Assembly: GCF_001955655.1 (NCBI RefSeq)
Contig: NZ_MSPW01000003.1
Span: forward strand, 62,001 to 126,000
Reading direction: 5' to 3'
Length of the DNA stretch: 64,000 nucleotides
Origin: Viridibacillus arenosi
Lineage (GTDB): Bacteria > Bacillota > Bacilli > Bacillales_A > Planococcaceae
Shown here: piece by piece, positions 1 to 64,000 of the stretch
Position numbering within the stretch: the first letter of the stretch is position 1
How the letters are laid out: every line of letters starts with the position of its first letter
Program-made: the position numbers and the translations under genes
The notes under the pieces: model-generated
The model's database searches: none
What the model saw: only the letters and a program-made list of their open reading frames with translations
What the model was told of the DNA's origin: nothing

Positions 1-956
1 TAAAAAGACATATTCCACTCATTAGCATTGCAGGAAATCATGACAGTCCAGGTCGTTTACATTTTGGTAGTCAGTTAATGAAGGAAAGCGGTTTACATAT
101 AGTAGGGAATCTTGATGACAAGCTATCACCAGTCGTTCTAACTGATGAGTTTGGAGAGGTACATTTTCACCTAATACCGTATGCCGATCCTTCGCAAGTT
201 CGATACGTGTTTGATGATGATTCCATTAAAACACATCAATCTGCGATGAAACGTATAACGGATGAATTGAAAAAGAAAATGGATCCAGAGAAGAGACATG
301 TTTTTGTTGGACATGCTTTTGTAACTTCACATGGTCAAGAAGAGGAGAATACAAGTGAATCTGAGCGACCGTTAGCTATCGGTGGTACAGAATGTATAGA
401 TGCAGCGCTCTTTGAACCATTTCATTACACAGCTCTTGGGCATTTACACCAAGCGCATTTCGTATTAAATGAAACTATTCGTTATGCAGGCTCACCTTTA
501 AAATATTCGATTTCTGAAGAGAATCATAAAAAGGGCTATTTAATCGTAGATGTAGCAGAAGATGGACAAGTAACAATCGAGAAGAAATTATTGCAACCTC
601 GCAGAGATATGCGAACTGTTGAGGATACGATTGATAACTTACTTAAATTAGAAGTAAGTGAAGATTATATTTACGTTAAATTACTTGATGATACGCCAAT
701 TATCTCACCAATGGAGAAAATTCGTACAGTCTTTCCGAATGCTATGCATGTGGAACGGAAAATGATTCATCAAAATATAAACGGCACAGAGCAACTAACG
801 ATATCTCGTCAAAAGATGGATGATTTGACGCTCTTTGAAGCGTTTTACAAGGAAATAGTAGGAGCAGAAGTTGAAGCTGCAACAAAACAACTATTCCAAG
901 AAGTGTTACAAGAAGGATTAGCGAAAGAACGAGAAGTAGGGAGTGATGTGAAATGA
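1..956 (+). CDS. sbcD: Exonuclease subunit SbcD (5'-truncated by window edge)
   Basis: This is the nuclease subunit of the SbcCD (Mre11-Rad50 type) complex, which trims DNA ends and hairpins in an Mn/ATP-dependent way. The frame is already open at the window start. Translation from position 3 gives the calcineurin-type metallophosphoesterase motif GNHDS before the first internal ATG at 78, so the true start lies upstream of the window. Further metal-site motifs are VGHAFV and ALGHLHQ, followed by a capping domain. The stop overlaps the sbcC start (ATGA at 953), typical of a translationally coupled sbcDC operon. Family assignment is firm; only the length is incomplete. Confidence 0.95.
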   Translation, partial: KRHIPLISIAGNHDSPGRLHFGSQLMKESGLHIVGNLDDKLSPVVLTDEFGEVHFHLIPYADPSQVRYVFDDDSIKTHQSAMKRITDELKKKMDPEKRHVFVGHAFVTSHGQEEENTSESERPLAIGGTECIDAALFEPFHYTALGHLHQAHFVLNETIRYAGSPLKYSISEENHKKGYLIVDVAEDGQVTIEKKLLQPRRDMRTVEDTIDNLLKLEVSEDYIYVKLLDDTPIISPMEKIRTVFPNAMHVERKMIHQNINGTEQLTISRQKMDDLTLFEAFYKEIVGAEVEAATKQLFQEVLQEGLAKEREVGSDVK

Positions 957-3900
957 AGCCAATTCAACTGAAAATGACCGCTTTTGGTCCTTATAAAAAG
1001 ACAGAAATAATCGATTTTCGTGAATTAGGCGACCATCGCTTATTTGTTATTTCTGGTGCTACGGGAGCTGGGAAAACAACTATTTTCGATGGTATTAGTT
1101 TTGCATTGTATGGTAGTGCTAGTGGTGAAGATCGCGCAGATATTAAAGAAATTCGCAGTGACTTTGCTGACGATGATACCCACACATCTGCTGAACTCAT
1201 TTTTGAAATCCATAATCGTCAATATCGTGTACTTCGACAATTAGCGCATCGTAAAAATGGCAATAAAACTGCAACTGGTGAATCATTTGAACTTGTTGAA
1301 ATCTTACCTACAGGAGAAAAACCAGTCGTTGAATCACAAAAAGTTGGAGAAATTAATAAAAAAATTGAAGACATTATCGGTTTATCAAAGGATCAATTTA
1401 AACAAATCGTCATGTTGCCTCAAGGGGAGTTTCGTAAATTACTAACTTCTGAAACAGAAAATAAAGAAGCGATTTTACGTAAAATCTTCAAGACTGAATC
1501 TTATCGACATATTGCGGATCAACTTAAAATGAAAAAGGAAGAAGCTGACAAGCAACTACAGCAGGCTATAGCAGTCCGTAACTTACACACAAGTAAAATT
1601 GCAAGTACGCTTCCCAAAAGAGAGTCTGCTCTTTTCGAGATACTAGAAATAAACCAGTTCAATATGTATCAACTAGTAGATGCATTAAAAGTTGAAGTCG
1701 ACTTTTATGATCAGCAAATTACAGAAGATGAAGCAAATTATAAAGCGGTAGGCAAACAATTTGAAGACAAGCAACGCCAACAATTTGAAGCCATTACATT
1801 AAATCGAAAAATTGAGGCATTCAAAGAGAAAGAACAAAAACTTCTCGATTTAAAACAAAAAGAGCCACTTTTCATAGAAAAAGAACGTGAACTAGCTGCT
1901 GCTGAAAAGGCTAGTCATATTATACCGATAGAGCAATATTACCGTGCTGCGAAGCAAAAGGTTTTACAAAAGGAAGGTACATATGAAGAAGCCGAAAAAT
2001 CAGAACAAAAAATAAAACTTCAATTAGAAGAAGTAACTGCTCAATTTGTAGTTCAACAACAAAAAGAAACTGAGCGTAATGACAGTTTAAAAAGGGTCAT
2101 GCATTTACAATCTTTAGAGCCTATATTTAAAGATTTAGAAAAGCAAAATCAGATAAAAAACCAATTACAGCAAGAGGTTCAACAATTGCAAGCAGTATTT
2201 ACTGCACAAGTTCAACAACATGAAGAGCGAATGCTCGCACTTCAAGCAATAGAAGAACAATCAGCAACTTTAGAGGAGACGATACAACCTCTAGATGACA
2301 AAGTTGATCAATTGGCTCAATTAAAGGACCGAGCAGCAGCTTTTCACCAATGGTCTACACAACAAAAAAAAGTACAGGATTTAAAAGAGCAAGTCATTAC
2401 AAAAGAAAAAGTATATATGGAAGCTCAACAAAAGGCAAAGGCTGAACATGATAGATGGGTTGCCAGCCAAGCGAGTATTCTTGCATCACAGTTAGTAGAC
2501 GGTGCGCCGTGTCCTGTATGTGGAAGTACGGAACATGTAGCTAAGCATGAAGAAACAGTGGAAGTTGTTGATGAGCAACAATTAGAAAAAATTCGCAAAT
2601 ATGCATCAAATTTAGAGCAACAATACTTTGTGACTAATGGACAACTGCAGGCTGAAATGCAAGCATTTAATGCACTAGAGCAAAATCTTCAAGAACTTAG
2701 CGTAACAGTGGAAGAAGGACCAACATTAACTAATCAATATCAAGAGTTATTCGCTAATGTTCAGCAATTGAAGAAAGAAAAAGAGCTTTGGAACCAACTA
2801 AAGGAGAAAACGAAGTCTCAAAAACAAGCTGTAGACGAATTCCAGCTACAACTTCAACAACTGGAAAAGACTTATCAAACTCAACTGCAGGCACTGAATA
2901 ATGCAACGGCAATTTATGATGAAAAACGTAAATCTATTCCGCAAGATATAACATCTCTACACCATTTATATCAATTAACAAATGAAGCTACACAGCAAAG
3001 AAGTCAATTAGTGGAAAGTTGGACACTTGCTCAAAAGCGTATGCAACTAGCAAATGAACAAAATACAACAGCACAAGCTAATTTACAACATGCAATAACA
3101 GATTTAGCGGAATCACGTAAATTACTTGAACAAGCGCAAGATGACTTTAAACAAGCTGTTGAGAATGCTGGTTTTGAAAAAGGAAAAGATTACTTAGCAG
3201 CGAGAAGAGACGAGCCACAGTGTCAAAAACTAAAAGAAGAATGTCAGCAATATAAAAACTCAATACATGCATTATCGACACAAATTGATGAAGAAAAAGA
3301 ACAAGTTGCAGGCAAAGAATTAATGGATCTTACTATATTGTCTGCGGCAGTAAATCAGTTGAAACAAGCATATGAAATAGCCTTCGAACAATGGAATAAC
3401 TCGAAAAAATATCGTCAGAATGCACACCAACTGATTATTGATTTATCGGAAATAAGCAAAAACATAACTGATCTTGAAGCATCTTGTGGCCGAATTATTG
3501 GTCTTTATGATTTACTACGAGGTCAAAATCATATGAAAATCTCATTTGAGCGTTATGTTCAAATCGAGTATTTAGAGCAGATTATTCATGCCGCAAATGA
3601 GCGTCTTAAACCGCTATCGAACGGTCAATTCAATTTGATTCGTAGTGATCGTCAAGAAGCAAGAGGTAAACAAAGCGGATTAGGTTTAGATGTCTATGAC
3701 GCATATACGGGTCAAACTCGTGATGTCAAAACGTTATCCGGCGGAGAAAAGTTCAATGCTTCACTATGTTTAGCACTTGGTATGTCAGACGTGATTCAAA
3801 GTTTCCAAGGAAATATTAGAATCGATACGATGTTTATAGACGAAGGTTTTGGTACTTTAGATGAGGAATCATTGACAAAAGCAATCGATACACTCATTGA

Positions 3901-4030
3901 TTTACAGAAATCCGGTCGTATGATTGGCGTTATCTCCCATGTTGCTGAACTAAAAGCAGCAATGCCTGCTATTTTAGAAGTCTCAAAATCACGAGAAGGT
4001 CATAGTCATACTACATTTCATGTTAAGTAA
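953..4030 (+). CDS. sbcC: Exonuclease subunit SbcC (SMC/Rad50-like ATPase)
   Basis: This is the ATPase partner of SbcD; ATP binding by the head domains controls access of DNA to the nuclease. The 1025-residue protein has a Walker A motif GATGAGKT at residues 35-42 and two long Gln/Glu/Lys-rich coiled-coil arms. Between the arms is a zinc hook CPVC near residues 520-523, which links dimers through a shared Zn ion. The C-terminal head carries the ABC signature LSGGE near residue 930 and Walker B FIDEGFGTLDEE near 960. Length matches Bacillus SbcC. It overlaps sbcD by 4 bp and ends before a strong inverted repeat. Confidence 0.97.
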   Translation: MKPIQLKMTAFGPYKKTEIIDFRELGDHRLFVISGATGAGKTTIFDGISFALYGSASGEDRADIKEIRSDFADDDTHTSAELIFEIHNRQYRVLRQLAHRKNGNKTATGESFELVEILPTGEKPVVESQKVGEINKKIEDIIGLSKDQFKQIVMLPQGEFRKLLTSETENKEAILRKIFKTESYRHIADQLKMKKEEADKQLQQAIAVRNLHTSKIASTLPKRESALFEILEINQFNMYQLVDALKVEVDFYDQQITEDEANYKAVGKQFEDKQRQQFEAITLNRKIEAFKEKEQKLLDLKQKEPLFIEKERELAAAEKASHIIPIEQYYRAAKQKVLQKEGTYEEAEKSEQKIKLQLEEVTAQFVVQQQKETERNDSLKRVMHLQSLEPIFKDLEKQNQIKNQLQQEVQQLQAVFTAQVQQHEERMLALQAIEEQSATLEETIQPLDDKVDQLAQLKDRAAAFHQWSTQQKKVQDLKEQVITKEKVYMEAQQKAKAEHDRWVASQASILASQLVDGAPCPVCGSTEHVAKHEETVEVVDEQQLEKIRKYASNLEQQYFVTNGQLQAEMQAFNALEQNLQELSVTVEEGPTLTNQYQELFANVQQLKKEKELWNQLKEKTKSQKQAVDEFQLQLQQLEKTYQTQLQALNNATAIYDEKRKSIPQDITSLHHLYQLTNEATQQRSQLVESWTLAQKRMQLANEQNTTAQANLQHAITDLAESRKLLEQAQDDFKQAVENAGFEKGKDYLAARRDEPQCQKLKEECQQYKNSIHALSTQIDEEKEQVAGKELMDLTILSAAVNQLKQAYEIAFEQWNNSKKYRQNAHQLIIDLSEISKNITDLEASCGRIIGLYDLLRGQNHMKISFERYVQIEYLEQIIHAANERLKPLSNGQFNLIRSDRQEARGKQSGLGLDVYDAYTGQTRDVKTLSGGEKFNASLCLALGMSDVIQSFQGNIRIDTMFIDEGFGTLDEESLTKAIDTLIDLQKSGRMIGVISHVAELKAAMPAILEVSKSREGHSHTTFHVK

Positions 4031-4085
4031 GAAATGATTTATTTAGAGTTAAGGAATAGATAAAAAATGTAAAAGCTTTATTAAA

Positions 4086-4168
<83 letters not shown>

Positions 4169-4188
4169 GCTGGTTTTCAAATAGGAGC

Positions 4189-5208
4189 TTATTTCCAACC
4201 TCGTTTATATGAATCGTTTATAGCTTCAATATCTACACCCAATTCTTTGGCAGCTTGGTAAGCCCAATATGGATTTCGCAGTAATTCTCTTGCCATGAAG
4301 ATTAGATCTGCTCTGTTATTTTGCAGAATTTCCTCAGCTTGTACTGGGGAAGTGATCAGACCGACTGCTCCTGTTGGAATCGGTGTTTCATGCTTGATGG
4401 TCTCAGCAAATGGTACTTGATAACCTGGGAATATTGGAATTCTTGCATGCACGACCGCGCCAGAACTAACATCCACTAAATCGACACCTTGCTCTTTCAT
4501 CCATTTTGTCATCGTAATATAATCGACAGGTTCCATTCCACCCTCTGCATAATCCTTCGCAGAAATGCGGACAAATAGGGGACCGTCAAATACTTCTTTT
4601 ACAGCAGTAATTATTTCACGTAAAAAACGGTAGCGGTTTTCTACTGAGCCTCCGTATTCATCTGTACGTTTATTTGACAGTGGGGATAAAAATTCATTGA
4701 TTAAATATCCATGGGCACCATGCAGTTCAATTACATCAAAGCCAGCTTCTTTAGATCGGATAGCGGCTTTTTTGAATGCGTCTACTGTATTTTTTATATC
4801 ATCGGTTGTCATTTCAATCGGTGTTTTGTAGTTATCACTAAAGGCAACAGCAGAAGGTGCATAAATATCGCTTTCAAGCGCAGCTTTACGTCCTGCATGT
4901 GCTAATTGGATACCTGTTTTGGAACCTGCACCATGCATTAATCGATTCAGTTCAGTAAGACCAGCAGTATGCTCGTCACGCCAAATGCCAAGGTCTTGAG
5001 GTGAGATACGACCTTCTGGTTGAACAGCAGTTGCTTCTACAATGATTAATCCGACTTGACCAACTGCTCTTGTTGCATAGTGAATTTTATGGAAGTCTTG
5101 TACAAGGCCGTCTTTATTATGACATTCATACATACACATAGGAGACATTACAATGCGATTTTTTAGCGTTAAATTACCTATTTTATAATTTTCAAATAAT
5201 TTTGCCAT
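4189..5208 (-). CDS. namA: NADPH dehydrogenase NamA (old yellow enzyme family)
   Basis: This is an FMN-dependent ene-reductase that reduces activated C=C bonds and nitro compounds with NADPH (YqjM class). The protein is a TIM barrel of 339 residues. It shows the class-defining Cys25 and Tyr27 in SPMCMYE, the substrate-binding pair in ELHGAHGYL, and the C-terminal FMN phosphate region with [13 protein letters not shown]. The ATG at 5208 is chosen because a GGAGTG Shine-Dalgarno lies 9 nt upstream; the in-frame GTG at 5220 overlaps that site. A TATAAT-like -10 lies at 5247-5242 on the minus strand with no clear -35. The gene converges on sbcC and appears monocistronic. Confidence 0.95.
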
Positions 5209-5500
5209 GAATGAAATCACTCCAATTCTCTTGTTGCCTATATTATAGCAAAATAGTAGGGATTGGTTTATTAAAAAGACTTAGGTACATCTGAATGTTT
5301 CATATGTATTATTAATTTCTAAGTAAGAGGGTGCAAATGATAAAATTCCACTTCAAAGAACTAAAAGACAACTTTTTTATTGAAAGTTCTTTATTTTCAA
5401 ACTTTGAACTTTATAATAAATAAAAGAAAGTTTATGTTGCTAATATAAATGGAATGAATTAATTAGATGAAATTTATGTGACTTTGGAGGGGATATAAAT

Positions 5501-5986
5501 ATGTTGAAAATACGCAATGTGAAATTAGAGGATTTACCTGAACTTGTGACGATTGAAAATCTATGTTTTACAAAAGAAGAAGCAGCAACACAAGATGCAT
5601 TTGAAAAGAGAATCCAATTAATATCCGATAGCTTTTATGTAGCGGAAGTGAATGGAAATGTTGTAGGTTTGATCAATGGACCTGTTATTGAACAACCTGA
5701 AATAACCGATGACTTATTCAGTGCAATAAAGCAAAACCCAACAACTGGTGGATATCAAAGCATATTAGGATTAGCAGTTTCTCCAGAATATCAAAAACAA
5801 GGAATTGCTTCAGCACTCCTCGTGCATCTTGAAAGAGCAGCAGCAGTATGCAAGCGTAAAACGGTTACGTTAACGTGTAAAGAAGTATTAATTGGCTATT
5901 ATGAAAAGCAAGGCTATAACAAAGATGGGGTTTCTAACTCAGTGCATGGTGGTGAAGTTTGGTATAACATGAGTAAAAGACTTTAA
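5501..5986 (+). CDS. GNAT family N-acetyltransferase
   Basis: This is a single-domain acetyl-CoA-dependent acetyltransferase of 161 residues. The GNAT core is visible: a beta-strand ILGLAVSPEYQKQGIASALL contains the V-x-P-x-x-Q-x-x-G-I-A acetyl-CoA loop, followed by YYEKQGY, the usual last motif. The acidic N-terminal half and the spacing resemble AANAT/PaiA-like enzymes, but the substrate cannot be deduced. The start is supported by GGAGGGG 9 nt upstream. It is monocistronic and followed immediately by a 19-bp stem-loop. In the 280 bp before it I see only weak promoter-like A/T tracts. Confidence 0.85.
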   Translation: MLKIRNVKLEDLPELVTIENLCFTKEEAATQDAFEKRIQLISDSFYVAEVNGNVVGLINGPVIEQPEITDDLFSAIKQNPTTGGYQSILGLAVSPEYQKQGIASALLVHLERAAAVCKRKTVTLTCKEVLIGYYEKQGYNKDGVSNSVHGGEVWYNMSKRL

Positions 5987-6011
5987 ACTTACTTCCGATA
6001 CTTGTTTACAT

Positions 6012-6053
6012 AAAACACCCTTATAGTGTATTATTACACTATAAGGGTGTTTT
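6012..6053. terminator. Perfect 19-bp inverted repeat terminator
   Basis: The arms at 6012-6030 and 6035-6053 are perfectly complementary around a TTAT loop. They lie just downstream of the acetyltransferase. The 5' flank has A residues and the 3' arm ends in T residues, so it probably works in both directions. Confidence 0.8.
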
Positions 6054-6095
6054 ATGTTTTTTGATAGTTTAAAAGCAATATCTAGGAGGATTTTA

Positions 6096-6491
6096 ATGAT
6101 GAAAAAAGTAGCAGTTTATAGTTTAATCATCTGTTTATTTAGCTTTCCATATGCTTATTTTTCAATATCTCAAGACTTTAATGATAGTTCAATGACAGGC
6201 TATTTGTTGATGATCATTGCAACAACGATTATTGCATTCTTTGGTAGCTTGACTAATAATACAATAGCCGTATTTATAGGGAATATTGGATCGGTCATTA
6301 TTTCTTTTTATTTTAATAGTAAGATGATAAATATTGACTCGTGGGATGGATATTTTAAGCCCATTGGCTCAATTCGTTTCTTAGTAGTTGTTAGTGTAGT
6401 GAATTTAATCCCTCAATTGGTGGCAATTAACTTTGCTAAAAGTCTGAACAAAAAGCGGTTCGAAACAACAGGTATTCACTCTAATAAATAA
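6096..6491 (+). CDS. Small integral membrane protein, unknown function
   Basis: This 131-residue protein matches no family I recognise. About four hydrophobic segments are visible: roughly residues 3-25, 33-51, 54-73 and 93-113, the last after a short polar loop with DSWDGYF. The tail is short and basic. The ATG at 6096 is chosen because AGGAGG lies 6 nt upstream; a longer in-frame reading from 6054 begins inside the preceding terminator and has no ribosome binding site. It stands alone between a terminator and a 420-bp non-coding stretch. Hydropathy and the binding site make it a likely real gene, but no function is proposed. Confidence 0.65.
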   Translation: MMKKVAVYSLIICLFSFPYAYFSISQDFNDSSMTGYLLMIIATTIIAFFGSLTNNTIAVFIGNIGSVIISFYFNSKMINIDSWDGYFKPIGSIRFLVVVSVVNLIPQLVAINFAKSLNKKRFETTGIHSNK

Positions 6492-6541
6492 TTCGTAGAG
6501 CAAATTGGAATGGAACTACATTCCTAATGTGGGCAAGAATT

Positions 6542-6630
6542 ATCTATACTATTATCATGTTGAACACAAAAAACAATATTAAGACTAAACGCTGAAAAAA
6601 TTTAGCACATTGTCTTAGGATAGTATAGAT
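6542..6630. repeat. Spaced inverted repeat in intergenic DNA
   Basis: ATCTATACTAT (6542-6552) recurs as its exact complement ATAGTATAGAT (6620-6630). Between the arms is a smaller possible hairpin (CTAAA/TTTAG) and an AAGAC/GTCTT pair. The rest of 6492-6855 shows no gene. This could be a structured transcript or a mobile-element remnant; I see no target duplication. Confidence 0.45.
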
Positions 6631-6858
6631 TTCTTTTAAAGGGATGTAATTATGAGATGGTAGTAAGTAGTTGCTTATAATTATATTTTGTTCAATAAAA
6701 TGAACTTTACACAATGTGCAAAATCAACATAACTAATGTAATGAGGTATAAATCTTGGTGTATTGATTTTCTATTCACATGAAGAGACTCATTTTAAAAT
6801 AAAATCGCCTTAAAGACATTCCAAACATAATATATACATAATTGGATTAGTGATAAAA

Positions 6859-6899
6859 AAACCCTGAAAGGCATGATAAATCGATGCTTTTCAGGGTTT
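6859..6899 (-). terminator. proC terminator
   Basis: On the minus strand, AAACCCTGAAAAGCAT pairs with ATGCCTTTCAGGGTTT with one wobble or mismatch. The stem is followed by a T run 15 bp after the proC stop codon. Confidence 0.85.
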
Positions 6900-6913
6900 C
6901 TTCTTTTGAGCCT

Positions 6914-7723
6914 TTATTCACTTTGTGCTAATTCGCGTGATTTCGCTTCTGCGTCATGAATGCATGCCATAATCGCGTCTTTGAAGTGGTTTTCTTCTAA
7001 TGCTTTAATGCCGGCTTCAGTAGTGCCTCCTGGACTTGTTACTTTTCTACGTAGTTCTGTTGGTTCTTCTGTAGATTGTTTCAACATTTCAGCTGCACCT
7101 GCAATTGTTTGAACGGCGAGTGAGCGTACAACTTCACGTGATAAGCCGTACTTAACGCCAGCTTGTTCGAATGCTTCGACTAGATAGTATAAATATGCTG
7201 GACCACTGCCTGAGACAGCTGTTACTGCATGTAGCTTATCTTCCTCCACTTCGATTACTGTGCCTATTGCTTCTAACATTGTCATAAAATCTTGTTTTAA
7301 ACTTGCGTCGATTTGTTCATTAAATGATACGCCGCTTGCTGACATGCCGATTGTAGCTGATGTGTTTGGCATAACGCGAGCAATTGGTCGTTTTCCTAAA
7401 CTATTTTCAATCGTTGCAATGGAAATACCTGCAACAACGGATAAGACAGCTGTATGTTCTTGAAGGAGTGGAGCTAAAGCTTCCATTCCTTTTATAACGT
7501 CTTTCGGTTTCATAGCTAAAATAATGCAATCTGCAACTTTTACAACATCGAGACTGTCAGAAACAATTTGTACGCCATATGCGTCAGCGATACGATTCAG
7601 TTTTTGACGATCGGACTTATTCATAATATGAATGCTTTTGGGTGATACGACACCTTCTTTTACCCAACCTTGAATCATCGCTTCAGCCATTGAACCTGCA
7701 CCAGCAAATACAATTGTTTGCAT
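6914..7723 (-). CDS. proC: Pyrroline-5-carboxylate reductase
   Basis: This enzyme catalyses the last step of proline biosynthesis, NAD(P)H-dependent reduction of 1-pyrroline-5-carboxylate. The 269-residue protein starts with the Rossmann motif GAGSMAEAM and has the family signatures AVSGSGPAYLYYLVEA and TSPGGTTEAGI in the helical dimerisation domain. A strong GGAGGCG ribosome binding site precedes the ATG. It is transcribed alone behind a T-box leader with a consensus promoter, so its expression should rise when tRNA-Pro is uncharged. This parallels T-box control of proBA and proI in Bacillus subtilis. Confidence 0.96.
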   Translation of the reverse strand: MQTIVFAGAGSMAEAMIQGWVKEGVVSPKSIHIMNKSDRQKLNRIADAYGVQIVSDSLDVVKVADCIILAMKPKDVIKGMEALAPLLQEHTAVLSVVAGISIATIENSLGKRPIARVMPNTSATIGMSASGVSFNEQIDASLKQDFMTMLEAIGTVIEVEEDKLHAVTAVSGSGPAYLYYLVEAFEQAGVKYGLSREVVRSLAVQTIAGAAEMLKQSTEEPTELRRKVTSPGGTTEAGIKALEENHFKDAIMACIHDAEAKSRELAQSE

Positions 7724-7739
7724 ATTTGTCGCCTCCTGT

Positions 7740-7996
7740 TTTTTTCAATAAAAAAAGCCTTCCCATCCTTATATAAAAGGACGAAAACGCATGTTTCCGC
7801 GGTACCACCTTGTTTTGCTAAATGACTTTAGCACAACTCTCGCTCCTTATTATCGCTAAGGGACGGCTATGTTTTCATAGCAGCTCAGAAGTAGGTTCTA
7901 AAAATTGAGCGGGTCATGTGACTTTCAGCCGGTGGTCACACTCTCTTTACACCATCAATATTTGTACTATTCTTCATCTACGCTTTTTTGTATGTG
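7740..7996 (-). promoter_or_regulatory. T-box riboswitch (tRNA-Pro) controlling proC
   Basis: Read on the minus strand, the leader holds the conserved T-box AAGGTGGTACCGCG near 7810-7797. It is followed by a terminator (CCTT...AAGG stem, GAAGGC, seven T residues, around 7780-7750) and then the proC ribosome binding site. Upstream, the Stem I region contains GAACCTAC. The CCT at 7895-7893 sits where a specifier codon is expected and fits proline, in agreement with the downstream gene. The specifier is inferred by position, not folded. Confidence 0.93.
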
Positions 7997-8002
7997 ATTG
8001 CA

Positions 8003-8031
8003 AGTATAGTGTCTTAACAATTTTTTGTCAA
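8003..8031 (-). promoter_or_regulatory. SigmaA promoter of the proC T-box transcript
   Basis: On the minus strand, TTGACA (8031-8026) is followed by a 17-nt spacer and TATACT (8008-8003). This is a near-consensus housekeeping promoter placed just upstream of the T-box leader. Confidence 0.85.
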
Positions 8032-8108
8032 CATTATTAGGTGACGATTTCTAGCTAATCTTGTACAATGAAGTGAATATCTATTCATTTTTGTAGGGGG
8101 TTTTTGAA

Positions 8109-9053
8109 ATGTTTCATAAGATTATTACACCAACGCCATTTGCAGTAGGGACTGTAAATTCCTATTTATTAAAAGGGGACGCATTATCAATTTTTGATGT
8201 GGGTACGAAAACGCCCGAAGCGTATGAGGCATTAGAATTGGGTTTAAAAGAAGCGGGCTATCGCTTTGAAGATATAGAACAAGTTATTTTAACGCATCAT
8301 CATCCAGATCATATGGGGTTAGTCGATGCATTTCCAAACGCAAAAGTGTTAGGACATGTATACAACGATGCTTGGTTACGCAGAGACCCAGTTTTCCTCG
8401 CCTCACATTTCGATTTTTATATGGACCGTTTAAAAGAAGAAGGTGTGCCAGAAGAGTATTTTAATTGGGTAAAGAAGATGACAAGGTCAACTGATTTTGT
8501 AGGGACTCGCCCATTAACCGCGATTTTACATGACGGAGACGAAGTGCCAGGGCATCCAGGACTTATAGCAATGGAGACATTAGGTCATGCGCAAAGTCAT
8601 TTAGCTTTTTGGCATAAAGAGAAAAAAGCGATGATAGGCGGCGATTTACTCATTGGACATGTATCGTCAAATCCATTAATTGAGCCACCACTTAATCCTA
8701 AGGCAAACCGTGCGAAATCGCTATTACAGCAAAATGCTTCATTGAAAAAATTATTAACTTTACCGATTGATGTCCTTTATAGCGGTCATGGGGAAGAGAT
8801 TCGAAATGTACATGAACTAGTAAAGGAAAGACTTGAAAAACAGCATAAGCGTGCGATGAAAGTATACGGAATGTTAGAAGGTAGCCCCAAAAATACGTTT
8901 GAACTGAATGTTGAACTGTTTCCATATGCTTATGAGAAAGAATTAGGTTTAACTTTGTCTGAAACAATTGGTCAGTTAGACTATTTAATCGATGAAGGGC
9001 TAGTTAAAGAGAAGATGAATGATAAGGGCGTCTATCTTTATGAGCAAGCATAA
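8109..9053 (+). CDS. MBL-fold metallo-hydrolase
   Basis: This 314-residue metallo-beta-lactamase-fold hydrolase has the dinuclear zinc motif THHHPDH (HxHxDH) near residues 58-64. Later ligands are ETLGHAQSH, GGDLL and YSGHGEEI. A C-terminal winged-helix-like extension of about 80 residues (LTLSETIGQLDYLIDEGLV) resembles the LACTB2/RNase Z-like tail of many Bacillus MBL proteins. The substrate cannot be told from sequence. GTAGGGGG lies just before the ATG. Its end overlaps the next gene by 14 bp, so the two are probably cotranscribed, divergently from proC. Confidence 0.88.
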   Translation: MFHKIITPTPFAVGTVNSYLLKGDALSIFDVGTKTPEAYEALELGLKEAGYRFEDIEQVILTHHHPDHMGLVDAFPNAKVLGHVYNDAWLRRDPVFLASHFDFYMDRLKEEGVPEEYFNWVKKMTRSTDFVGTRPLTAILHDGDEVPGHPGLIAMETLGHAQSHLAFWHKEKKAMIGGDLLIGHVSSNPLIEPPLNPKANRAKSLLQQNASLKKLLTLPIDVLYSGHGEEIRNVHELVKERLEKQHKRAMKVYGMLEGSPKNTFELNVELFPYAYEKELGLTLSETIGQLDYLIDEGLVKEKMNDKGVYLYEQA

Positions 9054-9792
9054 AACCATTCTCGTAACAGGAGCGACAAGTGGAGTTGGTAAGTGTATAG
9101 TAAACATTCTTGCGACTGAAGGGCATACAATCATTGCAACAGGGCGTTCGAAGGAAGCTTTGCAGTCTTTTACTGCTCCAAATATCCAAATGATTCAAGC
9201 TGATTTATCTACTATAGAGGGTAATCATGCTTTACTTGAAAAATTGCCCGTAATTGATATTGCCATTTACTCTGCTGGAGTTGGAACATTTGCTTATGCA
9301 ACAGACTTAACGGATGCTGAAATAGAACAAATGCTTCATGTGAATATTCAAGCACCTATCATTCTAACAAAGGCGTTATCACACCAAATGATAGAACGTA
9401 AAAATGGTCAATTTATATTCATTGGCTCACAAGCAGGAAAGGTAGCAACACCGAAGGCTTCAGTATATGCAGCGACAAAACATGCTATCATAGGCTTTAC
9501 AAATGCACTTCGAATGGAGCTTGCCCCATTTAATGTGCAGGTGACAACGATTCACCCAGGTCCAATTGACACACCGTTTTTGGATCATGCTGATCAAACT
9601 GCTACATATCGTGATGCAATGAAAAATGTGTTATTAACACCAGAGCAAGTAGCTGAAGCGACGGTCAAAACAATTGGCCGTAATGTTAGAGAAGTGAATT
9701 TGCCGTCATATATGGCGATTTCAAGTAAACTATATGCCGTAGCACCATCCCTTGTTGAAAAATTAGGGAAGCGATTTTTTAATAAGAAGTAA
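9040..9792 (+). CDS. SDR family NAD(P)-dependent oxidoreductase
   Basis: This classical short-chain dehydrogenase/reductase has 250 residues. It has the cofactor motif TGATSGVG near the N-terminus, the NAG-equivalent YSAGVG, the catalytic Ser in FIGSQAG, and YAATK as the active-site YxxxK. The tail PSLVEKLGKRFF is typical of YqjQ-like oxidoreductases. I place the start at ATG 9040, which gives the standard short N-terminus before the Rossmann fold; the upstream in-frame ATG at 9019 would add seven residues lying inside the MBL gene. Substrate is unknown, and coupling with the MBL hydrolase suggests a shared transcript. Confidence 0.88.
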   Translation: MSKHKTILVTGATSGVGKCIVNILATEGHTIIATGRSKEALQSFTAPNIQMIQADLSTIEGNHALLEKLPVIDIAIYSAGVGTFAYATDLTDAEIEQMLHVNIQAPIILTKALSHQMIERKNGQFIFIGSQAGKVATPKASVYAATKHAIIGFTNALRMELAPFNVQVTTIHPGPIDTPFLDHADQTATYRDAMKNVLLTPEQVAEATVKTIGRNVREVNLPSYMAISSKLYAVAPSLVEKLGKRFFNKK

Positions 9793-9902
9793 AAGTCTTA
9801 TGAATATACATCGATTTATAAATTGTATATCGTGACATTAGTTTTCAGATAATGGTTTATGCAGAAAAAACTGCATGGATTGTATAATTAGATTTAATCA
9901 TT

Positions 9903-9948
9903 AAAAGGGCTATTCTAGTAGGGTATTCTACTTAGGAAAGCCCTTTTT
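9903..9948 (+). terminator. Terminator after MBL-SDR operon
   Basis: AAAAGGGCT (9903-9911) pairs with AGCCCTTTT (9939-9947), with further inner pairing (GTAG/CTAC), and runs into T residues. The remaining bases up to argG hold only the argG promoter region. Confidence 0.85.
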
Positions 9949-10041
9949 ATTATATATACAAAGGTTTAATAAGTGTTCAAACAGGTTTTGTGGGGACTTT
10001 TTAGAAACTTTAAATATTTTTAATAATGCAAGAAAATACAC

Positions 10042-10087
10042 TTGTGTTCATTTTTATTCCGTGATATGATAATTGCATAAATATTAA
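10042..10087 (+). promoter_or_regulatory. argGH promoter with possible ARG box
   Basis: TTGTGT (10042-10047), a 17-nt spacer and TATGAT (10065-10070) form a sigmaA promoter. TGCATAAATATTAA (10074-10087) covers the expected start point and matches the palindromic arginine-repressor consensus TGAATWWWWATTCA at 12 of 14 places. This suggests AhrC/ArgR repression. The promoter is likely; the operator is tentative. Confidence 0.6.
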
Positions 10088-10127
10088 ATATAAACGTATA
10101 AACATACACGACACGGAGGAATGTCAC

Positions 10128-11336
10128 ATGGCTAAAAAAGTAGTTCTTGCATATTCAGGCGGTTTAGATACATCAGTTGCGATTCAATGGTTAATCGATC
10201 AAGGTTACGAAGTAGTAGCTTGTTGCTTAGACGTAGGTGAAGGTAAAGATTTAGATTTCGTGAAAAAGAAAGCATTAGAAGTTGGTGCGATTGAATCTTA
10301 CATGATCGACGCTAAAGACGAGTTCGCTGAAGAGTACGCATTAATCTCTCTTCAAGCTCACACATGGTACGAACAAAAATATCCTTTAGTATCAGCACTA
10401 TCTCGTCCACTTATTTCTAAGAAATTAGTAGAAGTTGCTGAACAAACAGGCGCAGTTGCAGTAGCACATGGTTGTACTGGTAAAGGAAATGACCAAGTTC
10501 GTTTCGAAGTTTCTATTAAAGCATTAAACCCAGATTTAGAAGTTCTTGCACCAGTTCGTGAATGGGCTTGGAGCCGTGAAGAGGAAATTGAATACGCAAA
10601 ATCAAAGAATATTCCACTTCCTATCTCTTTAGATTCACCATTCTCAATCGACCAAAACTTATGGGGCCGTGCTAACGAATGTGGTATCTTAGAAGATCCT
10701 TGGGCTACACCACCAGAAGAAGCGTACGAGTTAACAGTATCTCTTGAAAATGCTCCAGATACTGCTGATATTATCGAAATCGAATTCGAACAAGGTGTTC
10801 CAGTAGCAATTGACGGTGTTTCTTATAAACTAGCTGACTTAATCTTAAAATTAAACGAAGTAGCTGGTAAACATGGCGTTGGCCGTATCGACCACGTTGA
10901 AAATCGTTTAGTTGGTATTAAATCACGTGAAGTTTACGAAATTCCAGGTGCACACACTTTACTATTAGCTCATAAAGAATTAGAAGATATTACACTAGTA
11001 AAAGAAATCGCTCATTACAAACCAGTAATTGAGAAAAAATTAACTGAACTTATCTATGAAGGTTTATGGTTCTCTCCATTAAGAACTGCTTTAGAAGCAT
11101 TCTTAAAAGAAACACAAAAATTTGTTAATGGTACAGTTCGTGTGAAACTATTCAAAGGCCATGCAATTGTTGAAGGACGTAAATCTCCTAACTCTCTATA
11201 TGACGAAAAATTAGCAACATATACAAAAGATGATGAATTCGATCATGCTTCTGCAGTAGGTTTCATCGAACTATGGGGTCTTCCAACAAAAGTGAACTCT
11301 ATGGTAAACAAAGGAGAAAAGAAGGTGCAAGCATGA
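10128..11336 (+). CDS. argG: Argininosuccinate synthase
   Basis: This enzyme joins citrulline and aspartate with ATP to form argininosuccinate in arginine biosynthesis. The 402-residue protein begins with the PP-loop ATPase motif [10 protein letters not shown] and has the citrulline/aspartate-binding segment [15 protein letters not shown], both diagnostic. GGAGGAATGTCAC precedes the ATG. Codon use favours the translationally preferred TTA/GTA/GAA pattern of well-expressed genes here. The stop overlaps the argH start (ATGA), giving an argGH operon behind the promoter and candidate ARG box upstream. Confidence 0.98.
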
Positions 11337-12706
11337 GTGGTAAACTATGGGGCGGACGATTCCAAAATTCTGCAGAACAATGGGTAGATGAATTCGGAGC
11401 ATCCATCGGGTTTGACCAACAGCTTGTAACTGAAGATCTAGAAGGCAGTATTGCTCATGTTACGATGCTTGGTGCTTGTGGCATTTTATCACAAGATGAA
11501 GTCAACACGATAAAAGAAGGTCTCCATCAACTACAACAAAAAGCTACTGAGGGCTCTCTTGAGTTCTCAATTGCTAATGAAGATATTCACTTAAATCTTG
11601 AGAAAATGCTAATCGATTTAGTTGGTCCAGTTGGCGGTAAATTACATACTGGCCGTAGTCGAAATGACCAAGTCGCAACAGATATGCACTTGTTCCTTAA
11701 AAAACGTTTGCAAGAGGTTATTTCTTTAATAGAAGCTTTCCAAAAAGCAATTGTTACGCAAGCGGAAGATAACATTGATACACTTGCACCTGGTTACACG
11801 CATTTACAGCGTGCGCAGCCAATCTCATTTGCACATCATTTGATGACGTATTTCTGGATGCTAGAACGTGATAAACAACGTTTCCAAGACTCATTGAAAC
11901 GTACTGATATTTCGCCACTTGGAGCAGGTGCTCTTGCTGGTACGACTTTCCCGATTGATCGTGAAATGAGTGCTGAGCTACTTGGTTTCTCTGCAGTTTA
12001 TCAAAACAGTATGGACGCTGTAAGTGATCGTGATTTCATCGTTGAGTTCTTAAGTAACGGTTCACTTTTAATGGCGCACTTATCACGCTTTGCTGAAGAG
12101 ATCATTCTGTGGTCAAGTGAGGAGTTCAAATTCATCGAGTTAGATGATGCGTTCTCTACAGGTTCAAGTATAATGCCACAAAAGAAAAATCCTGATATGG
12201 CGGAATTAATCCGTGGTAAAGCAGGCCGTGTATACGGTAATCTAATGGGCTTACTAACTGTCTTGAAAGGAATTCCATTAGCTTATAACAAAGACATGCA
12301 AGAAGATAAAGAAGGTATGTTCGATACATTGCATACAATTGTCGGCTCGCTTAAAATCTTCGAAGGAATGGTTCGTACAATGACCGTTGCAAAAGAAACA
12401 TTGCATAAAGCAGTGCATCAAGATTTCTCTAATGCAACAGAACTTGCGGATTATTTAGCAACAAAAGGTATGCCTTTCCGTGAAGCACATGAGGTTACGG
12501 GGAAACTTGTATTCCTTTGTATCCAACGTGGCATTTACTTGTTAGACCTATCAATTGAAGACTTGCAAGAAGCAAGTTCATTAATTGAATCAGATGTGTA
12601 CGATGTATTAGCACCAGAAGCAGCAGTGCAACGTCGTCACTCTTTAGGTGGTACTGGTTTTGAGCAAGTGAAAATTCAGATTGCAAAAGCTAAAGAATGC
12701 ATATAA
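11333..12706 (+). CDS. argH: Argininosuccinate lyase
   Basis: This enzyme cleaves argininosuccinate to arginine and fumarate. The 457-residue protein is of the fumarase/aspartase superfamily. It shows the signature [12 protein letters not shown] near residues 277-288 and the catalytic-region [12 protein letters not shown] and HLQRAQP. The ATG at 11333 overlaps the argG stop and has AAGAAGGTG upstream; an in-frame start at 11273 would lie inside argG and add 20 atypical residues. The gene ends before a strong stem-loop at 12781-12806. Confidence 0.98.
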
Positions 12707-12780
12707 AAAATAGATTGGAAGAACGTTCGCAGAGGGGAACCGATTCCATAAGTTATGGGCATACATATATGTTCCAGCAA

Positions 12781-12812
12781 AACCAACTTCCAGAGGGAAG
12801 TTGGTTTTTTGT
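12781..12812 (+). terminator. argGH terminator
   Basis: AACCAACTTCC (12781-12791) pairs with GGAAGTTGGTT (12796-12806) around AGAG, followed by a T run. The rest of 12813-13043 is very AT-rich with no supportable gene. Confidence 0.9.
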
Positions 12813-13043
12813 ATTTGCAAGTGAAAATCTTACAATTTACTACTTTAGTATAACAATTAACTCAACTATTACGAACTAACTTCTAGTTTATAGATTTCTA
12901 TTTTTTATGGAACTATTGATTAGTTATTACTACTTTCAAGTACCTAATAAGGTTGTATTAATGTCTAGTTATATTTCCAATTAAATTTCAGGCATACATT
13001 TTTTAAAAACTGGGCAAACTACTTAAATATTTAAGAAAGGCGT

Positions 13044-14507
13044 GTGGTACTTTTGAAATTTAAATTGGTCCGTACCACGAAAGTTGAACAGTTTATTAAA
13101 AAGTCTAATAACAAGAAAAATCTGGCTGAGCAAACCATTGAAACGTTAAAGAAAAATACACGCAATGTAGATGATGTTTTATTCAAAAAAATTCCTACAG
13201 ATGAAGGCGTTGTTACTGTCATTTATTCTTCATCACTTGTAGAGAAAATGACGCTGCAATCGATGGTTTTTATACCTTTAGCTAATCATATAAATCAAAT
13301 TCACCAAGTATCTGAAGTAATCGACGCTTCTGATCTCAAGGGCATTACTGCAAAGCTAGACTCTGGCCAAACGCTATTGTATTTTCATCAAACAAATACA
13401 ATATTAACTATTGACACATATAGTGCGCCAACACGTGCTATAACGAATACAGAAACAGAGTCGACGGTTATTGGACCACAAGATGCGTTTTCAGAATCAT
13501 TAGAGACAAATATATCTTTAGTTAGAAGACGTATTCAAAATCCGAAGTTGAAAAATGAAGATCAAACCATTGGAACAGAAGCGAATATAAGAATTTCAAT
13601 AATGTACATGGAGGATACTGTAAATAAGGAGAGTTTAGATACTTTAAAAAAGCGAATCAATAAAATTGATTATCCTTCATTTACGGATATTTCCGTGTTA
13701 AAGCAATTAATTGAAGATAATCCTTTATCGCCATTCCCACAGTATTACATGAGTGTACGACCGGATAGTATTAGTCGATATCTTATTGATGGTAGAATTG
13801 TTATTTTCATGGATAATAGTCAAGCTGCAGTCGTTTGTCCTACATCATTTTTTGAAATGTTTATCTCTATTGAAGATTATTATAATCGTTGGACAACGGC
13901 GTCTTTACTTCGAATGCTACGATTTTTTGGGTTTTTCTTAACAATCATGATAACACCTATGTATATTTCTGCATTAACTTTTCATCCCGAGATTCTTCCA
14001 TATGAACTACTTCTAAATCTACAAGAATCAAGAAGCAAAGTTCCATTTCCACCACTTTTTGAAGTATTGTTTATTGAATTAATCATAGAAGTATTAAGGG
14101 AAGCTGGTTCACGAATGCCCGCTAAAGTAGGGCAAACGATCGGTATCGTAGGAGGTATTGTAATTGGAACTGCAGCGGTAGAAGCCGGATTGATAAGTAA
14201 TATACTTGTAGTATTGGTTGCAACTTCTGCATTACTTTCATTTCTTCCTCCAATTTTTTTAATGAGTAATACAAGTAGATTTATTCGATACTTTTTTATT
14301 TTATCTGCAGGTTTGTTTGGTTTGTTTGGACAAATGTTGGCATTTGCTTGGCTAATAACGCATTTAGAAGGGTTAAAATCTTTGGGAACGCCGTATTTGG
14401 CACCCATTATTCCTAGAAAGGCTTCAGATTTGTTGGATAGTATTATAAGATTTCCGACTGCATTATTAAAAAGTAAGACGGGCATTTCAAAATCACAGAA
14501 AAAGTAA
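13044..14507 (+). CDS. Spore germination protein, GerA family (subunit A)
   Basis: This is the A subunit of a GerA-type nutrient germinant receptor in the inner spore membrane. The 487-residue protein has a soluble N-terminal region with conserved TDISVLKQLIEDNPLSPFPQ. Its C-terminal half carries several membrane segments, including the family motif VLREAGSRMPAKVGQTIGIVGG. The start is uncertain: GTG 13044 lies only 3 nt after AAAGG, whereas TTG 13053 has a 12-nt spacing. It heads a gerA-gerB-gerC operon, so it is likely expressed in the forespore, but I could not assign a sigmaG promoter with confidence. Confidence 0.93.
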   Translation: MVLLKFKLVRTTKVEQFIKKSNNKKNLAEQTIETLKKNTRNVDDVLFKKIPTDEGVVTVIYSSSLVEKMTLQSMVFIPLANHINQIHQVSEVIDASDLKGITAKLDSGQTLLYFHQTNTILTIDTYSAPTRAITNTETESTVIGPQDAFSESLETNISLVRRRIQNPKLKNEDQTIGTEANIRISIMYMEDTVNKESLDTLKKRINKIDYPSFTDISVLKQLIEDNPLSPFPQYYMSVRPDSISRYLIDGRIVIFMDNSQAAVVCPTSFFEMFISIEDYYNRWTTASLLRMLRFFGFFLTIMITPMYISALTFHPEILPYELLLNLQESRSKVPFPPLFEVLFIELIIEVLREAGSRMPAKVGQTIGIVGGIVIGTAAVEAGLISNILVVLVATSALLSFLPPIFLMSNTSRFIRYFFILSAGLFGLFGQMLAFAWLITHLEGLKSLGTPYLAPIIPRKASDLLDSIIRFPTALLKSKTGISKSQKK

Positions 14508-14536
14508 ATGTTTCAAAAGAATTGAGGTAGATTAAG

Positions 14537-15616
14537 TTGAGTACTAACAAACAGAAATTTTTAAATAGATATCATGTTATCTTTTTGGTCCAAAGCGTAA
14601 TGATCGGTACTGGAATACTCACTCTACCTCAAAAACTGAGTGCTTTAGGTTATAGTCAAACACTTTTTCCTATCCTTTTTGGGATAATTGCAAGTCTAAC
14701 ACTATTACCGATGATATGGATTAATAGTAAATTTCCTAATGATAACTTATTTCGGATCAATGAAATACTATTAGGAAAATGGTTAGGGAAGTGTGTAAAT
14801 TTATTTATTGTCTTGCAATTTTTGGTTTTTACAGCAGGGATTGTTAGTAATTATATGCATCTTATACAAAGCACGGCACTTCCAGAGCAAACTATTACTG
14901 CACCTGCTTTCTTTTTTCTATTATTACTTATTTATATAGTCCGTGGAGGGATTAGATCTGTAGCAAGGTTCTGCATCTTAACTTTTTTTATAACTCTGCC
15001 TATGTTTTATTTTCTTCGTTGGGCAATTGAAAAAGGAGATGTGAGTCATTTTCTTCCTATATTCAATTTTAATGGCAAAGAATTTTATGATGCGATGAAA
15101 AAAGGTTATTTATCTATCTTAGGCTATGAATTAATTATGTTTTATTTCCCGAATATTATAGATCAAAAAAAAGCGTATAAACATGCATTAATAGGGATCT
15201 GGATAAGCATAGTTCTTTGTTTTATAACAACAGCAGTAAGTGTGATGTATTTCTCAGAATGGCAGTTAAAATATGTAGAGTTTTCGGTATTAAATTTGTT
15301 TAAAGCTGGAGAATTTTCTTTTATTGAACGAATCGATATTATTGGAATGACACTGTGGGTATTCCTAATTTTGTCTACAGCTACAGTGTATTTATGGAGT
15401 GCGAAGAAAGGGATGGATTCTTTATTATCTAAAGAAAGGAAAAATTATATTTATATTCTTGCACTAATTATTTTCCTGATTGTGAAGATGCCATTTCCTC
15501 AAGAATTCCAAGAAAAATTATTTTCAGCAAGCAACTATGTTGGATATGTGATGGTAGTTTGGCCGATTTTCTTGGCCATAGTACATCTACTTAGAAAAAA
15601 GCAGGTGCAAGCATGA
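14537..15616 (+). CDS. Spore germination permease, GerB family (subunit B)
   Basis: This is an amino-acid-permease-like (APC superfamily) B subunit of the germinant receptor, where the germinant is thought to bind. The 359-residue protein shows about ten hydrophobic segments. The N-terminal helix starts with YHVIFLVQSVMIGTGILTLP, typical of the endospore germination permease family, followed by IVRGGIRSVARF. The start is TTG with GAGGTAG upstream. The reading frame overlaps the lipoprotein gene by 4 bp, so the B and C subunits are translationally coupled. Confidence 0.93.
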   Translation: MSTNKQKFLNRYHVIFLVQSVMIGTGILTLPQKLSALGYSQTLFPILFGIIASLTLLPMIWINSKFPNDNLFRINEILLGKWLGKCVNLFIVLQFLVFTAGIVSNYMHLIQSTALPEQTITAPAFFFLLLLIYIVRGGIRSVARFCILTFFITLPMFYFLRWAIEKGDVSHFLPIFNFNGKEFYDAMKKGYLSILGYELIMFYFPNIIDQKKAYKHALIGIWISIVLCFITTAVSVMYFSEWQLKYVEFSVLNLFKAGEFSFIERIDIIGMTLWVFLILSTATVYLWSAKKGMDSLLSKERKNYIYILALIIFLIVKMPFPQEFQEKLFSASNYVGYVMVVWPIFLAIVHLLRKKQVQA

Positions 15617-16725
15617 GCAATAAAATTGTATTGATATCTACTGTTTTTGTACTCATTTTTTTGGTAGGTTGTTCAGAGAAAGAGGTAAAAGTACCATTAG
15701 AAGAAGTAGGTATGGTTGGTATAATGGCATTTGACTATATAGACGAAGATACAACTAAATTAACCGTAGCGATACCACAATATTCGCCAGAAGCGCAACG
15801 GAATACACAGATTTTCTCAGTGAAAACAGACTTAGTTTCTAAGGGAATTGTTAAAATCGAGAAACTTTCAGATAAAAAAGTTATTTTAAACCAATTACGT
15901 GTTGTTCTTATTAATGAGGAATATGCACGAAAGGGAAAAGTGCAGAAAGTCATTCAAAATTTATATAGAGATGCTGAAGTAGGTAATAAAGTACTTATTG
16001 CAGTAGTTAATGGAAATGGAGAAGATTTGTTAAAGGGCGAATATTTGGACAAACCAAATATCAACTTTTATTTAAATGATTTATTACTGCCTAGTATCAA
16101 TACTGCTTTTAATCCGAATACCAATATTCATGATTTTATATACACGTTAACAAATCCAGTATTTGATCCGATTATTCCGATAATAGAAAAAGTCGACGAT
16201 AAAATAGAGATTAAGGGAGTTGCTTTGTTCAAGAATAAAAATATGTTCGAGAGTATTACACCAAGTGAAGCACTCATTATTCAAGCATTACAAGGTAAAA
16301 AGAAACTTGCACCATTACCATTAGATTTAAATAAAGGTAATGGCAAAGAAGTAGTCATGCTCGATTTAATTGAAAGTAAGGTTAAAGTAAAAAGTAATAA
16401 AAACCATGATTCTCCAAAGCTAACTATTACATTAAATGTAAAAGGAACGCTTAGTGAATATAAAGGTAAAAGAGAGCATGAATTGAATACGCCAAAAAGT
16501 ATAGCAATTCTAGAAGATGATATTGATAAACAACTGAGTAAAGACATTGAAGATTTTTTAGACAAACTTAAAGGTTTGAAGATCGACCCAATTGGTCTAA
16601 GTGAAAATTTTCGAATGTATTACAAAGGGGAATGGAATAAAAAACTGACGGAAAAAACCATTGCTAAGTTAATTGTGGATGTCCATGTTAAAACGGCTAT
16701 TATTAGTACAGGTACTTTAAAATGA
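15613..16725 (+). CDS. Germination lipoprotein, Ger(x)C family (subunit C)
   Basis: This is the lipoprotein C subunit that completes the germinant receptor. Its signal peptide ends in a lipobox LVGC, so Cys20 should be lipidated and the mature protein anchored on the outer face of the inner spore membrane. The remaining 350 residues contain the Ger(x)C features TLTNPVFDPIIPIIEK and GVALFKNKNMF, and a C-terminal domain ending in HVKTAIISTGTLK. It overlaps gerB by 4 bp and has AAGCAGGTG upstream. Complete A, B and C subunits suggest an intact receptor; the germinant cannot be predicted. Confidence 0.93.
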   Translation: MSNKIVLISTVFVLIFLVGCSEKEVKVPLEEVGMVGIMAFDYIDEDTTKLTVAIPQYSPEAQRNTQIFSVKTDLVSKGIVKIEKLSDKKVILNQLRVVLINEEYARKGKVQKVIQNLYRDAEVGNKVLIAVVNGNGEDLLKGEYLDKPNINFYLNDLLLPSINTAFNPNTNIHDFIYTLTNPVFDPIIPIIEKVDDKIEIKGVALFKNKNMFESITPSEALIIQALQGKKKLAPLPLDLNKGNGKEVVMLDLIESKVKVKSNKNHDSPKLTITLNVKGTLSEYKGKREHELNTPKSIAILEDDIDKQLSKDIEDFLDKLKGLKIDPIGLSENFRMYYKGEWNKKLTEKTIAKLIVDVHVKTAIISTGTLK

Positions 16726-16904
16726 ATTTGACACTTTCTTTTGAAATTGCACATAAACGGTTTATCGTATTAAATTTAATCTACCTTTATTACACTTGAA
16801 TTATTGGAATAGTTGGTTCAATTGCTAATTCTGGTAGTTCAAGATGGGTTTGGTTTAAGTTTCTTCCGTAAATCTAATTGAATAAATGATGTGAAAACTA
16901 TAGG

Positions 16905-16947
16905 TAATCCTTTATGATTTTATAAATAATAAAGGGTTATTTTTTTG
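16905..16947 (+). terminator. ger operon terminator
   Basis: TAATCCTTTAT (16905-16915) pairs, with one G-U, to ATAAAGGGTTA (16929-16939) and is followed by a T run. The rest of 16726-17075 is AT-rich and appears non-coding. Confidence 0.75.
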
Positions 16948-17075
16948 TGGGCATTTTAAAATGAATTGAAAAATAAAAAAATATTTAGGAAACCGAAATT
17001 ATTTTATTTTTTATCTTCAATCATTTCAGAATATTTGATAAACTGGTATTTGTGAAGAAAAGAAGGTGAATAGAG

Positions 17076-18836
17076 ATGAAGGTATTTTTTGAATTAGGTT
17101 GGTTCTTTAAAGAGCGTAAGAAGCAATACTTAGTGGGAATTTCGCTCTTAATCATGGTGGCAATGTTACAGTTAGTACCGCCAAAAATTATTGGTGTTGT
17201 TGTCGATGAAATTGGCGGTGGCAACTTAACTGTGGGCTCGCTAGTTAAATGGTTGAGTCTATTAGCTGCTTCTGCAATATTGATGTATGTGATTCGCTAT
17301 TATTGGCGGATTATGATTTTTGGATCGTCTATGACACTAGCTAAAAGGTTACGTGCAAAATTATTTCATCACTTTACGTCGATGGCACCGTCCTTTTATC
17401 AAAAACGTCGTATCGGAGATTTAATGGCACATGCCACAAATGATGTATCAGCTGTGCAACAAACAGCGGGAAATGGTGTTTTAACTCTTGTAGATTCTAT
17501 TACAACAGGGGGCTTTGTAATCTTGGCAATGGCCATTACGATCGATTGGAAGCTAACGTTAATCGCTTTAATTCCAATGCCGTTTATGGCGCTGTCAACG
17601 AATTATTACGGTAAACTTTTACATGCACGTTTTCATCATGCGCAAGCCGCGTTTTCGGACTTAAATGATAAAACGCAGGAAAGTATTACTGGTATAAAAG
17701 TGATGAAGACATTTGGTCAAGACAAAGAGGATATCGCAGATTTTAAACGATTATCTGACGAAGTTGTTGCGAAAAATACACGAGTGGCAAAGGTGGATTC
17801 ACTATTTGATCCAACAATTTCACTTGTTGTAGGTATATCATTTTTCTTAACGATTATATTTGGATCTAAATTTGTCGTTGCTGGCGATATGACACTTGGC
17901 GATTTAGTATCGTTTACATCATACTTAGGTCTGCTTGTGTGGCCAATGTTGGCATTTGGTTTACTTTTCAACATCATGGAGCGAGGTAGTGCATCATATG
18001 ACCGAATTCAAAATCTATTATCAGAGAAAATGGATGTTGAAGATAAAGAAGATGCATTATCCATTCGACCACATGGGGATATCGAGTTTAATATTAATTC
18101 ATTTACATTCCCTGGTGATGAGACACCGGCATTAAAAGATGTACAGTTCAAGTTGAAACGTGGTGAAACACTCGGTATTGTCGGCAAGACGGGAGCAGGT
18201 AAAACTGCGATATTAAAACTATTAATGCGTGAATTTGACGGCTACGATGGGGAGATTCGTTACGGAGAGCATGTCATAGGAGATTATCAAGCAATAAAAT
18301 TACGCGAAGCAATTGGCTATGTGCCGCAAGAGCATTTCTTATTCTCTGCATCCTTATATCAAAATATAGCTTTTACAAACCCGGATGTTGGTGAAGATGA
18401 AGTGACAAATGCTGCGCGAATTGCACAAATTCATGATGATATATTGCGCTTTACGGAAGGTTACAATACCGTCGTCGGAGAGCGAGGAGTATCACTTTCT
18501 GGAGGACAGAAACAACGGATATCGATTGCACGAGCGTTGTTAATGAAGCCTGAACTGCTCATATTAGACGATTCTTTATCAGCAGTTGACGCAAAGACAG
18601 AAGAAGCCATTTTAGAGTCATTAAAAGAAGCTAGAACAGACGCTACGACAATTATTACGTCCCACCGATTAAGTGCACTTGTCCATGCGCATCTCATCAT
18701 TGTTTTACATGATGGGGCAGTTGTAGAAAAAGGAACACATGAAAAGTTAATGGCACTTAAAGGTCGTTATTTCGAAATGTATCAATTGCAACAACTTGAA
18801 CAACAGGTTGAAGAGGGGGTGAGTCAACATGAATGA
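17076..18836 (+). CDS. yheI: Heterodimeric ABC exporter subunit, YheI (BmrC)-like
   Basis: This is a half-transporter with an N-terminal six-helix exporter domain and a C-terminal ATPase, 586 residues. The N-terminus ELGWFFKERKKQY and MVPPKI-like region resemble Bacillus YheI. Walker A is GKTGAGKT near 370 and the signature is canonical LSGGQ near 474. The residue after Walker B (LLILDDSLSAVD) is Asp rather than catalytic Glu, so this subunit contributes the degenerate site half. It overlaps the next gene by 8 bp, as expected for a BmrCD-type multidrug exporter. Substrate is inferred only from the family. Confidence 0.88.
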   Translation: MKVFFELGWFFKERKKQYLVGISLLIMVAMLQLVPPKIIGVVVDEIGGGNLTVGSLVKWLSLLAASAILMYVIRYYWRIMIFGSSMTLAKRLRAKLFHHFTSMAPSFYQKRRIGDLMAHATNDVSAVQQTAGNGVLTLVDSITTGGFVILAMAITIDWKLTLIALIPMPFMALSTNYYGKLLHARFHHAQAAFSDLNDKTQESITGIKVMKTFGQDKEDIADFKRLSDEVVAKNTRVAKVDSLFDPTISLVVGISFFLTIIFGSKFVVAGDMTLGDLVSFTSYLGLLVWPMLAFGLLFNIMERGSASYDRIQNLLSEKMDVEDKEDALSIRPHGDIEFNINSFTFPGDETPALKDVQFKLKRGETLGIVGKTGAGKTAILKLLMREFDGYDGEIRYGEHVIGDYQAIKLREAIGYVPQEHFLFSASLYQNIAFTNPDVGEDEVTNAARIAQIHDDILRFTEGYNTVVGERGVSLSGGQKQRISIARALLMKPELLILDDSLSAVDAKTEEAILESLKEARTDATTIITSHRLSALVHAHLIIVLHDGAVVEKGTHEKLMALKGRYFEMYQLQQLEQQVEEGVSQHE

Positions 18837-20616
18837 AGAACAAAAAATCACCCTAACAGGTAAGGAACAGTGGCAAGTATTAAAGCGACTCCTTACATAT
18901 TTGAAACCACATAAAAAGTCCATTGTGATTGCATTAATGTTGCTCTTAATTACTGTTCTCGGCGATATACTCGGACCATTGTTAATTAAAATATTTATGG
19001 ATGATTATTTAACACCACGTCATTTCCCGACAAATACGTTAATCACCTTAGCTGCGGTATACATTGGCATTCAAATATTGAATTCGGTTATTAGTTATTT
19101 ACAGATGCTTCGTTTCAATGTGCTAGCTCTTAAGGTAATCCAGCAGTTACGAATAGATGTCTATACAAAGGTTCATAAACTAGGTATGCGCTATTTTGAT
19201 AAAACACCAGCTGGTAGTATCGTATCTCGTGTAACGAATGATACGGAAGCCATTATGGATATGTTCGTTAGTGTATTAATTGGCTTTGTACAAAGTGGCT
19301 TTTTAGTCATCGGAGTATATATTGCAATGTTTGTATTAAACTGGAAACTGGCATTAGCAACAGTTATTTTACTACCTATTCTTTTCTGTATTGTCTATAT
19401 TTATAGAAAATATAGTGCCTTTTATTATATGGATATGCGTGAAAGACTGAGTCAATTAAATGCCAAACTTGCAGAATCATTATCTGGTATGTCGATTGTG
19501 CAGGCATTTCGTCAGGAAAAACGTTTCCGAGATGAGTTTGACGAGATAAATGAAAAGCATTATAAAGCAGTGATGAGTAGTATTAAACTAGATGGTTTAT
19601 TATTAAGACCTGTCATTGACTTGGTGTATGCGTTTGGTCTAATTTTAATGTTGAGCTTTTTTGGGATAACATCCTTTAGTGAACCGGTAGAAATCGGTGT
19701 CATTTATGCATTTGTCAGCTATATTAATCGCTTTTTTGAACCGATTAATCAAGTCATGCAAAGACTTTCAATTTTCCAGCAAGCGATTGTTTCTGCATCA
19801 CGCGTCTTTACATTATTGGACGACAAGGAATTAGATCCTCAGCAACTCGATGATTCTTCTGTGAAAATGTCAGACGGTCATATTGAATTCCGAAATGTAA
19901 CATTCTCATATGATGGTAAGACTGATGTTTTGAAAAATATTTCATTTACCGTTAAACCTGGTGAAACGGTCGCGCTTGTCGGTCATACTGGGAGCGGAAA
20001 AAGTTCAATTATTAACCTATTAATGCGATTTTACGAGTTTGAAAGAGGAGAGATTTTAATAGATGGGCAGTCGATTAAAAATTTCCCGAAACAAACGTTG
20101 AGACAGCAGATGGGTCTAGTATTACAAGAACCATTCTTGTTTTACGGAAATATTGAAAGTAATATCAAACTCTTTAATGAAAACCTGTCGGAAGAAGATG
20201 TCAAAGCTGCAGCAGAGTTTGTGCAAGCAGATCAATTTATCGAATCCATGCCAAATGGCTATAAACATCAAGTGTCAGAACGTGGTTCCACATTCTCAAG
20301 TGGGCAAAGGCAGCTCATTGCATTTGCGCGAACTATTGCAACGAATCCGAAAGTGCTCGTATTAGATGAAGCAACAGCAACAATCGATACAGAAACTGAA
20401 GTAGCCATTCAAGGAAGTCTCGACAAAATGCGTCAAGGTCGTACAACAATTGCCATCGCGCATCGCCTAAGTACGATACAAGATGCCGAGCAAATATTAG
20501 TGCTCCACCATGGTGAAATTGTCGAGCGAGGAACACATCAAGAGTTACTTGCTAAAAATGGCTTGTATCATAAGATGTATCAGTTACAAAATGGATTAGT
20601 TCAAGAAGTAGGATAG
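18829..20616 (+). CDS. yheH: Heterodimeric ABC exporter subunit, YheH (BmrD)-like
   Basis: This is the second half-transporter, 595 residues: a six-helix membrane domain, then an ATPase with Walker A GHTGSGKS near 385. The Walker B VLVLDEATA retains the catalytic Glu. Its signature is altered to FSSGQ in place of LSGGQ. Together with the partner's Asp substitution, this predicts one consensus and one degenerate ATP site in the dimer, the arrangement known for BmrCD and TM287/288. It is shorter than Bacillus subtilis YheH, which has an extra N-terminal segment. I found no bmrB-like attenuator upstream of the pair. Confidence 0.88.
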   Translation: MNEEQKITLTGKEQWQVLKRLLTYLKPHKKSIVIALMLLLITVLGDILGPLLIKIFMDDYLTPRHFPTNTLITLAAVYIGIQILNSVISYLQMLRFNVLALKVIQQLRIDVYTKVHKLGMRYFDKTPAGSIVSRVTNDTEAIMDMFVSVLIGFVQSGFLVIGVYIAMFVLNWKLALATVILLPILFCIVYIYRKYSAFYYMDMRERLSQLNAKLAESLSGMSIVQAFRQEKRFRDEFDEINEKHYKAVMSSIKLDGLLLRPVIDLVYAFGLILMLSFFGITSFSEPVEIGVIYAFVSYINRFFEPINQVMQRLSIFQQAIVSASRVFTLLDDKELDPQQLDDSSVKMSDGHIEFRNVTFSYDGKTDVLKNISFTVKPGETVALVGHTGSGKSSIINLLMRFYEFERGEILIDGQSIKNFPKQTLRQQMGLVLQEPFLFYGNIESNIKLFNENLSEEDVKAAAEFVQADQFIESMPNGYKHQVSERGSTFSSGQRQLIAFARTIATNPKVLVLDEATATIDTETEVAIQGSLDKMRQGRTTIAIAHRLSTIQDAEQILVLHHGEIVERGTHQELLAKNGLYHKMYQLQNGLVQEVG

Positions 20617-20691
20617 TGCAAGTATAGTCTCCAGGAAGCTGTTGGTAGTTAGCGGCTTTGTGGGGATTTTTTTGTGGGGATTTTAGGAGTT

Positions 20692-20962
20692 GAGTAGGGG
20701 TAAGAGGTTGCGAGTAGCGCTAAAGGGCACGAGTAGCGCCAAAAGGAGCCCGAGCAGAGCCAAAAGGAGCCCGAGCAGCGACAAAGGGATTGCAAGTAGA
20801 GCCAAAAGGAGCTCGAGTAGCGCTAAAGAGATTGCGAGTAGCGCTAAAAGGAGCCCGAGTAGAGCCAAAGGGATTGCGAGTAGCGCTAAAGGGAGCCCGA
20901 ACAGCGCTAAAAGGAGCCCGAGCAACGCTAAAGGGAAGCCGAGTAGCGCCAAAGAGGCACCC
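20692..20962. repeat. GC-rich 21-bp degenerate tandem repeat array (about 13 units)
   Basis: Units follow the consensus GAGTAGCGCTAAARGGAGCCC. Units 3-12 are exactly 21 bp (20731-20940); the first two are 20 and 19 bp, and the last is partial. Many units carry the palindrome AGCGCT. Unit ends alternate between GGAGCCC and GATTGC, hinting at a 42-bp higher-order repeat. A consensus unit has 12 of 21 G/C, far above the flanks. Because 21 is a multiple of three, several frames stay open on both strands (Ser-x-Ala-Lys-x-Ser-Pro heptads on plus, Leu/Ala-rich on minus), but none has a convincing ribosome binding site. It is probably non-coding. The other bases of 20617-21127 show nothing else. Confidence 0.9.
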
Positions 20963-21127
20963 CAATCAAGCGAGTTTTTTCTCATAGTTATATATCATAT
21001 TTTCTTAAATAGCTATCGCTATATTCATTGCATAATTTTGTCATGAAAAATTCACAGACAAAAGAAAAGATATTTCTTGAAAAGTTTGGTACGATGGGTA
21101 CAGAAACTTTAAGGAGCGACAACAAAT

Positions 21128-21838
21128 ATGAATACTGATTTTAACTATTTTTTAGCATTTGGTGCAGGTATTCTTAGTTTTATCTCACCATGTACGTTGC
21201 CGCTTTATCCAGCATTTCTATCTTACATAACAGGTGTGTCATTTGATAAGTTAAAGAATGACAAAGGAATGCTTCAAAAAACGGCCATTTTGCACACATT
21301 GTTTTTCTTACTAGGATTTACAATGATCTTCCTCATTTTAGGGCTAACTACATCTTATCTTTCAGGGTTCTTCTTCAAATACGATGACTTGATTCGTCAA
21401 GTTGGTGGGATATTAATTGTTATTTTTGGACTAATGATTATTGGCGTCTTTACACCGGACTTTTTAATGAAAGATCGCAAATTCCAATTTAAAAATAGAC
21501 CAGCAGGTTATATTGGTTCTTTCTTAATTGGTTTAGCGTTTGCTGCGGGGTGGACTCCCTGTACTGGACCTATCTTAGGTGGTATTCTGTCGTTAGCGGG
21601 TACAAATCCAGGATCAGGTATTTGGTATCTACTAACATATAGTCTTGGTTTCTCTATTCCATTTTTCCTTTTATCATTCTTTATGACAAAATTAAGTTGG
21701 ATTCGTAATCATAGTCAGAAAATCGTTAAAATCGGCGGTTATGTGATGATAATTGTTGGGATATTATTATACTTTGATGGAATGACACTGATTATTAGAT
21801 TATTACAACCAATTTTCGGTGATTTCATGGGATTTTAA
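21128..21838 (+). CDS. ccdA: Cytochrome c biogenesis protein CcdA
   Basis: This DsbD-type membrane thiol-disulfide transporter carries reducing equivalents across the membrane for cytochrome c haem attachment and spore-coat or cortex thiols. The 236-residue protein has six hydrophobic segments. Its two redox cysteines sit in the family contexts SFISPCTLPLYPAF and AAGWTPCTGPILGG. AAGGAGCGAC precedes the ATG. It begins a three-gene cluster with the CheY-like and CcdC-type genes, in the same order as Bacillus subtilis ccdA-yneI-yneJ. Confidence 0.95.
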   Translation: MNTDFNYFLAFGAGILSFISPCTLPLYPAFLSYITGVSFDKLKNDKGMLQKTAILHTLFFLLGFTMIFLILGLTTSYLSGFFFKYDDLIRQVGGILIVIFGLMIIGVFTPDFLMKDRKFQFKNRPAGYIGSFLIGLAFAAGWTPCTGPILGGILSLAGTNPGSGIWYLLTYSLGFSIPFFLLSFFMTKLSWIRNHSQKIVKIGGYVMIIVGILLYFDGMTLIIRLLQPIFGDFMGF

Positions 21839-21898
21839 TTGGCTTACTACACTTATTAGTAGTATAGTATTTTTAGTTTCAAATTAGGGGTTGAGTGT

Positions 21899-22261
21899 TT
21901 GACGAAGGTATTAGTAGTAGATGACACGATGTTCATGCGTCATGCCATAAAAACGATGTTAGCGGATTCAAGTTATGAAGTCGTTGGCGAAGCGATTAAT
22001 GGCAGAGAAGCAATTGAAAAGTATCGTGAATTATTACCAGATGTTGTAACGATGGATGTAACAATGCCGGTTATGTCGGGTTTAGATGCAACGAAAGTGA
22101 TCATCGAAGAATTTCCTGATGCGAAAATTATTATAATCAGTGCATTAGGGCAGCAAAAGATGATTTTACAGGCACTCTCGCTTGGTGCTAAGGATTTTAT
22201 TACGAAACCTTTTGATCAGCAACGCTTAATGTCTACGATTGTAAAAGTAGTGGAATATTAG
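21899..22261 (+). CDS. yneI: CheY-like single-domain response regulator (YneI/CcdB)
   Basis: This 120-residue receiver domain has no output domain. The phosphoacceptor Asp53 is in VTMDVTMPVMSG, the acidic pair is Asp8-Asp9, and the conserved Ser (IIISAL) and Lys (ITKPF) are present, so phosphorylation chemistry should be intact. It starts with TTG. Its place between ccdA and ccdC matches yneI, whose role in cytochrome c maturation is not defined. CheY itself is another possibility by similarity, but the neighbours favour YneI. Confidence 0.9.
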   Translation: MTKVLVVDDTMFMRHAIKTMLADSSYEVVGEAINGREAIEKYRELLPDVVTMDVTMPVMSGLDATKVIIEEFPDAKIIIISALGQQKMILQALSLGAKDFITKPFDQQRLMSTIVKVVEY

Positions 22262-22283
22262 TTATGTTAGGAGAGGGTCTATT

Positions 22284-22775
22284 ATGTTGAGTTCAATTCC
22301 TTCTCAATATATGGTCATAGGCTCAACTGTCGCTGTTGTCTTTATGGGGATTATGGCGATGACAGTGAGAGCCAAATCGGCTAAAAAACCTGCTAGTGCT
22401 AAGAAAATCATTATCCCACCGATTGCGATGTCTACTGGTGCTTTAATGTTTTGCTTTGAATATTTCAGAGTACCTTGGACACAAGTGTTAGAAGCAATTA
22501 TAGTAGGTATTATCTTTTCAACTGTATTAATCGCGACATCGAAATTTCATATTGTTGAAGATGACATCTTTTTAAAGCCGTCTAAAGCATTTTTCTTTAT
22601 TTTAGCTGGTTTATTGATTGTCCGTACAGTGGCGAAAATTTATCTAAGTGGTGCATTCCATTTAGGTGAACTTGGCGGCATGTTCTGGATTTTAGCATTT
22701 TCAATGATAGTTCCATGGCGAATTGCGATGTTAGTTCGTTATAAAAAGCTTGAAAAACAATTAAATGCAAAATAA
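22284..22775 (+). CDS. ccdC: CcdC/YneJ-type membrane protein
   Basis: This 163-residue integral membrane protein has about five hydrophobic segments and short basic loops (KSAKKPASAKK, RYKKLEKQ). It corresponds by position and general features to CcdC (YneJ), an accessory membrane protein linked to CcdA in cytochrome c maturation. AGGAGAGGG precedes the ATG by about 8 nt. It is the last gene of the cluster and runs into a bidirectional terminator. Confidence 0.88.
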   Translation: MLSSIPSQYMVIGSTVAVVFMGIMAMTVRAKSAKKPASAKKIIIPPIAMSTGALMFCFEYFRVPWTQVLEAIIVGIIFSTVLIATSKFHIVEDDIFLKPSKAFFFILAGLLIVRTVAKIYLSGAFHLGELGGMFWILAFSMIVPWRIAMLVRYKKLEKQLNAK

Positions 22776-22815
22776 AAAAGGTTCTTCTCTATGTGAAATG
22801 GAGAAGAACCTTTTT
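22775..22815. terminator. Bidirectional terminator, ccdC / DUF2621
   Basis: AAAAAGGTTCTTCTC (22775-22789) pairs perfectly with GAGAAGAACCTTTTT (22801-22815) between converging genes. Confidence 0.9.
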
Positions 22816-22824
22816 ATTTATTAC

Positions 22825-23262
22825 CTAATCAAGAAGATGTTCGTACGGTGTTGTATCGATTTTCATTTGAGTTAATTTTTTACGTAAAAATTTATGATCT
22901 CGTTTAGGGGAGGCGATGATATATCCTCTAATAATTAAATCAAATGAAATAGATGACGCTTTTTCCTCTAATGCCAACTCTCCAATTTTGCCTGCTATTT
23001 TTTGCTTTGCAACAGGTCTAAATAAATCAGGAACAGGACTTACAAGCTCTGTTAATAAAGCTTTAGAGTCGTCACCCCATAAATGGATTGTCTCACCAAC
23101 ATAATGTTCTTCCCAATCCATAGCAGATTTACCATCTTCTTTAGGCATCCTTTTTAAGAACTTACGGAACATAAAGAATCCGCCAATTGCCATCAAGCCT
23201 ATGAATAAAACTACCCAAATTAATATAAACCACAGAAACCAGCCAGTTAACAAACCTCTCAC
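22825..23262 (-). CDS. yneK: DUF2621 family membrane-anchored protein (YneK-like)
   Basis: This 145-residue protein has one N-terminal membrane anchor (GWFLWFILIWVVLFIGLMAI), then a soluble domain beginning FRKFLKRMPKEDGKSAMDWEEHY. It matches the DUF2621/YneK family by appearance and by its place next to ccdC; its function is not known. The start is uncertain: GTG 23262 abuts the ribosome binding site, while TTG 23253 lies about 8 nt from AGAAGAGG and may be the true start. It converges on ccdC. Confidence 0.8.
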   Translation of the reverse strand: MRGLLTGWFLWFILIWVVLFIGLMAIGGFFMFRKFLKRMPKEDGKSAMDWEEHYVGETIHLWGDDSKALLTELVSPVPDLFRPVAKQKIAGKIGELALEEKASSISFDLIIRGYIIASPKRDHKFLRKKLTQMKIDTTPYEHLLD

Positions 23263-23368
23263 CTCTTCTATACTCTTCTACCATTATAAAAGGAAGTTGA
23301 AAAAAATTCACCTGTTGTCTCCTTTTCTTTTAAAAAATTCTATTTAATTAGTGAAAGGGGGGAACAAC

Positions 23369-23590
23369 ATGGCGACTTTTAATTTTAGTAACGCAACACT
23401 GCGCTTGTCATTCGTAGTAGGTACAAATGACAAGGGAGAGCCAGTAGAAAAGAAGAAAACGTACAACAATATTAAGAAAGGTGTACAAGCAGAAGCATTA
23501 GTAACAGTGTCAAATGTAATTGCCGGTTTAACAAGCAATGCTATGAGCAAAGTTGAGTTTAATGAATTACAAGAAGTACTAAGTAACTAA
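23369..23590 (+). CDS. DUF1659 domain protein
   Basis: This 73-residue DUF1659-like protein has a beta-strand-rich N-terminus, FSNATLRLSFVVGTNDKGEP, then KKKTYNNIKKGVQAEAL and VSNVIAGLTSN. The function of the family is unknown; in Bacillaceae it is regularly found next to DUF2922 and YvrJ genes, as here. AAAGGGGGG lies 6 nt before the ATG at 23369. A longer in-frame reading from GTG 23351 would start upstream of that site and is rejected. Confidence 0.85.
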   Translation: MATFNFSNATLRLSFVVGTNDKGEPVEKKKTYNNIKKGVQAEALVTVSNVIAGLTSNAMSKVEFNELQEVLSN

Positions 23591-23613
23591 TTTAAGAAAG
23601 GGAGGGATTATTA

Positions 23614-23834
23614 ATGGCAAAAGTATTACAGTTACAATTTAAAACTGCAGGTGACAAAAATTATACGCTAAACGTCGATGCTCCAAAGTACTCACTGACC
23701 GAACAGGAAATTAGTGATGCGATGGTGGCTATAATCGATAGTGCTGTATTTTTAGTGCACGGCGAGCCTATACAACGATTAAAGGCGCTCAAATAGTAGA
23801 TCGCCAAGTGACTGAATATCAAGTACAAGCATAA
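23614..23834 (+). pseudogene. DUF2922 domain gene with a -1 frameshift near its 3' end
   Basis: The intact frame encodes 60 residues (MAKVLQLQFKTAGDKNYTLN... onward) and stops at 23796. From about 23767 another frame continues with YTTIKGAQIVDRQVTEYQVQA and stops at 23834. That sequence is the expected DUF2922 tail (xTTIKGAxxVDRxxTE). Restoring one G, so that GGCGAGCC reads GGCGAGGCC, would join the two into a normal protein of about 73 residues. The gene is therefore either truncated by a one-base deletion or carries a sequencing error. AAGGGAGGG precedes the ATG. The family function is unknown. Confidence 0.8.
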
Positions 23835-23906
23835 GCATAGTAGATTGTCTCGTTCGCCATCAAGGCTGATGGGGCAATCTTTTCTATTTGCAAAGGGGGG
23901 AATGAG

Positions 23907-24032
23907 ATGGAGCAATGGCTGACGTTTATACAGGAAGTAGGCTTTCCTATTGTTGTATCATTTTACTTGATGCACCGTGTGGAGTCTAAACTAGAATCGA
24001 TTCACGATGTGCTAGTCTCTTTAAAAACATAA
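23907..24032 (+). CDS. YvrJ family protein
   Basis: This 41-residue mini-protein has a hydrophobic helix VGFPIVVSFYLMHRVE and then an amphipathic ESKLESIHDVLVSL, the typical YvrJ pattern. It has a strong AAAGGGGGG binding site; ATG 23907 is preferred for spacing, with ATG 23902 in a different frame. It completes the DUF1659-DUF2922-YvrJ set, which travels together in Bacillaceae. Function unknown. Confidence 0.8.
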   Translation: MEQWLTFIQEVGFPIVVSFYLMHRVESKLESIHDVLVSLKT

Positions 24033-24126
24033 TCCTTCACAAATTCGTCTTAAACGAATAGTACAGCCTTCTTGTGTTATTGTATACAATTCGTTAAGAT
24101 TGTTTGTATGAAGGAGTGAATCACCC

Positions 24127-24723
24127 ATGAAAAAAAGACATTTAACATTGCCATTATTATTAATATTTGTATTAGTATTATCTGCTTGTGGCAACGGGAA
24201 GTTTAAAGCGGATACAGATTGGAAAGTAGAACCATTTGAATATACCAATCAGAACAATGAAAAAGTATCGTTAGATTCTTTAAAAGGTAAACCTTGGTTA
24301 GGTATGTTCATTTTCACAAGATGTACTACTGTATGTCCACCGATGACGATGAATATGACGGATATTCAAAAATCTTTCCAAGACAAAGGGTTAGAAGACT
24401 ATAAGATTGTTGGATTTAGTGTTGATCCTGAAGTCGATAAGCCACAAGTATTAAACAAATACTTGAACAGCTACCCAGTTCCAGATAGTTCTAAATGGGA
24501 ATTTTTAACTGGTTATTCACAAGATGAAATTGCAGACTTTGCTTTAAAATCATTTAAAACGTTAGTAAAAGACAATCCAGCAGATGACCAAGTGATCCAC
24601 GGTACAAGCTTTTTCTTAGTTGATCAAAATGGTGTTGTTGTTAAAAACTATAGTGGTGCACAAGATGTACCTTTCGATACAATTGCCGTCGATATGGAAA
24701 CAATAATTGAAGATGGTAAATAA
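24127..24723 (+). CDS. SCO1/SenC family lipoprotein
   Basis: This is a membrane-anchored, thioredoxin-fold copper chaperone for assembly of the CuA centre of cytochrome c oxidase. The 198-residue protein has a lipobox LSAC (Cys21), the copper ligands CTTVC near residues 64-68 in the FTRCTTVCPP context, and the distal ligand His in VIHGTSFFLVD. These are the three residues needed for Cu binding. AAGGAG lies 9 nt before the ATG. It resembles Bacillus YpmQ. It is monocistronic and converges on mscL. Confidence 0.93.
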   Translation: MKKRHLTLPLLLIFVLVLSACGNGKFKADTDWKVEPFEYTNQNNEKVSLDSLKGKPWLGMFIFTRCTTVCPPMTMNMTDIQKSFQDKGLEDYKIVGFSVDPEVDKPQVLNKYLNSYPVPDSSKWEFLTGYSQDEIADFALKSFKTLVKDNPADDQVIHGTSFFLVDQNGVVVKNYSGAQDVPFDTIAVDMETIIEDGK

Positions 24724-24724
24724 A

Positions 24725-24757
24725 AAAACGAGCGATTCTTATTGAGTCGCTCGTTTT
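24725..24757. terminator. Bidirectional terminator, SCO gene / mscL
   Basis: AAAACGAGCGA (24725-24735) pairs perfectly with TCGCTCGTTTT (24747-24757) between converging genes. Confidence 0.9.
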
Positions 24758-24767
24758 CTTGTCTATA

Positions 24768-25142
24768 TTATGCTTGCTTGTCTTTTAATAAATCGCGAAT
24801 ATCTTTTAATAATTCTTCAGTAGTAGGTGCTGGTGGTGCTTCAACAACAACTTCTTCTTTTTTCTTCTTGAGGCTCAATTTAGAAATGATTCGAATGAAC
24901 ATGAAAATTGAGAAAGCGATGATGAAGAAATCTAGTGCACTTTGGATAAAGTTCCCGTATTTTATATCTTTGTAATGTAAGTCAGTGAATGATACTGTGC
25001 CAAGTAATAAAGAGACTATCGGAGTAATAATATCATTTACTAACGAAGTTACGATTTTTCCGAATGCCCCCCCGATTACAACCCCTACGGCTAAATCTAT
25101 TACGTTGCCTTTTAAGGCGAACTTTTTAAAATCTTCCCACAT
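24768..25142 (-). CDS. mscL: Large-conductance mechanosensitive channel MscL
   Basis: MscL opens under membrane tension to release solutes after hypo-osmotic shock. The 124-residue protein has the invariant N-terminal amphipathic helix and first transmembrane segment [22 protein letters not shown] (read in two parts around residues 8-29), a periplasmic loop with [11 protein letters not shown], a second transmembrane helix and a charged KKKKEE cytoplasmic bundle. A GGAGGT binding site precedes the ATG. It is transcribed alone, converging on the SCO gene. Confidence 0.97.
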
Positions 25143-25351
25143 ATATATATGTACCTCCTAAATAATTGGGTAAACAAATTGAGAGTAAAATGGTTGTTAT
25201 GTACATTTATACTAATACCCATTTTTTTATAGTATCAAACCTCTTTGTCAGAAACTAGCGGAAAATTACTCATTTAGGTAATTTTTTGTTTTCGTGTTAT
25301 AATATTTTATTTAGTAGGACTGTATAACTTTTTTTAGAATTGAGGTTTTTT

Positions 25352-26788
25352 ATGAATAAAGTATTTATTGCTGTATTACTTGCAACGGCACTTGCAGCGA
25401 TTGAAGGTACCATTGTTGCAACAGCAATTCCAAGTATTACTACCGATTTGTCAGGCGTTGAGTTAATTAGTTGGATCTATTCAGCTTATTTACTGACATC
25501 AGCTATTGCGACGATTATATTCGGTAAATTAGCTGACTTATTTGGTCGAAAAAAGATGATCATCATTGGGATATCCATTTTCTTATTAGGCTCATTATTA
25601 TGTGGTTTAGCACAGTCGATGGAGCAGTTAATCGTATTCCGTGCAATTCAAGGGATTGGAGCAGGTTCGATCTTACCGATCACTTTAACGATTGTCGGAG
25701 AATTATTTGACACTGAAAAAAAACGTGCAAAAGGCCAAGGTTGGATTAGTATGGTCTGGGGCGTATCGGGTGTAATAGGACCACTAGTTGGTGGCTTTAT
25801 TGTTGACCAATTAACATGGCATTATATTTTCTTATTGAATATACCGTTTGGTTTAGGATCTATTTTCATGATTGCTAAATACTACGAGGAAGAAGTGCAA
25901 ACTGCGAAGCGTAAAATCGATTATGCTGGAGCGCTATTTTTCTCAATTGGGATGGTTGCATTACTCTATACGATTATTGAGGGAAGCAATACACAAAATT
26001 GGTTCGGTTCTAAATCAATTATTTTATATGCAGTAGCGGCTATTGCACTAATCATATTTGTTCGAGTAGAGCTAAAGGCAGAAGAACCAATTGTACCCCT
26101 TTCTTTATTCAGAAATCGCCGCTTGAATATAGTAAATGGTTTAACGCTATTTGTAATGGCCATTGTCATTAGTATTTCGGCATACTTGCCTATTTTTGCA
26201 CAGTCGGTTTTTGGTAAGAATGCTACGCAAGCTGGTTTAATGTTGACACCATTATCTGTTATGTGGACAGTAGGGGCAATTTTAGGGAGTAATTTAATAG
26301 GGCGTTTAACAACTAAAACAATTATTCAAATTGGTACAGGGTTGTTAGTAATCGCTACATTTATCTTAACTACTTTATCTGCTGATTCAAATGAAATACT
26401 TGTTTATGTTGGAACAGGGTTATTAGGTGTTGGTATGGGTTTAATAGCACCAATGTTAATCATTGCTGTACAAACTTCTGCTAAAAGAGATCAGTTGGGA
26501 ACATCTATTGGCTTGAATTCCTTCATTAATACATTTAGTCAATCCGTTGGAGCCGCAATTTTTGGTATGTTGTTTAATCTAGCAACAAGTGAAAAATTAG
26601 CTAGCTTTGGTAAAGGCGACATCAATTTAAATGGTCATTTTGATACAAATATATTTTCTAGTGAAGAAATTGGTCAACTGGTCGATATAATAGCTAGCGG
26701 TATTCGTGTCGTATATTCAGGTTCTTTTGCATTTGCGATTGTCGCATTTGTGTTAGCGTTCTTTATAGCTAAAAAGAAACCAATCTAA
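25352..26788 (+). CDS. MFS drug exporter, DHA2 (EmrB/QacA) type
   Basis: This is a 14-helix proton-coupled exporter of 478 residues. The N-terminal helix carries ALAAIEGTIVATAIPSI, which corresponds to the DHA2 LDxTIVNVALP motif but with Glu in place of Asp. Motif A is GKLADLFGRKK and motif C is GVSGVIGPLVGGFI. The substrate is not deducible. The start is set at ATG 25352, with GAGG upstream; an in-frame reading from 25340 starts at the binding site. It is followed 46 bp later by the lytic transglycosylase gene on the same strand. Confidence 0.9.
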   Translation: MNKVFIAVLLATALAAIEGTIVATAIPSITTDLSGVELISWIYSAYLLTSAIATIIFGKLADLFGRKKMIIIGISIFLLGSLLCGLAQSMEQLIVFRAIQGIGAGSILPITLTIVGELFDTEKKRAKGQGWISMVWGVSGVIGPLVGGFIVDQLTWHYIFLLNIPFGLGSIFMIAKYYEEEVQTAKRKIDYAGALFFSIGMVALLYTIIEGSNTQNWFGSKSIILYAVAAIALIIFVRVELKAEEPIVPLSLFRNRRLNIVNGLTLFVMAIVISISAYLPIFAQSVFGKNATQAGLMLTPLSVMWTVGAILGSNLIGRLTTKTIIQIGTGLLVIATFILTTLSADSNEILVYVGTGLLGVGMGLIAPMLIIAVQTSAKRDQLGTSIGLNSFINTFSQSVGAAIFGMLFNLATSEKLASFGKGDINLNGHFDTNIFSSEEIGQLVDIIASGIRVVYSGSFAFAIVAFVLAFFIAKKKPI

Positions 26789-26833
26789 TAGTCGATAATA
26801 TTCCTTAATAATGTGATGATAGGTGTTTAGAAA

Positions 26834-27529
26834 ATGGTAAATAAAAAGAAGCAACAATTGCATATGAAATTGAAGCTCTGGCTGATCATTTTACTAATCC
26901 CGGTATCGATTGCACTTTATACAACGACAATCATCATGTGGCAGCAGTTAAAAGAGCTGCCGATTATTAAAAAACTTGGTACTGAAGATATGAAAGATAT
27001 ACCAGCATTTGATATTGAAATTCCGAATAAGTATATTCCGATTTATCAGAAGGCGGCAAAGAAATACCATATTCCATGGACTTTACTTGCTGCACATCAC
27101 CGCATTGAAACACGATTTTCGACTATGAAAACGTTAGAATCACCCGTTGGAGCGGTAGGTCATATGCAATTTATGCCTTGTACTTTTGTTGGCTGGAATC
27201 ATCCTTCTTGTAAAGACCTTGGAAAAGGCAATATTCAAAAGAAGGAATTGACTGATCCTAAAACTATTAAAAGTTATGGTGGTTATGGTGTAGATGCAAA
27301 TGGGGACGGACAAGCAGATCCATATAATATTGAAGATGCTATTTATAGTGCTGCCAATTATTTAGCCGCTAGTGGCGCAGCAAATGGTAAGATAAAAAAA
27401 GCTGTATATCATTATAATCATGATGACGTATACGTAGAGAATGTACTCTATTATTACAAACTCTATGATAAACATAAAAAAGAGCTCGTTTTTAATAGTA
27501 AAATCGCTTTAGAGGCTTCAAAAAAATAG
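26834..27529 (+). CDS. Membrane-anchored lytic transglycosylase-like protein
   Basis: This 231-residue protein has an N-terminal membrane anchor (LWLIILLIPVSIALYTTTIIM) and an extracellular lysozyme-like SLT domain. The catalytic Glu is expected in HRIETRF, followed by GHMQFMP and the C-terminal YNHDDVYVENVLYYY, all typical of the transglycosylase domain seen in CwlT-like proteins. It lacks the C-terminal NlpC/P60 domain of CwlT. It would cleave peptidoglycan glycan strands outside the membrane. The physiological role is unknown; a shared transcript with the upstream MFS gene is possible. Confidence 0.85.
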   Translation: MVNKKKQQLHMKLKLWLIILLIPVSIALYTTTIIMWQQLKELPIIKKLGTEDMKDIPAFDIEIPNKYIPIYQKAAKKYHIPWTLLAAHHRIETRFSTMKTLESPVGAVGHMQFMPCTFVGWNHPSCKDLGKGNIQKKELTDPKTIKSYGGYGVDANGDGQADPYNIEDAIYSAANYLAASGAANGKIKKAVYHYNHDDVYVENVLYYYKLYDKHKKELVFNSKIALEASKK

Positions 27530-27563
27530 AGTTAGTAGTATTAGCTCTCTATAGAAAAAATTA

Positions 27564-27603
27564 AAAAGAGCACACCGCTGTTTACATAGTGGTGTGCTCT
27601 TTT
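27564..27603 (+). terminator. Terminator after lytic transglycosylase gene
   Basis: AAAAGAGCACACC pairs with GGTGTGCTCTTTT, ending in T residues. The following 27604-27970 is AT-rich, with stop codons in every frame and no gene I can support. Confidence 0.88.
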
Positions 27604-27973
27604 GTTATTAAAGATATGAGTAAACTTATTAAGATTAAGTTTGCTAAACGTGAGTATTTTATGAATGTTGCTATAGATGATTAAACTAAAAAGGATTGTT
27701 TTAGGTGAATGTCGAATGTTCTATGACTGTAGTGAGGATTGAGTAGTAAGTTACTTTATTAATAAAGAGAATTAGCAGGGGGATGTATTTTATACTGATT
27801 TAAGAAGAACAATGCCAAATTACAGGTTGAATTCAGATGCTGATGAAATCAAGAAGAAAAATTAATAATACAAATTTGAGTGCTAAAAACGTTGCTTCAA
27901 TAATTAAAGATAGGTTCAATTTATAAAATACCTTTGGAAAAACATTTGCAACTAGAGAAGATTATAAATACAA

Positions 27974-28016
27974 AAAGGATAGATAAGGCAAATATTGTTT
28001 GCCTCGTCTATCCTTT
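27974..28016. terminator. Stem-loop downstream of GlsB-like gene
   Basis: AAAGGATAGA...AGGCAAA pairs with TTTGCCT...TCTATCCTTT with a short internal mismatch. It lies 11 bp beyond the stop codon of the minus-strand gene at 28027. Confidence 0.85.
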
Positions 28017-28026
28017 CATGTGCTCA

Positions 28027-28275
28027 TTACTTGTTCATGCCTCTTAAAATTAAACTTGCGACGAAAACTAAAATCACGCCACCGATAATTGAAGGGAATA
28101 CGTAGAAGCCTTGAACTTCCCAGCCCCATGAACCAAGCAATTTCCCACCAAGCCAAGAACCTAAAATCCCTGCAACCATATTACCGATGATTCCTCCGGG
28201 TATATCTTTACCTAATATTAAGCCAGCAACCCAGCCGATTAATCCACCTACGATTAAATATAAAATAACACTCAT
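28027..28275 (-). CDS. GlsB/YeaQ/YmgE family stress response membrane protein
   Basis: This 82-residue protein has three glycine-rich transmembrane segments and the family pattern GGLIGWVAGLILGKDIPGG, followed by GNMVAGILGSWLGG. The family is often labelled transglycosylase-associated and is linked to general stress, without a known activity. AAAGGAGTGATC precedes the ATG. It is a likely monocistronic gene next to the cysteine hydrolase on the same strand. Confidence 0.9.
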   Translation of the reverse strand: MSVILYLIVGGLIGWVAGLILGKDIPGGIIGNMVAGILGSWLGGKLLGSWGWEVQGFYVFPSIIGGVILVFVASLILRGMNK

Positions 28276-28339
28276 TTATGATCACTCCTTTAGATGTATA
28301 TTATTCGTATAGCCCTATTGGAGTGAATTTAAACCTTTT

Positions 28340-28900
28340 TTATTTTTTAAAAGCAATTACCTCTGCACCAAGTGTGTTTTTGAAGTGGTTTAACGCCCAT
28401 TTGTGCCCATTTTCGTCAAAGCTTGCAACACCATTTTCGTAGATATAAGTTTTGAATCCTTTGTTGTATGCATCTACTGCAGTATGTAGTACACAAATGT
28501 CTGTGCAAACACCTACTAAGTGAATTTCTCGAATGCCTCTTTCAGCTAAAAGCTGATCTAAGTTTGTACCAGCAAATGAGCTGTAGCGTGTTTTATCCAT
28601 CCATAGAATGTTACTTTGATCTTGATAATCTTTGAAAATTTTTTCTAATGAACCAAAGAGTTCTCTTCCTTTAGTATCTCGAATATTATGAGGAGGGAAC
28701 AGTTTAGACTCTGGATGATAGTCATCATTTGCTTCATGTAGATCACAAGAAAAAACGATGAACTCTCCATCTTTGATAAATTGTTCTGTTAGTGAAGCTA
28801 TGGTTTGTTCGATTGCTTGACCAGCCTTTCCACAAGTTAAAGCGCCATCTTCCGCCACAAAATCATTCGTATAATCGATTACAAGTAAAGCTTTCTTCAT
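28340..28900 (-). CDS. Cysteine hydrolase (nicotinamidase/isochorismatase family)
   Basis: This 186-residue protein has the isochorismatase-like fold. The catalytic triad is readable: Asp in VIDYTNDF near residue 8, Lys in DKTRYSSF, and Cys in LVGVCTDICVLHTA. The metal-site His of nicotinamidases may be in FSCDLHEAND. These features and the length favour a PncA-like amidase acting on nicotinamide in NAD salvage, but related amidases cannot be excluded. ATG 28900 is chosen because GGAGGT lies 7 nt upstream; the longer in-frame reading overlaps that site. Confidence 0.88.
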   Translation of the reverse strand: MKKALLVIDYTNDFVAEDGALTCGKAGQAIEQTIASLTEQFIKDGEFIVFSCDLHEANDDYHPESKLFPPHNIRDTKGRELFGSLEKIFKDYQDQSNILWMDKTRYSSFAGTNLDQLLAERGIREIHLVGVCTDICVLHTAVDAYNKGFKTYIYENGVASFDENGHKWALNHFKNTLGAEVIAFKK

Positions 28901-28985
28901 ATTATTATGACCTCCAAACATGCCTTTACATATATCATTACATAGAGAGGTGGAATTGTCATATTAAACTTATAAGTTTGAATTT

Positions 28986-29014
28986 TTGCAAAATAAGTTG
29001 TTTGTGATTATAAT
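28986..29014 (+). promoter_or_regulatory. SigmaA promoter upstream of 35-codon ORF and aldolase operon
   Basis: TTGCAA (28986-28991), a 17-nt spacer and TATAAT (29009-29014) form a near-consensus promoter. It points to the short ORF at 29040 and beyond it to the aldolase/oxidase pair. Confidence 0.75.
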
Positions 29015-29039
29015 ATGGAAAAAGAAGGGGGAAATACTT

Positions 29040-29147
29040 ATGAATCAAACCTTAAAGAAGAAATTTAATAAACAAGGATTAGTATTTGTTCTTATACACA
29101 CAATTTTCTTCTTAAATCTTACTGTGGATTTATGGGAGATTCGTTAG
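29040..29147 (+). CDS. Small ORF (35 aa), possible leader peptide
   Basis: This is a short frame with a basic start (MNQTLKKKFNKQG) and a hydrophobic remainder (LVFVLIHTIFFLNLTVDLW). AAGAAGGGGG lies about 7 nt before the ATG, and a good promoter is 26 bp upstream. I recognise no family. It could be a membrane micro-protein or a leader peptide for the operon that begins at 29288, since a weak stem with T runs follows it. Support is the promoter and binding site only. Confidence 0.45.
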   Translation: MNQTLKKKFNKQGLVFVLIHTIFFLNLTVDLWEIR

Positions 29148-29230
29148 TCGCTGACAAGTTGAAAATGATTATGATTAGGATTATTCAAATGTCCTTTTAG
29201 CTGGAAAAGTAAAACATCATTATTAGATGG

Positions 29231-29263
29231 GTTCCTCGCTAAAGGGGCATTTTTTGTTTTTTT
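29231..29263 (+). terminator. Weak terminator or attenuator before aldolase operon
   Basis: GTTCCT (29231-29236) can pair with AGGGGC (29243-29248) using G-U pairs, followed by two T runs interrupted by one G. It lies between the promoter and the first full gene, so it may attenuate rather than end transcription. Confidence 0.4.
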
Positions 29264-29287
29264 AATATATAGATAGGGTGTGAGGCA

Positions 29288-30463
29288 ATGTCAACGTTTG
29301 ATCGTGCCTTTGAACATTTAGAGTGTCCATTTGCGTGGATTGATTTAGACGCACTTGACGCAAATATTGATTTTATCAATCAACATACAAACGGGAAAAA
29401 CATTCGAATTGCGACAAAATCGATTCGCTCGAAAGATCTTCTCACTTATATTGCTTCAAAATTACAATCTTTTTCGGGTTGGATGACTTTTACTGCAGAA
29501 GAGACGTTGTATTTGATAAATGAGGGGTTTGATCATTTTCTTATTGGCTACCCCATATTCGAACCGAAGAGTACTAGAAAGCTTATAACACATGTGAAAG
29601 ATGGAAAGGACATTACCTTTATGGTAGATGATGTGAGACAAATTCAATTCTTGCAAGACATTGCAAGTGAATACGACACATCTTTACATATTTGTATCGA
29701 TATCAATCTTTCAATGAAAACCCCCTTTATTTACTTTGGGACAAGGCGTTCATCTTTACATTCTTTACCGCTACTAACACAATTTCTATCAGAAGTAACA
29801 AAGTTTCCAAATGTTGTAGTGAAGGGCTTGATGGGATATGAGGCGCAAATTGCTGGAGTAATCGATAAACCACTTCAAAAATTGCAAGCACCGATGATCC
29901 GGTTTTTGAAAAATAACTCGAAGAAAAAGTTGGCAGTCTTTCGTAAACAAGCTGTTGAGGAGCTATTGACACGCTTTTCAACGATAGAAATTGTTAATGG
30001 AGGAGGTTCAGGGAGCTTACAATATACAGCGGCTCAAGAAGAAGTGACTGAGGTGACAGTAGGATCGGCATTTTTTGCACCAGCACTTTTTGATCACTAT
30101 CATACATTGAATTTACAACCAGCAGCTGGTTTTGCGTTACGTGTCACGAGAAATCCTGAACCGAATATCGTTGTTTGTCATGGAGGAGGATATATCGCTT
30201 CTGGTTCAATAGGCAGGGACAAACAGCCAGTACCCTATGACGAACAAAATTATCGTTTTTATGATTTAGAAGGTGCTGGTGAGGTGCAAACTCCTCTTAA
30301 TGTACGAAGTGGTCATCAAATAAATATTGGCGATAAAATCTATTTTCGTCATGCTAAGGCAGGAGAGTTATGTGAGCGCTTTCTTTGTCTGGAAGCGAAA
30401 CGAAAAGATCGATATATAAATAGTTTTGCAACTTATAGGGGGGACGGGAAATGTTTTCTGTAA
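29288..30463 (+). CDS. PLP-dependent amino acid aldolase/deaminase-like protein (alanine racemase fold)
   Basis: This 391-residue fold-type III PLP protein resembles D-threonine aldolase/alanine racemase N-terminal domains. The N-terminus AWIDLDALDANIDFI is followed by IRIATKSIRS, where the Lys near residue 45 should hold PLP. NGGGSGSL and VGSAFFAP provide the phosphate-binding part, and the C-terminus has VCHGGGYIASGS and RSGHQINIGDKIYFRHAKAGE, as in metal-dependent D-threonine aldolases. It overlaps the flavin oxidase gene by 13 bp, so the two almost certainly act together. The true substrate is unknown. Confidence 0.8.
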   Translation: MSTFDRAFEHLECPFAWIDLDALDANIDFINQHTNGKNIRIATKSIRSKDLLTYIASKLQSFSGWMTFTAEETLYLINEGFDHFLIGYPIFEPKSTRKLITHVKDGKDITFMVDDVRQIQFLQDIASEYDTSLHICIDINLSMKTPFIYFGTRRSSLHSLPLLTQFLSEVTKFPNVVVKGLMGYEAQIAGVIDKPLQKLQAPMIRFLKNNSKKKLAVFRKQAVEELLTRFSTIEIVNGGGSGSLQYTAAQEEVTEVTVGSAFFAPALFDHYHTLNLQPAAGFALRVTRNPEPNIVVCHGGGYIASGSIGRDKQPVPYDEQNYRFYDLEGAGEVQTPLNVRSGHQINIGDKIYFRHAKAGELCERFLCLEAKRKDRYINSFATYRGDGKCFL

Positions 30464-31797
30464 AAGATTGGATTGATCAAAAGGAATGGACAAATTGGTC
30501 AGGCAACGTGGTCAGTAAACCATCTAGATCCTTATTACCACTTTCTACTGAACATCTATCGCAGATAATAAAAAAGGTAAGTGAAAATGGTCAAACGCTT
30601 CGAGTTACTGGTGCTGGACATTCTTTTAGCCCTGTAGCAATGCCTGATGATATAGCTGTATCTTTACACAATATGAGAGGATTAATCAATGTTGATCAGG
30701 CATCAGGGGAAGTAACTTTATGGGCAGGAACTTATTTATATGAAATTGGGCCAATGCTAAAGGATTACGGACTAGCACTTCAGAATATGGGGGATATTCA
30801 GGAGCAAACAATAGCGGGAGCTGTTTCAACTGGAACACATGGTACAGGAATCACACTTGGATCCATTTCAAATCAAGTGATTGCTTGGGGGTTTGTAGAC
30901 GGACTAGGAGAATATCATGAACATAAAAGGGCAGATGATGAATTGTCCAATTCCTTACATTTATCACTTGGTTTATTAGGGGTTCTTGTTCAAGTGACAC
31001 TTCAAACTGTGCCATTATATAGCTTGAAATGTGTTTCAACACAATCCATATTACCAGTAGCATTACAGGATTGGTCACAAATGATACGAGAGAATCGTCA
31101 TTTAGAATGGTTTTACTTCCCCGGTAGTGAGAAAGTACAAGTGAAAATGATGAACATGATTCCAATAATTGAACAATCGAAATCGTCCAAAGTGATTGAA
31201 AGCGTCAAAACTCAATTTGTGGAAAATGGTTTGTTTTATCTGATGTCAGAGCTATGCCGTAAACAGCCAAAAAGAACAGCTCTCGTCAGTAAAATTTCTG
31301 CATCAAGTGTGCCAAACGGTATGAAAACAGGACTTAGCTATGAAATTTTTCCAACACCACGTCATGTTAAGTTTTTAGAGAGTGAATATGCGATACCATT
31401 AGAACACTTTGAAGCATGTATGGAAGAGATACATTATACGTTACTATCACATCCATTCCGAGTACATTTTCCGATTGAATGCAGAACGGCGTCAGGTGAG
31501 ATGGGATATCTAAGTCCTACAGGAGGAGTAGAATCAGCATTTTTAGCATTTCATATGTATAAGGGGATGGATGAGAAGCCTTATTTTAGATGGGTGCAAC
31601 ATCTAATGACGAAGTATAACGGTCGACCTCATTTCGGTAAAGTAAATGCATTAACCGCTGAAAGAATGCTAAAATTATATCCAAATCTGCCGAAATTTTT
31701 AGAGCAGCGTGACAAATATGATCCAAATGACGTTTTCATGACAGCTTATTTTAAGACGTTGTTTACAAAAGTAGAGTGCAAAAGTCTAATAATGTAA
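30451..31797 (+). CDS. FAD-binding oxidoreductase, D-arabinono-1,4-lactone oxidase-like
   Basis: This 448-residue protein belongs to the vanillyl-alcohol-oxidase flavoprotein family. The FAD domain contains VTGAGHSFSPVA, where the His can link covalently to FAD, and TGTHGTGITLGS. The C-terminal domain with GRPHFGKVN and LPKFLEQRDKYDPNDVF is that of aldonolactone oxidases (ALO/GulLO). AGGGGGGACGGG lies just before the ATG. The lactone is a family label; pairing with a PLP amino-acid enzyme suggests a different or modified sugar-like substrate. Confidence 0.82.
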   Translation: MFSVKDWIDQKEWTNWSGNVVSKPSRSLLPLSTEHLSQIIKKVSENGQTLRVTGAGHSFSPVAMPDDIAVSLHNMRGLINVDQASGEVTLWAGTYLYEIGPMLKDYGLALQNMGDIQEQTIAGAVSTGTHGTGITLGSISNQVIAWGFVDGLGEYHEHKRADDELSNSLHLSLGLLGVLVQVTLQTVPLYSLKCVSTQSILPVALQDWSQMIRENRHLEWFYFPGSEKVQVKMMNMIPIIEQSKSSKVIESVKTQFVENGLFYLMSELCRKQPKRTALVSKISASSVPNGMKTGLSYEIFPTPRHVKFLESEYAIPLEHFEACMEEIHYTLLSHPFRVHFPIECRTASGEMGYLSPTGGVESAFLAFHMYKGMDEKPYFRWVQHLMTKYNGRPHFGKVNALTAERMLKLYPNLPKFLEQRDKYDPNDVFMTAYFKTLFTKVECKSLIM

Positions 31798-31805
31798 CGC
31801 CTTCC

Positions 31806-31852
31806 GAGCTCCACTCCATTCATAACATAACAATGGGATGGGGCTTTTTTTT
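31806..31852 (+). terminator. Terminator after aldolase/oxidase operon
   Basis: AGCTCCACTCCATT pairs with AATGGGATGGGGCT, with wobbles and one mismatch, followed by eight T residues. Confidence 0.8.
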
Positions 31853-31934
31853 ATATCTAAATTAATGCAATTTATAAATTCTTCAAAAAATTTAAAAAAC
31901 GTTCATAATTCAGCTAAAACCAAACTAAAAGGGA

Positions 31935-31949
31935 ATGAAAACGCATACA
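31935..31949 (+). promoter_or_regulatory. Putative CcpA cre site upstream of ilvE
   Basis: ATGAAAACGCATACA fits the degenerate cre consensus WTGNAANCGNWNNCW at every defined position. Its centre is about 90 bp upstream of the predicted ilvE start point. In Bacillus subtilis CcpA activates ilv-leu from a cre at a similar upstream distance, so activation under good carbon supply is inferred. Confidence 0.75.
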
Positions 31950-31995
31950 CAAATAATTAAATATTTTAAATTGATAAACAATTCAAAAAATAAGG

Positions 31996-32024
31996 TTGAC
32001 GTGGGTTCAAATACGTACTATGAT
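31996..32024 (+). promoter_or_regulatory. SigmaA promoter of the ilv-leu operon
   Basis: TTGACG (31996-32001), a 17-nt spacer and TATGAT (32019-32024) lie about 75 bp before ilvE. No T-box or other leader structure is seen between this promoter and ilvE. Confidence 0.82.
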
Positions 32025-32098
32025 AGCAACAATTTAAAAAAACGTTTGAGACAACATTCAAAAACGTGACTATGTTATTTAAAGAAAGAGTGATAGGT

Positions 32099-32998
32099 AT
32101 GGGAAACCAGTTAATTTATCTTGATGGAGATTTTGTTAAGAAGGAAGATGCGAAAGTATCAGTTTATGACCATGGCTTTTTATATGGTGACGGAGTGTTT
32201 GAAGGTATTCGTTCATATAACGGAAATATCTTTCGTTTAGAGGAACACTTAGTAAGACTCTATGAATCAGCAAAATCCATTTTACTAGAAATTCCATACA
32301 CAATCGAAGAAATGACTGAAGTAGTGAAAGAAACTATTAAAGTAAATTCTCTACAAAGTGCTTATATCCGTTTAATCGTTTCACGTGGTGTTGGTAACTT
32401 AGGGATAGATCCTAGAAGTTGTAAGCAAGCAAGTGTAATTGTAATCGCTGAGCCACTAGCTTTATTCCCAGCAGAGCTTTACGAAACTGGTATTGAAATT
32501 GTTTCAGCTTCAAGCCGTCGTAACCGTTCTGATGTATTAAGTCCAAAAACGAAAACATTAAACTATTTAAATAATATTTTAGTTAAAATAGAAGCTAACC
32601 TAGCAGGTGTATCTGAAGCGTTAATGATGAATGGTGAAGGTTATGTAGCTGAAGGCTCAAGCGACAATATCTTTATCATTAAAGACAATAAATTAATCAC
32701 ACCTCCAGGTTATATCGGTGCTTTAGAAGGAATTACGCGTAATGCAATCTTAGAAGTTGCTGCTAAAAAAGGTTACGAAGCAACTGAAGGTGTATTTACT
32801 AGACATGATGTATATGTAGCTGATGAAGTATTCTTAACAGGTACAGCTGTTGAAGTAATCGCTGTGGTGAAAGTAGACGGCCGTGTCATTGGCGACGGTA
32901 CACCTGGTAAAGTGACGAATGACATTTTAGAGGGTTTCCGTGCAATCGTTGAACAAGATGGCGTGAAAGCTTACGACGAAAAAACTACAGTAGTGTAA
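32099..32998 (+). CDS. ilvE: Branched-chain amino acid aminotransferase
   Basis: This class IV PLP aminotransferase makes the final transfer from glutamate to the valine, leucine and isoleucine keto acids. The 299-residue protein has VYDHGFLYGDGVFEGIR, the PLP Lys in KTLNYLNN, and the tail motifs ALEGITRNA and DEVFLTGTAVEV. The start is set at ATG 32099, the usual family N-terminus MGNQLIYLDGDFV; in-frame starts at GTG 32066 and ATG 32072 lack better binding sites. It is the first gene of the ilv-leu operon and lies upstream of the T-box. Confidence 0.95.
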   Translation: MGNQLIYLDGDFVKKEDAKVSVYDHGFLYGDGVFEGIRSYNGNIFRLEEHLVRLYESAKSILLEIPYTIEEMTEVVKETIKVNSLQSAYIRLIVSRGVGNLGIDPRSCKQASVIVIAEPLALFPAELYETGIEIVSASSRRNRSDVLSPKTKTLNYLNNILVKIEANLAGVSEALMMNGEGYVAEGSSDNIFIIKDNKLITPPGYIGALEGITRNAILEVAAKKGYEATEGVFTRHDVYVADEVFLTGTAVEVIAVVKVDGRVIGDGTPGKVTNDILEGFRAIVEQDGVKAYDEKTTVV

Positions 32999-33013
32999 TG
33001 AGGGGCGTTTAAT

Positions 33014-34681
33014 ATGAGAAGTGACATGATAAAAAAGGGAGTCGATCGTGCTCCGCATAGAAGTTTACTATATGCAACAGGTGTTAAAACAAAAGATTTA
33101 GATAAACCATTTATAGGAGTTTGCAATTCTTACATTGATATTATTCCAGGTCATGTTCATCTTCAAAAGTTTGCTGAAGTTGTTAAAGAGGCGATACGAG
33201 AAGCGGGTGGGATTCCATTCGAATTCAATACAATCGGTGTAGACGATGGGATCGCTATGGGCCATATCGGAATGCGCTACTCATTACCAAGCCGAGAGCT
33301 AATCGCAGATTCTGCAGAGACAGTTATTAATGCACACTGGTTTGATGGTGTATTCTACATTCCAAACTGTGACAAAATCACACCAGGAATGTTGATGGCA
33401 GCTGTTCGTACGAATGTTCCTTCTGTATTTGTATCAGGTGGTCCTATGGAAGCTGGTGTTTCTTCTACTGGAGAGCAACTTTCATTAACTTCTGTATTTG
33501 AAGGCGTTGGTGCTTATAAAAGCGGTCAAATGACTGCAGAGCAATTAAAGGACATTGAAGATAACGCGTGCCCGACTTGTGGCTCATGCTCAGGGATGTT
33601 TACGGCAAACTCTATGAACTCTCTAATGGAAATGCTAGGAATGGCTTTACCAGGCAACGGTACGATCTTAGCAACTTCTGATGCACGTCATCAATTAATT
33701 AAAGACGCTGCAAAACATTTAGTCCAAATGATCAAGGATGATTTAAAACCACGCGATATCATTACGAAAGAAACAATCGATGATGCTTTTGCCCTTGATA
33801 TGGCAATGGGAGGTTCAACTAATACTGTATTACATACATTAGCAATCGCTCATGAAGCAGAAATCGATTACAACATAGAAGATATTAATAAGGTAGCTGA
33901 ACGCGTACCATATTTATCGAAAATAATGCCAGCTTCAAATTATTCAATGCATGATGTTCATCTTGCAGGTGGTGTTAGTGCAATCGTCAACGAGCTTTGT
34001 AAAATTGATGGGGCAATTCATAAAGATCGAATCACTATCACAGGTAAAACAATTGCTGAAGATGTAGCAGGACATGAAATTACAAATACAGATGTCATAC
34101 GTACAAAAGATAATCCATATAGTCCTGTAGGTGGTTTATCAGTACTTTTCGGTAACATTGCTCCTGAAGGTGCTGTTATTAAAGTAGGTGCTGTTGATCC
34201 GTCTATCAAAGAATTCACAGGTGAAGCTATTGTCTTTGATTCTCAAGAGGAAGCTCAAGAAAACATCGATAATGGCACAGTTCAAGCAGGTCATGTTGTA
34301 GTCATTCGTTATGAAGGACCTAAAGGTGGACCAGGAATGCCTGAAATGCTTGCACCAACTTCTGCTATTATGGGACGTGGTCTAGGTAAAGAGGTAGCAC
34401 TTATTACAGATGGTCGTTTCTCAGGTGCTTCACGAGGTATATCAATCGGGCATATTTCTCCAGAGGCGGCTGATGGTGGGCCGATTGCATTAGTAGAGAA
34501 TGGTGACATAATCTCTATTGATCTAACAAACCGTACGATAGAATTACAAGTTTCCGCTGAAATTTTAGCGGAAAGAAAGCAAAATTTAAAACCATTCGAA
34601 CCAAAGATTAAAAAAGGTTACTTAGCACGTTATTCGAAGCTTGTAACGAGCGCTTCTACAGGTGGCGTAATGAAAATTTAG
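33014..34681 (+). CDS. ilvD: Dihydroxyacid dehydratase
   Basis: This Fe-S enzyme dehydrates 2,3-dihydroxy-isovalerate and -methylvalerate to the keto acids of valine and isoleucine synthesis. The 555-residue protein has the cluster cysteines in [16 protein letters not shown] and [16 protein letters not shown], and the C-terminal [10 protein letters not shown] motif. GAGGGGCG precedes the ATG. It sits 15 bp after ilvE and ends about 40 bp before a T-box leader, so ilvE and ilvD can be expressed when the T-box terminates. Confidence 0.98.
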
Positions 34682-34719
34682 TATGACAATTAAATATAGA
34701 AATCGTTGATGAGGTTAAA

Positions 34720-34992
34720 GGTTATAGATTTTAGTATTCACAGAGAGCCGGTAGTGCTGGGAGCCGGTAATACAACTATATCCGACATCCCCTCGGAGTG
34801 GGTTGCTAAACACGCAAGTAATTAGGTAACCCCGGGCGCAACCAATTGCGCTCGTTAGATAAAGAATAGATTCGTCTATTCAAGAGGTAGTCTTTTGACT
34901 ATGAACAAGGGTGGTACCATGAAAAGCTTATTTTCATCCCTACGTAAAGGTTTTCTTTGCGTGCGGAGAAATGGGCTTTTTTTATATAAAAA
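34720..34992 (+). promoter_or_regulatory. T-box riboswitch (probably tRNA-Ile) between ilvD and ilvB
   Basis: Stem I landmarks are readable (AGAGAGCCGG ... GGGAGCCGGT near 34740-34770). The specifier loop reads CGACATCCCC, in which ATC (Ile) aligns with the specifier position seen in the proC leader. The T-box itself is AAGGGTGGTACC (34907-34918), followed by a terminator (CGTAAAG/CTTTGCG stem, then GGGC and seven T residues near 34977-34984). The usual CGCG after ACC is replaced by ATGA. The family is clear; the amino acid is inferred. Confidence 0.93.
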
Positions 34993-35008
34993 ATTAGGGA
35001 GGAGTTAT

Positions 35009-36766
35009 ATGATGAATGCACAAGTTCCACTAAAGAGTAGAGAATCAGCACCGGAAGAGGCCAAACAAGAAATTAAAAAGCAACAAAATGGTGCTGCATT
35101 GTTCATCGAATCGTTAAAAAAACAAAATGTTGAAATTATTTTCGGATATCCAGGTGGTGCTGTCTTACCATTATATGACGCACTATACAAAGATCCGATT
35201 AAACATATACTCGCCAGACATGAACAAGGGGCAATTCATGCCGCAGAAGGTTATGCTCGCGTATCAGGAAAAACAGGAGTCGTAATTGCTACGTCTGGAC
35301 CTGGAGCTACAAATCTTGTAACAGGTATTACAGATGCCATGATGGATTCTCTTCCACTTGTTGTCTTTACAGGTCAGGTTGCAACAACAGTTGTTGGAAC
35401 CGATGCTTTCCAAGAAGCTGATATCGTTGGCATCACTCAACCGATTACAAAGCATAACTATCAAGTGAAGAACATTAACGATATTCCAAGAATCGTAAAG
35501 GAAGCATTCCACATTGCTTCAACTGGTCGAAAAGGACCAGTACTTGTTGATATTCCAAAAGATATTGCAAATACCATCTTCGAATCGGAAGTAGATGATA
35601 ATGCACCGATTAATTTACCAGGTTATCAGCCGACATTGCATCCGAACTTTTTGCAAATTCAAAAAGCAGTGAAAGCTATTGGTGAAGCAAAACAACCTTT
35701 GATCTTAGCAGGTGCTGGAATACTAGCGGCAGATGCATCAGTTGAATTAACTGAATTTGCTGAAAAACACAATATTCCGGTAACTAACACTTTACTTGGA
35801 CTTGGCAGTATTAACGGTGAACACGAGCTTTTCTTAGGGATGGCAGGTATGCACGGGACATTTACGTCTAATATGGCGATTAGTAACTGTGATTTACTTA
35901 TCAATATAGGGGCACGCTTCGATGATCGCCTTACAGGAGATCTAAGCAAATTCGCTCAAAAAGCGAAAATAATTCATATCGATATTGATCCAGCCGAAAT
36001 TGGAAAAAACGTTCCAACTGATATTCCAATTGTTGCAGATGCAAAAGAAGCATTAAAAGCACTATTGAAACAAGAGATTGAAACACCTAATACGTTGCTA
36101 TGGCACGAGTATTTGGCAGAATGCTTAGCGGAATATCCATTATGGTATGACGCAAAAGAGCCAGATACAGTTTATCCGCAACAAGCTGTGGAGCTAATAA
36201 ACCGTATTACAAATGGTGAAGCGATCGTCACAACAGACGTAGGTCAACACCAAATGTGGACAGCACAATACTACAAATTTAAAACCGACCACAATTGGGT
36301 AACGTCTGGCGGACTAGGAACAATGGGCTTTGGCTTCCCAGCTGCAATTGGAGCTCAATTTGCTAAACCTGATCAAAGAGTTATCTCTATTGTAGGTGAT
36401 GCAGGCTTCCAAATGACATCTCAAGAACTTGCACTATTGAAAGAATTTAACTTACCAGTGAAAATTGTTATTTTAAATAACAGCTGTTTAGGGATGGTTC
36501 GTCAATGGCAAGAAACGTTCTATGAAGAGCGTTATTCATCTTCCTTAATGCCAGTTCAGCCAGATTTCGTGAAACTAGCTGAAGCTTACGGTGTGAAGGG
36601 TTACCGCATTAATACAATCCATGAGGCTGAAAATATACTGACTGAAGCACTGTTATCAGATGAGCCAGTACTAATCGATTGTCGTGTAAAACAACTTGAA
36701 GTTGTTAATCCAATGGTAGCACCTGGTAAAGGATTAGATGAAATGATTGGGGTGAAAAAAGGATGA
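35009..36766 (+). CDS. ilvB: Acetolactate synthase, large (catalytic) subunit
   Basis: This ThDP-, FAD- and Mg-dependent enzyme condenses pyruvate with pyruvate or 2-oxobutanoate, the first common step of branched-chain synthesis. The 585-residue protein has the catalytic Glu in [17 protein letters not shown], the FAD region, and the ThDP motif [16 protein letters not shown] ending [14 protein letters not shown] 35009 is chosen because AGGGAGGAG lies 5 nt upstream. The frame stays open back through the T-box to 34895, including an ATG at 34919. The 3' end overlaps ilvN by 4 bp. Confidence 0.97.
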
Positions 36767-37275
36767 AAAGAGTTATTACAGTAACTGTGATCAACCAAAG
36801 TGGTGTATTAAATCGCGTCACAGGTTTACTCATGAAAAGACAGTTTAACATCGAAAGTATCACGGTTGGTCATACAGAACAACCGGGTATCTCAAAAATG
36901 ACTTTCATCGTACATGTAGAGGATGAAAATAAAATTGAACAATTGGTCAAACAGCTTTCAAAACAAATTGATGTGATAAAAGTAAATGATATCACTGACA
37001 AATCAATTGTTATACGTGAGCTTGCACTAATTAAAGTTGTTGCTCCACCGAATTTGCGCATGGAGATTAACTCAATTGTCGAGCCTTTCCGTGGTTCCAT
37101 TATCGATATGGGTAAAAATGTTGTAACTTATCAAATTGTTGGAAACCCAGAGAAGATTGACGCATTCATTGAATTGATCCAGCCATATGGTATTAAAGAA
37201 CTAACACGTACTGGTGCTACAGCGTTTGTACGTGATGCACAAGTAAAACCAACAGCGCAACTTTCGATTTTATAA
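36763..37275 (+). CDS. ilvN: Acetolactate synthase, small (regulatory) subunit
   Basis: This is the regulatory partner of IlvB that gives feedback inhibition by valine. The 170-residue protein starts with an ACT domain ([25 protein letters not shown]) and continues with the C-terminal ALS small-subunit domain ([16 protein letters not shown]-like [11 protein letters not shown]). It is coupled to ilvB by a 4-bp overlap, with AAAAAGGATG as its binding site. Length agrees with Bacillus IlvH/IlvN. Confidence 0.97.
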
Positions 37276-37301
37276 TAAAAAGCTTCTAAAAAAACTATTA
37301 A

Positions 37302-39882
<2,581 letters not shown>

Positions 39883-39903
39883 TCATATAGAGGAGGAGTT
39901 TTT

Positions 39904-41004
39904 ATGGAAAAGAAAATTACAGTACTACCGGGTGATGGCATTGGCCCCGAAGTTGTCGCTTCGGCCGTGTCAGTATTACAATCAGTCGGTAAAAGATATC
40001 ATCATACATTCCACATCGCTTATGGTGCAATAGGTGGATCAGCAATTGATCAACATAATGATCCGTTACCTCAAGAAACGATTGCCCTTTGCGAAGAAAG
40101 TGATGCAATCCTACTTGGAGCAGTTGGGGGTCCTAAGTGGGATCAAAATCCAGCTGAATTACGACCAGAAAAAGGTTTACTACGCATTCGTAAGCACTTT
40201 GATTTATTCTCAAACTTACGTCCAGTGCAAGCAATTCCGTCACTTTTGAAAGCTTCTCCTCTAAAAGAAGATATTGTGAAAGATGTTGATTTACTAATCG
40301 TTCGTGAATTAACTGGTGGTTTATATTTTGGCGAACCTCGTCAACGTACGGAAAAAGCGGCTCTAGATACATTAGTGTACACACGATTTGAGGTTGAACG
40401 TATCGTTGATAGTGCTTTCCAATTAGCACGTGTACGTAGAGGGAAATTAACGTCTGTTGATAAAGCAAACGTTCTTGAATCTTCAAGACTATGGCGCCAA
40501 ATTGTAGATGAAAAGAAAGTTGGTTATCCAGATGTCGAAGTTGAACATAGTTTAGTCGATTCTACAGCAATGAAATTAATAACGAACCCAGCAGCATATG
40601 ACGTTGTTGTAACGGAGAATATGTTCGGTGATATTCTAAGTGATGAAGCTTCAGTAATTACAGGTTCACTAGGTGTGTTACCTTCTGCAAGTATACGTTC
40701 TGATAATTTCGGATTATATGAGCCCGTCCATGGTTCAGCTCCTGAAATTGCAGGACTAGGCATTGCGAACCCAGCTGCAACGATTTTATCTGTCGCGATG
40801 ATGTTAAAGTATTCATTTGGCTTAAATGAAGAAGCAGCTGAAATTGAACGTGCTGTAGCTGCAGTATTCGAAGATGGTTATTTCACAGGAGATCTCGCAA
40901 CTCCAGGAAGTCGCGTATTAACAACAGCTGAGTGGACTGAAAAAGTCATTAATGAACTAGACACTAGCTTCGTTTCAGATAGCATTATGACATCATATAT
41001 CTAA
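39904..41004 (+). CDS. leuB: 3-isopropylmalate dehydrogenase
   Basis: This NAD-dependent enzyme oxidises and decarboxylates 3-isopropylmalate. The 366-residue protein shows LPGDGIGPEVVA, VGGPKWD, RELTGGLYFGEPR with the catalytic Tyr, the Lys/Asp region SVDKANVLESSRLWR and NMFGDILSDEAS. GAGGAGG precedes the ATG. It follows leuA by 21 bp in the same operon. Confidence 0.98.
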   Translation: MEKKITVLPGDGIGPEVVASAVSVLQSVGKRYHHTFHIAYGAIGGSAIDQHNDPLPQETIALCEESDAILLGAVGGPKWDQNPAELRPEKGLLRIRKHFDLFSNLRPVQAIPSLLKASPLKEDIVKDVDLLIVRELTGGLYFGEPRQRTEKAALDTLVYTRFEVERIVDSAFQLARVRRGKLTSVDKANVLESSRLWRQIVDEKKVGYPDVEVEHSLVDSTAMKLITNPAAYDVVVTENMFGDILSDEASVITGSLGVLPSASIRSDNFGLYEPVHGSAPEIAGLGIANPAATILSVAMMLKYSFGLNEEAAEIERAVAAVFEDGYFTGDLATPGSRVLTTAEWTEKVINELDTSFVSDSIMTSYI

Positions 41005-41020
41005 GAAAAGGTGATATTAT

Positions 41021-42430
41021 ATGGCAAAAAATATAATCGAAAAAGTATGGGATCAACATGTCGTTTATCAAGAGGACGGGAAACCGGATTTGCTTTATAT
41101 CGACTTGCATTTAATTCACGAAGTAACATCTCCACAAGCCTTTGAAGGACTTCGTTTAAACAATCGTAAAGTACGTCGTCCTGACCTATGCTTTGCAACA
41201 ATGGATCATAATGTGCCGACAAAGAATTTACCTACGATTAATGACCCAATCGCTAAAAAACAAATTAACACATTAGCAGAAAACTGTGCAGAATTTGGTG
41301 TTCAATTAGCAGATATGGGACATCCAGATCAAGGGATAGTTCACGTAATCGGACCACAACTCGGTTTAACACAACCGGGTAAAACAATCGTTTGTGGTGA
41401 CTCACATACATCAACTCACGGTGCATTCGGTGCAATTGCGTTTGGTATCGGTACAAGTGAAGTGGAACATGTATTATCAACTCAAACCTTATGGCAAAAC
41501 AAACCAAAAACGATGGATATCCGTGTCAACGGTGAACTTGGCTTTGGTGTAACTGCAAAAGATATCATTCTAGCAATCATTGCGAAGTTTGGTATTGATG
41601 TAGGTACTGGTCATATTGTTGAATTTACAGGTGATGCTATTCATCAATTATCGATGGAAGAACGAATGACAATATGTAATATGTCAATTGAAGCAGGGGC
41701 AAAAGCGGGCTTAATCAGTCCGGATCAGATCACTGTAGATTATATTAAAGGCCGCGAGTATGCTCCACAAGGCGATGCATTCGAGGAAGCAAGTGAGTAC
41801 TGGCTATCATTAGCGTCAGATTCTGATGCTACATATGACCGTGTGCTTGAAATTGATTCAAATGAAATCGAACCATTTGTCACATGGGGTACAAATCCTT
41901 CAATGGGTTCGGGTATTTCAAATCACGTACCTTATGCAGCTGATTTCGAAGAAGAATCAGATAAACAAGCACATAAAAAAGCACTACAATATATGGATTT
42001 ACAAGAAGGTACACCATTAACTGATATTGCTATTCAACATGTGTTTATTGGTTCATGTACGAATTCACGACTACATGACTTACGTTCTGCAGCAGCAGTT
42101 ATTGAAGGTAAAAAAGTAAATGAAAATGTAAAAGCAATTGTTGTACCAGGTTCATTCACGGTTAAAAAGCAAGCAGAAGAGGAAGGGTTAGATAAAATCT
42201 TCTTGGATGCGGGCTTTGAATGGCGTGAATCAGGATGCAGTATGTGTCTTGCGATGAACGAGGACGTGGTTCCAGCTGGAGAAAGATGTGCTTCAACGTC
42301 TAATCGTAACTTCGAAGGACGCCAAGGTGCTGGTTCTCGTACGCATCTTGTGAGTCCACAAATGGCAGCAGCTGCCGCAATCGCTGGACACTTCGTAGAT
42401 GTTCGCGAAATTTTAAATGTACCTGTGTAA
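41021..42430 (+). CDS. leuC: 3-isopropylmalate dehydratase, large subunit
   Basis: This aconitase-family [4Fe-4S] subunit works with LeuD to interconvert 2- and 3-isopropylmalate. The 469-residue protein has the cluster cysteines in FIGSCTNSR and [10 protein letters not shown], and [28 protein letters not shown] precedes the ATG 16 bp after leuB. Confidence 0.98.
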
Positions 42431-42444
42431 TGGAGGCGTAGAGG

Positions 42445-43032
42445 ATGGAACCAATTAATGTAGTGAATAGCGTACTAACACCACTTAATAGAAAAAATGT
42501 TGATACCGATCAAATTATTTCTAAAGAGTTTTTAAAACGAATCGAACGTACAGGTTTTGGTCAATTTGTTTTTTACCACTGGCGCTTCGATCAAAATGAT
42601 CAACCAATTGAAGATTTCGTATTAAATCAACCACAATATCAAGGCTCTAAAATTTTAGTAGCGCACGAAAACTTTGGCTGTGGATCATCACGTGAGCACG
42701 CACCATGGGCTATTTTAGATTATGGATTCAATGTAGTTATCGCACCAAGTTTTGCGGATATTTTCCATAATAACTGTTTCAAAAACGGTATTTTACCGAT
42801 TAAGTTGTCTGTTTATGAAGTAGAAGAATTACTTGCAGCAGGCGAAGCTTCACCACTTGAAACAGAGGTGGATTTAGAAGCTCAAACTGTAACAGCGAAT
42901 GGTAAAGTATACAATTTTGAAATTGACCCTTACTATAAACAAATGCTATTAAATGGCTGGGATGAGATTTCTTTAACATTCCAATATGATGAGCAAATTA
43001 CGAAGTATGAAGCAACTCGCAAAGCGTATTAA
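42445..43032 (+). CDS. leuD: 3-isopropylmalate dehydratase, small subunit
   Basis: This is the swivel-domain partner of LeuC. The 195-residue protein has DTDQIISKEFLKRI near the N-terminus and the substrate loop FGCGSSREHAPWAI, both family-specific. GGAGGCG lies before the ATG, 14 bp after leuC. It is the last gene of the operon and is followed by a strong terminator. Confidence 0.98.
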   Translation: MEPINVVNSVLTPLNRKNVDTDQIISKEFLKRIERTGFGQFVFYHWRFDQNDQPIEDFVLNQPQYQGSKILVAHENFGCGSSREHAPWAILDYGFNVVIAPSFADIFHNNCFKNGILPIKLSVYEVEELLAAGEASPLETEVDLEAQTVTANGKVYNFEIDPYYKQMLLNGWDEISLTFQYDEQITKYEATRKAY

Positions 43033-43040
43033 ATAAGTAT

Positions 43041-43080
43041 AAAAACTACCTAGTGTCTAAATTGGCATTAGGTAGTTTTT
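43041..43080 (+). terminator. ilv-leu operon terminator
   Basis: AAAAACTACCTA (43041-43052) pairs perfectly with TAGGTAGTTTTT (43069-43080), just after leuD. Confidence 0.9.
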
Positions 43081-43144
43081 AATGATTTATGGGGATATTA
43101 AATTGTTTGTTTTTTAGTTGATTTTTGAAAAGGGATGTAACGTA

Positions 43145-43681
43145 ATGTTTCCAATTTTAAAGACTGAACGGCTAATTTTGAGAGAACTAATAGAAGATGA
43201 TGCACAGGCTATATTAGATTGCTTTTCAAATGTTGATGTATTACGTTTCTATGGGCAAAATCCACTAACAAGTTTAGATCAGGTGAAACAAATTATCGGG
43301 AATTTTTCGAGGAATTATGAGAAAAAAATAGGTATCAAATGGGGAATTGAACGAGAAGGTATGGATGGAATTATTGGAACAATTGGGTTTCAAGAATGGT
43401 CCCATGAACATAAGAGAGCAGATATAAGCTACGCACTTTCTCCTGAATACTGGGGAAGTGGATATGCAACTGAAGTTGTTAAGGAAGTAATTACTTATGG
43501 ATTCGAAAAGCTTGGCATAAAGCGTATTGGAGCGGTCGTTTTTGTGGAAAATACTTCTTCGAATAAGTTATTAGAGAAATTAGGCTTTGAAAAAGAAGGC
43601 GTTTTGAGAAATTATATGTATCAAGATGGTGTTCCACATGATACTAATATTTACTCTTTACTAAATGATAAATCCATCTAG
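43145..43681 (+). CDS. GNAT acetyltransferase, RimJ/RimL type
   Basis: This 178-residue protein of the RimJ/RimL branch acetylates an N-terminus or a small amine. It starts TERLILRELIEDDAQAILDCF and has ISYALSPEYWGSGYATEVV as the acetyl-CoA loop, then FVENTSSNKLLEKLGFEKEG, the typical last motif. ATG 43145 has AAAGGGATG upstream; TTG 43118 would extend the protein over that site. Target unknown; monocistronic. Confidence 0.88.
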   Translation: MFPILKTERLILRELIEDDAQAILDCFSNVDVLRFYGQNPLTSLDQVKQIIGNFSRNYEKKIGIKWGIEREGMDGIIGTIGFQEWSHEHKRADISYALSPEYWGSGYATEVVKEVITYGFEKLGIKRIGAVVFVENTSSNKLLEKLGFEKEGVLRNYMYQDGVPHDTNIYSLLNDKSI

Positions 43682-43836
43682 AAAACTAAACGAGGCAGGA
43701 AATAAAATTTTAGATAGTAATTTAATCGCTTTTCTAGTGGAATAAATGAGCTAACATGAGAGTTATCTTACCATATTGCCTGGGAAATCAGATATAACAG
43801 AATTGAATTTTCTGAAAATAAATCAAATACATCAAG

Positions 43837-43870
43837 CGAATTGATTGGTTAAGATCGATTCGTTTTTTTT
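43837..43870 (+). terminator. Terminator downstream of acetyltransferase
   Basis: CGAATTGAT (43837-43845) pairs with ATCGATTCG (43854-43862), with one G-U pair, and is followed by eight T residues. The bases at 43682-43836 show no gene. Confidence 0.75.
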
Positions 43871-44016
43871 ATGTGGATCTTTATACTGTGATTCGTATCT
43901 ATAGTATTTACTTTAAATAGTCTTAGTCAATAGATTCAAAGGTGTCATCCAACAAGTTTTCTGTAGAGATCTTTACAGAATTATTGTTTGATTATCTCAA
44001 ATTCTAAACGGTTCTT

Positions 44017-44045
44017 TGTTAAATTAGTTGTAAATATTGTACAAT
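44017..44045 (+). promoter_or_regulatory. Promoter of the DCC-family gene
   Basis: TTGTTA (44017-44022), a 17-nt spacer and TACAAT (44040-44045) lie 34 bp before the start codon. Confidence 0.65.
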
Positions 44046-44078
44046 AATTAGTAATACATATAGAAAGAGTGGAGAGTA

Positions 44079-44480
44079 ATGACCAACCATCAAAATCCAA
44101 TACTGTTTTATGACGGTAGTTGCGGATTCTGTCAGTGGGCAGTTCAGTTCGTCTTAAAACATGAACGGAATCACGATATTCTTTTTGCTCCATTACAGGG
44201 TGAAACTGCAAAAAACACATTATCGCTGAATCTTACGAAGAATCTCGATTCAGTTGTAGTGAAAAGTCCAGCTGGCATATTGACTGAATCAGAGGCTGTG
44301 TTTTTTTTACTCCCTTATTTAAAAACACCTTTTTCCTTGTTCACTATTTTCAAACTAATTCCCTTATTTGTCCGAAATCCAGTATATCGCCTGGTAGCTC
44401 GCAATCGTCATAAATTAATGAAAGCACCTGCTAGTTGCCACTTACCAAGTTTAGATGAACGAAAAAGACTATTACCATAA
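44079..44480 (+). CDS. DCC family thiol-disulfide oxidoreductase (DUF393)
   Basis: This 133-residue protein has the defining N-terminal motif YDGSCGFCQWAV, giving the DxxCxxC thioredoxin-like redox site. The central hydrophobic region (FSLFTIFKLIPLFVRNPVY) and RNRH tail are usual for the YuxK group. The partner substrate is unknown. AGTGGAGAG precedes the ATG. It converges with the SMR genes. Confidence 0.88.
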   Translation: MTNHQNPILFYDGSCGFCQWAVQFVLKHERNHDILFAPLQGETAKNTLSLNLTKNLDSVVVKSPAGILTESEAVFFLLPYLKTPFSLFTIFKLIPLFVRNPVYRLVARNRHKLMKAPASCHLPSLDERKRLLP

Positions 44481-44523
44481 TTCGATTTGTATTCACATGT
44501 AGTCTTTCATTTAATAGAGTAAA

Positions 44524-44556
44524 GAAAAACCATCGAGCTTTTAACTTGATGGTTCT
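44524..44556. terminator. Stem-loop between DCC gene and SMR operon
   Basis: AACCATCGAG pairs with CTTGATGGTT (one G-U pair), flanked by A and T runs, between converging transcripts; it overlaps the last codons of the SMR gene. Confidence 0.7.
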
Positions 44557-44888
44557 TCTAGTTTTTCCGGACTATTGGAAGCATTTAATAAAACTACTCC
44601 GCCAATTATTAATACTATGCCAAGGAATGTCATGATGCTAAATGGATCATCCCATAACAATATACCAATAACCGCTGTTATAGCTGTCCCTATTCCTGCC
44701 CAAATAGCGTAAGCTAAACTTAATGGAATCGTTTTAAGACATAGTGATAAGCAGTAAAATGCTACGCCAAAACCAATTATTACACCAATAGAAGGGATTA
44801 AATTTGTAAATCCTTCTGATAATTTCAACATTGTTGTGCCAAATATTTCGCTAATGATGGAAATCCCTAAAGCTATATAACCTTTCAT
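44541..44888 (-). CDS. SMR family multidrug efflux subunit (second of pair)
   Basis: This 115-residue small multidrug resistance protein has four transmembrane helices. The essential Glu is in ISIISEIFGTTMLKLSEGF, and SLAYAIWAGIGTAIT is the SMR signature. It pairs with the adjacent SMR gene, 25 bp upstream, to give a likely heterodimer. The order TetR-SMR-SMR matches yvdT-yvdS-yvdR in Bacillus subtilis. Cargo is unknown, typically lipophilic cations or guanidinium-like compounds. Confidence 0.9.
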   Translation of the reverse strand: MKGYIALGISIISEIFGTTMLKLSEGFTNLIPSIGVIIGFGVAFYCLSLCLKTIPLSLAYAIWAGIGTAITAVIGILLWDDPFSIMTFLGIVLIIGGVVLLNASNSPEKLEEPSS

Positions 44889-44913
44889 ACTATAACCCCC
44901 GAATATCTAAAGA

Positions 44914-45243
44914 TTAATGAACGCTACCACTAGAGAGTTTTAATACAACAACTCCACCAATGATTAGCACTAATCCTAGAGCTTTTTTTAAATTAAAATT
45001 CTCTTTATACACAATTACACCTACTAAAGCGGTTAAGGCTGTCCCTACCCCTGACCAAATTGCATAAGCTGTGCCTAGTGGTATTGTTTTAAGTGATAAA
45101 GATAAGCAATAAAAAGCTGAAAACATGCCAATAATTACACCAATGGAAGGGAGCAACCTTTTAAATCCGTTTGAAACTTTTAACATAGAACTACCAAATA
45201 CTTCACTAATAATGGCTACGGCCAAAATTATATATGGATTCAA
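44914..45243 (-). CDS. SMR family multidrug efflux subunit (first of pair)
   Basis: This 109-residue SMR protein has four helices, the conserved Glu in AIISEVFGSSMLKVSNGF, and GTAYAIWSGVGTALT. It is transcribed right after the TetR gene (12 bp gap) and before the second SMR gene. The two sequences are clearly homologous along their length, suggesting tandem duplication followed by specialisation into opposite membrane orientations, as in EbrAB and YkkCD pairs. Confidence 0.9.
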   Translation of the reverse strand: MNPYIILAVAIISEVFGSSMLKVSNGFKRLLPSIGVIIGMFSAFYCLSLSLKTIPLGTAYAIWSGVGTALTALVGVIVYKENFNLKKALGLVLIIGGVVVLKLSSGSVH

Positions 45244-45255
45244 GATATTGACCTC

Positions 45256-45795
45256 CTACTTTGTCATGCTAATTAATTTTTGAATAACATCTTCACGCAA
45301 TTTTTCATCTAATGGAGCTATATTAAACAGTTCTGAATAGTATAGTCCATCTATAGCTAATCGAATAATAGTTGCTGTTACTGGATCTATACTATCTTGC
45401 TCCACTTTATTTTGCATATACTGATAGCTTTTAGACATGTTTGTTAATAAATCTGGATTTAACATAGAAGAAGCAAGTAGTCCTACATTTAACTCGGCAT
45501 TGTTACTCAAATCCTCTTTTGTTGCTTCTATTAAAGCTCGGCTCCATCTACCTTTTTCTATCGAGTCATTCATAGCGTGCTCATTAAATCGAGAAGTGAA
45601 ATCTGTGAAGATATATTGAGTTACTTCCAATAATAATGCTTCTTTATTGGGAAAGTGATACAATAAACCACCTTTACTAATCCCAGCTTGCTTTGCCACT
45701 GAATCTAAAGTTAGTGAGTTTATATCATTTTCCAAAATATAGTCTTTAGCAGATTTTAGAATGTGTTTGCGCTTGATTGTTGCTTTTGATTCCAT
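45256..45795 (-). CDS. TetR family transcriptional regulator of the SMR pair
   Basis: This 179-residue repressor has an N-terminal helix-turn-helix with VAKQAGISKGGLLYHFPNKEALL, as in the YvdT/QacR-like group, and a C-terminal ligand and dimer domain. ATG 45795 is chosen because AAGGGGGGG lies 7 nt upstream; reading from 45849 would start inside the promoter region. Two palindromes lie upstream, one within the core promoter, so autorepression of the whole operon is likely, relieved by pump substrates. Confidence 0.92.
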   Translation of the reverse strand: MESKATIKRKHILKSAKDYILENDINSLTLDSVAKQAGISKGGLLYHFPNKEALLLEVTQYIFTDFTSRFNEHAMNDSIEKGRWSRALIEATKEDLSNNAELNVGLLASSMLNPDLLTNMSKSYQYMQNKVEQDSIDPVTATIIRLAIDGLYYSELFNIAPLDEKLREDVIQKLISMTK

Positions 45796-45818
45796 GTGTA
45801 AGCCCCCCCTTGAATAAA

Positions 45819-45832
45819 ACCGTCCAGATGGT
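45819..45832. promoter_or_regulatory. Second TetR operator copy
   Basis: ACCGTCCAGATGGT differs at two bases from the perfect palindrome at 45853-45866. The copies are 34 bp apart centre to centre, with this one in the leader just before the ribosome binding site. Confidence 0.7.
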
Positions 45833-45847
45833 CTTTTTTGTGTTTTC

Positions 45848-45877
45848 ATTGTACCGTCTAGACGGTTTTTTTGTCAA
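45848..45877 (-). promoter_or_regulatory. TetR-SMR promoter with embedded operator
   Basis: On the minus strand, TTGACA (45877-45872), an 18-nt spacer and TACAAT (45853-45848) form a consensus promoter. The spacer is filled by the perfect palindrome ACCGTCTAGACGGT (45853-45866), so bound repressor would block RNA polymerase. Confidence 0.85.
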
Positions 45878-46189
45878 TATAAAATGCTATGCTTAATCGA
45901 AAAAAAGGGTGTTATAGCAGAAAAACATTTGATTTCCACTAACTGTCTTCTAATGAACTATGTGTTTTAGACACTATGTAACTGAATATAGTTAATATAT
46001 AAACCTCGTTAGTCTATATTATGACCACATCACTGCTGCACAATTTTATCATCAATCAATGTATACTTCTACCACCATTTTAATAAGAAAGATTAACACA
46101 ACTTCGAAAGAAAACAATGCTTTTTATAAATTAATTACATTAACGATTTTTCGTATAACTTAAGAATAGACAACAAACCAATTATGTAT

Positions 46190-46202
46190 GTTATCAGATG
46201 AT
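46190..46202 (+). promoter_or_regulatory. Candidate LutR operator upstream of lutR
   Basis: GTTATCAGATGAT differs at only two places from the motif GTCATCAGATGAC before lutA. It lies about 75 bp before the lutR start, suggesting autoregulation. The remaining bases of 45878-46276 show no gene. Confidence 0.55.
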
Positions 46203-46276
46203 CCACAATTATTATTTAACATTAGTTTTTAATATAGTATTTCCTTTGGTTATAATAGAATAGAGGTGACATACAA

Positions 46277-46999
46277 TTGAACTATAAAAAGATTACCAGA
46301 AAAAAGATTTACGAAGAAGTGGCTGATATATTATTAGAAATGATTAAAGATGGTCAGTTGAAACCAGGAGATCAATTAGACTCTGTACAAGAATTGGCAG
46401 TCAATTTTCAAGTAGGAAGATCAGCAATTCGTGAAGCACTAACTTCCTTAAGAGCAATGGGACTTATTGAAATGCGGCAAGGGGAAGGGACATTCGTCAA
46501 AACATTCACTGCAGATAATCTAGCTTATCCTATCCAAAGTGCAATACTTATGACGGATAAAAACATTCAAGAGTTATTAGAAGTACGACAAATTTTAGAA
46601 ACGGGCATTGTCGCAAGCGCTGCTCAAAAAAGAACCGCAGAAGATTTGGAAGTGATGCGTGTTCATTTAATGGAAATGATCAATCACAAAAAAAACTCTG
46701 ATTTAGGGGAGAGAGCTGACTTAGCCTTCCACTTAGCCATTGCTAAGGCTGCGAATAATGTATTACTTAGTACATTAATGCAACATGTGTCTCATTTAAT
46801 GTCTGAATCTATGCGTGAAACACGTCGTATTTGTTTGTATGATGAAAAAAAAACATTAGATCTATTAAACGAACAACACCATTTAATATACAAACAAATA
46901 GAAGCACAGGATGCAGAAGGTGCAGCAAAGGCGATGAAGGCACATTTGCAATTTGTAGAGTCAGTTTTAGCACAATATATCCAAGAGGAAAATGACTAA
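46277..46999 (+). CDS. lutR: GntR/FadR family regulator (LutR-like)
   Basis: This 240-residue regulator has an N-terminal winged helix, with ELAVNFQVGRSAIREALTSLRAMGLIEMRQGEGTFV read across residues 29-64, and a C-terminal all-helical FCD ligand domain with Asp/His metal-site positions (DLAFHLAIAKAANN). FadR-type regulators next to lutABC respond to lactate. The start is TTG with GAGGTGAC upstream. It lies in the same direction just before lutABC but has its own upstream region. Confidence 0.88.
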   Translation: MNYKKITRKKIYEEVADILLEMIKDGQLKPGDQLDSVQELAVNFQVGRSAIREALTSLRAMGLIEMRQGEGTFVKTFTADNLAYPIQSAILMTDKNIQELLEVRQILETGIVASAAQKRTAEDLEVMRVHLMEMINHKKNSDLGERADLAFHLAIAKAANNVLLSTLMQHVSHLMSESMRETRRICLYDEKKTLDLLNEQHHLIYKQIEAQDAEGAAKAMKAHLQFVESVLAQYIQEEND

Positions 47000-47058
47000 T
47001 CTATAAGTCATTCTTCTATTTTAAATTAACAGAAAAATTCGTATTTTCAATAAAAAGA

Positions 47059-47088
47059 TTGGAAAACCATTGTTTATTACTGTATCAT
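47059..47088 (+). promoter_or_regulatory. Likely lutABC promoter
   Basis: TTGGAA (47059-47064), an 18-nt spacer and TATCAT (47083-47088) lie upstream of lutA and immediately before the candidate operator. Confidence 0.55.
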
Positions 47089-47101
47089 TAATAAAAAACA
47101 A

Positions 47102-47114
47102 GTCATCAGATGAC
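47102..47114 (+). promoter_or_regulatory. Candidate LutR operator at lutA
   Basis: GTCATCAGATGAC is a palindrome with one central unpaired base, located just downstream of the predicted start point. Binding here would block lutABC transcription. Confidence 0.65.
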
Positions 47115-47137
47115 CATATCTTTGAGGGGGTATGTAC

Positions 47138-47854
47138 ATGAAGGTAACACTATTTGTAACATGTCTTGTGGATATGTTTGAAACAAATGTGGGAAAAGCA
47201 ACTGTGGAGTTATTGGAGCGACTTGGTTGTGAAATTGATTTTCCTACAGCGCAAGTATGCTGTGGTCAACCGTCTTACAATTCTGGATATGTTGAGCATA
47301 CAAAAGCTGCTATTAAAAAAATGATAGAAACGTTTGAAGCAGCGGAAGTTGTTGTCACACCATCAGGTTCGTGTGCAACAATGTTTCATGAATATCCAAA
47401 AATTTTAAAAGATGAACCAGGTTGGTCTGCACGTGCAAGGCTATTGGCTGAAAAAACGTACGAACTAACTGATTTTATCGTCAATGTATTAAAGGTAGAA
47501 GATGTCGGAGCTAAGTTAACTGGAGAAGCAACTTATCATCCATCATGTCATATGACACGCTTATTAGGGATAAAAGATGCACCCTATACACTTTTATCCA
47601 ACGTAGAAGGCCTAGAAATGAAACCTTTACCGTATGCGTATAATTGCTGTGGTTTCGGGGGAACGTTCTCCGTGAAAATGGGGAATATTTCGGAACAAAT
47701 GGTTGATGAAAAAGTTGATGCTGCAATCTCTACAAATGCGCAGATTTTAGTAGCATCTGACGGCGGTTGCATTATGAACATTGCTGGACGAATGCAACGT
47801 AGGCAGGTACCGGTGAAAGTAATGCATATTGCTGAAGTATTAAATTCACATTAA
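47138..47854 (+). CDS. lutA: Lactate utilization protein A (CCG-domain Fe-S oxidoreductase)
   Basis: LutA is part of the LutABC complex that oxidises L-lactate to pyruvate for growth and biofilm. The 238-residue protein has two CCG-type cysteine-rich domains: [11 protein letters not shown] near residue 43 and [14 protein letters not shown] near 170, like the heterodisulfide reductase/glycolate oxidase GlcF family. ATG 47138 is chosen because GAGGGGG lies 7 nt upstream and gives the known LutA length; ATG 47132 sits too close. Confidence 0.95.
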
Positions 47855-47865
47855 GGGGTGAGCGT

Positions 47866-49296
47866 ATGGCTGTAAAAATTACGGATGGGAATTTTAAAGA
47901 CAAAGTAAAAGATAATTTACAAGATGATTTTATGCGCGGTGCGGTGTCTGGTGCACAGGATCGCCTGCGTTCTCGCCGATTAGAAAACGCTGAGGAACTT
48001 GGGAACTGGGAAGAATGGCGCTCTCACGGGGAAGAGATTCGCCAACATGTGCTGGAAAATTTAGATTATTATTTACAAGAGTTATCTGACAACGTACAAA
48101 AGCTTGGTGGTCACGTTTTCTTTGCACAAACCGCAGATGACGCTAATCGATATATTGAAGAGGTTGTTAAAAAGAAAAATGCAAAAAAGATTGTCAAATC
48201 GAAATCTATGGTTACTGAAGAGATCGGCTTAAATGCTGTATTAGAAAAGGCTGGTTGTAATGTGATTGAGACCGATTTAGGGGAATATATTTTACAGCTT
48301 GACGAACACGACCCACCATCCCATATAGTCGCACCTGCATTACATAAAAACAAAGAGCAAATTCGTAAGGTATTTGAAGAGAAAATAAACTATAAAAAAT
48401 CTAACGATCCAACAGAATTGGCACGTCATGCACGTGAGACACTACGTAATGAATTTTTAACTGCAGATGTCGGTATTACAGGTTGTAACTTTGCAATTGC
48501 TGAATCTGGTTCGATTAGTTTAGTAACAAATGAAGGGAATGCTCGTCTAGCTACGACTGTTCCGAAAACGCAAATTACCGTTATGGGTATGGAGCGCATT
48601 GTACCAACGTTTGAAGAATTAGAAGTACTCGTGAGTTTATTGACACGAAGTGCTGTTGGGCAAAAACTAACGAGTTATATCACGGTATTATCAGGGCCAC
48701 GCCGTGAAGGTGATGCTGATGGTCCTGAAGAATTCCATCTAGTCATCGTGGATAATGGTCGTTCAAAAATTCTAGGTACAGAATTTCAATCAGTATTGCA
48801 ATGTATACGCTGTGCTGCCTGCATAAATGTCTGCCCTGTATATCGTCATATTGGAGGTCATTCATATAACTCAATCTATCCAGGACCAATAGGCGCTGTT
48901 TTGACTCCGTTACTTGCAGGATATGATGACTTTAAAGAATTACCTTACGCCTCTACATTATGTGGTGCTTGTACAGAAGCATGCCCTGTGAAGATTCCGT
49001 TGCATGATTTACTTCACAAACATCGACAAATAATAGTAGAAAAAGAAGGTAAAGCACCAATTTCTGAAGGTTTGATGATGAAGGCGTTTGGTATTGGGGC
49101 AGCCTCCAATCCGCTATATACAACAGGAACAAAACTCGCAACAAAAGTGATGAAGCCCTTTATGAAAGACAAAGAGTTTATATCTAAAGGACCGGGACCA
49201 TTAAAAGAATGGACGATGATTCGCGAATTCCCTACACCAAAAAATGAACGTTTCCGCGACTGGTATAAAAACCGTGAAGGAGGAGACAATAAATGA
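47866..49296 (+). CDS. lutB: Lactate utilization protein B (ferredoxin-type iron-sulfur)
   Basis: This 476-residue subunit has an N-terminal LUD domain ([20 protein letters not shown]) and two [4Fe-4S] motifs near the C-terminus: [19 protein letters not shown] and [18 protein letters not shown]. It should pass electrons from lactate oxidation. It follows lutA by 11 bp with AAGGGGTGAG upstream, and its end overlaps lutC by 4 bp. Confidence 0.96.
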
Positions 49297-50003
49297 TCCA
49301 ACAACGTGCACCATTTATAAAAAATATCGCAACAGCACTTGGCCGAGAAATGAATACAACAAAAAAGCCTGAACGAAACTGGAAGTACAATCCGCAAGCA
49401 AAAACACTTACTGATCTATCCCGAGATGAGCTAGTGCAAGTGTTTCAGAAACAATGTAGCAATATTCATACAGACTATATTGAAACAACTGCAGACCAAT
49501 TAAAAGAAGTGTTAGCAAATCGTGTAGATTTGTATGGAGGTGGTCCTGTTTCTATTTGGAAAGATGAACGCTTTGACACATTCGGTTTACGTAATCTATT
49601 GGAAGAAGAATGGCCACAAGCTAGTATTGAAGTGAATGAATGGAATGTAGAAAATGGAGATGACAATATTATACTTGCAGAAAAAGCGAATGTGGGTATT
49701 ACATTTAGTGATATAACACTTGCCGAGTCTGCAACAGTTGTTTTATTTTCAACAGGCGGTCAAGGGCGATCAGTCAGTTTGCTTCCGCAAACCTATATTG
49801 CGATTATCCCAAAAAGCACAATTGTCCCAAGAATGACGCAAGCAGCACAAATCATCTCTGAAAAAGTGCAAAATGGTGAAACAGTGCCGCCATGTATTAA
49901 TTTCATATCTGGACCAAGTAATTCAGCTGATATTGAGATGAATCTAGTAGTTGGTGTGCACGGACCAATAAAAGCAACTTATATAATAGTAGAAGATCGA
50001 TAA
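49293..50003 (+). CDS. lutC: Lactate utilization protein C (LUD domain)
   Basis: This 236-residue LUD-domain subunit of the lactate oxidation complex has [36 protein letters not shown] and [21 protein letters not shown], the last two shared in form with LutB's LUD domain. It starts inside the lutB end (ATGA) with GAAGGAGGAG upstream. A stem-loop follows at 50012-50037. Confidence 0.95.
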
Positions 50004-50011
50004 TTAAAAAC

Positions 50012-50043
50012 ATGTCTACAGTTGCTTTTGTAGACATTTTTTT
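50012..50043 (+). terminator. lutABC terminator
   Basis: ATGTCTACA (50012-50020) pairs with TGTAGACAT (50029-50037), followed by a T run. Confidence 0.85.
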
Positions 50044-50124
50044 AATTTCGTAAAATTTGATGTATTCTGTATTAAAATGAAAAATCAACATTTTCGAGAG
50101 TGCTTATGGCATTTGGAAAAGGTC

Positions 50125-50189
50125 ATAAATATAACTTATCACATACTATAATATTAATGTAATTTACTTATGTATCTATTTAGTATATT
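50125..50189 (+). promoter_or_regulatory. Aconitase control region with CcpC-like sites
   Basis: The dyad ATAA-N7-TTAT lies at 50125-50139, and a single TTAT half-site lies at 50168-50171. If TATATT (50184-50189) is the -10, the dyad is centred near -64 and the half-site near -27. This is the layout known for CcpC at Bacillus subtilis citB. The -35 is poor. Confidence 0.55.
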
Positions 50190-50257
50190 ATTGTTGGTGG
50201 AGAAAAGAAGCTATTATTAAAGCCTTTTCATTAGTTAATTAGAGGGGGAACCAACCT

Positions 50258-52963
50258 ATGGCAAACAAAAACTTGCATAACAGCCGTGCTTCATTCGAGG
50301 TAAATGGTAAACAGTATAACTTCTACCGTTTAGCTGCTATCGAAGAAGCTGGTATCGCAAATGTATCACGCCTTCCTTATTCAATCAAAGTGTTATTAGA
50401 ATCTGTTTTACGTCAATATGACGGCTATGTAATCAAAGAGGATCATGTTGATCAATTAGCAAAATGGGGCGCAGATGTAGACCCTAATGCTGAAGTTCCT
50501 TTCAAACCATCACGCGTAGTATTACAAGATTTCACTGGTGTACCAGTAGTAGTTGACTTAGCATCTCTACGTTCTGCTATGAAAGAAATGGGCGGAGACG
50601 CTAACGAAATTAACCCTGCAATTCCAGTTGACCTTGTAATTGACCACTCAGTACAAGTTGACAAATATGGTACTGCAACAGCTTTACAAGCTAACATGGA
50701 CCTTGAATTCGAACGTAATGCTGAGCGTTACAACTTCTTAAAATGGGCTCAAACAGCTTATGACAACTTCCGTGCTGTACCTCCAGCAACTGGTATCGTT
50801 CACCAAGTTAACCTTGAGTACTTAGCTCCAGTTGTACACGTGAATGAAAATGCAGACGGAACTTTCGAAACATTCCCAGATTCAGTGGTTGGTACTGACT
50901 CACATACTACAATGATCAACGGTATCGGCGTACTTGGATGGGGTGTAGGTGGTATCGAAGCTGAAGCAGGTATGTTAGGTCAACCTTCATACTTCCCAGT
51001 TCCAGAAGTAATCGGTGTTAAATTAACAGGCGATCTTCCAAACGGAACTACAGCTACTGACTTAGCTCTTAAAGTAACTCAAGTACTACGTGCTAAAGGT
51101 GTAGTAAATAAATTTGTTGAGTTCTTCGGTCCTGGGATTCCTCAATTACCATTAGCTGACCGTGCAACAATTTCAAACATGGCTCCAGAATATGGTGCTA
51201 CATGTGGTTACTTCGCAATTGATGAAGAATCGTTAAACTATATGCGTTTAACTGGTCGTGACGAAGAGCACATCCAAGTTGTTGAAAAATACTTAAAAGA
51301 AAACAACATGTTCTTTGATCCTGAATTAGAACCAGTTTACACAGACGTTGTTGAAATTAACCTTGCTGAAATCGAACCTAACTTATCAGGTCCTAAACGT
51401 CCGCAAGATTTAATTCCACTTTCAAACATGAAAAAACGTTACCACGAAGTAGTAGTAGCTCCTTCTGGTGTACAAGGTTTTGGTTTAACTGAAAAAGAAT
51501 TCGATAAAACTGCAACTGCTAAATTCGCTGAAGGCGATGTAGAAATTCCTGCAGGTGCTGTAGCAATCGCTGCAATCACTTCATGTACAAATACATCTAA
51601 CCCTTACGTATTAATCGCTGCTGGTTTAGTAGCTAAAAAAGCTGTTGAAAAAGGTTTAACTGTTCCTAAATGGGTTAAAACTTCATTAGCACCAGGTTCA
51701 AAAGTTGTTACTGGATACTTAAATGATTCTGGTCTAACTTCTTACTTGGACGAAATCGGTTTCAACACAGTAGGTTACGGCTGTACTACATGTATCGGTA
51801 ACTCAGGTCCATTACTTCCTGAAATTGAAGAAGCGATTACTTCAAATGATTTATTCGTAACTTCTGTTCTTTCAGGTAACCGTAACTTTGAAGGTCGTGT
51901 ACACCCACTAGTTAAAGCTAACTACTTAGCATCACCACCACTTGTTGTTGCTTATGCATTAGCTGGTACTGTAGATGTAGATCTTCAACATGATTCATTC
52001 GGTAAAGACAAAGATGGCAACGATGTATTCTTCGCTGATATCTGGCCTTCAACTGAAGAAATTAACAATGTTCTTAACAAAGTTGTAACTCGTGATCTAT
52101 TCCAAAAAGAATATGCTCGCGTATTCGACGAGAACGAAAAATGGAATGAAATTGAAACTTCAACTGATTCTCTATATACATTTGATGAAAATTCAACTTA
52201 CATTCAAAACCCACCATTCTTCCAAAACCTTGCACCAAAACCAGAAGACATTAAAGGGCTTTCTGGCTTACGTGTACTTGCGAAGTTCGGTGACTCTATC
52301 ACAACTGACCACATCTCTCCTGCAGGTGCGATTGGTAAAGATACACCAGCTGGTCAATACTTACGTGCTAACGGTGTAGAACCACGTAACTTCAACTCTT
52401 ACGGTTCTCGTCGTGGTAACCACGAAGTTATGATGCGCGGTACTTTCGCTAACATCCGTATCCGTAACCAAGTTGCTCCTGGTACAGAAGGTGGTTACAC
52501 TACTTACTGGCCAACAGGCGAAGTTGAGTACATTTACGATGCAGCTATGAAATACGCTAAAAATGGTACTGGTTTAGCTGTACTTGCTGGAAAAGATTAC
52601 GGTATGGGTTCTTCACGTGACTGGGCTGCGAAAGGTACTAACCTTTTAGGCGTTAAAACAGTTATCGCTGAATCTTACGAACGTATTCACCGTTCAAACC
52701 TAGTAATGATGGGTGTTCTTCCATTACAATATGTTGATGGACAAAGCGCTGAATCTTTAGGCTTAACTGGTAAAGAAGAAATCTCAGTTAATATCGCTGA
52801 AGGTGTTAAACCTCAAGATATCTTAACTGTAACTGCTAAAGCTGAAGATGGTTCTGTTAAAGAATTCAAAGCTCTTGCACGTTTCGACTCAGAAGTAGAA
52901 GTAGACTACTACCGTAACGGCGGTATCCTACAAATGGTACTTCGTAACAAATTAACAAAATAA
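50258..52963 (+). CDS. acnA: Aconitate hydratase AcnA
   Basis: This [4Fe-4S] enzyme isomerises citrate to isocitrate in the TCA cycle; iron-free forms of the family can bind RNA. The 901-residue protein is AcnA-type with [19 protein letters not shown], the cluster cysteines in [12 protein letters not shown] and [13 protein letters not shown], and the swivel motif [15 protein letters not shown]. Length equals Bacillus CitB/AcnA. Codon use is highly biased to a few codons, as expected for an abundant enzyme. GAGGGGG precedes the ATG. Confidence 0.99.
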
Positions 52964-53000
52964 GTTAGGTATGATTCTTTAAGAGTCTTCCTTGCCTTGT

Positions 53001-53047
53001 ATACATGTGTAGCGTATCTTAATTGTATGCTACACATGTATTTTTTT
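53001..53047 (+). terminator. acnA terminator
   Basis: ATACATGTGTAGC (53001-53013) pairs perfectly with GCTACACATGTAT (53029-53041), followed by T residues. Confidence 0.9.
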
Positions 53048-53113
53048 ATTTGAATATGGAAGATAAATGATATTTTGAGTCAAATTGAGAATAAAATAGT
53101 AGAGGTGTACCAA

Positions 53114-55132
53114 TTGGAATTTATGAAAAAGAAGAGTTTTCAACTTTTCGCATCTTCAATTGCCTTCCTCCTTGCTCTTAATGTGCCGGTTGCATACTTA
53201 AATACAGTTCATGCAGCTCCAGTAGAGCAACAACAAGAGGACAATGAGGAAGTTGAAATAGGTGAAGCAGTTGTACCGCAAGAAGTAATTACAATAGAAA
53301 AAACATCAGATAAAGTTGAACCGGAAATACAAGAAAAACAAACCTCTGTAGAAACGCCAGAAAACCCTGAAACAACGGAAGAAGAAACGATTGTAGAATC
53401 ACCAGAGGTTATTTATACATATGTAACAGTGAATGAAGATAGTTTATTATTCGAACCAAATAACACTACAAAAGCTCTATTACAATTAAATGATTCATCA
53501 ACCATTTACCACGTGAATCGTACAGATAACGTAAATTGGTATGAATTATCAATTGGTCATAGTACATATTGGATTGCACGTGAAAACCTAAGTGAAGCAA
53601 ACATAGAAGTTGTAAAACCTGAAGTGAAAAAGACAGTTAGTTTTACAACTAAAAAATCCTTCAAAATTTTTAACGAGCCAAGCACAAATTCGACAGTTTT
53701 GGCAGCAGGAACCCAAGCAACAAAGTTAAAAACAATCAATATTGTCGACAACTACTTTGTAGTAAACATAGGAAATCAAACTGGTTATATCGCATTTAAA
53801 GATGTCGAATTATCATTTAAATCAACAGATAAGGTCGAAATTGCGAATAAATCAGTGACACTATATACAGTTACAAATAGTAAATTCAAAAAAATCGGTA
53901 CATTAAAAAAAGGTGCTATTTTTAAACCGACAAAAACAACGAGTAAGTACCATTACATTAAGAAGAGTGGTAAACAATATGCCGTTCCGATTGCTGGCAC
54001 AATGCCTACAAAGAAGGCAAGCTCTTTATCCACGCTGAAATCAGCAACTTATCCAATCACTTTGTATGCAGAAAAAGCCTCAGCTGTGTACGATCAAAAT
54101 GGTATCAAAATCGGTTCATTAAACAAAGGACAAACTGTGCACTTAAAAGGTATATCTAAAGGTCATGGTATTATTGAATATTTAGGCCAATCTGGGTATG
54201 TCGATTTAACAAATTATTATCATAAAAACATTGTTAATCCGACAAAAAACGTCACTTATAAGGCATATTCATACTATGTAAAAGTTTTCGCTAAACTATA
54301 TCCTGAATTTACATCTCTAGAGAAAATTGGTGAATCTGTAGAAGGAAGAGCAATCTATGCGTTAAGAGTTGGGAACGGTAAGAAAGAGATCTTAGTTGAT
54401 GCAGCCATTCATGCTCGTGAACATATGACTACAAATGTAGTGATGGAAATGATAGATAACTACTCTTATAGCTACAACAAAAAGACAAGCTTTGCAGGCT
54501 ATAATGTGCGTCAAACCCTTGATACTACAAGTATTTGGTTTGTTCCAATGATTAACCCTGATGGGGTGACATTAGTGCAAAATGGTATAAATAGTATGGC
54601 AAATAAGAACTTAATCAAGAAGATCAATAAAAGCTCAAATTACAAACGTTGGAAAGCTAATGCTCGAGGTGTCGATTTAAATCGAAATTTCGATGGTGAA
54701 TGGAAATATGTACCTTTTAAACCTAAAACCTATAAAGGTTACAAAGGTCCTCGTGTATTCTCAGAACCCGAAGCGCAAGCACTCAAAGCTTTTGTCGAAC
54801 GTCATAAATTCAAGTCTGACATTTCATATCACTCATCTGGTCAAATTCTATATTGGTTTAACTTCCAAAATAGCGCTAACTATAAGCGTGATTTAGCGTT
54901 AACACGTCAAATTAGCCGGGTAACTGGGTATTCAATCATCCCACCTCTGTATGCGAGAGGAAGTGGATCATCTGCTGATTGGTTTATCATGTCACAGAAA
55001 AAGCCTGGTATTACAGTTGAAATTGCACCGTATGCAGGTGAAGGTCCAGTATCTCACCGACATTGGAATAATGTATGGAAGAAAAACAAATCAATTGGTT
55101 TGTTAGCATCAAAAGAAGCAAGTAAACGATAA
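53114..55132 (+). CDS. Secreted M14 zinc carboxypeptidase with SH3-like repeats
   Basis: This 672-residue exported peptidase has a signal peptide (basic MKKKS, hydrophobic core, cleavage near VHAAPV) and an acidic Glu/Pro/Thr linker. Several bacterial SH3-type repeats (YVTVNEDSLLFEPN...) follow, then a C-terminal M14 domain. Zinc ligands are His and Glu in HAREH near 431 and His in SYHSSGQ near 571. Substrate Arg/Asn are in GVDLNRNFDGEW and the catalytic Glu in TVEIAPYAG near 635. TTG 53114 is chosen because AGAGGTG lies about 6 nt upstream. It probably trims cell-wall or secreted peptides. Confidence 0.9.
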   Translation: MEFMKKKSFQLFASSIAFLLALNVPVAYLNTVHAAPVEQQQEDNEEVEIGEAVVPQEVITIEKTSDKVEPEIQEKQTSVETPENPETTEEETIVESPEVIYTYVTVNEDSLLFEPNNTTKALLQLNDSSTIYHVNRTDNVNWYELSIGHSTYWIARENLSEANIEVVKPEVKKTVSFTTKKSFKIFNEPSTNSTVLAAGTQATKLKTINIVDNYFVVNIGNQTGYIAFKDVELSFKSTDKVEIANKSVTLYTVTNSKFKKIGTLKKGAIFKPTKTTSKYHYIKKSGKQYAVPIAGTMPTKKASSLSTLKSATYPITLYAEKASAVYDQNGIKIGSLNKGQTVHLKGISKGHGIIEYLGQSGYVDLTNYYHKNIVNPTKNVTYKAYSYYVKVFAKLYPEFTSLEKIGESVEGRAIYALRVGNGKKEILVDAAIHAREHMTTNVVMEMIDNYSYSYNKKTSFAGYNVRQTLDTTSIWFVPMINPDGVTLVQNGINSMANKNLIKKINKSSNYKRWKANARGVDLNRNFDGEWKYVPFKPKTYKGYKGPRVFSEPEAQALKAFVERHKFKSDISYHSSGQILYWFNFQNSANYKRDLALTRQISRVTGYSIIPPLYARGSGSSADWFIMSQKKPGITVEIAPYAGEGPVSHRHWNNVWKKNKSIGLLASKEASKR

Positions 55133-55135
55133 TGA

Positions 55136-55163
55136 AAGGCGAAGCTAATGGCTTCGCCTTTTT
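55136..55163 (+). terminator. Terminator after M14 peptidase gene
   Basis: AAGGCGAAGC pairs perfectly with GCTTCGCCTT around TAATG, followed by T residues. Confidence 0.9.
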
Positions 55164-55274
55164 GTAATAGAGAAGTATAAATTCAATAGTTTGATGTCGA
55201 ATTACGCTATATATAAGGCTTTTGTGAGTAATTTTAGCTAGACTTCTGTATAATAGAGTTATGAGGTGAATTAA

Positions 55275-55700
55275 ATGTTTGTTAGTAATAAAGAGATAGA
55301 AATCCGTTATGCGGAAACAGACCAAATGGGTGTAGTATATCACTCGAATTATATCATTTGGCTTGAATTGGGACGTACACAGTTAATCCATGACTTAGGA
55401 TTTTCAGTGACACAACTTGAGGCAGATGGTTATGTATCACCAGTGATGGATATTTCCATTCAATACAAAGCTTCGATGAGATATGGCCAAGTTGCGACAG
55501 TTCGAACTTGGATTGAATCCCACGGAAAGTTACGTACAGTATATGGCTATGAGGTTCTTCATGAAGATGGCACTGTAGCGGTAACTGCAAAATCAGAACA
55601 CATTTTAGTGAAAAAAGATAATTTTAGACCTGTTTCTTTAGGTAGAGTAGACCCTATATGGGATGAAAAATATAAAGAAATTGAAAGAAAAGAAGCTTAA
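55275..55700 (+). CDS. yneP: Acyl-CoA thioesterase, 4HBT family (YneP-like)
   Basis: This 141-residue hot-dog-fold thioesterase has the motif RYAETDQMGVVYHSNYIIWLE, in which Asp is the catalytic residue of the YbgC/4HBT group. AVTAKSEHILV follows near the C-terminus. GAGGTGAA precedes the ATG. Its stop overlaps the next gene's ATG. The order yneP-yneQ-yneR-plsY-parE-parC matches Bacillus subtilis. Confidence 0.9.
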   Translation: MFVSNKEIEIRYAETDQMGVVYHSNYIIWLELGRTQLIHDLGFSVTQLEADGYVSPVMDISIQYKASMRYGQVATVRTWIESHGKLRTVYGYEVLHEDGTVAVTAKSEHILVKKDNFRPVSLGRVDPIWDEKYKEIERKEA

Positions 55701-55996
55701 TGGCATTAGGTGTCACTAGAGCTGAGCTGGAATTATGGAAAGAGCGCGTGACAGCTGGTGAAATCGCTTTTCTTACTCATTATTGGAAGGACGAGCGTTT
55801 CCCAGGTTGTAAAACTGTGACAAAAGCAGGTTGTGCTGACGTCGAAAAACTCATCAAATGGGGAGCAAACTATGGTTTAAAACCTGAGTGGATCGATTAT
55901 AAGCATTACCCGCATTTCGACCTTTTTGGCGACTTTGAACGCCGGATTTTGTTAAATGAAGGGCAATTACAGCTGTACAATCGCTTTTATGCATAA
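55700..55996 (+). CDS. yneQ: YneQ-like conserved protein of unknown function
   Basis: This 98-residue soluble protein is rich in aromatic residues (THYWKDERFPGCKTVTKAGC, then WIDYKHYPHFDLFGDFERR). It corresponds by position and look to YneQ of Bacillus, which has no known function. The ATG shares its A with the thioesterase stop codon, implying coupling. It ends at a bidirectional terminator. Confidence 0.8.
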   Translation: MALGVTRAELELWKERVTAGEIAFLTHYWKDERFPGCKTVTKAGCADVEKLIKWGANYGLKPEWIDYKHYPHFDLFGDFERRILLNEGQLQLYNRFYA

Positions 55997-55997
55997 C

Positions 55998-56028
55998 AAA
56001 AGCATGGCGCACTTAGCGCCATGCTTTT
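55998..56028. terminator. Bidirectional terminator, yneQ / yneR
   Basis: AAAAGCATGGCGC (55998-56010) pairs perfectly with GCGCCATGCTTTT (56016-56028) between converging genes. Confidence 0.93.
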
Positions 56029-56039
56029 CGTTTGTTTTA

Positions 56040-56336
56040 TTAAGCTTCTTTTGTATAATCATATTTAATCTCATTAAGTGTTTCATCCACCAAGATATGT
56101 AGATCGTGATTGTCGAAAAACCACAAATCATCTTCTTCGATGTAGAAAAGTATTTTATTCTTTTCAACTTCAACTGCAGGATTCGTAGACTGTTCACGAT
56201 TCATACCAAGTGAAAAACCTTCATGAAAAGGGCTAGAACCACCATAGCGAGCATAAAATCGAATTTGGTCCCCGTCATCTAAATCCATTTCTTTTTCAAA
56301 CCATTCTAGTGCTTCATCTGATACGATAATTTTCAT
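56040..56336 (-). CDS. yneR: HesB/IscA-fold protein without cluster cysteines (YneR-like)
   Basis: This 98-residue protein is of the HesB/YneR/YfhF group: MKIIVSDEALEWFEKEM, then IRFYARYGGSSPFHEGFSLGMN and LVDETLNEIKYDY. No cysteine is present in the whole sequence, so the three Fe-S-binding cysteines of IscA/HesB are missing and Fe-S carriage is unlikely. GGAGTG precedes the ATG. It lies 22 bp after plsY on the same strand. Confidence 0.85.
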   Translation of the reverse strand: MKIIVSDEALEWFEKEMDLDDGDQIRFYARYGGSSPFHEGFSLGMNREQSTNPAVEVEKNKILFYIEEDDLWFFDNHDLHILVDETLNEIKYDYTKEA

Positions 56337-56357
56337 GCGATGTACACTCCTTGTAGT

Positions 56358-56960
56358 TTACAACCATTTTACCTTAGGCTCAGTGCCTGCTTTAATACGC
56401 ACAATATTCGAACGATGTCTGTAAAAAATAAAGGCTGCTAAGATTGTAATGATGATTAATAAAAAATAGTCTTGCTCAAAGAACGTATATATAATAGCAT
56501 AAACAAAAGCTACTACAGAAGCAAACATAGAAGAAAAGCTGACCATTTTGGATACTTTTAAGCAAAGTATGAATGCAATAAATAAGATGATGAAAATTGG
56601 CCAATGGTAACCTAGTACTACACCAGCTGATGTGGCTACCGCTTTACCACCACGGAATTTTGCGAATACAGGGAACATATGACCAACAACTGCTATTGCT
56701 CCAGCAATCAGTGGATGAATGCCACTATCTGCAAAGTAAGCAAGTGTAGGTAATACCGTAGCTATCGTTCCTTTTAAGATATCCATAAGTGTTACAACAA
56801 TACCTGCTTTTTTACCGAGAATTCGGAAGGTATTCGTTGCACCAAGGTTTCCGCTGCCATGTTCGCGGATATCGGTTTTATAAAATAATTTACCGATCCA
56901 TAAACCTGAAGGAATTGAACCTATCAAGTATGTCAAAATGATTAATAGAATCATATTCAT
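56358..56960 (-). CDS. plsY: Acyl-phosphate:glycerol-3-phosphate acyltransferase PlsY
   Basis: This membrane enzyme acylates glycerol-3-phosphate from acyl-phosphate, the first step of phospholipid synthesis in most Firmicutes. The 200-residue protein has five to seven helices and the three family motifs: YLIGSIPSGLWIGK, GSGNLGATNTFRILGKK and KFRGGKAVATSAGVVLG. AAGGAG lies before the ATG. It is divergent from parE. Confidence 0.97.
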   Translation of the reverse strand: MNMILLIILTYLIGSIPSGLWIGKLFYKTDIREHGSGNLGATNTFRILGKKAGIVVTLMDILKGTIATVLPTLAYFADSGIHPLIAGAIAVVGHMFPVFAKFRGGKAVATSAGVVLGYHWPIFIILFIAFILCLKVSKMVSFSSMFASVVAFVYAIIYTFFEQDYFLLIIITILAAFIFYRHRSNIVRIKAGTEPKVKWL

Positions 56961-57121
56961 AAAAAACTCCTTCTTTTTTAGTAGTTGGTACTAATAGTTT
57001 ATCATAATAGTATGTTGGTACACAATATACTCATCTTCTTAGATTATTATCTTATTCTTATTTTGCTTTAGATTCAACGTATTGGTACAATAAACTCTAT
57101 ATGAAATTAAATTACCGCTTG

Positions 57122-57150
57122 TTGACAGTAAAAGAGAAAGTGCGTAATAT
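57122..57150 (+). promoter_or_regulatory. parEC promoter
   Basis: TTGACA (57122-57127), a 17-nt spacer and TAATAT (57145-57150) lie about 40 bp before parE. Confidence 0.65.
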
Positions 57151-57192
57151 AATTTTAAGTGGAACGGGTGTTTGTATTTAGGGGGAATTTTT

Positions 57193-59166
57193 TTGACAGA
57201 TAAACAAACAGTCATGTCTTACAATGATGATGCGATACAAGTACTGGAAGGATTAGAAGCTGTTCGTAAACGTCCGGGTATGTATATCGGTTCAACTGAT
57301 AGCCGAGGATTACATCATCTTGTTTATGAAATTGTCGACAATGCAGTCGATGAAGCATTAGCTGGCTTTGGTTCACATATCATTGTGAAAATTCACGAGG
57401 ATCAAAGTATAAGTGTACGTGACTACGGTCGAGGCATGCCAACAGGTACGCACAAAACAGGTAAACCAACACCGGAAGTTATTTTTACCATTCTGCATGC
57501 AGGTGGTAAATTTGGACAAGGTGGCTACAAAACAAGTGGAGGATTGCACGGTGTAGGTGCTTCCGTAGTAAATGCACTATCCTCATGGCTTGAAGTCACT
57601 ATTCACCGTGACGGCACAAAATATAGAATGCGCTTTGAAAATGGTGGTAAACCCGCCACTACATTAGAGAAAATCGGTACAACAAAAGAATCGGGAACAT
57701 GTATACATTTCCTACCAGATGACACTATATTTTCAGCGACAAAGTATAATTTTGACACCCTTGCTGAACGGTTACGAGAATCTGCCTTTTTATTAAAAGG
57801 CTTAAAAATCGAGCTAATTGAAGAACAAACAGGCAATCATGAAACGTATCATTACGAAAACGGTATCGAGGCATTCGTTGCATACTTAAACGAAGAAAAA
57901 GACGTTCTACACCCAGTCAAGTATGTTGAAGGATCACAAGACGAAATTGCAGTCGAATTTGCGTTCCAATTCAACGATGGCTATTCAGAAACAATTTTAT
58001 CTTTCGTTAACAACGTTCGTACTCGTGACGGGGGCACACATGAAACCGGTGCCAAGGCAGCTATGACACGTGTATTCAATGAATATGCACGTAAAATTGG
58101 CTTACTAAAAGAAAAAGACAAAAACTTAGACGGCTCAGATATTCGCGAAGGCTTAGCGGCTATTATTTCCGTTCGTATCCCTGAAAACTTACTACAGTTT
58201 GAAGGACAAACGAAAGGGAAGCTAGGTACTAGCGAAGCGAGAAGTGTCGTCGATTCAGTTGTGTCTGAGAAATTACTTTATGTGTTAGAGGAAAACGCTG
58301 AACTAAGTGCTTCCCTTGTACGTAAAGCAATACGTGCGCAACAGGTACGTGAAGCAGCGCGTAAAGCACGTGAAGACGCACGTAACGGTAAGAAAAACAA
58401 AAAATCTAGTGCATTATTGTCTGGAAAGCTAACTCCAGCACAATCTCGTAACGCTGCTAAAAACGAATTATATCTTGTCGAAGGTGATTCTGCGGGCGGT
58501 TCAGCAAAACAAGGCCGTGACCGTACATTCCAAGCGATTTTGCCACTGCGTGGTAAAGTCATCAACACCGAAAAAGCAAAATTACAAGATATCTTAAAAA
58601 ATGAAGAAATCGCTACGATTATTCATGCAGTTGGTGCAGGAGTAGGAGCTGACTTCACTATTGATGATGCTGCATACGATAAAGTCATCATCATGACCGA
58701 TGCCGATACAGATGGAGCACATATCCAAGTCCTATTATTGACATTCTTTTATCGCTATATGAAACCGTTAATTGAAGCGGGTAAAGTATATATTGCACTA
58801 CCTCCACTTTATAAAGTTTCAAAAGGGGTAGGTAAAAAAGAAGTATTGGAATATGCTTGGACTGAAAAAGATTTACAACAAGCGATTGATAAAATTGGCA
58901 AAGGCTATATTTTACAACGCTATAAAGGTCTCGGTGAGATGAATGCCGACCAATTATGGGATACAACAATGAATCCAGAAACAAGAACATTAATCCGTGT
59001 TAAAATCGACGATGGTGCGCGAGCTGAACGCCGTGTTACAACACTTATGGGCGATAAAGTAGAGCCACGTCGTAAATGGATAGAATCTAACGTTGATTTT
59101 GGTCTAGAAGACGACTCCAATATTCTTGATAATGAATTCATTCAAAATGAGGAGGACTTAGTATGA
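57193..59166 (+). CDS. parE: DNA topoisomerase IV subunit B
   Basis: This is the ATPase subunit of topoisomerase IV, which unlinks daughter chromosomes. The 657-residue protein has a GHKL ATPase fold (KRPGMYIGSTD, EIVDNAVDEALAG, GLHGVGASVVNALS) and a TOPRIM domain (VEGDSAGGSAKQGRDR, MTDADTDGAHI). TTG 57193 is chosen because GGGGG lies 7 nt upstream and the N-terminus is then of normal length; the in-frame TTG 57172 precedes that site. Its end overlaps parC by 4 bp. ParE rather than GyrB is supported by the parC partner and plsY neighbour. Confidence 0.97.
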   Translation: MTDKQTVMSYNDDAIQVLEGLEAVRKRPGMYIGSTDSRGLHHLVYEIVDNAVDEALAGFGSHIIVKIHEDQSISVRDYGRGMPTGTHKTGKPTPEVIFTILHAGGKFGQGGYKTSGGLHGVGASVVNALSSWLEVTIHRDGTKYRMRFENGGKPATTLEKIGTTKESGTCIHFLPDDTIFSATKYNFDTLAERLRESAFLLKGLKIELIEEQTGNHETYHYENGIEAFVAYLNEEKDVLHPVKYVEGSQDEIAVEFAFQFNDGYSETILSFVNNVRTRDGGTHETGAKAAMTRVFNEYARKIGLLKEKDKNLDGSDIREGLAAIISVRIPENLLQFEGQTKGKLGTSEARSVVDSVVSEKLLYVLEENAELSASLVRKAIRAQQVREAARKAREDARNGKKNKKSSALLSGKLTPAQSRNAAKNELYLVEGDSAGGSAKQGRDRTFQAILPLRGKVINTEKAKLQDILKNEEIATIIHAVGAGVGADFTIDDAAYDKVIIMTDADTDGAHIQVLLLTFFYRYMKPLIEAGKVYIALPPLYKVSKGVGKKEVLEYAWTEKDLQQAIDKIGKGYILQRYKGLGEMNADQLWDTTMNPETRTLIRVKIDDGARAERRVTTLMGDKVEPRRKWIESNVDFGLEDDSNILDNEFIQNEEDLV

Positions 59167-61589
59167 CACAGACCGAAAGTTATCAAGATTTACCACTAGA
59201 AGAAGTCATCGGCGATCGGTTTGGTCGATACAGTAAGTACATTATTCAAGATCGTGCCTTACCAGATGCTCGTGACGGTTTAAAACCCGTACAACGCCGT
59301 ATATTATATGCAATGTTTATGGGAGGTAATACACATGATAAACCCTTCCGTAAATCAGCAAAAACAGTCGGTAACGTAATTGGTAACTACCACCCACATG
59401 GTGATAGTTCAGTTTATGAAGCTATGGTACGTATGAGTCAAGACTGGAAAGCGCGTCATATGCTAATTGAAATGCATGGTAATAACGGTTCAGTCGACGG
59501 AGATTCAGCGGCAGCAATGCGTTATACAGAAGCGCGTCTATCTGCTATTGCAGCTGAAATGCTTCGTGATATTCAGAAAGAGACAGTGGATCTTGTACCA
59601 AACTTTGATGACCAAGATATGGAGCCTACTGTATTACCTGCTAGATTCCCAAATCTACTTGTTAACGGCTCTACTGGTATTTCCGCAGGTTACGCAACGG
59701 ATATTCCTCCACATGCATTACACGAAGTATTAGACGCTGTTTTAATGCGATTGAAAAACCCAATTGCGACTGTAGATGAGCTTATGACCGTTATCAAAGG
59801 TCCAGATTTTCCAACCGGCGGTATTATCCAAGGTGTGGAAGGTATCAAAAAAGCATATGAAACAGGTAGAGGGAAAATTATTGTTCGTGCAAAAGCGGAA
59901 ATTGAAGAGCTTAAAGGCGGCAAGGAGCAAATCGTTGTTACTGAAATACCATATGACGTTAATAAAGCAAACTTAGTCAAGAAAATTGATGAAATGCGTT
60001 TAGATAAAAGACTTGAAGGAATTGCAGAAGTACGTGATGAATCAGACCGTACAGGTTTACGGATGGTCATTGAACTAAAAAAAGAAGTACCCGGAAAACC
60101 AATTCTGCAATATTTATATAAAAACACAGACCTTCAAATTACTTACAACTTTAATATGATTGCGATTTATAAACGTCGTCCAACGATGATGACATTGCCA
60201 TTACTATTAGATGCATATATCGATCATCAGAAAGAAGTAGTAACAAGACGTTCTCAATTTGACTTGAAAAAAGCGAAAGATCGCCTACATATCGTAGAAG
60301 GATTGATGAAGGCATTATCGATTTTGGATGAAGTTATTCATACAATCCGTCAGTCAAAAGATAAAAGAGATGCTAAAAACAACTTGATGTTAAAATTCGA
60401 ATTCACTGAAATTCAAGCTGAAGCAATTGTTTCATTACAGCTATATCGTTTAACTAATACCGATATTACGGAATTACGTGAAGAAGAAGAAGAACTTAAA
60501 GCGAAAATTGCTGAATTACAAAGTATTTTAGAAAGCGAAGCAAAACTAATTAGTGTAATTAGGAAAGAATTACAAGATGTGCGTAAACGTTTTGCTGAAC
60601 CACGTCGCTCAATTATTGAAGCTGAAATTGAAGAAATAAAACTGAATTTAGAAGTTTTAATTCCAAGTGAAGATGTTGTGGTGACAGTTACTAAAGATGG
60701 TTATGTTAAACGTACTAGTCAACGTTCTTACAATGCTTCGAATGGTAAAGACTTTGCGATGAAGGATTCCGATCATCTATTGTACGAATCCCAAATTAAT
60801 ACGCAACAGCATCTATTGCTATTTACTAGCAAAGGACATTATATTTATCAACCTGTACATGAGCTACCGGATATTCGTTGGAAAGACTTAGGTCAGCACA
60901 TCTCAAGTATTGTGCCAATTGATTCGGATGAAGTAATCATCAATGCACGCGGGGTAGAAACATTTGACCAGGATGTATTTGTTATGACAATCACTAAAGG
61001 TGGCCAAATTAAACGCTCACCACTGAATGAATATGTAGTTCAGCGTTATTCAAAACCAATTAAAACAATGAACGTGAAAAAAGGTGACGAAGTAATTTAT
61101 GCGGATCTCGTAACGATTACGGATGAAGTCATCTTGACTACTCATTTCAGTTATTCCGTTCGATTCCCAATGGAAGATGTACCCGTTACAGGTGTTAAAA
61201 CAGCTGGTGTTAAAGCCATTAACTTAAAAGAAGAAGATTACATTGTAGCTGCAAATATAATCCCTGAAAATGATAAAGGTGATTTAATGCTTGTTACACA
61301 TCGTGGTGCAGTGAAGAAAATGGATGTCTCTGAAATAGAAGTGAGCGGTCGTCCAAAACGCGGAGTCGTAACAGTTCGTGAGTTGAAAAAGAATCCTCAC
61401 CGTGTCTTTACAGTCATTTATGTTCATAAAGGTGATGTGTTACTTTTAGAAACTGAAAAAGGTGTTCAAGAGCAAGTACATGAAGATAATTATCGTAATG
61501 CAGACCGTTACTCAAATGGTTCATTTGTAGTTGATATTGATACTGACGGTGAACTTACAAGAGTTGTGAAAATGAAGCCTACAAAATAA
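59163..61589 (+). CDS. parC: DNA topoisomerase IV subunit A
   Basis: This is the DNA-cleaving subunit of topoisomerase IV. The 808-residue protein has the catalytic Tyr121 in AAAMRYTEARLS, the winged-helix region YHPHGDSSVYEAMVRMS, a coiled-coil arm and C-terminal beta-pinwheel repeats (GYVKRTSQRSY, GGQIKRSPLNEY, GAVKKMDVSEIE). The quinolone-contact positions, Ser82 and Glu86, hold the usual sensitive residues. It is coupled to parE by ATGA with GAGGAC upstream and ends before a strong stem-loop. Confidence 0.98.
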   Translation: MTQTESYQDLPLEEVIGDRFGRYSKYIIQDRALPDARDGLKPVQRRILYAMFMGGNTHDKPFRKSAKTVGNVIGNYHPHGDSSVYEAMVRMSQDWKARHMLIEMHGNNGSVDGDSAAAMRYTEARLSAIAAEMLRDIQKETVDLVPNFDDQDMEPTVLPARFPNLLVNGSTGISAGYATDIPPHALHEVLDAVLMRLKNPIATVDELMTVIKGPDFPTGGIIQGVEGIKKAYETGRGKIIVRAKAEIEELKGGKEQIVVTEIPYDVNKANLVKKIDEMRLDKRLEGIAEVRDESDRTGLRMVIELKKEVPGKPILQYLYKNTDLQITYNFNMIAIYKRRPTMMTLPLLLDAYIDHQKEVVTRRSQFDLKKAKDRLHIVEGLMKALSILDEVIHTIRQSKDKRDAKNNLMLKFEFTEIQAEAIVSLQLYRLTNTDITELREEEEELKAKIAELQSILESEAKLISVIRKELQDVRKRFAEPRRSIIEAEIEEIKLNLEVLIPSEDVVVTVTKDGYVKRTSQRSYNASNGKDFAMKDSDHLLYESQINTQQHLLLFTSKGHYIYQPVHELPDIRWKDLGQHISSIVPIDSDEVIINARGVETFDQDVFVMTITKGGQIKRSPLNEYVVQRYSKPIKTMNVKKGDEVIYADLVTITDEVILTTHFSYSVRFPMEDVPVTGVKTAGVKAINLKEEDYIVAANIIPENDKGDLMLVTHRGAVKKMDVSEIEVSGRPKRGVVTVRELKKNPHRVFTVIYVHKGDVLLLETEKGVQEQVHEDNYRNADRYSNGSFVVDIDTDGELTRVVKMKPTK

Positions 61590-61608
61590 TATATGTAACA
61601 TTACAGGA

Positions 61609-61643
61609 AGAAAGGAGCTCATAGTAGCTCCTTTCTTTTTAAG
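61609..61643 (+). terminator. parEC terminator
   Basis: AAGAAAGGAGCT (61609-61620) pairs perfectly with AGCTCCTTTCTT (61627-61638), followed by T residues. The next gene's ribosome binding site begins 3 bp later. Confidence 0.88.
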
Positions 61644-61652
61644 GAGAAGAAT

Positions 61653-62861
61653 ATGTGGAAAAATCGGAATGTTTGGATTGTTTTAATTGGTGAATTAATT
61701 GCAGGACTTGGATTATGGGCGAGCATAATCGGTAATCTAGAGTTCATGCAAGAAAAGGTGCCTTCTGACTTTGTTAAGTCACTTATTCTATCAAGTGGTT
61801 TACTAGCTGGAGTGATGATGGGGCCATTAGCTGGACGTATAATCGATCAATCCCGTAAAAAAACTGTGTTAATTTACTCTAGTGTTGGGCGTGTTGTAAG
61901 TGTTGTCTTTATGTTTATAGCATTAGCGACAGGATCTATTTGGTGGATGGTTGTTTTCTTAGTACTTTTACAAATTTCTGCATCTTTTTATTTTCCAGCA
62001 CTTCAAGCTACTTTGCCTTTAATTGTAGGTGAAAAGGATTTATTGCAATTAAATGGTTGGGATATGAATGTTTCTACAGTTGCTCGTGTTGCAGGGACCG
62101 CCTTAGCCGGTTTGATATTAGTATATTCGGCTATAGGTACACTTTATTTGCTCTCATTCGTCGCGTATATTGCATTGCTCTTGTTTACTTTTATGTTAAA
62201 AATCCCAGAAGAGAAACCTCAAAGCACCGCTCAACCCGAGGAAAGTACTAAAAAGGGAAGTGGCTTTAAAGAAGTATTCCCAATGCTTCAAGCAAATCTG
62301 GGTGTGAAAATGACGTTTATTTTATCGTTTATACCTCTCTTATTTTTAGGTTCATTTAATTTATTAGTCATTAAGATAAGTGAATTTCAAGATTCTGCGA
62401 TGATTAAAGGGATGATTTATACTGTAGAGGGCATTTCCTTTATGGTTGGTTCCTTTGCTATCAAATATATTGGGGAGAAATGGAGGATAGAGCGAATCTT
62501 ATTTGTTTGTCTCATTGTCATTGGAAGTGGGGAAATGCTGTTGTATTTTGCAGGAAGTTCGTTCCTGACATTAATAACATTTGCGCTCTTCGGATTCTCT
62601 TTAGGTTGTTTCTTCCCAACAGTAATGACGATATTTCAAAAACAAGTACCGAAAGAATACCATGGACGCTTCTTTTCTTTCAGAAATATGCTAGATCGAA
62701 TTATGTTTCAAATAGTCTTATTGTCCACAGGTGCTTTACTAGATTTTATTGGCCTACAATTCATGGTGCTGGTATTTGGCGCTATCAGCGTACTGGTAAC
62801 GACTTATTATTGGTTACAGATGAAACGTGTTGGGGTTCAGATTGAAGCGGAGCAAATATAA
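61653..62861 (+). CDS. MFS transporter, 12-helix exporter type
   Basis: This 402-residue major facilitator has 12 predicted helices. Motif A is GPLAGRIIDQSRKK in the loop between helices 2 and 3, and an acidic loop (EEKPQSTAQPEESTKKGS) separates the two halves. It looks like the EntS/MefE-type MFS group that exports siderophores or macrolides, but cargo cannot be assigned. TAAGGAGAAG precedes the ATG. The gene lies just behind the parEC terminator and may depend on read-through, as I see no separate promoter. Confidence 0.82.
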   Translation: MWKNRNVWIVLIGELIAGLGLWASIIGNLEFMQEKVPSDFVKSLILSSGLLAGVMMGPLAGRIIDQSRKKTVLIYSSVGRVVSVVFMFIALATGSIWWMVVFLVLLQISASFYFPALQATLPLIVGEKDLLQLNGWDMNVSTVARVAGTALAGLILVYSAIGTLYLLSFVAYIALLLFTFMLKIPEEKPQSTAQPEESTKKGSGFKEVFPMLQANLGVKMTFILSFIPLLFLGSFNLLVIKISEFQDSAMIKGMIYTVEGISFMVGSFAIKYIGEKWRIERILFVCLIVIGSGEMLLYFAGSSFLTLITFALFGFSLGCFFPTVMTIFQKQVPKEYHGRFFSFRNMLDRIMFQIVLLSTGALLDFIGLQFMVLVFGAISVLVTTYYWLQMKRVGVQIEAEQI

Positions 62862-62953
62862 CTAAAATATAAATTAATTCTCTTTATTAAAAAGGATTTT
62901 TTCTTTATTCATAGAATTCTTGAAGAAGACTACAATCTGTAAGGAGGATTACT

Positions 62954-63388
62954 TTGAGCCAAACATTTAGACAGTTTTTAGATAGCTATTTAGAGATTTG
63001 GAGAACATGCTCATTTGAAGAGATGAAAGCACTCATTTCCAAAGACTATCAAGCACGAGAGGTTACGCAAAATGGGATAGTCGATTATGGATATGGTGAA
63101 TCATTAGAAGGTTGGGCTCAAGGGTTTAATTTTGTGAAAAGTAAGGAAGCAAAATGGGACGTTAGAGAAATAGGCATAGTTCCTTTAGGTAGAGATGAAT
63201 GCATGGCCATACTATCTGCAACGATTCTACTTGAAGGTCAAAGTCCTCTACCAGCTAATCTGTTTTTTGAAACTTTCCGCTTTAAAAACAATGGTTGGAA
63301 ACATGTTAGAAGCTACACTGAAACTGGTGTACCCGTTGAACAATTAAATGGTTTATCTATTAATAGAAACACTGTAATGACTGAATAA
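62954..63388 (+). CDS. NTF2-like (SnoaL/DUF4440-type) protein
   Basis: This 144-residue soluble protein has a predicted NTF2-like alpha+beta cone fold: helix FRQFLDSYLEIWRTCSFEEMKALISKDY read across residues 5-32, then strands WDVREIGIVPLG, CMAILSATILLEG and LFFETFRFKNNGWKHVRSY. I cannot give a function; members include small enzymes and binding proteins. The start is TTG, with AAGGAGGAT 7 nt upstream. It ends before a bidirectional terminator. Confidence 0.7.
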   Translation: MSQTFRQFLDSYLEIWRTCSFEEMKALISKDYQAREVTQNGIVDYGYGESLEGWAQGFNFVKSKEAKWDVREIGIVPLGRDECMAILSATILLEGQSPLPANLFFETFRFKNNGWKHVRSYTETGVPVEQLNGLSINRNTVMTE

Positions 63389-63414
63389 TAATGTAAGTTT
63401 GAATGAGGGTATTA

Positions 63415-63444
63415 AAAAAAGCATTTCTGTTGAAATGCTTTTTT
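63415..63444. terminator. Bidirectional terminator before DUF4871 gene
   Basis: AAAAAAGCATTTC (63415-63427) pairs perfectly with GAAATGCTTTTTT (63432-63444). Confidence 0.9.
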
Positions 63445-63481
63445 ATATTCAAATTACGTTCAATAATATAGTTTTAATCAT

Positions 63482-63928
63482 TTATTTCTTTTCGTGCACC
63501 TTTACATAGACAGTACCAAACAAGTTGTCATCAAAATAAACATCCATTTTCCACATACCACTTTCCGGTAGCGACATATTCGATGGCATACTCATATCAG
63601 CACCGTTATGTGGTTTTACAGTATTTTTGCCCCCAATTAATACAATTGGATCACCACCATCTTCATGGGTAGCTAATACTTTTAATGGACGTTCTAGCTC
63701 TTCTTTCGTTCCCCAAAAATGCCACATATACTTTTGAGTTTTATCTGGATAAAACTTAACTACTTCACTATCATCGTATATAAAGCCAAGTTTTCCTTTT
63801 TCACCAATCATCGTATATCCACCAGATTCAAATAAAGAACTTTCTTTCCAAACGTCCTTCTTATTACAGCCAATAATTGATAAGATAGTGAATATAACAA
63901 AGGTTATAATCAAACTCTTTTTTAGCAC
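63482..63928 (-). CDS. DUF4871-like lipoprotein
   Basis: This 148-residue lipoprotein has a basic MLKKS start, a hydrophobic core and a lipobox SIIGC (Cys21). The mature part contains YMWHFWGTKEEL, ATHEDGGDPIVLIGG and, at the end, GMWKMDVYFDDNLFGTVYVKV, an Ig-like beta pattern seen in DUF4871 proteins of Bacillaceae. Function unknown. The start is GTG with GGGAGGTGG about 7 nt upstream. The 72 bp after it to the window end show nothing more. Confidence 0.78.
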   Translation of the reverse strand: MLKKSLIITFVIFTILSIIGCNKKDVWKESSLFESGGYTMIGEKGKLGFIYDDSEVVKFYPDKTQKYMWHFWGTKEELERPLKVLATHEDGGDPIVLIGGKNTVKPHNGADMSMPSNMSLPESGMWKMDVYFDDNLFGTVYVKVHEKK

Positions 63929-64000
63929 TAATATTCCACCTCCCTCATTTGATAATTATATTCTCTTCTGATTCATATAAACCTTTAATTTCCATTTTAA

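Follow-up and report, generated by a model that had tools for sequence, protein, structure and literature searches.

Homing endonucleases, the free-standing ones included, are nucleases whose genes lie at their own targets, which spread by break repair and change specificity fast, and their folds are of the LAGLIDADG, GIY-YIG and HNH kinds. In iteron and parS-type arrays, direct repeats of ~19-22 bp are bound by one protein, while in CRISPR a nuclease gene stands beside a repeat array. Bacterial VNTRs such as MIRU, and motifs such as KOPS or Chi, are dispersed, polar and variable in copy number. The arrays described here, together with a partner protein built on a NERD (nuclease-related) domain, would work most like a homing endonuclease and its target, yet appear to differ in fold and in kind of target. 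The likeness lies in a NERD gene placed beside its own putative target (19/22 genes), in a proposed spread by break repair and in a specificity that would change fast. In contrast to homing endonucleases, however, the putative target is a dispersed tandem array of which most copies are without the gene, and the protein combines NERD with a putative zinc ribbon, in which Pfam finds no known homing-endonuclease family. Unlike iteron and parS-type arrays, these arrays are dispersed over the chromosome with many different cores and a nuclease-like partner, and no replicon or segregation genes were seen beside them. They also differ from CRISPR in having a constant core of 13-14 bp plus a 5-7-bp tail homogenised within each array, in lacking spacers and identified Cas proteins, and in lying mostly far from the gene. 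Unlike MIRU, KOPS or Chi, the partner gene changes with the repeat, and orientation is a tendency only.

As far as the available parts of the sources go, NERD domains are carried by Mokosh type I and Nhi-like defence proteins (PMC10952713), by SmdA, whose authors describe the bacterial role of the domain as previously unstudied (PMC9040797), and by a casposon nuclease (PMC6563490). The partner protein has the NERD domain in common with these and with PglW, and differs from them in its layout of NERD, Cys4 ribbon and HTH-like end. Those same parts of the three sources make no mention of repeat arrays for the published NERD proteins. Likewise, no description of NERD with tandem arrays was found in the literature searched, which took in few subscription journals and no preprints.

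The window, meaning the whole 64,000-nucleotide stretch of Viridibacillus arenosi DNA analysed, carries one such array in the spacer before ccdA. We read this array as a target in trans of NERD-A, a protein encoded elsewhere in the genome, and give a probability of roughly 0.55 that it belongs to a set of about ten such targets, dispersed over the genome, on which NERD-A acts like a homing endonuclease on a tandem array. The features concerned are as follows.

18829..20616, + strand: upstream gene, ABC transporter, 595 aa (named from the sequence-only reading that preceded this analysis and from the sequence)
20627..20668, + strand: predicted intrinsic terminator hairpin of the ABC-transporter gene, then a T-rich run (fold-based scan, -23.2 kcal/mol)
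20642..20691, + strand: left array edge, 50 bp, with 19 G and 2 C
20692..20962, + strand: tandem array of 12-13 units of 21 bp (one 19-bp step), with core GAGTAGCGCYAAAG and a variable tail
20962..21011, + strand: right array edge, 50 bp, with 8 C and 4 G
21128..21838, + strand: downstream gene, ccdA, 236 aa (named in the sequence-only reading)

The sequence-only reading had placed about 13 units at 20692-20962, and this was confirmed at 12-13 units. Tandem Repeats Finder (TRF) reported 20711-20954 with a period of 21, 11.7 copies, 75% matches, 0% indels and a score of 222; a profile scan gave 12 units at 20712-20961, with a first step of 19 bp and the next ten of 21 bp; and a looser scan added a degenerate unit at 20692 ahead of these twelve. 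The ten units of exactly 21 bp that had been described at 20731-20940 were correct. The alternating unit ends hold for units 3-8 of these ten but not for the others, and growth by 42-bp steps is only weakly indicated here because the alternation is confined to those six. The palindrome AGCGCT, reported in many units, is indeed present, its extent being 5 of the 12 units when counted. Allowing up to two mismatches, GAGTAGCGCYAAAG occurs at 13 places in the window compared with 0.33 ± 0.53 expected, a number reached in 0/100 shuffles; nine of the 13 matches are inside the array and the remaining four are at 7466, 7826, 26064 and 29763. We rejected 7466 and 26064 as coding sequence and 7826 as part of a T-box leader (RF00230, 7774-7989 on the - strand, 97.3 bits), which lies upstream of a proC-like gene (6914-7723, - strand) and is the sole Rfam match of the window. 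TRF also reported a TTTA run of 9.2 copies at 4132-4168 and a short 21-bp repeat of 2.4 copies at 51525-51574.

Further arrays of the same type are present in the window's genome (G000; 4.43 Mb, 44 contigs), and the ten analysed are all of one family, as the earlier suggestion of a dispersed repeat family would have it. Each of the ten is matched by an array at the same place in the sister genome, Viridibacillus arvi DSM 16317 (G002), with differing unit numbers, for instance 12 units before ccdA in the window's genome and 38 in G002. Two more sites analysed in G002, L071 and L199, have another core type. Exactly GAGTAGCGCYAAAG forms the first 14 bases in 17 of the 21 array consensuses from G000 and G002, the exceptions being the second array of L053, L054, the third array of L062, and L071, the last of which is of the other type. 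The core is constant in these two genomes and the tail, of 5 or 7 bp, is specific to each array. Successive units are spaced 21 or 19 bp apart, with 20 bp a rare exception, and the same spacing is seen in two genera with different cores (L053-L070 and L180-L189). All array sites are intergenic, with neighbouring genes that may be co-directional, convergent or divergent. Assembly breaks fall inside arrays or no more than a few hundred bases away, at the end of contig C39 in G000 (L054) and in C10, C12, C49, C50 and C97 of genome G169, so array counts are lower bounds; TRF overlooks diverged arrays, and genes were called by simple scripts. We found no terminal inverted repeats at array ends, where own pairs gave 13.2, cross pairs 13.8 and shuffled pairs 12.9.

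A 21-bp period can keep reading frames open, and the open frames noted earlier on both strands do exist (118 aa on +, 100 aa on -), but all six frames are stopped in the orthologous V. arvi array (L066), the frame is not kept and we rejected a coding gene. We consider it very improbable that the array is an RNA or coding element, either translated or transcribed as a 3' tail, sponge or guide RNA. Such an element would agree with the 17 of 33 arrays that have at least one open frame, with an array running in the gene direction in 21 of 22 rows classed as co-directional, and with folding modestly better than in shuffles (z of -2.5 and -3.0 on the two strands). However, 19-bp units break reading frames in most arrays, some arrays sit between divergent genes, and a predicted intrinsic terminator lies upstream in about half of them (24/49 array rows, the window's included). 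Furthermore, no RNA family was matched, with no Rfam hit over the array either at or below the gathering score, which together with the terminators and the modest folding leaves the proposed structured RNA unsupported. In the window the terminator hairpin stops 23 bp short of the array, and in 17 of the 24 terminator-bearing rows, this one among them, the distance from terminator end to array is 12-41 bp. A strict post-terminator rule was rejected, as it covers those 24 of 49 rows only and one of nine NERD-A loci (L305) in a congener (G001), where array starts are cruder. We likewise rejected a CRISPR array, with tails recurring within arrays and no cas-like pattern by eye among the flanking proteins.

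Comparison of the proteins flanking arrays in different genera revealed one recurrent family of ~310 aa, represented in the window's genome by the following gene.

Contig C39 of G000, 415715-416653: NERD-A gene, adjoining its own array

This gene is outside the window and so was absent from the sequence-only reading; no NERD partner gene was found inside the window or the other trans-array loci scanned. A protein-binding array, one of the options raised there, is now the best reading, with this NERD-zinc-ribbon-HTH protein as candidate partner and with core and protein changing together. Pfam NERD (PF08378) was detected in 5/5 proteins tested (E 5.6e-11 to 1.7e-15; 43-58 bits against a cut-off of 22.1), and our reading of the alignment adds a probable Cys4 zinc ribbon and an HTH-like C-terminus, the latter drawn from the alignment because a single-sequence structure model reached a pLDDT of only 34. 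The G35-E, D70, E83 and K85-type residues (G-x-x-G-E, D, E-x-K), which we take to be the catalytic site, and the Cys4 are invariant in 43/43 proteins. A profile search of the 261 genomes of the bacterial family gave matches at E 1e-20 or lower in 235, frequently more than one per genome, and among the matches listed the profile match spans nearly the whole model. In the PDB there was no convincing relative (two matches only, E 0.28 and 0.45), while NCBIfam, PADLOC and PHROGs gave weak partial matches only, including PglW in PADLOC at E 1.6e-4. No relative of the partner gene that would argue for mobility was matched in plasmids, phages or viral contigs, and this weighs against the proposed reading.

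We examined how closely genes and arrays are associated, and ~20-21-bp arrays lie beside a NERD partner gene at all 30 best-scoring loci. These loci include several seed proteins, and 20 further regions were hence taken from lower in the list. In these regions a ~21-bp array lies within 1.2 kb of 19/22 partner genes, compared with 16/111 control genes of the same regions (Fisher 8e-11, with the caveat that genes sharing a region are not independent), and arrays account for 10.6% of bases near the partner genes and 0.8% of those far from them. Three of the 22 genes (L233, L237 and L247) have no detectable array within 1.2 kb. The far arrays of at least four copies mostly bear the core of the local gene by eye (L230, L231, L249 and one of two in L232). 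Among 48 genes with a unit, 24 are flanked by arrays on either side, 14 have them only downstream and 10 only upstream, and each partner gene comes with its own core sequence. The same figures bear on whether these are ordinary minisatellites, produced by slippage and unequal exchange in tolerant spacers and spread by chance recombination, with the gene incidental or a passenger. Minisatellites would be expected to show intergenic sites, variable unit number and array-specific tails, and arrays near 16 of the 111 control genes fit them as well, though several of these bear the core of the local NERD gene. We nonetheless regard this explanation as quite unlikely given the adjacency of gene and array, a core that stays fixed despite drifting tails, a genome-wide switch of core with the orthologous gene, and the joint absence of a second gene, NERD-B, and its arrays from G000.

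Across 43 genes protein identity correlates with unit similarity (Mantel r 0.49; 0/5000 permutations), although this could reflect joint descent. The NERD-A proteins of G000 and G002 are 92% identical and both are accompanied by GAGTAGCGCYAAAG, whereas the G001 ortholog, in the same neighbourhood, is 66-67% identical and its adjacent array has the core GAGTCATAGAAG. This identity is the lowest of the 12-gene neighbourhood, in which the direct neighbours stand at 94% and 89%; among the 11 neighbours compared seven are at 89-95%, but four are also only 67-79% identical, which tells against an argument from divergence. A search run to test the core switch detected 87 copies of GAGTCATAGAAG in G001 and one each in G000 and G002, with none in the control. 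Besides the array at the gene, nine further G001 loci carry at least two exact GAGTCATAGAAG copies, and their flanks match no G000 or G002 array flank (0/9 sites shared), while GAGTAGCGC-type pairs are absent from G001. Decayed fragments are present at two of the old sites in G001, GAGTAACGCCAAAG after flagellin and TTAGCGCCAAAT before ccdA, with no array in the fetched parts before ccdA, where the assembly is broken. The NERD-B core GAGTAGGTTAAA has 23 copies in G002 and 32 in G001, both of which have the gene, and 2 in G000 (control 2), where NERD-B is absent among the NERD matches listed, a third and weaker G000 match falling outside that list; at least one NERD-B array site away from the gene is common to G001 and G002 (L314, L071). 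Because the core switches with the NERD-A ortholog and NERD-B arrays are missing where the gene is missing, arrays follow their gene, and we regard this gene-array pairing as strongly supported by the sequence comparisons. A third pair, NERD-C, was observed at L271 (G000:C9), L272 (G002:C18) and L269 (G001:C80), with arrays around GAGTTAGYGCAACAA in G000 and G002.

In the mechanism that we propose, NERD-A would recognise the 14-bp core, perhaps via its C-terminal half, and would cut in or beside it. Repair of the break from other arrays would then lengthen arrays, would keep the core uniform genome-wide while tails drift in each array, and might occasionally seed arrays in spacers holding a partial core. 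We infer recognition, binding, cutting, repair and any host benefit from sequence, and it can be held against the cutting step that arrays merely cut should be removed by selection. One case is suggestive of seeding at a partial core: the flagellin-side array of G002 starts at CGCTAAAG, a gene-end sequence common to the core, and the terminator at this site, present in G000 and G001, is missing in G002.

Array edges carry a further signature, being C-poor on both sides on the strand that runs 5' to 3' into the array. In G000, G002 and G169, G exceeds C at the left edge in 23/27 arrays and C exceeds G at the right edge in 26/27, a count that leaves out six rows near locus ends, and among 60 arrays from other genomes the left-minus-right value lies above zero in 56 and below it in 4, compared with 50% at random places. 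Folded edge skew is +0.46 and +0.34 in sets of 33 and 61 arrays, respectively, and declines to about zero at 90 bp. In the Viridibacillus arrays, C to T changes are most frequent in the first two units (27% of C sites), falling to 14% in the middle units and 13% in the last two, with G to A at 4.3%, 4.9% and 8.6%, respectively; in G169 the effect is seen at the right edge only (G to A 9.1% versus 1.2%), with left C to T at 1/22 sites. Such a pattern would be expected if a break in the array were followed by loss of cytosines from the 3'-ended strand. Selection for GT-rich, recombination-prone ends is an alternative cause, and decayed units could also be responsible. In arrays that are C-rich on the + strand the left excess is weaker (19/32 above zero) and the right strong (29/32 below zero), while in G-rich arrays the left is above zero in 16/17 and the right below zero in 11/17, and part of the left-edge G excess in the G-rich arrays may come from decayed units.

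The pairing of gene and array would be equally well accommodated by binding without cutting, in which the protein binds arrays that serve as sites for loading or marking and so keep the chromosome organised or protected, and the nuclease site of the protein has some other function or is directed solely at foreign DNA. Array positions kept across two species are consistent with such a role, as is the strand on which arrays lie, with positive local GC skew on the array strand in 41/49 rows (four of these at 0.001), as a polar chromosome mark might show. A strict leading-strand rule was rejected, the skew being a tendency only (11/16 later rows positive), and its exceptions, L196, L310, L312 and L316, also count against a mark of this kind. 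Moreover, site turnover between G001 and G000/G002 is complete on the change of core, and the two-sided loss of C at array edges is not expected from binding alone; we consider binding without cutting unlikely, though it is the foremost of the alternatives to a NERD-A that cuts its arrays.

The array family and its nuclease-like protein point to an undescribed nuclease-and-target system that would spread and renew itself in bacterial chromosomes. We would tentatively, and with more doubt than for the window's array, extend this to a self-propagating nuclease-satellite system, widespread in the bacterial family and present as several independent pairs in each genome. In it the NERD nuclease and its arrays would drive each other, and a change of specificity would leave old arrays to decay while the new core gives rise to arrays elsewhere. 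A very common and hardly studied kind of protein arrives here with a candidate DNA target written alongside, and with many genes, each with its own core, specificity, cutting and co-evolution become testable together. Should the nuclease drive its own arrays, bacteria would possess an equivalent of homing genes and selfish satellites; should the host benefit, the arrays would form a chromosome-wide set of binding sites of a new kind. Both outcomes would account for many 20-21-bp arrays, as well as spurious repetitive proteins, among these genomes.

We finally surveyed arrays and cores in other genomes. The three-unit scaffold pattern GAGTN6AAA matches in 29/261 genomes of the bacterial family, the reversed control being empty in most, and in 8/398 genomes of a class sample, of which four are outside the family and two of these look chance-like by eye. 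No such array was found in viral contigs. The 11 array consensuses of G169, drawn from arrays of at least seven units, without exception read GAGTTGTGCAAAAG. Outside the bacterial family, L191 (G549:C4:9000-25000) has a ~21-bp array, GAGTCCGCGCAAAGGAGAGCC, with no NERD gene in 16 kb. L090 and L091 (in G065 and G066), where no NERD gene lies within the 3 kb scanned, carry the near-identical units GAGTGAAGAGAAATACTCGCG and GAGTCAGAGGAAATACTCGCG at two places each, and these arrays look recent.
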